From positions 1 through 24,557 of the IMG/VR virus record IMGVR_UViG_3300007512_000190: a DNA stretch of 24,557 bases; one strand, given 5' to 3'. Position numbers and translations under genes: made by a program. Shown here piece by piece: positions 1 to 24,557 of this stretch. The stretch's first letter is position 1, and every line of letters begins with the position of its first letter. This stretch comes from a virus. Under the pieces are notes generated by a model. That model did not search any database, was not told the origin of the DNA, and saw nothing but the letters and a program-made list of their open reading frames with translations.

Positions 1-743
1 TGTGCTTTGAGAGGTTTCTCGACCGAGGCGCAGAAATCTACAACTTCATCGATGGTATATGCCTTTTCTTCAGCGAGAAATGACAGTCTCTTCGCTATTG
101 TTGGTATTCCAACCGCTGGCACACCTTCGAGGTTATCGGACTTGTCTCCAGCGATAGCTCTTGCCAGAGCAAAGTTTGTTGGATGAATGCCATAGTTCTC
201 AAGGATGCGATGTTTGTTTGCAATCTCCGGAGGAAGACCGGATTTGTGTGGTGGTCGATATATAATTGTCTTGCTGTCGCACAACTGATAAAAATCTTTA
301 TCCGCTGAGAAGATAACCTTCTGCCAGTTGGAATACTTTGGATGCTGAACAACGAAAGAGATGATGTCATCAGCTTCGACGCTATCCAACATCAATTGAA
401 CTGTTGGCATCTCGTTGAGAATCTGAACGAGGAGTTGTTGTTGCCAAATTTTATTTTTTAAACTTTCCTCGGCTGTCAAAGTATTGACATCTCCTCGGTT
501 AAAACGAATCGGGCTTCGACCTTCTTTATAGTTTTTGTTGAGAGCTTTTCTCTTGTTTGAGCCCCCGGCACCATCCCAACAGATGATGATTCCATCTGGT
601 TTTGTTTCTCGAACAACCTTCTGAAGAATCTTAAGAAAGCCCACCGTCCCTCCAATGGGCTTGCCATTGGTTGAAAGACTTGGGTTCACAATCCAAGCTC
701 TTGTAAACATATTTAATGCGTCAACGACAAGGAGTCGATTCAT
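1..743 (-). CDS. 5'-3' exonuclease / flap endonuclease (FEN family), 3' end beyond window
   Basis: Structure-specific 5' nuclease of the Pol I N-domain / T4 RNase H / T5 FEN type, expected to remove RNA primers and 5' flaps at the fork. 247 codons are visible and the frame is still open at base 1, so the C-terminus is missing. Metal ligands typical of the family are in place: D8 in the opening VVDALN strand, D57 in CWDG, E123/D125/D126 in EADDII, D148/D150 in ADKDF, and D200/D203 in the helix-3-turn-helix GDKSDN. The conserved basic patch (K64-R65-K66, Y72-K73, R76) is also present. The ATG at 743 overlaps the thyX stop as ATGA, implying translational coupling. In this phage the 5' nuclease is separate from the family A polymerase encoded about 5 kb upstream. 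Family assignment is firm; which named phage enzyme it is closest to is not. Confidence 0.95.
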   Translation of the reverse strand, partial: MNRLLVVDALNMFTRAWIVNPSLSTNGKPIGGTVGFLKILQKVVRETKPDGIIICWDGAGGSNKRKALNKNYKEGRSPIRFNRGDVNTLTAEESLKNKIWQQQLLVQILNEMPTVQLMLDSVEADDIISFVVQHPKYSNWQKVIFSADKDFYQLCDSKTIIYRPPHKSGLPPEIANKHRILENYGIHPTNFALARAIAGDKSDNLEGVPAVGIPTIAKRLSFLAEEKAYTIDEVVDFCASVEKPLKA

Positions 744-1438
744 TTATTCACCTCGTATGCTTTAACGCTCTCGGGAAACAAGTTTGTTGCAATGCTCATA
801 CAAGCTTCGGCAACCTTCTGGATTTCCCACTGGGCTCCTTCGTGTGTCCGAAGACCAACAAACTTAAAAAGATTATTTAAATTAACTGTGCCATAATACT
901 CGCAATACATATTTTGCGGTAGCACACCGCGAGCTTGCTCACGAGAAACCCCAGCATCGATAAGCTCGTCATAAAGTTTTATACTTTTGTCGTGATGGCC
1001 TCTGATGACCCAGTAATAAGATATTGGGGGATCGATGGTTCGAGAGGGTCTTTTCGGTTCGAACCACTCGTCTGTTGATGCTTGCCTGTTTGAGTCGTGT
1101 TGCTTCCTGAACATCTTAGGTTCATAGAACTTTAAATCAACTGAAGTATACCTTCTGGAGATTTCATTGTAGCTCCAAGTTCGATGTCTCATATGCTGTC
1201 GTGCGACAAACATCGGAACGACAAACTTGAAGGTCAATCCGCAATGCTCTAAGGTTGAAGTGTGACGATGCTTGACGAGATAATTAATTAATTTCTTGTC
1301 TCTCTCGTTAAGCCCCTCTTCGTTATCCTGCCCAAAAGAAACTCGGGCTGCATTAACGACCATCTTGTCGTCACCCCAGTGCTGAATCAGTTGAACTCTG
1401 CCAATGTCATCGTTATAAAGATATTTTGTATCAAGCAA
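740..1438 (-). CDS. thyX: Flavin-dependent thymidylate synthase ThyX
   Basis: Makes dTMP from dUMP using FAD, NADPH and methylene-tetrahydrofolate. The ThyX signature RHRx7S is exact: R84-H85-R86 then S94, within RHRTWSYNEISRRY. The opening MVVNAARVSFG block and the C-terminal EIQKVAEACM segment are also family-typical, and 232 aa is a normal length. The chosen start is a TTG at 1438 preceded by a purine-rich AGGGGG five bases upstream. The next in-frame ATG (residue 26) would remove part of the conserved N-terminal strand, so TTG is preferred. The gene follows the basic exported protein by 12 bases and overlaps the exonuclease start by 4 bases. ThyX in lytic phages supplies dTMP for replication; here it lies two genes downstream of a DpnI-like nuclease that may release host nucleotides (inference). 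Confidence 0.96.
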   Translation of the reverse strand: MLDTKYLYNDDIGRVQLIQHWGDDKMVVNAARVSFGQDNEEGLNERDKKLINYLVKHRHTSTLEHCGLTFKFVVPMFVARQHMRHRTWSYNEISRRYTSVDLKFYEPKMFRKQHDSNRQASTDEWFEPKRPSRTIDPPISYYWVIRGHHDKSIKLYDELIDAGVSREQARGVLPQNMYCEYYGTVNLNNLFKFVGLRTHEGAQWEIQKVAEACMSIATNLFPESVKAYEVNK

Positions 1439-1450
1439 CTGGACCCCCTG

Positions 1451-1861
1451 TTAACGGTATCGTCTGCGAACTGTTCTTTTGCGTAGTTTGCCGCGTTTAT
1501 TATACCGGCGAGTTACTGTTCGCTTTTTTAAGCGAGGCTTGTGGTGACGCTGAACGCGAACTCTCTTATGATAACGGCTCGCTCGAACCCTGTTGTGATA
1601 GCGAACACGCTGACGATGGCGGTGATAAACTCGGTGATAGGCGCGAGTATAGGGATCATACTCCCAGTGATAACGAGTGTTGTTTGGTGTAATCCTACGA
1701 ACTTCGACGTGAACTGGTGCGTGTGAAGTATATACCACATCGTGTGGTTCAATCACCTCGACTGCCGCAAAACAACCAGCGGTCGAAAACATCATACCGC
1801 TTGTTAATACATATAAAATACACATTTTAAAAATGTTCTCCTTTCTATTAACACTATTCAT
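1451..1861 (-). CDS. Small exported protein (possible lipoprotein) with His/Arg-rich basic tail
   Basis: Function not recognised. From the ATG at 1861 the product is 136 aa. It has a short basic N-region (R6, K7, K12), a hydrophobic stretch MCILYVLTSGMMFSTAG, and a Cys that could be a lipidation site, though Thr rather than Leu at -3 makes the lipobox imperfect. About 40 acidic/neutral residues follow (VEVIEPHDVVY). The last 60 or so residues are almost entirely Arg, His, Lys and Tyr, with repeated RVR and YH steps and no acidic residue. A second start at 1825 has a strong AAAGGAG 12 bases away but would leave a signal peptide with no positive N-region, so 1861 (GGAG six bases away, overlapping the previous stop by 8 bases) is preferred. 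Possible roles are membrane or periplasmic action during infection, for example superinfection exclusion; this is only inference. Confidence 0.6.
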   Translation of the reverse strand: MNSVNRKENIFKMCILYVLTSGMMFSTAGCFAAVEVIEPHDVVYTSHAPVHVEVRRITPNNTRYHWEYDPYTRAYHRVYHRHRQRVRYHNRVRASRYHKRVRVQRHHKPRLKKRTVTRRYNKRGKLRKRTVRRRYR

Positions 1862-2360
1862 TTGCAACTCCCGTGCCAAAATTGACAACATTTTTATTAA
1901 ATTTAAAATTACAACCCTGCCACCCTGCACGTCGTGCATTCTCGCTTAAGGGTTTTCTTGGAATAACATTATCTTTTGTAATGTTCTCTTTCAAAACTGT
2001 TCCAACTCTTTTAATTTGTGCTGATCCCTTGTCATATTCGACAAGGATTAGGTTCCATTTCTTTTCCTTTTCGAGAGAGGCAACAGTGGTCGCGTACTCT
2101 GCTCCAATAAAGCCAACGCTTCCGTCGCGCTTCTCGAAAGATTTCTTGTGCGCTTTCGCTTGAAAAAGTTCATCGCAACTAGAACACTGGTGGTCTACAG
2201 ACTTTTCATTTGCTGTAAGCTTTTTTAATTCCCCTTCATTGCAAACTGGACATTCATAGTGTTCAGCAATCCAGAACTCACACGCTTCTCCGTAAATTCT
2301 TGATTCCGTTTTCCAGTGTGAGGGAACTTTCTTAAGAGATTTTTTTAAAGACTTGTTCAT
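1854..2360 (-). CDS. DpnI-family (methyl-directed) endonuclease catalytic domain
   Basis: 168-aa protein that matches, as I recall the sequence, the N-terminal catalytic domain of DpnI, which cuts G(m6A)TC. Visible landmarks: a four-Cys zinc site (C37, C40, C59, C62), a PD-(D/E)xK-type core with D56 and Q67-A-K69, an EYATT block (88-92) corresponding to DpnI's GAYAT, and the diagnostic RKPL...ARRAGWQGCN segment (135-151). DpnI has E-L-K where this has Q-A-K, so one metal ligand is a conservative E-to-Q change. The C-terminal winged-helix domain of DpnI (roughly its last 75 residues) is absent. The ATG at 2360 overlaps the stop of the preceding 59-aa gene (ATGA). No methyltransferase is in the window, as expected for a methyl-dependent enzyme. 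Expected role: cutting Dam-methylated host or rival DNA while sparing unmethylated phage DNA. Family call strong; activity unproven. Confidence 0.85.
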   Translation of the reverse strand: MNKSLKKSLKKVPSHWKTESRIYGEACEFWIAEHYECPVCNEGELKKLTANEKSVDHQCSSCDELFQAKAHKKSFEKRDGSVGFIGAEYATTVASLEKEKKWNLILVEYDKGSAQIKRVGTVLKENITKDNVIPRKPLSENARRAGWQGCNFKFNKNVVNFGTGVANE

Positions 2361-2536
2361 TTTTTTACCTCGCTTATCAATATCAATTGATTTAAATAAT
2401 AGATCCAGGGAGTGTTACTCTTAACACATTGAACGACAACCTCTCCCGTGAATGGAAGAGTTTGAACCACTGTCGCAAGATCTCCCATTTTATCGTCTTG
2501 ATTGTCATTTATTTTAACCAGATCTCCAATTCTCAT
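2357..2536 (-). CDS. Small protein with SH3/KOW-like N-terminus (hypothetical)
   Basis: 59-aa product beginning MRIGDLVKI, an opening common to small phage proteins with a KOW/SH3-like barrel: alternating hydrophobic strands (LATVVQTL, EVVVQCV, WIYYLNQLILIS) separated by turns. The open frame extends upstream into the end of the recombinase gene, with possible starts at 2587 and further. I chose 2536 because the conserved opening lies there and the upstream residues (KKKLLDFLGKKK) look like out-of-frame recA tail. No good Shine-Dalgarno is visible for either start; expression may depend on coupling to the recombinase. It overlaps the DpnI-like gene by ATGA, so the two are probably co-expressed. 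Function unknown. Confidence 0.5.
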   Translation of the reverse strand: MRIGDLVKINDNQDDKMGDLATVVQTLPFTGEVVVQCVKSNTPWIYYLNQLILISEVKK

Positions 2537-2567
2537 ATAGGTAGTATACTTTTTTTTTCCTAAGAAG

Positions 2568-3683
2568 TCAAGAAGTTTTTTCTTCATCAGCGTCATAAAA
2601 GTTTTCAGCATCTCCGGTGCGCTCGTGAAACTTGAGAACAATCTCTTCATCCATTATTTCAAGAATGCGTTGACGAAATTTTTCATTTTTTAATTTTTCC
2701 AACCAGCCGGATGACTGAAACTTTTCTTCTTTACCATCTGCGTAGGTCAGAGTCCACCAAGTTCCAGTCTTGATATGTGGTGAGGACTTGATCGCTTCGA
2801 GCCAAGACTCTTCATCCATAACACCGACCTCTTCACCCCAAAGAATCTTGAAAAAACAATTGCGCCCTTGCGTTCCGAAGCGGCTCTTCTCAAGCTTAAC
2901 TTTAACCTCAGAACCTATCCTATATCCCTTGTCGTCCATAACAAATGAAGCCTTTGCTTTTCGACCAGTCAACCAAACACGCAGAGAATAAGTATAAATT
3001 AGAGCCTTACCTCCGGGTGTAACATACGGAGTTGTCATTGCCTCCGCTGGAGATCGAGTAATATTTGTTTTTAGTTGATTCAAAACCAGCAAAGTTGATT
3101 GCGAGTTAGCGATTGGGACTGTTAGCTTTGACATTCCCTTTGCCAATATTCTTGGCTTGACAGCCATTGAAGACTGGGGGTTGAAATCTCCTTCGATGTC
3201 GGATACCGAGGGTGTCAGTGCGAGGGAGTCCCAGATAAACAACATCCGATTCTCATTGGAGCCGAGCAATTCCTCGATAGTTTCCAGAACAAACTCAACA
3301 GAGGTTGCCTGAACATATAAAACATTGTCGACATTACAGCCTGCTTTTTCTAAAAAACCTGGGTCGATGGCAGATTCAGAGTCAAAATAAATAACATCAA
3401 TGCCCATTTTCTGAGCGTTGGCAGCAACCTGGGCCGCCATATAACTTTTACCTGTTGACTCTAGGCCAGCAATTTCAGTAACTTTGCCGACCGGAATACC
3501 TGCGACCTGTCCTCTGCAAATAATAGAGTCCAACCATCTCGAACCTGTCGGAATCCAATCCTTGACTATTGTCGGACTGCTTTCATTGAGATTGTGAGCA
3601 ACGTTCATCCCGGCCTTCTTATTGACAAGTTTGCGCATGTCAGCGATTGAAAGCTTTCCCGCTTTCTCTTTCTTTGAAACCAT
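2568..3683 (-). CDS. uvsX: UvsX/RecA-like recombinase
   Basis: Strand-exchange ATPase for recombination-dependent replication and repair. With M1 at 3683 (371 aa), Walker A is GLESTGKS (73-80), the catalytic-Glu region is YFDSES (99-104), Walker B is LFIWDS (148-153), and VLNQLKTN (200-207) corresponds to the RecA L2-proximal glutamine segment. The length and the PTGSRWLDSIICRG opening (45-58) fit the T4 UvsX branch better than bacterial RecA. Two adjacent ATGs exist; AAGGAG lies 2 bases before the one at 3686 but 5 before the one at 3683, so 3683 is preferred (difference one residue). The acidic C-terminal tail (DADEEKTS) resembles regulatory tails of RecA proteins. A strong terminator separates it from the upstream SSB gene, so it is read either by read-through or from a promoter I could not identify. 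Confidence 0.95.
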   Translation of the reverse strand: MVSKKEKAGKLSIADMRKLVNKKAGMNVAHNLNESSPTIVKDWIPTGSRWLDSIICRGQVAGIPVGKVTEIAGLESTGKSYMAAQVAANAQKMGIDVIYFDSESAIDPGFLEKAGCNVDNVLYVQATSVEFVLETIEELLGSNENRMLFIWDSLALTPSVSDIEGDFNPQSSMAVKPRILAKGMSKLTVPIANSQSTLLVLNQLKTNITRSPAEAMTTPYVTPGGKALIYTYSLRVWLTGRKAKASFVMDDKGYRIGSEVKVKLEKSRFGTQGRNCFFKILWGEEVGVMDEESWLEAIKSSPHIKTGTWWTLTYADGKEEKFQSSGWLEKLKNEKFRQRILEIMDEEIVLKFHERTGDAENFYDADEEKTS

Positions 3684-3697
3684 CATTTCTCCTTTTT

Positions 3698-3723
3698 AAA
3701 AAATCGGGGGGCCGAAGCCCCCC
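3698..3723 (-). terminator. Rho-independent terminator with UUCG tetraloop between ssb and uvsX
   Basis: On the sense strand a perfect 7-bp stem GGGGGGC/GCCCCCC encloses the very stable TTCG loop (3706-3723) and is followed two bases later by six T residues (3698-3703). It sits 12 bases after the SSB stop and just before the recombinase ribosome-binding site. It would cap the abundant SSB transcript and reduce, rather than abolish, transcription into uvsX and the genes beyond. Confidence 0.92.
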
Positions 3724-3735
3724 TAGAAACACAAT

Positions 3736-4521
3736 TTATGCGTTTGCTGATAAAAGCTCATCAAATGAGGCTTCTACCGAATTGACTTCATCTGAAGTGG
3801 TAGCGGGGTCACCACTGCTTTTGGAGCCGTAGCGGGTCGTTTCAGAAGAAGTTGTACTAGAATCATCTTCATCAAGAAGATACTCATCCAGCATTGTTTG
3901 CACCTCGTCGGCGGTTTTTCGCTCGAAGAGGCCATCAAAATCCGGAATATTATCAAGCATTTCTGCACATTGTGTCGCATCTAAATCCTCGCAAAGTGGG
4001 GAACTTCGGCGGCGGGGAGTCAATTTCGTTTGAGGAAACGATGCTCCTGCGGGCTTTCCATAAGAAAGCACAAGATCGGTACCTTCATCAACATCGGTGA
4101 TGTCACCATACTCAGGGTTTAACACTAAAGCTAGCAAACTCTCGTATGCCATTTTACCGTAACCCCAAATACGAACACCGTCTGCCTCTTCTCCTCGGAC
4201 AAGAACTGGCGAGAAGAAACGTTGTCGAGCAAAGAACTTTTTTGCTTCTTTAATGCTCTCGGGAGTCTTTTCATTGTAAAGTTTTGTTGCAAAGTTACAA
4301 ACGGGACACTCATCTCCAAAGTTACGCTTCGGACAAAGGAATCCTGAATTTGTTCCCACGTTATAGTGGAAGTGGAAATCTTTGAAGGGATCTCCGTCTG
4401 CTGTCGGCACAATTCGAATGGTCTGCTCACCATCTTGAGGGCGCCAGAAATCTTTGTTTCCACCGCCATTATTTTTTAGAGAATCCATTCTCTCTTTCAT
4501 TCTACTCATATCTAAAGCCAT
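3736..4521 (-). CDS. gp32-like single-stranded DNA-binding protein
   Basis: 261 aa. It coats single-stranded DNA at the fork and during strand exchange. The N-terminus (MALDMSRMKERMDSLKN) is a basic segment like the gp32 cooperativity region. A zinc-type cluster follows, H52 with C63, C72 and C75 (CPKRN...DECPVC), with spacing close to gp32's His-Cys-Cys-Cys. The core carries aromatic and basic residues (FFARQRFFSPVLVRG, WGYGKMAYESL) expected in the OB fold. The last 45 residues are acidic and Ser/Thr-rich (DEYLLDEDD... SFDELLSANA), matching the protein-interaction tail of gp32. The start has AGGAG nine bases upstream. It has its own promoter upstream and a strong terminator downstream, consistent with high-level autonomous expression. 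Confidence 0.92.
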   Translation of the reverse strand: MALDMSRMKERMDSLKNNGGGNKDFWRPQDGEQTIRIVPTADGDPFKDFHFHYNVGTNSGFLCPKRNFGDECPVCNFATKLYNEKTPESIKEAKKFFARQRFFSPVLVRGEEADGVRIWGYGKMAYESLLALVLNPEYGDITDVDEGTDLVLSYGKPAGASFPQTKLTPRRRSSPLCEDLDATQCAEMLDNIPDFDGLFERKTADEVQTMLDEYLLDEDDSSTTSSETTRYGSKSSGDPATTSDEVNSVEASFDELLSANA

Positions 4522-4580
4522 TATTTTTTTCTCCTAATTTGTTAAAGTCAAAATAGCCAATATTCTATCTTGCTGTCTTC

Positions 4581-4609
4581 ATTATAGCATATGTCAAATA
4601 AGATTTAAA
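4581..4609 (-). promoter_or_regulatory. Promoter upstream of the SSB gene (extended -10)
   Basis: The sense strand reads TGCTATAAT at 4589-4581: a perfect -10 hexamer with an extended TGn. A weak -35, TTTAAA, lies 17 bases upstream (4604-4609) and overlaps the stop of the preceding gene. The predicted start near 4574 leaves a leader of about 50 bases before the SSB ATG. The match to host sigma70-type promoters suggests early or middle expression. No MotA-type box is evident. Confidence 0.65.
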
Positions 4610-5462
4610 GACTTTTTTCATTTTTCTGAACCATTGAGGCGCGGGAAAAAGAATAGACAAGAGCGTCGTCGTATTGAGTTGAGAATATTCCGAAACTTGT
4701 TTTCATTCCTTCATATTCAATTTTACTCTTTACTTGATCAGTAACCTTGCTTAACAATTTTCCGTCCTCGTCTAGAATCTTATTTGGCATGGCATAATAA
4801 TACCGCACATCACGAATTTTGTCAAGAGGAAAAAACAACTTTTCTTCTCCGCTGTTATAATTAACCAAACCGAGTGTTGTAATCCTGAGAGAGGGAACTC
4901 CTTCGGGGGAGAACGTATCAAGCACAGGGTCTGAATGTGAGAAGACGTTGGTCATGTGAAAGGTTGAAGCGACTGCCTCATTCACCTTGTCATAATATTC
5001 TCTGATTGGGACTTCTCCGATTACCTCAGACATGTATTTGTTTGAGACAAGGATAACCTTCTCGAACTTCCCCGAGCGAGCGTACTCCTGCATAACCCCG
5101 AACATTAAATTATCTTGCTTAATTTTCATCTCGCCCAATAATTGTCGATCAGGTTGAATGTAGAGTATGGTGACCTTGCATTTTTTCTTAACCAGTTGTT
5201 CTAAAACACGCAGTGAAACACCAGATATAATCCCACAAGAGCAAATGAACAGGACATCTTTCTTCTCAACTCCTTTTAAAAAAGTCCGAACTTTAAGTAT
5301 TGGACCATCTTTTTCGTATTGTTCTGGATGTGGGAAAGAAGGCATGTTGAAACATTTTTTTCCTTTCAATCCAACGTCCATTTTAAATATATCATATTGT
5401 GGATATTGTTTAAATTTTTCTGCGATGGCGCAGCCAGCTTTACCGAGTCCAATTACAATCAT
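4605..5462 (-). CDS. Divergent FtsZ/tubulin-like (Rossmann-type) protein
   Basis: 285 aa, not assignable to a named phage gene. It opens MIVIGLGKAGCAIAEKF, a glycine-rich nucleotide-binding turn of the kind that starts FtsZ/tubulin GTPase domains. A hydrophobic strand VLFICSCGIISGVSLRVLE (70-88) sits where the GGGTGSG loop belongs but keeps only two glycines. It is followed by CKVTILYIQPDRQLLGE (95-111), an N-L-x-x-G/V-x-x-E helix (118-126), and VILVSNKYMSEVIGE (136-150), an order like FtsZ's strand, P, helix and IPND strand. Nucleotide hydrolysis is doubtful given the degenerate loop. It overlaps the polymerase stop by ATGA and ends just before the SSB promoter, so it is co-transcribed with the polymerase. 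A generic Rossmann-fold protein is the main alternative. Confidence 0.5.
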   Translation of the reverse strand: MIVIGLGKAGCAIAEKFKQYPQYDIFKMDVGLKGKKCFNMPSFPHPEQYEKDGPILKVRTFLKGVEKKDVLFICSCGIISGVSLRVLEQLVKKKCKVTILYIQPDRQLLGEMKIKQDNLMFGVMQEYARSGKFEKVILVSNKYMSEVIGEVPIREYYDKVNEAVASTFHMTNVFSHSDPVLDTFSPEGVPSLRITTLGLVNYNSGEEKLFFPLDKIRDVRYYYAMPNKILDEDGKLLSKVTDQVKSKIEYEGMKTSFGIFSTQYDDALVYSFSRASMVQKNEKSL

Positions 5463-6646
5463 ATCTTTAACTCTCTCATTTCTCCAAAGTTCTTCCCCGC
5501 TGAGACATTAACAAGGAACTTTCCAAGATCTGTGTCAGCGAATACTCCTTTTAATTTTACCAGATCTCGCATATCTTTTTCAGAAAAATCTAATACAAGA
5601 GAGTCGTGAAGCGAAAACGCAACATAAGAATCTTTACCCTCTAAGTTCTCCCACACCTTAATCATTTGACGTAAAAACAAGTCGGCGGCAGTGGACTGAA
5701 TGATATAGTTGAGAGCGTGGTGTTCTCCTGCTGGAATTATTCTGTTGTACATTGTTGTCACCTGCTTACCATCCCAGTGTTTCTTTAATATCTCGCTTCT
5801 ATCATAGGCTTGATCAGACAGGATGTCTTTTGACTCTGGGTTATATAACCAAGCGAAGATTCTCTTTTTCGCCTCGTCCCTTGTAAGGAGGTTGTTGTAA
5901 ACGTTCTTTATATTCCAGTTATGTATATCTTCTTGAGGTTGGGGTTGCCCTAAAAGAGCAGTCATTACGCGGAGTTCCATTGCGTTAAAGTCGAATTCAA
6001 CAAACCAATCATTGTTCGGTTTAAGGACTTTTCGGTATGTCTTGTCCATTGTTAAAATGGGGAAAGAACCTTTCTGAGAGGAGAGCCTTCCGGTCTTTGT
6101 TCCGAACATATCATATTTGATATATCTTCCCTTATCATTGTACTTTTTGCAGAACTGGTGGGTCCTAACCTCGTGCATCCTACCCCTTAAAGCCAGAACG
6201 TCGACATTTAATTTTTTATATCTGATCTCGGTTAAAACTTTTTTGAGAGAAAACAAAAAATCGTAGTTGCTCGGCTTCTCAAAGTTCAGCAAAACATGTT
6301 CTGTTATTTTATTTTTGACATTACAATAATCAATAAGAAACTTTTTGGGAACCATATCAAAGAAACAATGTTCTTCCAAGTTTAGCTTCGCCTCCTCCAT
6401 TGATCGGTAGTATGCTTTAAGTTTGCCATAGGATCGTTCCCACTCCGGTCTCAAATATTCTGGGCATATTTCGTCGAGAGTTTTGCCTCCGCAGAACAAC
6501 TGTGCATATTCCACGTTGTGAAATTTCTTTAAGAATTCCGCGTAGTTCCAAGTTTTTGTTGGATTTTTTGGGAGTTTTTTTGAAATCTTATTATTATAAT
6601 AAGCTAGAGCGCATTGGTTCTTGTCGTCAAGCGTTTGGAAAATCAT
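5459..6646 (-). CDS. Family A DNA polymerase, polymerase domain only
   Basis: 395-aa replicative polymerase with the thumb/palm/fingers of Pol I but no 3'-5' exonuclease domain. TGRLSS (185-190) precedes motif A (EFDFNAMELRV, 217-227, catalytic D219). Motif B (O-helix) has R256, K260, F264 and Y268 at exact four-residue spacing, with N269 where Pol I has Gly. QSTAADLFLR (317-326) matches QGTAADI, and motif C is SLHDSLV (345-351, catalytic D348). F264 corresponds to Pol I F762. The 175 residues before TGRLSS show no DxE exonuclease motif, and the gene before it is a virion-type unknown, so proofreading must be encoded elsewhere or be absent. The ATG at 6646 has AGGA only one base away, a poor ribosome-binding arrangement. 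It overlaps the next gene by ATGA. Confidence 0.94.
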   Translation of the reverse strand: MIFQTLDDKNQCALAYYNNKISKKLPKNPTKTWNYAEFLKKFHNVEYAQLFCGGKTLDEICPEYLRPEWERSYGKLKAYYRSMEEAKLNLEEHCFFDMVPKKFLIDYCNVKNKITEHVLLNFEKPSNYDFLFSLKKVLTEIRYKKLNVDVLALRGRMHEVRTHQFCKKYNDKGRYIKYDMFGTKTGRLSSQKGSFPILTMDKTYRKVLKPNNDWFVEFDFNAMELRVMTALLGQPQPQEDIHNWNIKNVYNNLLTRDEAKKRIFAWLYNPESKDILSDQAYDRSEILKKHWDGKQVTTMYNRIIPAGEHHALNYIIQSTAADLFLRQMIKVWENLEGKDSYVAFSLHDSLVLDFSEKDMRDLVKLKGVFADTDLGKFLVNVSAGKNFGEMRELKI

Positions 6647-6655
6647 GTCCTATAC

Positions 6656-6683
6656 ATAATAACATATTTTCGCTAATAGTCAA
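6656..6683 (-). promoter_or_regulatory. sigma70-like promoter in front of the DNA polymerase gene
   Basis: The sense strand has TTGACT (6683-6678), a 16-base spacer, and TATTAT (6661-6656) preceded by TG (extended -10). The -35 lies inside the end of the preceding 440-aa gene. This is the boundary between the virion genes and the replication genes, where an early/middle promoter would be expected. The predicted start is only a few bases before the polymerase ATG. Confidence 0.55.
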
Positions 6684-7995
6684 TATTAAAATCACCACCA
6701 AAGGAAGAGGGTGAATATAATTTTGAAACTTTTGTTTTATTGTCAATATAATCAACCGCTTTGTCCACACCAAGTCTTCTGGCTATGTCCAGAATTCTTC
6801 TCAGTGTTTGGTGCTCTTGATGTGACGTCATTTTTATCTGAGCTTCTTTTGCTCGAAGGGAAAAATAAATTGGAAGCCAAAAGAAATCGTCGTATCGTTG
6901 TAGAAAAATATCATATGCCTTTTCTTGCTCGTTCCCCTCTGCCATATCAAGAAAAAGCTCCCTGTCGTGAAGAGAAACCTTTGTTGTTTTTTGGGCTGTG
7001 CAGTGTTCCCACTTTTCATAGAACGGAAAAACACTGGCGTATGTATTATAGGACTGAAACATATATATCTTAAAAGACCGGTAATCGTATGTCGACGCCG
7101 TATAGTAATACGTTGAAAATAACTCTTCCACGTCTTGAATATTGCAATTAAACATAGCCGGAGCAAAATCATAATTTTCCAACTCTTCCGGTGTTAGATT
7201 TTCAAAGTCCCACGGCTCGCTAACAATAATCTCGCAGGTGTTTTGTTTAACATATTTCATCATCTGTTGGGAACCGATGTTGGCCACGAGACGCCAAGGA
7301 GCATTTTTATCAACATAGAAACCAAACTTTGCTGCTGTATTTCGATAGCAATCAAACTCATCAGTGTTTATATACCTGTCAAATTTAAAAAAGTCTTGGT
7401 CATGTTTGTCCGACCCTACCTCTACCATCAGCCCAGTAGTCAAGGGAGAACAAAACCTAGAGAGTATAAAAGATGTTCTGGAGATGGGAAGGTCGCGTGC
7501 AGTCTCGTGCGCAAACTTTAAAAATAAATTAATGTAATCATCAAACCCTTTAATTTCATCTTTTTTATTATTAACCTGTAGATAGCTGCTAACAAATGAT
7601 TCGTGAATGGTGGCGAAATGAGCATGATACAGATTATTAACACTTGTCCAAGCGCGACGTGGGCTTAGAGTTTTTAAAAAACTACCTTCTGGTAGGCTTT
7701 TTGTGCGCACCACCAGCCTAAGCTCACTAATGAAATCTCCATACGCATCAACAACAAAGTCTGCAGCGAAGAGATTTTCTTGATGAAACTCTTTCAAGTT
7801 GGTTTCCGATAGGTGAACTGCTCGACCATCAACGTTCACCTTTCCATAGAAAGGGCGAGCATACCAAAGGTCCAAAGGCTTGTTACCTTCTGGTGGATAT
7901 ATATTTTCTTTATAATACAGCCGCATCACCATTCGGTCTGGGAGGTACATGCTGTTGGTACCCGCCGGGGGTGTCTTGTCTTCATAAAACGCCAT
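6673..7995 (-). CDS. Unknown protein at the virion/replication boundary, probably structural
   Basis: 440 aa, no family recognised. It has no signal peptide, transmembrane segment or nucleotide-binding motif. It is rich in Phe and Tyr (for example FSTYYYTASTYDYRSFKIYMFQSYNTY near residues 290-320) and looks like a compact folded protein. The start has GAGG ten bases upstream, and the gene begins two bases after the stop of the 861-aa virion protein, so the two are co-transcribed. That linkage suggests a tail, baseplate or tail-associated role; the alternative is a late-expressed assembly factor. A sigma70-like promoter for the replication genes overlaps its 3' end. Confidence is high that the gene is real and low on its function. 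Confidence 0.55.
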   Translation of the reverse strand: MAFYEDKTPPAGTNSMYLPDRMVMRLYYKENIYPPEGNKPLDLWYARPFYGKVNVDGRAVHLSETNLKEFHQENLFAADFVVDAYGDFISELRLVVRTKSLPEGSFLKTLSPRRAWTSVNNLYHAHFATIHESFVSSYLQVNNKKDEIKGFDDYINLFLKFAHETARDLPISRTSFILSRFCSPLTTGLMVEVGSDKHDQDFFKFDRYINTDEFDCYRNTAAKFGFYVDKNAPWRLVANIGSQQMMKYVKQNTCEIIVSEPWDFENLTPEELENYDFAPAMFNCNIQDVEELFSTYYYTASTYDYRSFKIYMFQSYNTYASVFPFYEKWEHCTAQKTTKVSLHDRELFLDMAEGNEQEKAYDIFLQRYDDFFWLPIYFSLRAKEAQIKMTSHQEHQTLRRILDIARRLGVDKAVDYIDNKTKVSKLYSPSSFGGDFNIDY

Positions 7996-7997
7996 CT

Positions 7998-10583
7998 TTA
8001 CTTATCCTCTATCTTGCCCTCTGAGGTGACCTGTTGGCTCTCTTTTAATCCAACGACGGTGGTTGTCTTTTCGGAATACCCAGAACTCTCCGCTCTAACT
8101 GTCCAATCAGGAACGGTAAGTTTCGCCTGTATTGTTGTAACATAATCCGTTTCAGTAATTGCGCTCGAAAGTTTAATAATCGAATAATATCCACCAAAAG
8201 CCAGTCTATATACGTTGCTGGCGCCGCCGTCTATAAACGTACTGTCGATATATATTTGTTGCCCAAGTTGAAACAAGGTATTACCTACCGTTGTTATAGT
8301 AGCCACAAAAGATTCTGGTTTTATTACCCCTGTTACATTTTTTTCCTGGTCTAATTGTGCATAGTTTGCAACAGCCCAAGTAGGGTTGTTTGCTTGCCCG
8401 AATGAAATATTTTTTAATATACCTGAATCTGGACCTCCGACCACAAAGTGATAAATATTTCTATTTATATCTTCTGAATAATTCCCAGTGAGCTTTGCGG
8501 GTTCCCACCCAGAAGCATATAGCAGAAGGTAATTGTGTAAGTTCGATACAGGAGCGTGATCAACATATGGAAGGTCTGCTCCCATTCTAGCAAGAGTTTC
8601 AACATTGTATTTTTTTCCGGGCTCTATTCGACCCACTCCGTTGGGGCCAGAACCTGCGGCGGTGAGGGGTAGAAGTTCTATGTTTGATAGATTAGCGCCT
8701 GTTTTACCGTGAATACAAGAGTCCATCGCAGTGTGTATTAATTCTCCTATCAAGTCTTCTAAAAACTCTTGAAAGAAATATGAAGAGCGGCCTTCGCCGA
8801 TAACCTTTTCTGCAAGGAAATTATTAAAGACGCGGATATCAATTGGGACTTCTGCTAGGTTCAAATAGACGTTTTTTCGACTTATCATATCCGTGAACCT
8901 TAGTGGTCCCATCATCATTGTCAAATTATTCATCTTCCATTGTTCTGCCACGGCAGGACCAACTTTTTTTAGTAAATTATTTATAACATCCCCAAGTTTA
9001 ATAAACGCTATTCGTCTAAAATTTCCATCGGGGCTCTTATAGTCCCACTGTTCTCTGAGCCGTCGCAAATGTTTCTTCTTTGCAGAACCCTTTACGTCTT
9101 TAATGACATCTTGATTTTGTAACTTGCGGGCAGCGGCGAGATCCTTCATTGATTGGGCGGCGTCCTGAGTTGGGTCATAAGATCTGTCAGCTATTGTTAT
9201 TCTATTGCCACCAGCAAGAGAATTAAAGATTTCTCTCACCTTATCATCTAGTGCCGCATCCAGATTTCTAAGCGAAGTTGGCTGGTCTCTCTGAGCTAAG
9301 CCGAGCATTGAAACGGCGGCGTTTATTGTGTCTATTTCCGTTTCGGTTACATCAAAAAAATAAAGTGTTGTCTCTCCAATGTCGGCGAAGAAGTGCTGGA
9401 CAGCAAATCCCTGATTACTTGTGGCCAGACCTTGGATATCTTCTTTTTTTCGGCGGGCGGATGCCAAAAGATCTTTTTCGGCCTGATCTATAAAGTGTTG
9501 TGGTTGATGAGCGACGAGGTCGTCCGGACCTTTCTTTTGAGCTTGGAATTTTTTGTGACCTATATCGTGAGCCAAGTCTTTTATTTTTGTGTTTATCTCG
9601 CCGACCTCTTTCTTAAGCTTTTCCATTCTCCTTTTAGTTTCAATAATGGTGTCTAGTTGCGAATTGTCGAGCCTCATTATGTCAGCAGCCTGCGAGTAAA
9701 AAGCGTTCTCAATTGCTCCGCGATAATGAACATTCAGCCTGACTGAACCGTCATTTGCAAAATCAATTTGATGATCCTGCAGATCAAGCATCATGATCAG
9801 TTGTGTTTCTTTAACGGCTCCTTTAAGAGCTTTAGAGAGTAACATGGTATCTTTAGGGGTTTGCCATCCAACCACCATCTTTATTCTAAACATTCCAGGG
9901 TCATGAATGTTTTCAAATTTATACAATGTGTCCGCTTTCTTGGCGTTGTTTTCTGGATTTGTTGGGTATGTAATGAGGTGTGCCAAACTCATTGTTCTGC
10001 CGCCGCCGACATCCTGTTTTGCAAAGAAATATTTAATGTCTTGGAAAAAAAACTGAACTTTGACGTCGACAATATTTTTTGTTGCGGGATCTTTACCCTC
10101 TAACGTAATCTGCACATCTTTAATTCCTGCGCCGTCGCCGCGAGAAAAGTTGTTTTTAGTTATATTTTCTATGTTGGTATAGTTCGAAAAATTAAATGGA
10201 AAATCTTCACCTTCTTTTTTTTTATTGTAAAAAACTTTATAAATCTCTATTTTTGGAACCAGGGAGGATAACTGATCTGGCCTTATCGTCAAAAACTCTT
10301 TAATCGATTTCTTCGCAGCTAAATGATTAATCACCAAGCCGGGATCTCCATTTAAAATTGCATATTCTGTTTGATCCTCTGCGGGTATTGGTAACTGTTC
10401 TTTCAAGCGAGCAGCAAAGGTCATTAAAAAACACTGATCAGAATACATCTTTTGGAGTTGCGCGTTATATTGCTCTAACTCCTCTTTTGTGAGAGTGTTT
10501 TCTTTCTGGACGATATCAAACTGACGTTCGTGTTGTTCTTTAATAGTTGGATCGTTTGTCCACTTGCTCCAAGGTGCCGCCAT
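7998..10583 (-). CDS. Large virion structural protein, probably baseplate or tail-associated
   Basis: 861 aa, no enzymatic motif recognised. The N-terminal 100 residues are helical and charged. A beta-rich section with VRLNVHYRGAIE (281-292) follows, then a probable coiled coil at about 305-345 (IIETKRRMEKLKKEVGEINTK). A Lys/Gln-rich linker (345-385) leads into a long C-terminal beta-rich half. There is no N-terminal signal sequence. A strong GGAGG lies six bases before the ATG. It follows the LysM/gp53-like gene by one base and precedes the 440-aa unknown by two, in a run that starts with the tape measure, so a baseplate hub/wedge or tail-fibre-connector role is likely. It resembles large hypothetical virion proteins of other big myoviruses, but I cannot tie it to a T4 gene. 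Confidence 0.65.
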   Translation of the reverse strand: MAAPWSKWTNDPTIKEQHERQFDIVQKENTLTKEELEQYNAQLQKMYSDQCFLMTFAARLKEQLPIPAEDQTEYAILNGDPGLVINHLAAKKSIKEFLTIRPDQLSSLVPKIEIYKVFYNKKKEGEDFPFNFSNYTNIENITKNNFSRGDGAGIKDVQITLEGKDPATKNIVDVKVQFFFQDIKYFFAKQDVGGGRTMSLAHLITYPTNPENNAKKADTLYKFENIHDPGMFRIKMVVGWQTPKDTMLLSKALKGAVKETQLIMMLDLQDHQIDFANDGSVRLNVHYRGAIENAFYSQAADIMRLDNSQLDTIIETKRRMEKLKKEVGEINTKIKDLAHDIGHKKFQAQKKGPDDLVAHQPQHFIDQAEKDLLASARRKKEDIQGLATSNQGFAVQHFFADIGETTLYFFDVTETEIDTINAAVSMLGLAQRDQPTSLRNLDAALDDKVREIFNSLAGGNRITIADRSYDPTQDAAQSMKDLAAARKLQNQDVIKDVKGSAKKKHLRRLREQWDYKSPDGNFRRIAFIKLGDVINNLLKKVGPAVAEQWKMNNLTMMMGPLRFTDMISRKNVYLNLAEVPIDIRVFNNFLAEKVIGEGRSSYFFQEFLEDLIGELIHTAMDSCIHGKTGANLSNIELLPLTAAGSGPNGVGRIEPGKKYNVETLARMGADLPYVDHAPVSNLHNYLLLYASGWEPAKLTGNYSEDINRNIYHFVVGGPDSGILKNISFGQANNPTWAVANYAQLDQEKNVTGVIKPESFVATITTVGNTLFQLGQQIYIDSTFIDGGASNVYRLAFGGYYSIIKLSSAITETDYVTTIQAKLTVPDWTVRAESSGYSEKTTTVVGLKESQQVTSEGKIEDK

Positions 10584-10584
10584 A

Positions 10585-10923
10585 TTAAACCTCCAACATC
10601 CTTAATATCCTAACCAACGGAAATGGAATTTCTATAACATCTCCCATATCAATTTGAGATTCTAAAGGCGTTTGATTATACCACGCAATAACCCACCATA
10701 ATTCTGAACTTCCGTAATGTTCGTGAGCCAATTTATAAAATCTGTCACCAAGTGACCAGACGTGACCAATTGTTGTTAATTCAGAAATCTGCTCAGCAGT
10801 AGGATAAACAAGCTTGGGAGTTTTATACTGTCTTATGAACTTCACGCCTCTGGAGTCAAACGCCTCTTTGAACGAGGGGCTTGAATTTATTCCGATTGAT
10901 CTGAAAATGTATCTTGAATGCAT
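10585..10923 (-). CDS. LysM-containing baseplate protein (gp53-like)
   Basis: 112 aa. Residues about 50-105 form a LysM-like motif (VWSLGDRFYKLAHEHYGSSELWWVIAWYN ... GDVIEIP, given here in two parts), the pattern found in T4 gp53 baseplate-wedge proteins and in LysM tail proteins of simpler myoviruses. Here LysM is usually a structural module that lets the small protein dock in the baseplate. The gene begins one base after the stop of the lysine-tailed protein and ends one base before the 861-aa gene. Its ribosome-binding site is weak, so coupling is probable. The T4 gp53 equivalence is by motif and position. Confidence 0.72.
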   Translation of the reverse strand: MHSRYIFRSIGINSSPSFKEAFDSRGVKFIRQYKTPKLVYPTAEQISELTTIGHVWSLGDRFYKLAHEHYGSSELWWVIAWYNQTPLESQIDMGDVIEIPFPLVRILRMLEV

Positions 10924-10924
10924 G

Positions 10925-11695
10925 TTACTTCTTCCCTGTCACTTTCTTTGTAGCGGCTTTCTTTTTAGCTGGAATTTTACTTTCGGTTTTTTTAGTCGCG
11001 TCTTTTTTTGGAAGCTTCGATTCTTGAGATGTGCCGTAAGGAAAGTTTTTTCCAGTATCTCTACCAAACACCCAGCCCTTGCCAGACTTATACCACCCCA
11101 TCGGATGTTCGTGTAGGGCTGTAAATTCTCCATTTAAATTAATTTGCTTGGGGAATAACTCTCCACCAGCATCAAAAAACCCCGCTTCAATATCGGGGCT
11201 AAAGGATATCCCCCCTAAATGCCCCAGCAGGCCGCCGGTCGGAATATCCAGAGCATGAGACGGGGGAGACCACCACGAAGATTTCGTGGCGGCAGTGGGC
11301 GCCATTGTTGTTTTCATCGATTTGACCCAATTTGCAAATCTCATCCTTATAAGAGGAGGTTGTTCTATAATGGACGGGCCAGTAGTTTTTGTTTGGCCCG
11401 AGGGGTGAGTGTAGGTTGGATACTGCATTTTAATCAATTGTCCAACAGCGGTCAGATTACTGCGAGCTTCTTTTTCATCTGAAGCCACAGCAACCCAGCT
11501 TAAAGAAATAGATCTTCGAGTGCCTCTAAAGACATCTATAGGGTCCATCCTGCCGTACACCGTTTCAGAACTCCAGTCGGAAACATATGTATCACTGAAG
11601 GAGGTTAAAAAGGCTCTAAAAGAAACCCCTTCTCCTGTTGGGATGTGCTTGAACCCTATAATGTATCCTCGATTGTTAACATCTTCAAAAGACAT
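10925..11695 (-). CDS. Baseplate/tail-tube-junction-type protein with lysine-rich C-tail
   Basis: 256 aa. The segment YGRMDPIDVFRGTRRSISLSW (47-67, conserved Y/G/R/M/D/P and SLSW) and the following helix (EARSNLTAVGQLIKMQYPTY) are typical of a tail protein found near the tape measure in many large myoviruses. The domain ends with GGLLGHLGGISFSPDIEAGFF and a second beta section (FPKQINLNGEFTALHEHP). The final 34 residues are lysine/alanine/threonine-rich, repeating KK-A-T-K-like units as in histone H1 tails, which is unusual for a baseplate component. It follows the tape measure, where T4-type tail-tube initiators (gp48/gp54) act, but similarity to those was not visible to me. The ATG at 11695 has AAGGGG at long spacing. 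Confidence 0.6.
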   Translation of the reverse strand: MSFEDVNNRGYIIGFKHIPTGEGVSFRAFLTSFSDTYVSDWSSETVYGRMDPIDVFRGTRRSISLSWVAVASDEKEARSNLTAVGQLIKMQYPTYTHPSGQTKTTGPSIIEQPPLIRMRFANWVKSMKTTMAPTAATKSSWWSPPSHALDIPTGGLLGHLGGISFSPDIEAGFFDAGGELFPKQINLNGEFTALHEHPMGWYKSGKGWVFGRDTGKNFPYGTSQESKLPKKDATKKTESKIPAKKKAATKKVTGKK

Positions 11696-11712
11696 TTATT
11701 TTTTTATTCCCC

Positions 11713-14481
11713 TTATTTATTAATACTTATGTTGGCTGCGTGCCAATCTTCCACTATCCTATAAATTTCTCGTCTATTCATGTTAACTGAAATTGTGGTC
11801 GGTGCCATAGTTACTTTAACATCGTTGGCTCCACCACCGCCTGTGGCTCGCTCCATTGACATTTCGGCGCTGAACATTGCACGGTCACTGCTTTCTTTCT
11901 GCATTGAAGTTTGAACAATTTTTTCTGAGGTCTCTCTCGTGTTGTTGACAATTCGTTTGAGGTCCTGTGACATTTGAACATCCGCTCCGGAGGCTTGTTG
12001 TTGAATTGGTCGGCTTATCATTTGCATTATACTTGTATTCATATTCTGCAGTGTTGAAATATTTTGTTCTTGTCGTTGAATGCTCGCATTTGAAATAACG
12101 TTTGTATTATTCGGCAAGTTGACCAATGCTTCACCAGCGTGAACTCTTGCCATTCCAGAGGCACCATCGCGACCTCGGGAAAAACCGGGAATTGCGTTTG
12201 ATAGACTCGCCTTTGTGTCAGCTTTGCCCATCCCTAAGAAATTACTTATTTTGGACCCGGTAGGTCCCATAAACTCTAGGAGACTCTTTGCAATTGAGTG
12301 GAGTGATTTAAGACCGACAGTGATGGTGGCCACCCACCCAAATGCGGTTAGCGCTGCGGCGCCAGCCGATTTCATTGCACCTCCCATTTGTGGAGCAAGG
12401 TCGGTAGCCCCTTTGATTGCGCCGCTAGCACCTTTGGCAGCATCTTTCACAGCGTCCATAGCTGGGGCGGCGGCATCTTTGGCTGCGCCTGCTATATCAA
12501 GAAAGCCGCTTTTTGCAAGCAGTTGCTTGGCGATCATCCCTGATAAACCTGAAATTGCACCAGTGAACAGGGTGGTGAGCACCGGCCCAATAGAACCGGC
12601 AATGCCTGCCATGTTTTGAAGAAGTCCGTTTAACTTATCAATGCCCGCTGACAACGTTTGTGTGTGTTGAGCCAGTGTTAATTGGCGGTGGTTTCTTGCC
12701 TCTTCCATAGTCTCATTCTTTTTCGCTTGACCCTCAAGACCTTGAAGGGTTCCCTTGTATCCCTCGGCTGCGCTTTGAGCCTGTCTAATTGCCGAGCTTT
12801 GCGTTCCAAACATTCGTTCTGCTTCTGCCATGTCCCCGCCAGTAAACATCTCAGCAATTGTTTTCTTGAGGTAGTGTGCCTTTGTCCCCATTTGATCAAA
12901 ACTCATACCAGCTTTTTCGACCGCGCCCTTAACAAGCATCACCCTTTCAGCAGGGTCTATTGTGTTAATCATTTTTAAAGTATTTAAATATGGGCCTCCA
13001 AGAATTGCATTTAAATTTCCAACTGCGTCGGCTGCGCCTTCAAAAGTATCAAACTTTTTCGCAATTCCGGTCAAGGTGGTCATTTCTGCGCCTGTGGTCT
13101 TCATGATAACTTGCATTCGCCTGAAGGTTTGGACAAGTTTCGGGCCCCCAAAAGAAGCATAGTCTTTTGACAATTGACTAAATTGTTTAAGAGCGTTATT
13201 TGTGTTTACTCCCAACTGCTGGGAGAAGCCTGTAAGACCTGCGGTGGCTGTTGCTGCATCTTGTTCTGTCATTCTCAACGTTTTCGTCATTGTGTTCAAC
13301 ATCTCGACGGTTGTGCCTGATTGAACTCCGACGCGCTCCATGACAGTGGCAAATCGAGTCATCTGACTCTGTAGCTCTGGGCCAAGTTGCGAGAACTTAT
13401 ACATATTGTTATATAATTCTGTGGCCATTTGAGCAGCTTTGTCATATGATGGAATTATATCTTTGTTGGCCTGCGTTATGTCGTGAACTGTGTTTCTATA
13501 TCTTTCACCTGCTCCTGTTGTGCGCATAAATGATTTTTCAGCATTGTTTAGGGCTTTGGCGACATCCCATTCGTTTTTCGCCAAGAACAGGGCTGCTTCC
13601 TGCGCCTTTTCAAATGCTTGCATAACAATATTTGTTGTAGTGAGGGTTTCTCGCATCCCTTTCTGGACGCCCTGCATTGCCTGTCCCCAGCCTCCCGTCG
13701 CATCCTTGGCTTTGAACAGGCTTGCAATCATTCCTTGAGATTGGTCGGTTATTCCTGTGAACCTACTGAGAAGGTCTTTTGTCATTCCCGAGAAGCGATT
13801 AACCTCTTGGTTGCTCTTGCTCCACTTTGAAATTTGTTGCGTTAAGGCCTTTACAACTTGATCAAGTGCGCTCTGAGCGTTACTGTATTCGGTGTTTTGT
13901 GCCTGCAAGTTGGCTCTTATCTGTTCTTCGCTTAAACCTCGGTTCTTGACCTCTGCAGCCATTCTTGAGGTGCTATTTAAAATCGTGTCATTTTTTGCTA
14001 TATTTTCTGCAAGAGCCGAGCGTATTTGTTCGTGGGATTCAAGCTCCTTTCTAAGTGTCACTTCCCTTTTTTCTGCTCTCGTTAAAAGTTCCCATTCGTC
14101 CCCGCTTTCTGCTTTTGCAGCAGCGGCGGCTTGGCTTCTAACGTTAGCTAAAATTTGAGCTTGTTCTGTCTCTTTAATAACCGCGTCTAAGGTCGACTGT
14201 TTAACTTGAGCTTCTTGTTCGGCTGTAGATAGGTTTTGTTGTTGCGCTGCGACAGCCTCTTGATATGCTGCTGCAATCTTTTCGGCGTTGGTCGCGACAG
14301 CGCTTATTAGAGGTTTTGCTTTAGCAAGGGCGGCTGCGTGTTGTTCGGCGGAGGCGGCTGATGCTGCGGCAGCGTCTGCTACTGCGGTCGCACTCTCCGG
14401 TGTAATACCAAAATCGGCTTGGGAGTCGGGTGCTGCGCCGCCGACTTCATTTGCTGGTTTTTTGTCGCCACCGTTGGCCAT
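11713..14481 (-). CDS. Tail tape measure protein
   Basis: 922 aa, setting tail length and housed in the tube lumen until ejection. The N-terminal 230 residues are Ala/Gln/Glu-rich coiled coil (AAAASAASAEQHAAALAKA, STAEQEAQVKQ). The long central part is mostly helical. Hydrophobic Gly/Ala segments occur at about 624-655 (GSIGPVLTTLFTGAISGLSG) and 705-736 (AAALTAFGWVATITVGLKSL), as in tape measures that enter the membrane. Residues 765-790 carry the phage-typical PGFSRGRDGASGMARVHAGE(A/ALVN) motif. The C-terminus is again helical and Met/Gln-rich. Family experience of about 1.5 angstrom per residue suggests a tail near 140 nm (rough inference). The gene comes after tube and gp26-like genes, as expected. 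AAGGA lies 12 bases before the ATG. Confidence 0.9.
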   Translation of the reverse strand: MANGGDKKPANEVGGAAPDSQADFGITPESATAVADAAAASAASAEQHAAALAKAKPLISAVATNAEKIAAAYQEAVAAQQQNLSTAEQEAQVKQSTLDAVIKETEQAQILANVRSQAAAAAKAESGDEWELLTRAEKREVTLRKELESHEQIRSALAENIAKNDTILNSTSRMAAEVKNRGLSEEQIRANLQAQNTEYSNAQSALDQVVKALTQQISKWSKSNQEVNRFSGMTKDLLSRFTGITDQSQGMIASLFKAKDATGGWGQAMQGVQKGMRETLTTTNIVMQAFEKAQEAALFLAKNEWDVAKALNNAEKSFMRTTGAGERYRNTVHDITQANKDIIPSYDKAAQMATELYNNMYKFSQLGPELQSQMTRFATVMERVGVQSGTTVEMLNTMTKTLRMTEQDAATATAGLTGFSQQLGVNTNNALKQFSQLSKDYASFGGPKLVQTFRRMQVIMKTTGAEMTTLTGIAKKFDTFEGAADAVGNLNAILGGPYLNTLKMINTIDPAERVMLVKGAVEKAGMSFDQMGTKAHYLKKTIAEMFTGGDMAEAERMFGTQSSAIRQAQSAAEGYKGTLQGLEGQAKKNETMEEARNHRQLTLAQHTQTLSAGIDKLNGLLQNMAGIAGSIGPVLTTLFTGAISGLSGMIAKQLLAKSGFLDIAGAAKDAAAPAMDAVKDAAKGASGAIKGATDLAPQMGGAMKSAGAAALTAFGWVATITVGLKSLHSIAKSLLEFMGPTGSKISNFLGMGKADTKASLSNAIPGFSRGRDGASGMARVHAGEALVNLPNNTNVISNASIQRQEQNISTLQNMNTSIMQMISRPIQQQASGADVQMSQDLKRIVNNTRETSEKIVQTSMQKESSDRAMFSAEMSMERATGGGGANDVKVTMAPTTISVNMNRREIYRIVEDWHAANISINK

Positions 14482-14497
14482 TAGTTATTTTTTTCCT

Positions 14498-14836
14498 TTA
14501 TGTAAGTGGCCATTTTATTCCGGTCTCTCTTTCGAAATTTCCAACGGCTCGCTCAAGCTCCCACTTTGAATGGGAAGTTCTGGCGTCACCAAGACCGTGA
14601 TTAAGGTAGGAATCCATATATCTTTTTTCTCGACCAAGGACTTGGGCCAAGGCGTTAACATCAGTCTTGCGACCTTTTACTGTTACTGGGATTGAGGATT
14701 GATCAAACATTCTTTTCAGAACGCCTTGAATAAGGCCTCCGAACATTCTCAGGAAGCTTTCATTAAGTTGATTTTCTTTTTTCTTTATCTCCTCCAGATC
14801 GATTACGAGAGGGACAATATCATTGTTTTCTGACAT
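14498..14836 (-). CDS. Small protein upstream of the tape measure (hypothetical, possible tail chaperone)
   Basis: 112 aa beginning MSENNDIVPLVIDLEEIKKKENQ. The frame extends to a GTG at 14872, but AAGGAG lies 12 bases before the ATG at 14836, the same long spacing seen before other genes here, so 14836 is preferred. The sequence is charged and helical: a hydrophobic helix FLRMFGGLIQGVLKRMF around 30-46, then VTVKGRKTDVNALAQVLGREKRYMDSYLNHGL. There is no signal peptide or catalytic motif. Position directly before the tape measure is where myoviruses usually encode tail assembly chaperones, which is the basis of the tentative role; no sequence family was recognised. One of the four CTATTTAT elements lies 38 bases before this start. 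Confidence 0.5.
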   Translation of the reverse strand: MSENNDIVPLVIDLEEIKKKENQLNESFLRMFGGLIQGVLKRMFDQSSIPVTVKGRKTDVNALAQVLGREKRYMDSYLNHGLGDARTSHSKWELERAVGNFERETGIKWPLT

Positions 14837-14873
14837 CAGTTTGAAGGGCTCCTTTTTGGTATTATTCGTCACA

Positions 14874-14882
14874 TATAAATAG
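14874..14882 (-). promoter_or_regulatory. CTATTTATA element upstream of the 112-aa gene
   Basis: The sense strand reads CTATTTATA, 38 bases before the ATG at 14836. The octamer CTATTTAT (ATAAATAG on the plus strand) occurs four times in the window by eye, each time between virion genes with the same orientation. Candidate late promoter or processing element; function inferred only from recurrence and position. Confidence 0.35.
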
Positions 14883-14897
14883 ATCTGTGAAAGAAAA

Positions 14898-15158
14898 TCA
14901 GCGGGATTGTTTTTTCTGAGCCTTCTCTACTGCTTCTTTTTCGTGTTCTTTTTGTTTTGCCAAGCGCTTGAGAAACCAGCGGCGAAGGCCAACAGGCAGG
15001 TTATAAAGCTCCATCAAACTCCAAGAGGTATAATATTTTAAAAGAAAAAACTCTTCATATACCGCTTCAATGTAGTTGTTATCTAGGCCAAAAAAAGTCC
15101 GCTGTAAACGGAACCTCCAGTCTATCTTCATATCCGCACTCAAAACAAGAATACTCAT
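14898..15158 (-). CDS. gp51-like small baseplate-assembly ORF overlapping the gp26-like gene
   Basis: Up to 86 aa; the first 27 codons lie inside the gp26-like gene in another frame. The conserved-looking part is FFLLKYYTSWSLMELYNLPVGLRRWFLKRLAKQ, a pattern I associate with small proteins that follow gp26 in T4-like phages (gp51-type hub assembly factors) and with tail chaperones; the C-terminus is a charged helix. Internal starts are possible at 15158 and 15131 (MKIDWRF), but neither has a good ribosome-binding site. An alternative is that it is expressed by ribosomal frameshifting from the gp26-like frame at a run of seven T residues (15096-15090). The downstream coding potential looks real; the N-terminus is uncertain. 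Confidence 0.6.
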   Translation of the reverse strand: MSILVLSADMKIDWRFRLQRTFFGLDNNYIEAVYEEFFLLKYYTSWSLMELYNLPVGLRRWFLKRLAKQKEHEKEAVEKAQKKQSR

Positions 15159-15963
15159 AGCTCAAATCCACGTTTGGTGTTGCGGCATTATAAAGATTAC
15201 GAAGATAGCGTGAATCAATGGCGGGTAAACTGTCTACTGCTTGAAAAATTGTTGACTTTTCTTCTTGTCCGTTGATAGAGACAATGATCATCTTTAACTG
15301 ATTTGTAAAACTCGACTCGGGAAGATTATTTTTCTTTCTATTGTTGGCTTGGTTCGTCAACTTGTTTTCATCTTCACTGCTTAAGAGGCGAAACTCTACA
15401 TTAAATTGTGTTTTTGGCAATGCGACGACAAAGGTGTTGTTTGAAGTCAATTCAACTTCGGGAAACTTTTCACTTATATCTTCACCAGTTTGCAGTTCTA
15501 GGGTTGATAGATTAAACGATTGCGTGTCTCTCTTTGAGCATCCCGGACAAGTTATTCTTGTGTCGTATGTCTCTCCATAACCCGTTACTCTGGCTGCGAC
15601 AATAAGAGCATTTTTGTCACCCGATAAAAGCTTTGAAATTTTAATTTTTTTATCGACAATGATATTTTGCAGAAATCTGTCTATTGCAATCCCCTTCTTA
15701 AGAAGCGCGGAGGAAGCTAAGATATCCTCATCTTTCGCTGTCATGTGTCGAATTTCTATCGTATCAACATTGTGAAGTGGGTGATTGGGTGGGTAGAATC
15801 GCCCCTTGCTTGGAATTTCCACAAACTCCGTTGGAGCCACGAAAGCCAGTTGCGGTGGTTGGTTGAGTTCTGGTGGCGGTGGTGGCAGTTCTGGTGTTGG
15901 TTGGGGTGGTGTTGGTTGCGTTTGTGGTGCTGACAATCTGTCTTCGTTTTTTCTTGTGCTCAT
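15079..15963 (-). CDS. T4 gp26-like baseplate protein with proline-rich N-terminus
   Basis: 294 aa. After a Pro/Gln/Thr-rich leader (residues 14-42, including a run of five prolines) comes FVEIPSKGRFYPPNHPLHNVDTIEIRHMTAKDEDIL, characteristic of the T4 baseplate gp26 family (Pfam T4_baseplate). The next part (LKKGIAIDRFLQNIIVDKKI) and four cysteines, CPGC (about 140-143) and CFEC (about 275-278), suggest a zinc-stabilised fold also seen in this family. In T4 gp26 belongs to the central hub; its position here between tube and tape measure is that of tail assembly chaperones in other myoviruses, so its job may differ. The ATG at 15963 is preceded by GAGGGATAA. It ends in ADFFWPR just after a seven-T run that overlaps the next ORF. 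Confidence 0.78.
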   Translation of the reverse strand: MSTRKNEDRLSAPQTQPTPPQPTPELPPPPPELNQPPQLAFVAPTEFVEIPSKGRFYPPNHPLHNVDTIEIRHMTAKDEDILASSALLKKGIAIDRFLQNIIVDKKIKISKLLSGDKNALIVAARVTGYGETYDTRITCPGCSKRDTQSFNLSTLELQTGEDISEKFPEVELTSNNTFVVALPKTQFNVEFRLLSSEDENKLTNQANNRKKNNLPESSFTNQLKMIIVSINGQEEKSTIFQAVDSLPAIDSRYLRNLYNAATPNVDLSYEYSCFECGYEDRLEVPFTADFFWPR

Positions 15964-15980
15964 TTATCCCTCTTGCTAAA

Positions 15981-15998
15981 AATGTATATAGATACATT
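15981..15998. repeat. Inverted repeat / hairpin upstream of the gp26-like gene
   Basis: Perfect 7-bp inverted repeat AATGTAT/ATACATT with a 4-base centre. It lies immediately downstream of an extended -10 (TGTTATAAT) and so covers the predicted transcription start. On the sense strand it is followed by TTTT, so it could also be a weak terminator for the tail tube transcript. Confidence 0.5.
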
Positions 15999-16004
15999 AT
16001 AACA
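15996..16004 (-). promoter_or_regulatory. Extended -10 promoter upstream of the gp26-like gene
   Basis: The sense strand reads TGTTATAAT in the 57-base gap between tube and gp26-like genes. The predicted start falls about 25 bases before the ATG. Any -35 would be the AT-rich end of the tube gene and is poor. Strength depends on the extended -10 alone. Confidence 0.45.
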
Positions 16005-16020
16005 TTATTTTTATTTTTTT

Positions 16021-16548
16021 TTAATCAGTTTTAAATGTAGCCCAATCATAACGAATTGTCATGGAAACAGTGATCATCTCTTCTGAGCCGTAGTCTAAAC
16101 TTCCAAAGTCGACATTCTCAATCCAAGCATTGTGCAAAGTCCATTCTTCAACCGTGTCTCCGTTTGCGTCGATTTGTTCAATTCGAGGAACACCTAGTGA
16201 AGCAACTGCACTATTTTTTGAAATAGAGGTAACTGATTCTGCCATTGTGTCAGGAAAGTTATATCCGCTATCGACAATTGCATCAAGTATCGACTTTGAA
16301 GTATCATCTCCGAAGCCGCGAGCGTTTGAACCTGCTGGGTCTACAAAGGAGACATCTACCGGATTCCAGTTAACACGTCCCGGATAGTAAAACGTGTGAT
16401 TTACAAATTGATGAGCAATGTTTCCCACGCTAAATGATGGCTTCTTTACCGATCTGACCACAAATGGTTCAACAATTTTCGGTAAATAAAACAACCATCG
16501 AAAAGATCGCTTAGGATCAACATTCACATCACTCCAAAAGGTCGGCAT
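16021..16548 (-). CDS. Tail tube protein (T4 gp19-like)
   Basis: 175 aa, the usual length for T4 gp19 tube subunits that stack as hexamers inside the sheath. Typical segments: RSFRWLFYLPKI near the N-terminus, VKKPSFSVGNIAHQFVNHTFYYPGRVNWNPVDVSFVDP (34-71, key residues K35, P37, F55, P57, G58, W62), and the C-terminal WTLHNAWIENVDFGSLDYGSEEMITVSMTIRYDWA (key residues N140, W142, D147, D152, Y153, D169). It comes directly after the sheath gene, the standard order. GAGGAG lies nine bases before the ATG. One CTATTTATA element lies 18 bases before the start. Confidence 0.94.
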   Translation of the reverse strand: MPTFWSDVNVDPKRSFRWLFYLPKIVEPFVVRSVKKPSFSVGNIAHQFVNHTFYYPGRVNWNPVDVSFVDPAGSNARGFGDDTSKSILDAIVDSGYNFPDTMAESVTSISKNSAVASLGVPRIEQIDANGDTVEEWTLHNAWIENVDFGSLDYGSEEMITVSMTIRYDWATFKTD

Positions 16549-16566
16549 TTATTTTTTCTCCTCGTC

Positions 16567-16575
16567 TATAAATAG
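16567..16575 (-). promoter_or_regulatory. CTATTTATA element upstream of the tail tube gene
   Basis: The sense strand reads CTATTTATA in the 43-base gap between sheath and tube genes, just ahead of the GAGGAG ribosome-binding site. It is one of four such elements in the window. Confidence 0.35.
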
Positions 16576-16591
16576 TCCGTATTTATTTTTT

Positions 16592-19500
16592 TTAATCTTC
16601 AAAAGAAGCTCCGCTATCAGTAATCACAAAATCAAGTGCGATAAACTCAATAGCTTGGGTCGGCTTTAAGAAGATTTTAGCATACATGATATTTCTATCA
16701 ATTAAGTCAGGCGTTGTGGTTGATTCATCCAGAACAACCTTCCACTCTTGTAAACCCAATCTGGCCTGAACACTAGCAAGGAACGGCTCGACCTCGCCTC
16801 TAAATCGATTCCATGTAACTTTAACATTTTGATCGAACAAAATTGTTGCAGCCATTCGAGAAACTTGTTTCTTGAGGTAGATCAACAGCCTTCTAACATT
16901 AATTCTATCAAGAGCTGAAGGAGTTACCTGTAGCGTTTTCTGACCAAAAATCACAATGCCCTCTGCTGGGAATGTTGCGATGGGGTTAATGTTTGCGTCA
17001 TACAACTGGTCTCTTTCTTTCGACGTTAATCGCTGTCTAACACCTACAACCGGAATACCGGCTGCGCCGTCTGACAAGCCGCCTCTTGTGAAGCCAGCGG
17101 GAGCAAACCACAACTCTGAAGAGGCTTGTCCAAATGACATGGCCCCTAGAGCCACCACAGAGGGAGGACACCAAAGGGTTGAGCCATTGATATTGTCTCT
17201 AATTTGAACCCAAGGATAATAAGAACAAGCATAACTTGTGTTCCATCCATATCCATGTAAGTTGTCTATAGTAGTTGTAACACTTCCAAGTCTAGCAACC
17301 TCAGTAGCAGTGGACTCTGTATCTGGTTGGTAGCCTCCTGCAATATCTACAATTGCTAGAGAGTCACCGCGATCCTCACAGATTTTCATCATGTGAGAAT
17401 TAATTGTAGAGTTTGTTATTCCCGGTGTGACAAGGGTGTCAAATTCAACGACCTCTGGGTCGGCTACAGAGTCCAAAGCCATTTTCAATGAGTTGAACTC
17501 ATAGCTTGAAACCTCGGTTGTGCCGTCCGCACCTAGAATAGTGTTTCTAAACGGCTCTCTTTCAGTGATATCTAACCCATCACAACCGCCGTGAAGAGTT
17601 GTCGTGAACCGGTTAAACCCTTTCGTGAGTACGTTTTTCCAATTTGCCGAAGTATATGAGCCTGATCTCGCGGTAAGAGAAAGGCCGCTAGTTCGGTTGT
17701 TTTCATCATAAAGACCAAAGCTGCTTGATGGCGCTCCGGGTGTGCCGTCTGCGTCAGAGTCTTCGAGCTTAATATTGTCAAGAGAGAATTCCCAAGAATA
17801 TTCTGTTGTATTTCCTGGGGTGAAGTCATCGATTCCATAGGGCTTTGCCTTGAGAACATCAACAACGCTCTTGTTAAACTTCAAAGAGTTATATGTTGTG
17901 TCTACTCCCCAATAAGCATCTTTAGAATTGGCCAAAGTTCCCTCTCGCGAGCTTCCGCGTAGGCGGAGGTCGGGATATTTGATCGCGCCAACAAAGCCAG
18001 AGGTATATTTGCCATCGGATGAGCCGGTGGCCGATGAGTTACTACTCGTCATAGCCAGAATGAATTGACCGCCTGCGCCTTGATGTCCATCGTAATTTGT
18101 AGTTCCAAAGAAGTTCGAAACAGATAAGGCGCCGGAAACAAATGATTGTGTTTCAACAGAACCTGTGTTGTCGTATTTATAGGGGCCGTATGAACCGCTA
18201 AAAGAGAATCCTTTAAATCGCAACGGACCATATATACCAAAAGGCAAAAATTCAGAATTTGCATTGCCTTTTTCTACAGCTTCATCAACCTCAACTCTAA
18301 TAAAGTTTGATCGATTATAATAATTACCATATTCGGTATAGCGTCTTTCAGCGTCACTCCACGTTAAATACTTATCTCCAATTTTTTTAGAAATAAAGTT
18401 TTCTGAATTTGGATTTAAATTACAGTTTGAAAATCTTTCAATGACTCGAACAGCATTATCTGTATCGTCCATTCTTCTCACTAAAACAGAGAATGTTCCA
18501 TATGGTTGCTCTGTGCTTGTAGGAGCTTTAATGTCTGCAATAGAAATTTTAATATTTTTCTGGTCCCATTCGCCAGTATCAAGACAACAAAATCTAAATA
18601 AATTTTGCATATTCGTTGGATCATATGATGAGGCCAGACCGAGATCTTGAGAGAAAAACCAGCCTGTTTTTGCAGCCTGGGTTGACTTTCTCAAGTCGCC
18701 GCCATAAACTGAAGCAGCATCGTTTGACAGTGGTAAAATAGTTGCATAGGTCTGACCTGCGACAGTTCCACTTACATGTTGTTTTACATGGCCGTCAAAA
18801 GATTCGCCAAGCCAATAATGTTTCGGGGGGTTGTCTTCTGTGACGTTTGAATTTGTCAACGTTGGGTTCGTATTAAAAACTTTTCTAATGTAACGAGGAC
18901 TGGTTTCGTTAAAGTTAAAAGTAATTGTCTCTGTTCCGGGATCATTCGCATTGGCGGAGGCTCCGGTAACTTCCATTTTAAAAGAAATGCCTGTAGCAAC
19001 GGATTTGGTCCAGACGCCAGCGCCTCCAACAGGGCCGCCGTCACCGGCAGAAGAGCCTGTCAAGCCAATCGTTCCTTGATTAACATAAAAGATCGCGGCT
19101 AAAGCTCCGGTTGGATGAGTCTTATATTGGCCACCGCCGCCCGAAAATACGCCGCCTGATGCGCCGACTCCGCCACCGCCCACGTCGTTAAAAGCGGTCG
19201 TTGTATTACCTGCAACGCCGCCTGCAACCTGCGTTACGGTGACGACTGCGGCGTTTGCCGTTGCTGTTAGCTTAGAGTTAGCGTCTAGACACGTTGCCAA
19301 GGCAGTAGCAGTGTTGTTTCTTGATCCGCTGTCGGCGCCGTATTCGACGTCAAAAGTTGGCGAATTAGTGTCGGTAGTGGTTGTTGCTCCACCGTTGTTA
19401 CCAGTTGCTGTTATTGTAGTTCCATCAGTTGTAGTGATTACGATGGTGTCAGTGTTCATGATCGTAGCATCGGTGATTGTTATCGTTGTCGACGCATTGT

Positions 19501-19966
19501 TCCCAGTTTGGTCGGTTGCTGTTCCCTCGAAAACAAACAGGCCAAATGCGCCGCCGTTGGCCGCAGCAGTTCTACTTGGGATAGATGGAGAAACGTTTGA
19601 ATTGTATGTCATCCAACCGGCGCGACCAGTTGTGGTTCTATCTGTGTGTTCTTTTCCCAAAAGACGGACAATTGTCGCTGGAGAGTTGTTTTTTAGCCAC
19701 GCTTGAGCAGCATAGGCCGCATATGTTGGGGCAGTTTTATTTCCCTCGCGCCAAATATCGCCACCTTGACCGCCGGGAATCGGATTACCAAAAGTCTCCA
19801 CATATTCTGAAAAGGACCTAACCTTAACAGGGCGTAATGCGGGTCCTCTTTCTGTTCTACCGACAATAACCGGTCCCATTGGACCTTCTACATCGGTACG
19901 TTGGGAATTGTCGATCTCATTAATAAAGATTCCCGGTGATACAAATTTAAATTTCTTCTCAGACAT
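16592..19966 (-). CDS. Tail sheath protein (T4 gp18-like), enlarged by an inserted domain
   Basis: Contractile sheath subunit. At 1124 aa it is much longer than T4 gp18 (659 aa). The N-terminus (KFVSPGIFINEIDNSQ, GPVIVGRTERGPALRPVKV, SFSEYVETFG) and C-terminus (VTPSALDRINVRRLLIYLKK, ILFDQNVKVTWNRFRGEVEP, FLKPTQAIEFIALDF) are classic sheath segments that make the inter-subunit mesh. Residues about 148-281 form a Thr/Ala/Gly-rich insertion (TTTITITDA, TDTNSPTFDVEYG, TATANAAVVTVTQVAGGVAGNTT, then Gly-rich), a repeat-like beta domain seen in many marine phage virion proteins and probably exposed on the sheath surface. More of the middle (350-900) is also expanded. Start ATG 19966 with AAGGAG 11 bases upstream. 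It is preceded by a 95-base gap carrying a CTATTTATT element. Confidence 0.96.
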   Translation of the reverse strand: MSEKKFKFVSPGIFINEIDNSQRTDVEGPMGPVIVGRTERGPALRPVKVRSFSEYVETFGNPIPGGQGGDIWREGNKTAPTYAAYAAQAWLKNNSPATIVRLLGKEHTDRTTTGRAGWMTYNSNVSPSIPSRTAAANGGAFGLFVFEGTATDQTGNNASTTITITDATIMNTDTIVITTTDGTTITATGNNGGATTTTDTNSPTFDVEYGADSGSRNNTATALATCLDANSKLTATANAAVVTVTQVAGGVAGNTTTAFNDVGGGGVGASGGVFSGGGGQYKTHPTGALAAIFYVNQGTIGLTGSSAGDGGPVGGAGVWTKSVATGISFKMEVTGASANANDPGTETITFNFNETSPRYIRKVFNTNPTLTNSNVTEDNPPKHYWLGESFDGHVKQHVSGTVAGQTYATILPLSNDAASVYGGDLRKSTQAAKTGWFFSQDLGLASSYDPTNMQNLFRFCCLDTGEWDQKNIKISIADIKAPTSTEQPYGTFSVLVRRMDDTDNAVRVIERFSNCNLNPNSENFISKKIGDKYLTWSDAERRYTEYGNYYNRSNFIRVEVDEAVEKGNANSEFLPFGIYGPLRFKGFSFSGSYGPYKYDNTGSVETQSFVSGALSVSNFFGTTNYDGHQGAGGQFILAMTSSNSSATGSSDGKYTSGFVGAIKYPDLRLRGSSREGTLANSKDAYWGVDTTYNSLKFNKSVVDVLKAKPYGIDDFTPGNTTEYSWEFSLDNIKLEDSDADGTPGAPSSSFGLYDENNRTSGLSLTARSGSYTSANWKNVLTKGFNRFTTTLHGGCDGLDITEREPFRNTILGADGTTEVSSYEFNSLKMALDSVADPEVVEFDTLVTPGITNSTINSHMMKICEDRGDSLAIVDIAGGYQPDTESTATEVARLGSVTTTIDNLHGYGWNTSYACSYYPWVQIRDNINGSTLWCPPSVVALGAMSFGQASSELWFAPAGFTRGGLSDGAAGIPVVGVRQRLTSKERDQLYDANINPIATFPAEGIVIFGQKTLQVTPSALDRINVRRLLIYLKKQVSRMAATILFDQNVKVTWNRFRGEVEPFLASVQARLGLQEWKVVLDESTTTPDLIDRNIMYAKIFLKPTQAIEFIALDFVITDSGASFED

Positions 19967-20028
19967 CTGTTTGGGCTCTCCTTGCGTCTATACTAGGAAT
20001 ATAAAGCTATTACACTTTTTAAATCATT

Positions 20029-20042
20029 AATAAATAGTTTGA
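20029..20042 (-). promoter_or_regulatory. TCAAACTATTTATT element upstream of the tail sheath gene
   Basis: The 14-base sense-strand string TCAAACTATTTATT in the 95-base gap between gp15-like and sheath genes is identical to one before the gp13-like gene (22733-22746). In both places AAAGAATAAAA lies 17-19 bases further upstream, although here that stretch includes the previous stop codon. No hairpin terminator was found in this gap. Candidate late promoter. Confidence 0.4.
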
Positions 20043-20061
20043 GAAAATTCTAAAAACCCTT

Positions 20062-20958
20062 TTATTCTTTATAAAAACCTCTCTTATCAATGTGGTCCGA
20101 GATATCCCCAACGATGACATGCTCGCGGGGTATCTTAACCTTTACTGCGTTTTGTTTTTTTATGATCTTTGGACGTTCTTGGTTTAGACCTTCTCCCATT
20201 AAATATCCCAACACTCTAACATTAATCGTTGTTGTGTATTGCCTCTCTTCTTCTGTCATGTTGCTGATATTATTGTTTTGAGCAAAATTAGAGTCGACAA
20301 ACACTTCGTATCTATGTCCGTCATGACCTATTGTAAAAGAGTTTATATGACCTCCAAGAGTTGCAAAAGGCGTCAACATTTCATTCATTTGTTGTTGATA
20401 TTCTGTTCTAAGGACAATGGAGTATACCATGTCTAAATAAACTGGCATTGGGACAGAGATCGTCTCATATATAACTTGCTTATTTTTATTCATCGATGGG
20501 AAATTTATTTGTTTATTTCCCGAATCTGTGTTCTTTCTTTTTGAATTTGCATTGGCAACATCTGCAGTTTTGTCTTGAACGATCCTTCTTGCAATAGTGA
20601 TTCGGCCACCATGTTGATGGCCCATATCAAGTCCAGGGGCACCAAAAAAGACCCCCTTCTTGCCCAGATCTTTTGTAACCGATAAGCGCTCAACAGAGAT
20701 TAGCGGAAGTATAAGCGTGCCATCAGAATCCCTTAGTTCTTTTGAGTGTTTTATTTGATAAGCCCTTTCAGCGGAGGCCCAAATAACCGGCACTTTCTTC
20801 CAACCTTTCGAGGTTGTGCTGAAAATCTTCATTTCTTGTTCAAGCCAGCCAACTAAAGCACGGTCAACAGTTTCTATTGTTGAAGGTTCTATAAATTCTT
20901 CTTGTAAAATCGAGGGGCTTTCCACTCCTGTGAAAGAATAATCTTTTTTATCTGGCAT
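20062..20958 (-). CDS. Tail completion / sheath stabilizer protein (T4 gp15-like)
   Basis: 298 aa, expected to cap the finished tail and join it to the neck. The layout follows T4 gp15: WKKVPVIWASAERAYQIK (53-70; gp15 has IRVPITYASKEH), ILPLISVERLSV (83-94), then a long middle and VIYETISVPMPVYLDMVYSIVLRTEYQQQMNEML (key residues I-P-M-P-Y, T-E-Y), matching gp15's KMIYELSIFTRYEDDMFQI section. The Lys/Asn-rich stretch at about 135-160 is an insertion relative to T4. The ATG at 20958 lies inside the preceding gene (11-base overlap) with GAGG nine bases away. Its place just before the sheath gene matches T4 order except that the terminase genes 16 and 17 are missing in between. Confidence 0.78.
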   Translation of the reverse strand: MPDKKDYSFTGVESPSILQEEFIEPSTIETVDRALVGWLEQEMKIFSTTSKGWKKVPVIWASAERAYQIKHSKELRDSDGTLILPLISVERLSVTKDLGKKGVFFGAPGLDMGHQHGGRITIARRIVQDKTADVANANSKRKNTDSGNKQINFPSMNKNKQVIYETISVPMPVYLDMVYSIVLRTEYQQQMNEMLTPFATLGGHINSFTIGHDGHRYEVFVDSNFAQNNNISNMTEEERQYTTTINVRVLGYLMGEGLNQERPKIIKKQNAVKVKIPREHVIVGDISDHIDKRGFYKE

Positions 20959-21436
20959 CGAACAGGCCCTCGCGAGATTTTACACACGTTGCTTCAATTT
21001 CAATTTTGTGGTCCACTTGTCCAAATATTTGGCGCGGTTCGTTAAGTTTTGTTATTTCATAGTGGGTTTGTCCGTACAAAACAAAATCACCTTCGCGTAC
21101 AAATAAATCTTGATCCTCAACCAAACGTCTTTTGTGAAAATGAACAACAATTGATGGTCGCTTATCTACTCCTAAGTTGGTTGTTGTGGTGGTGAACCCT
21201 TGCCAAACGACGAGAGCATATACGCGAACCGGATCTAGAAATGTTTTTTGAATCGCCTCTCCATAAAGTGGGTGAAAGTTCGTATGCTCCAGACTAATGG
21301 GGTAATATACAACTTGCTGGCCGATAACCCTTTCGATTAATTCATCATTAACTTGTTTGACAAGGTTTCTTTCTTTCTCTCCCAAAAACATTGGAGGAGG
21401 AGGTGCAGTTGGCTGTGTCCATTTATCATCTGCCAT
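20948..21436 (-). CDS. Neck / head-closure protein (T4 gp14-like position)
   Basis: 162 aa. After a proline-rich start (QPTAPPPPMF) comes LGEKERNLVKQVNDELIERVIGQQVVYYPIS, then TNFHPLYGEAI, RVYALVVW, VHFHKRRLVEDQDLFVREGDFVLYGQTHYEI and CVKSREGLFDAR. This is a well-conserved small neck protein in T4-related marine phages, located where gene 14 lies. It is shorter than T4 gp14 (256 aa). The gene starts six bases after the gp13-like stop with a weak ribosome-binding site, and overlaps the gp15-like gene by 11 bases. The neck/head-closure role rests on gene order and on recalled similarity. Confidence 0.68.
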   Translation of the reverse strand: MADDKWTQPTAPPPPMFLGEKERNLVKQVNDELIERVIGQQVVYYPISLEHTNFHPLYGEAIQKTFLDPVRVYALVVWQGFTTTTTNLGVDKRPSIVVHFHKRRLVEDQDLFVREGDFVLYGQTHYEITKLNEPRQIFGQVDHKIEIEATCVKSREGLFDAR

Positions 21437-21442
21437 TTTCTA

Positions 21443-22705
21443 CTATCCCACAACAACAGGGGAAGGATAAGTTAACCTTTCCTGTGCCTTGTTCACATTG
21501 CCGACTGTCACGGCATCTCTTTCTGCTAATTTAGCATATGTTAATTCGTCGAGAACCCCTTTTAGTTCTTCTCGCAATTTGTCTTGCTCTGCCTGAGCTT
21601 GTGTGATTAGCTCTGAACCGTTTAGGGTCACAGACTCTCCGGGAATTGGAATGGTCGTAAATTTATTTCTTATATACCCTAGCATCTCTTTGCTTAGAGA
21701 TAAGGCGAAGCGGCGAATCCACTGTTTGCCAATAGCGTTAATATTTTGATAGGGAACATTTTCGAAGGGCAAGGTGTTGATATTATTGATACCATCTGCA
21801 CCTCCTTGGCGATCTTTGGGATCTGACCATGCATCTTCTTGAACAAAGAATTCAACCCAAAGCTTGCTCGGGCTTGAAGAGACTGGGGTTGGGTATATTT
21901 TTATTTTGTTGTTTCTTATCTCGTAAGAATAATGTGAATTTCTCGTCCAGATAGCATCTTCAAACGCCATTGCTTGTAGTTTATTTTGCCATGCTGGAAT
22001 TATTTCAAAGGTTGAATCGTCAGCGTACTGACCATAATTAGATAGGTTTCCAACTGTGTTTAGACCACCATAATATCCATAGAATCGCCACATTGCGTGC
22101 GGAGTTTTATAGTAAACCCTTGTAATATTGATGCGTTTATTGCCAACTTTATCGTAAAAAGGGGTACTAGAATCGGTGGAAGAAGCAGAAATGACAGTCT
22201 GCAGGTCATAATCTTGGCGATCTGTCTCAGTGTCAAAAGATGCAGAATATATTGTCCTGTCTCCACCGATACCAGCCTCAGAAGCCATTCCGGAAGCGAC
22301 CTTTTTAGCATAGGTAAGTTCGAATCTAGGAAATTTTAAATTTATGTTAGAGCCGGATAAAGGCTCACCTGATTTAATCTGTCCATCGTGATCAAAAGAG
22401 CCGGTTGATTGACCAAGAACATTTGAGAGGACATTTTTTGACTGATGAATGTTTAGAATATATGAATATTCGAGCACGGCCTCTTCGTAAGATGTATAAA
22501 CCTGCTCTTTGGTTATTTCGATATCTAGAACGTCACCGCCGAGCTTTTTATATGTGTAGGCAACTTGATCGGAGGCTCCCGATAGAAAATAACGATCCGT
22601 CGAATAAACCCCGAAAGGTAAGCCGGAGACCTCGCTCGGTAAACTACCGGAGGAAAGCGTTATTGCGCTGGTTGCGCTGCTAGGTGTTAGGGTCGGAACA
22701 GCCAT
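21443..22705 (-). CDS. Neck protein (T4 gp13-like position)
   Basis: 420 aa. It follows the capsid gene and precedes the gp14/gp15-like pair, the place of gp13. Visible segments include YTYKKLGGDVLDIEITKEQVYTSYEEAVLEYSYILN (about 49-84; key residues K53, E63, E74-E75, Y79), a helical adaptor-like opening, WRFYGYYGG, and FEIIPAWQNKLQAMAFEDAIWTRNSHYSYEI. The C-terminal 60 residues form a helix (AQAEQDKLREELKGVLDELTYAKLAERDA). No enzymatic motif. It is longer than T4 gp13 (309 aa), so the extra length may be an additional domain. AAGGAA lies 10 bases before the ATG. A CTATTTATT element and the capsid terminator lie upstream. Confidence 0.62.
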   Translation of the reverse strand: MAVPTLTPSSATSAITLSSGSLPSEVSGLPFGVYSTDRYFLSGASDQVAYTYKKLGGDVLDIEITKEQVYTSYEEAVLEYSYILNIHQSKNVLSNVLGQSTGSFDHDGQIKSGEPLSGSNINLKFPRFELTYAKKVASGMASEAGIGGDRTIYSASFDTETDRQDYDLQTVISASSTDSSTPFYDKVGNKRINITRVYYKTPHAMWRFYGYYGGLNTVGNLSNYGQYADDSTFEIIPAWQNKLQAMAFEDAIWTRNSHYSYEIRNNKIKIYPTPVSSSPSKLWVEFFVQEDAWSDPKDRQGGADGINNINTLPFENVPYQNINAIGKQWIRRFALSLSKEMLGYIRNKFTTIPIPGESVTLNGSELITQAQAEQDKLREELKGVLDELTYAKLAERDAVTVGNVNKAQERLTYPSPVVVG

Positions 22706-22732
22706 TCATTTTTATTTCCTTAAATACTATAA

Positions 22733-22746
22733 AATAAATAGTTTGA
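22733..22746 (-). promoter_or_regulatory. TCAAACTATTTATT element upstream of the gp13-like gene
   Basis: It lies in the 133-base gap after the capsid terminator, 27 bases before the neck gene ATG. Fourteen bases are identical to the element before the sheath gene. Being just downstream of a strong terminator, this gap needs a new promoter for the neck genes, and this element is the best candidate seen. Confidence 0.42.
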
Positions 22747-22781
22747 ATTGTTATAAGACGAAGGTTTTTATTCTTTTAAAT

Positions 22782-22814
22782 AAAAAACCCCCTCTCCGAA
22801 AAACAGAGAGGGGG
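22782..22814 (-). terminator. Rho-independent terminator after the major capsid gene
   Basis: The sense strand has a perfect 9-bp stem CCCCCTCTC/GAGAGGGGG with a 9-base loop, followed directly by TTTTTT. It lies 24 bases after the capsid stop codon. T4 also ends its capsid transcript close behind gene 23. It would isolate the very abundant capsid mRNA from the neck genes. Confidence 0.95.
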
Positions 22815-22838
22815 CTATTCATTCATTATTAATGAATA

Positions 22839-24557
22839 TTAACCAATAAGGTCAGAAACAACAACCAAGCCGTACATATCAGGACGAACCATCTTTTTGG
22901 CGTAGCGTGTCATCACACCCTTTCTCGGTACGAAGTCTTCCGTACCAAAGATAGTGGGCGTAACCTGTAGCGGTACATAAGGAGCGTATACATAGCCACT
23001 TTCAAGGAAGCTATTACCCTTACGTCCAACAAGAACAAGATTACGGGGGAAGTATGGATCAACCCAAACGTCCCACTTCTTGCTCATGCTACCAGTCTTA
23101 ACCGCACCAACTTGTCCTTTATCCTCATCAGCGGCAATGTTCGCGCGGAACCCACTGGTGAACTCAAGGATGTTAGCAACCTCGGGGCCGACAACCAAGA
23201 AGTTGGCGCCTCCGCGAAGCGTTTTACGGTGAATCTGGGCCGAACAGTCGTTGATCGTCTCAACGAGAGTTTCATACCACTCAGAAACTGTACCCGTGAA
23301 GTCGGGGAATAGAGTTCCGTTAACGGAGAGACCAGTCTCTTTGTTAACGAATTTACCCGGCTTACGCGACCAGTAATAAGTTGCTGCTTTTGCACCTTTG
23401 ATAAGGTCTTCAATGATCTCGCGATCAATCTCAAGAGCAATCTGCTCAGAGAGAATTGAAGTAAGCTCAACCTCTGCGTCCAAGTTGTGATAAGCATTGA
23501 GATCCTGACCAAGTTCAGGGGTCCACTTAGCTTTCAGTTTCTTGGTTACTGCAGTGACAGATACCGAATCGACCTTAATGTCGATCTCAGGAATCTCTGT
23601 ATTGTTCTCAAGTCCCCAAGAGTCCACACCAACAACTGCTCCAAGAGCGTTTGTTGAACCCGCTGCCGGATTTCCAGTGAAATCATCAACAATTGGGAAC
23701 TCAGCACGCGCTAGATCTAACAAAGTCTCTTCAAGCTGCGCACCAGTCTCACTACCAGTTGCTTCTAACACGATAAGAACTCGCGTAGGCTCAGAACTAC
23801 CAGTTGCTTGAACTGGATCAAGTTGAGTCAGTCTGCGTACAACGCGGCTGGGGCCTCGATTTCCAGTTGCCTTCAAAAGGTCCAAAGCAATAAGGTTGTC
23901 CATGTTCATGAGTGTGCTATTATCATCGTTCAAGGCCGAAACCAAGATCGTACCTACAGCAACATTGGAGCCGCTGAGATCGGCGTCAAAGCGAACAAGT
24001 TTGTCGCCCATTGCCGAATAGCTGTTTCCAGTTGAAGAGGCGACAGGATCGCCCCAGCTTGTGGGATCACCAACAGTACCAGTTGCACGACAAGTAACAA
24101 CAACCGTCGAAGAACCTGTAGGTGACGAATAGCCGTTACTCAGGTTATAAAAACCTTTGTCAGCGTTATCACCAGACAAGTTTACACCGCCTGTGATTTG
24201 CTGACCAGCACGTCCACCACCATATACAGAATCATTAGCCTGTTTCAGGTGAATTCCGTCCTCATTGTATCCGAGGCGGGAGTGAGTGTGTTGAAAATCT
24301 AGGAAGAAGATCAGGCCAGAGGGTAAGCTCATAGGCTGAACCGATACTAGATCATTTGCGATAAGGCCACCGAAAACTCGGCGGACAATCGGGAAAGCGA
24401 CAGAGGCAAAACCCTCTACGTCGCCGCCAGCCATAGTGCTGGCCTCTCTAAGAAGCTCTCGGGCTTGATTCTCAAGCAAGCGAGCCATTGTTTGACGAGA
24501 GTGATCAGCGTTAATACCTTCAAGCAAGCCGGTTTTTTCCCACTTGCCCATAAGCGC
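22839..24557 (-). CDS. Major capsid protein (T4 gp23-like), 5' end at or beyond window edge
   Basis: Forms the capsid hexamers. The N-terminus (KWEKTGLLEGINADHSRQ, MARLLENQARELLREAS, then GFASVAFPIVRRVFGGLIANDLVSVQPMSLPSGLIFFLDF from about residue 46) is the gp23 hallmark, as are DINAYHNLDAEVELTSILSEQI-like residues in the middle (LGQDLNAYHNLDAEVELT) and the end (VDPYFPRNLVLVGRKG, YAPYVPLQVTP, GVMTRYAKKMV). An ATG at 24551 gives 570 aa, but the frame stays open to the edge and the two upstream codons read Ala-Leu. Many gp23 proteins begin with a few residues then ALMxKW, so the true start probably lies outside. The family is normally trimmed by a prohead protease near the N-terminus. An inserted region of about residues 135-290 (Thr/Ser/Gly-rich, with repeated ATG-x-S/T turns) accounts for some of the extra length. 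Confidence 0.96.
   Translation of the reverse strand, partial: ALMGKWEKTGLLEGINADHSRQTMARLLENQARELLREASTMAGGDVEGFASVAFPIVRRVFGGLIANDLVSVQPMSLPSGLIFFLDFQHTHSRLGYNEDGIHLKQANDSVYGGGRAGQQITGGVNLSGDNADKGFYNLSNGYSSPTGSSTVVVTCRATGTVGDPTSWGDPVASSTGNSYSAMGDKLVRFDADLSGSNVAVGTILVSALNDDNSTLMNMDNLIALDLLKATGNRGPSRVVRRLTQLDPVQATGSSEPTRVLIVLEATGSETGAQLEETLLDLARAEFPIVDDFTGNPAAGSTNALGAVVGVDSWGLENNTEIPEIDIKVDSVSVTAVTKKLKAKWTPELGQDLNAYHNLDAEVELTSILSEQIALEIDREIIEDLIKGAKAATYYWSRKPGKFVNKETGLSVNGTLFPDFTGTVSEWYETLVETINDCSAQIHRKTLRGGANFLVVGPEVANILEFTSGFRANIAADEDKGQVGAVKTGSMSKKWDVWVDPYFPRNLVLVGRKGNSFLESGYVYAPYVPLQVTPTIFGTEDFVPRKGVMTRYAKKMVRPDMYGLVVVSDLIG

Follow-up and report, generated by a model that had tools for sequence, protein, structure and literature searches.

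R.DpnI of Streptococcus (type IIM/IIE; structures 4kyw and 4esj) consists of a catalytic domain, defined as residues 1–182, and a C-terminal winged helix. In this enzyme Asp53 and Glu64 bind metal and Lys66 positions the water, guanines are read by Arg126, Arg135 and Asn48, both methyl groups are held by Leu129, Arg135 and Trp138, the last supported by Gly140, and the inner A:T pairs are hydrogen-bonded directly by Gln18 alone (PMC4117772). The endonuclease domain has its own sequence and methyl specificity (PMC4117772; PMC11347163), and its binding of DNA is severely affected when the winged helix carries mutations. The Dam-replacing proteins (Drg) of Neisseria and other bacterial proteins belong to the same family (PF06044). 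Enzymes of the BisI family (Eco15I, NhoI) are stand-alone PD-QXK modification-dependent domains, similar in size to the protein described here, and read 5-methylcytosine in GCNGC; Asn or Gln often replaces Asp or Glu and is equally fit for metal, and enzymes with QVK and QIK cut DNA (PMC11347163). Among virus-borne nucleases that depend on Gm6ATC, the nearest precedent is HHPV4I (HhiV4I) of the archaeal virus HHPV4 (PMC10101028, PMC11037411), which was proposed to exclude other viruses (PMC10101028). It has the architecture PUA-wH-HNH, with the winged helix as methyl sensor and the HNH domain as nuclease. The protein analysed here is likewise virus-borne, with Gm6ATC dependence predicted, but its PD-(D/Q)XK domain would be its own sensor and no winged helix is present. 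A text search of the open literature returned no report of a phage-borne DpnI.

The gene was found on an IMG/VR virus fragment (record IMGVR_UViG_3300007512_000190), analysed as one stretch of 24,557 bases (the window). Profile searches of the window identified the major capsid protein Gp23, tail sheath, tube, baseplate hub and UvsX, together with a gp32-like SSB, a family A DNA polymerase domain and ThyX, and this set upholds the T4-like origin proposed in an earlier sequence-only reading. No tyrosine integrase was found in 14 related records of the clade, five of which are 185–206 kb or near that length, which is in line with the lytic life that the same reading had assumed. Coordinates are collected in Table 1.

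Table 1. Positions of the nuclease gene, its predicted functional codons and neighbouring features in the window
Feature	Position	Strand	Basis or remark
DpnI-like catalytic-domain protein, 168 aa, ATG start	1854–2360	-	PF06044, E 1e-29; PDB R.DpnI chain 4esj, 8.9e-14; model against 4kyw_A
Codon of predicted catalytic Asp56 (DpnI Asp53)	2193–2195	-	Alignment; role from PMC4117772
Codon of Gln67 (DpnI Glu64, metal ligand)	2160–2162	-	Gln in 6/6 phage proteins
Codon of predicted catalytic Lys69 (DpnI Lys66)	2154–2156	-	Invariant
RKPLSENARRAGWQGCN block, predicted DNA- and methyl-reading loop	1908–1958	-	Alignment; roles from PMC4117772
59-aa upstream partner ORF (MRIGDLVKI...)	2357–2536	-	Conserved in all five lineages
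Sigma-70-like promoter match TTGACT-17-TATACT, just 5' of partner ORF	2543–2571	-	Consensus scan only
Sigma-54-type -24/-12 match TTGGCACGGGAGTTGCA	1863–1879	-	Consensus; belongs to next gene
Small signal-peptide-like ORF (MCILYVLTSG...), downstream, outside cassette	1451–1825	-	Same type in L202
285-aa protein with glycine-rich N-terminal start	4605–5462	-	
Family A DNA polymerase domain	5459–6646	-	

Family, fold and active-site residues

The 168-aa protein belongs to the DpnI catalytic-domain family: it matched PF06044 with 103.9 bits (curated cut-off 26.7) and reached 8.8e-20 with the PADLOC model mREase_II for methyl-directed type II restriction enzymes, and all five related gene-bearing records also scored above the PF06044 cut-off. 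Pairwise dN/dS between phage genes was 0.05–0.09 where synonymous change was unsaturated, which marks a real, retained gene rather than a chance ORF; the copies are under strong purifying selection. The gene is thus real, conserved and correctly assigned to the DpnI family, as the sequence-only reading had it. An AlphaFold2 model built on a 90-sequence alignment (pLDDT 90.9, pTM 0.85) gave 4kyw, in which DNA occupies the catalytic site, as best match by far with Foldseek (4.8e-13); superposition on chain A yielded Z 19.4 and 2.0 Å over 158 residues, model residues 1–167 aligning with chain residues 1–164 at approximately 27% overall identity. The overlay on the DpnI-DNA structure that the reading had called for therefore agrees with its assignment. 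The second DpnI structure, 4esj, with the site empty and disordered, scored lower (Z 16.5). BisI-family enzymes were the next family by fold (Z 10.6; ≤17% identity over aligned parts), a link by fold match only, no BisI profile being matched in the Pfam search of the protein.

Residues were compared with those of DpnI by alignment, with the offset of 3 between PDB chain and published numbering verified with W138. The putative zinc cysteines C37, C40, C59 and C62 are present in all phage copies, the putative catalytic core reads D56...Q67-A-K69, and RKPL and ARRAGWQGCN were both found; the four-Cys site, core and RKPL/ARRAGWxGCN block described from sequence were all borne out. In the RKPLSENARRAGWQGCN block R135, L138, R144, W147 and G149 correspond to DpnI R126, L129, R135, W138 and G140; all but R135, which varies in one, are invariant in every phage and bacterial protein compared. 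DpnI S17, N48, R126, L129, R135, W138 and G140 are kept in 6/6 phage sequences, and Asp53, Lys66 and a core-helix Glu (E28) are invariant. The phage protein thus has the catalytic-domain fold, zinc cysteines, active-site Asp and Lys, methyl pocket (L129/R135/W138/G140) and guanine readers (N48 and R126) in common with R.DpnI, and judged by alignment nearly every residue known for reading and cutting methylated GATC is retained.

Two positions differ from R.DpnI. At that of Glu64, Gln was found in 6/6 phage proteins, and in the 97 full-length bacterial homologues sampled Glu occurred in 88 and Gln in nine. These nine fell in one supported clade of 13, which includes four Glu-bearing members and spans Acidobacteriota, Verrucomicrobiota, Nitrospirota and other groups. 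The replacement of the catalytic Glu, already reported from the sequence, therefore stands, but its interpretation as a sign of inactivity does not: with Gln in 9/97 bacterial members and in active BisI enzymes (QVK, QIK), Gln67 is no argument against activity, and a dead enzyme on this ground was rejected. At the position of Gln18, Arg was found in five and Lys in one of the six phage sequences, and Gln in 97/97 sampled bacterial ones; this change may alter affinity or specificity and is the more telling difference.

Two alternatives bear on these residues. A protein that binds m6A-DNA without cutting, with a regulatory or shielding role at methylated sites for instance, would fit the Gln in place of Glu64, the change of one reader (Gln18) and the absence of an activating winged helix. 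Asp53, Lys66 and E28 are, however, invariant under strong purifying selection, and the Asp and Lys would be unneeded for mere binding; Gln64 is moreover found in bacterial homologues that are otherwise complete, active BisI enzymes have Gln there as well, and we regard such a binder as quite improbable. A nuclease of the same fold that has altered methyl reading and acts on a different DNA structure or modification is suggested by the Arg or Lys for Gln18, by a catalytic domain that lacks its C-terminal end, by the deep branch described below (4.2 changes per column) and by the fold relatives of the model, which span PvuII to Hjc resolvases. At approximately 27% identity, every residue that in DpnI directly lines the methyl pocket or reads a guanine is nevertheless kept, and we give this possibility very little weight. 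An active methyl-dependent nuclease, working by the mechanism of DpnI's catalytic domain, is the likely reading of the conserved residues.

The missing winged helix and the phage branch

DpnI_C (PF17726) was not matched in the 168-aa protein, while bacterial controls matched at 1.8e-35 and 7.6e-27; the profile search proposed earlier thus returned PF06044 without PF17726. An HMM of bacterial C-termini run in six frames over the window and the related records gave no credible winged helix, the single weak hit (E 0.009) lying in a frame inside another gene of one relative. The absence of the C-terminal winged helix claimed from the sequence is accordingly confirmed, and in a comparison with the two-domain composition of R.DpnI (catalytic domain plus winged helix) the protein failed on the winged helix. 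A recent loss by frameshift in the window was rejected, as there is no remnant and the domain is absent in all five lineages. The protein also ends early: the model spans DpnI residues 1–164, making the catalytic domain approximately 18 residues shorter C-terminally than that of R.DpnI. Since the endonuclease domain of DpnI has a specificity of its own, the winged helix is not required for recognition; since winged-helix mutations impair binding by the catalytic domain, the lone domain may be weak.

For bacterial homologues, a DpnI-wide DNA pattern was run against 84,980 bacterial and archaeal species and gave at least 119 loci, found through the RAGWxGCN motif, with an open frame holding the motif in 119/119 of those listed. 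A winged helix followed in frame in 113 of these 119 and in another frame in two; three loci ran off the end of the stretch, and one Chitinophagaceae gene was broken by an apparent transposase gene insertion. A natural catalytic-domain-only form was not seen intact among the bacterial loci listed, and in the phages absence of the winged helix is the rule.

Four further IMG/VR lineages carry the gene (L003–L006, 74–94% identity), and a shorter record, L002, is a copy of the window phage. Three IMG/VR scans with DpnI-wide patterns returned only the same five contigs; these rely on the RAGWxGCN motif and pass over homologues in which His or Tyr replaces Trp138, as known in Neisseria. INPHARED phages searched with query P0001, and genome contigs searched with the phage-only alignment, gave no match at the threshold used. 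One INPHARED record from human faeces (MT837571) holds a DpnI-type winged helix cut by the record end, and full-length DpnI in some phage contig is therefore possible.

In a tree the six phage sequences formed one group (100/100) outside all 98 bacterial sequences, on a branch of approximately 4.2 changes per column; the tree has few columns and no outgroup, and its root position is uncertain. The winged helix may have been lost in the distant past or may never have been part of this protein, and the description as 'reduced' to the catalytic domain is not upheld by a deep phage branch outside all sampled bacterial proteins. With the long phage branch and uncertain root, recent capture from a bacterium is unsupported by the tree, as is an origin from the Gln-bearing bacterial proteins, which fall in another clade.

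GATC methylation and the proposed target

Dam-type and other adenine methylases were sought with PF02086, PF05869 and PF01555 (MethyltransfD12, Dam, N6_N4_Mtase), and none was matched in the six gene-bearing records (the window and five fragmentary records), which are fragments of 5–57 kb whose genomes may hold a methylase elsewhere. The search for a Dam-type methylase in the same genome, advised in the sequence-only reading, thus came out, within these fragments, in favour of that reading. N6/N4 methylases were found in 8/45 related phage records; methylated relatives or competitors thus exist in the clade, their target sites unassigned to GATC. GATC occurs 85 times in the window (84.3 expected), 457 times against 486 expected in the gene-bearing records together and 2251 against 2538 in relatives without the gene. 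There is no GATC avoidance, and gene-bearing records are not poorer in the site than relatives without the gene. An enzyme cutting Gm6ATC requires that the phage's own DNA be unmethylated, and in a Dam host a phage with its own nuclease would be expected to lose or protect its sites. That GATC is not avoided points to replication without GATC methylation and argues against host DNA as target; a host without GATC methylation is the likeliest setting.

Taken together, an m6A-dependent endonuclease directed against methylated foreign DNA, with the phage DNA unmethylated, is the best explanation of these data, in which we place slightly more belief than doubt. Cutting activity, GATC specificity, a Dam-less host and the target are inferred. 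A stand-alone DpnI-type PD-(D/Q)XK nuclease of lytic T4-like phages would bind fully N6-methylated GATC, or alternatively the close SATS relatives accepted by DpnI, using the reader of sequence and methylation that lies in the catalytic domain itself, and would cleave at the Asp56/Gln67/Lys69 metal site. Replication would proceed without GATC methylation, most likely because the host lacks Dam; the enzyme would then spare phage DNA and attack methylated foreign DNA such as that of co-infecting phages and plasmids. Judged from its conserved residues, the enzyme probably arms the phage against methylated DNA in the cell it infects. If active, it would show that methyl-dependent cutting in nature can be done by a DpnI catalytic domain without a second domain, would add lytic T4-like phages to the one archaeal virus with an m6A-dependent nuclease, and would suggest adenine methylation as a self/non-self mark between competing phages; at 168 aa the protein could be a small m6A-dependent cutting tool.

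The two-gene cassette and its neighbours

R.DpnI is also set apart from the phage enzyme by the latter's phage-borne gene with an overlapping partner. In each of the five lineages with the gene, the 59-aa partner ORF ends in a stop codon that shares bases with the start codon of the nuclease (ATGA), and the two proteins would be translated together. The partner has the conserved pattern MxxGDLVKI...PWIyy...SEVxK and no Pfam or NCBIfam match. The pair also occurs in G005 (IMGVR_UViG_3300030107_008096), despite a different wider neighbourhood there. Comparison of L203, which has the gene, with L202, which lacks it, showed a clean 703-bp block holding just the nuclease and partner ORFs, inserted 5' of a conserved sigma-54-type promoter sequence. 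The last nuclease codons in L203 come from the flank, which explains the differing C-terminal tails. The sigma-54-type match (TTGGCACGGGAGTTGCA in the window) overlaps the 3' end of the nuclease gene and is also found in nuclease-less L202, as is the signal-peptide-like gene, which is therefore not part of the cassette. The sigma-70-like match 5' of the partner would give a leaderless message and may be fortuitous; in this region 12 such matches were found and 6.1 expected.

The nuclease is rare cargo rather than phage core: it was found in 3/80 uvsX relatives within the DNA examined (80 of 397 found in IMG/VR) and in 0/45 further whole records, the five gene-bearing records serving as positive control. 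From uvsX to the 5'-3' exonuclease gene, cargo differs between phages, and in L153 the same slot (2285–4299) holds a ParB-like protein and an N6/N4 DNA methylase (PF01555, 1.3e-35) that is nearest to CcrM, far below the CcrM cut-off.

Lytic T4-like phages commonly break down host DNA. A Dam-methylated host chromosome could accordingly be degraded early for nucleotides while new phage DNA is unmethylated, and thyX, two genes downstream of the nuclease in the window and also there in some relatives, would suit such a role. It is not at that place in L003, L004 and L005, the L004 contig having the exonuclease gene directly; the neighbourhood noted from sequence is thus correct for the window, but the link to nucleotide recycling is weak and thyX was rejected as functional partner. 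Presence in only 3/80 uvsX relatives speaks against a general need, and GATC is not avoided, though a host Dam would methylate phage sites unless blocked. We consider degradation of the host chromosome unlikely; among the proposed roles that against competitors is better supported. A further, speculative reading, to which we give low probability, extends the role against methylated foreign DNA to a deep, phage-only, single-domain DpnI in a two-gene cassette moving between lytic T4-like phages: the 59-aa protein would stand in for the winged helix as activator of the nuclease, or else restrain it, and phages sharing a host would use the nuclease, as an inter-phage methylation weapon, against each other.

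Several minor observations were made on neighbouring sequences. The sigma-54-type sequence (TTGGCAY-N5-TTGCA; 16 matches against 2.8 expected in 878 kb, four inside uvsX) occurs in G003, G004, G005, L155, L158, L159, L170, L202, L204, L205 and L225 and precedes the same kind of small signal-peptide gene across many phages of the clade; no sigma-54 gene was found in 14 records, and host sigma-54 would therefore serve. The family A DNA polymerase domain is encoded as a protein of just 395 aa without an exonuclease domain, and a 5'-3' exonuclease-like gene forms a separate ORF 3' of thyX, apart from the polymerase gene. The 285-aa protein with a glycine-rich start (IGLGKAGCAIAE) had no family match above cut-off and is kept between gp32 and polymerase in relatives. 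In G005 approximately ten ORFs (about 25834–32571) have a common N-terminal leader, MKLLFENWRxxL, followed by acidic residues, after which the sequences diverge; these leaders resemble those that direct internal head proteins of T4-like phages to the capsid. A second leader family, MKLTKxKLKQIIKEEL, starts unrelated short ORFs in tandem arrangement 3' of uvsX in L150, L151, L157, L167 and L197, and at 4554–6018 in G005.
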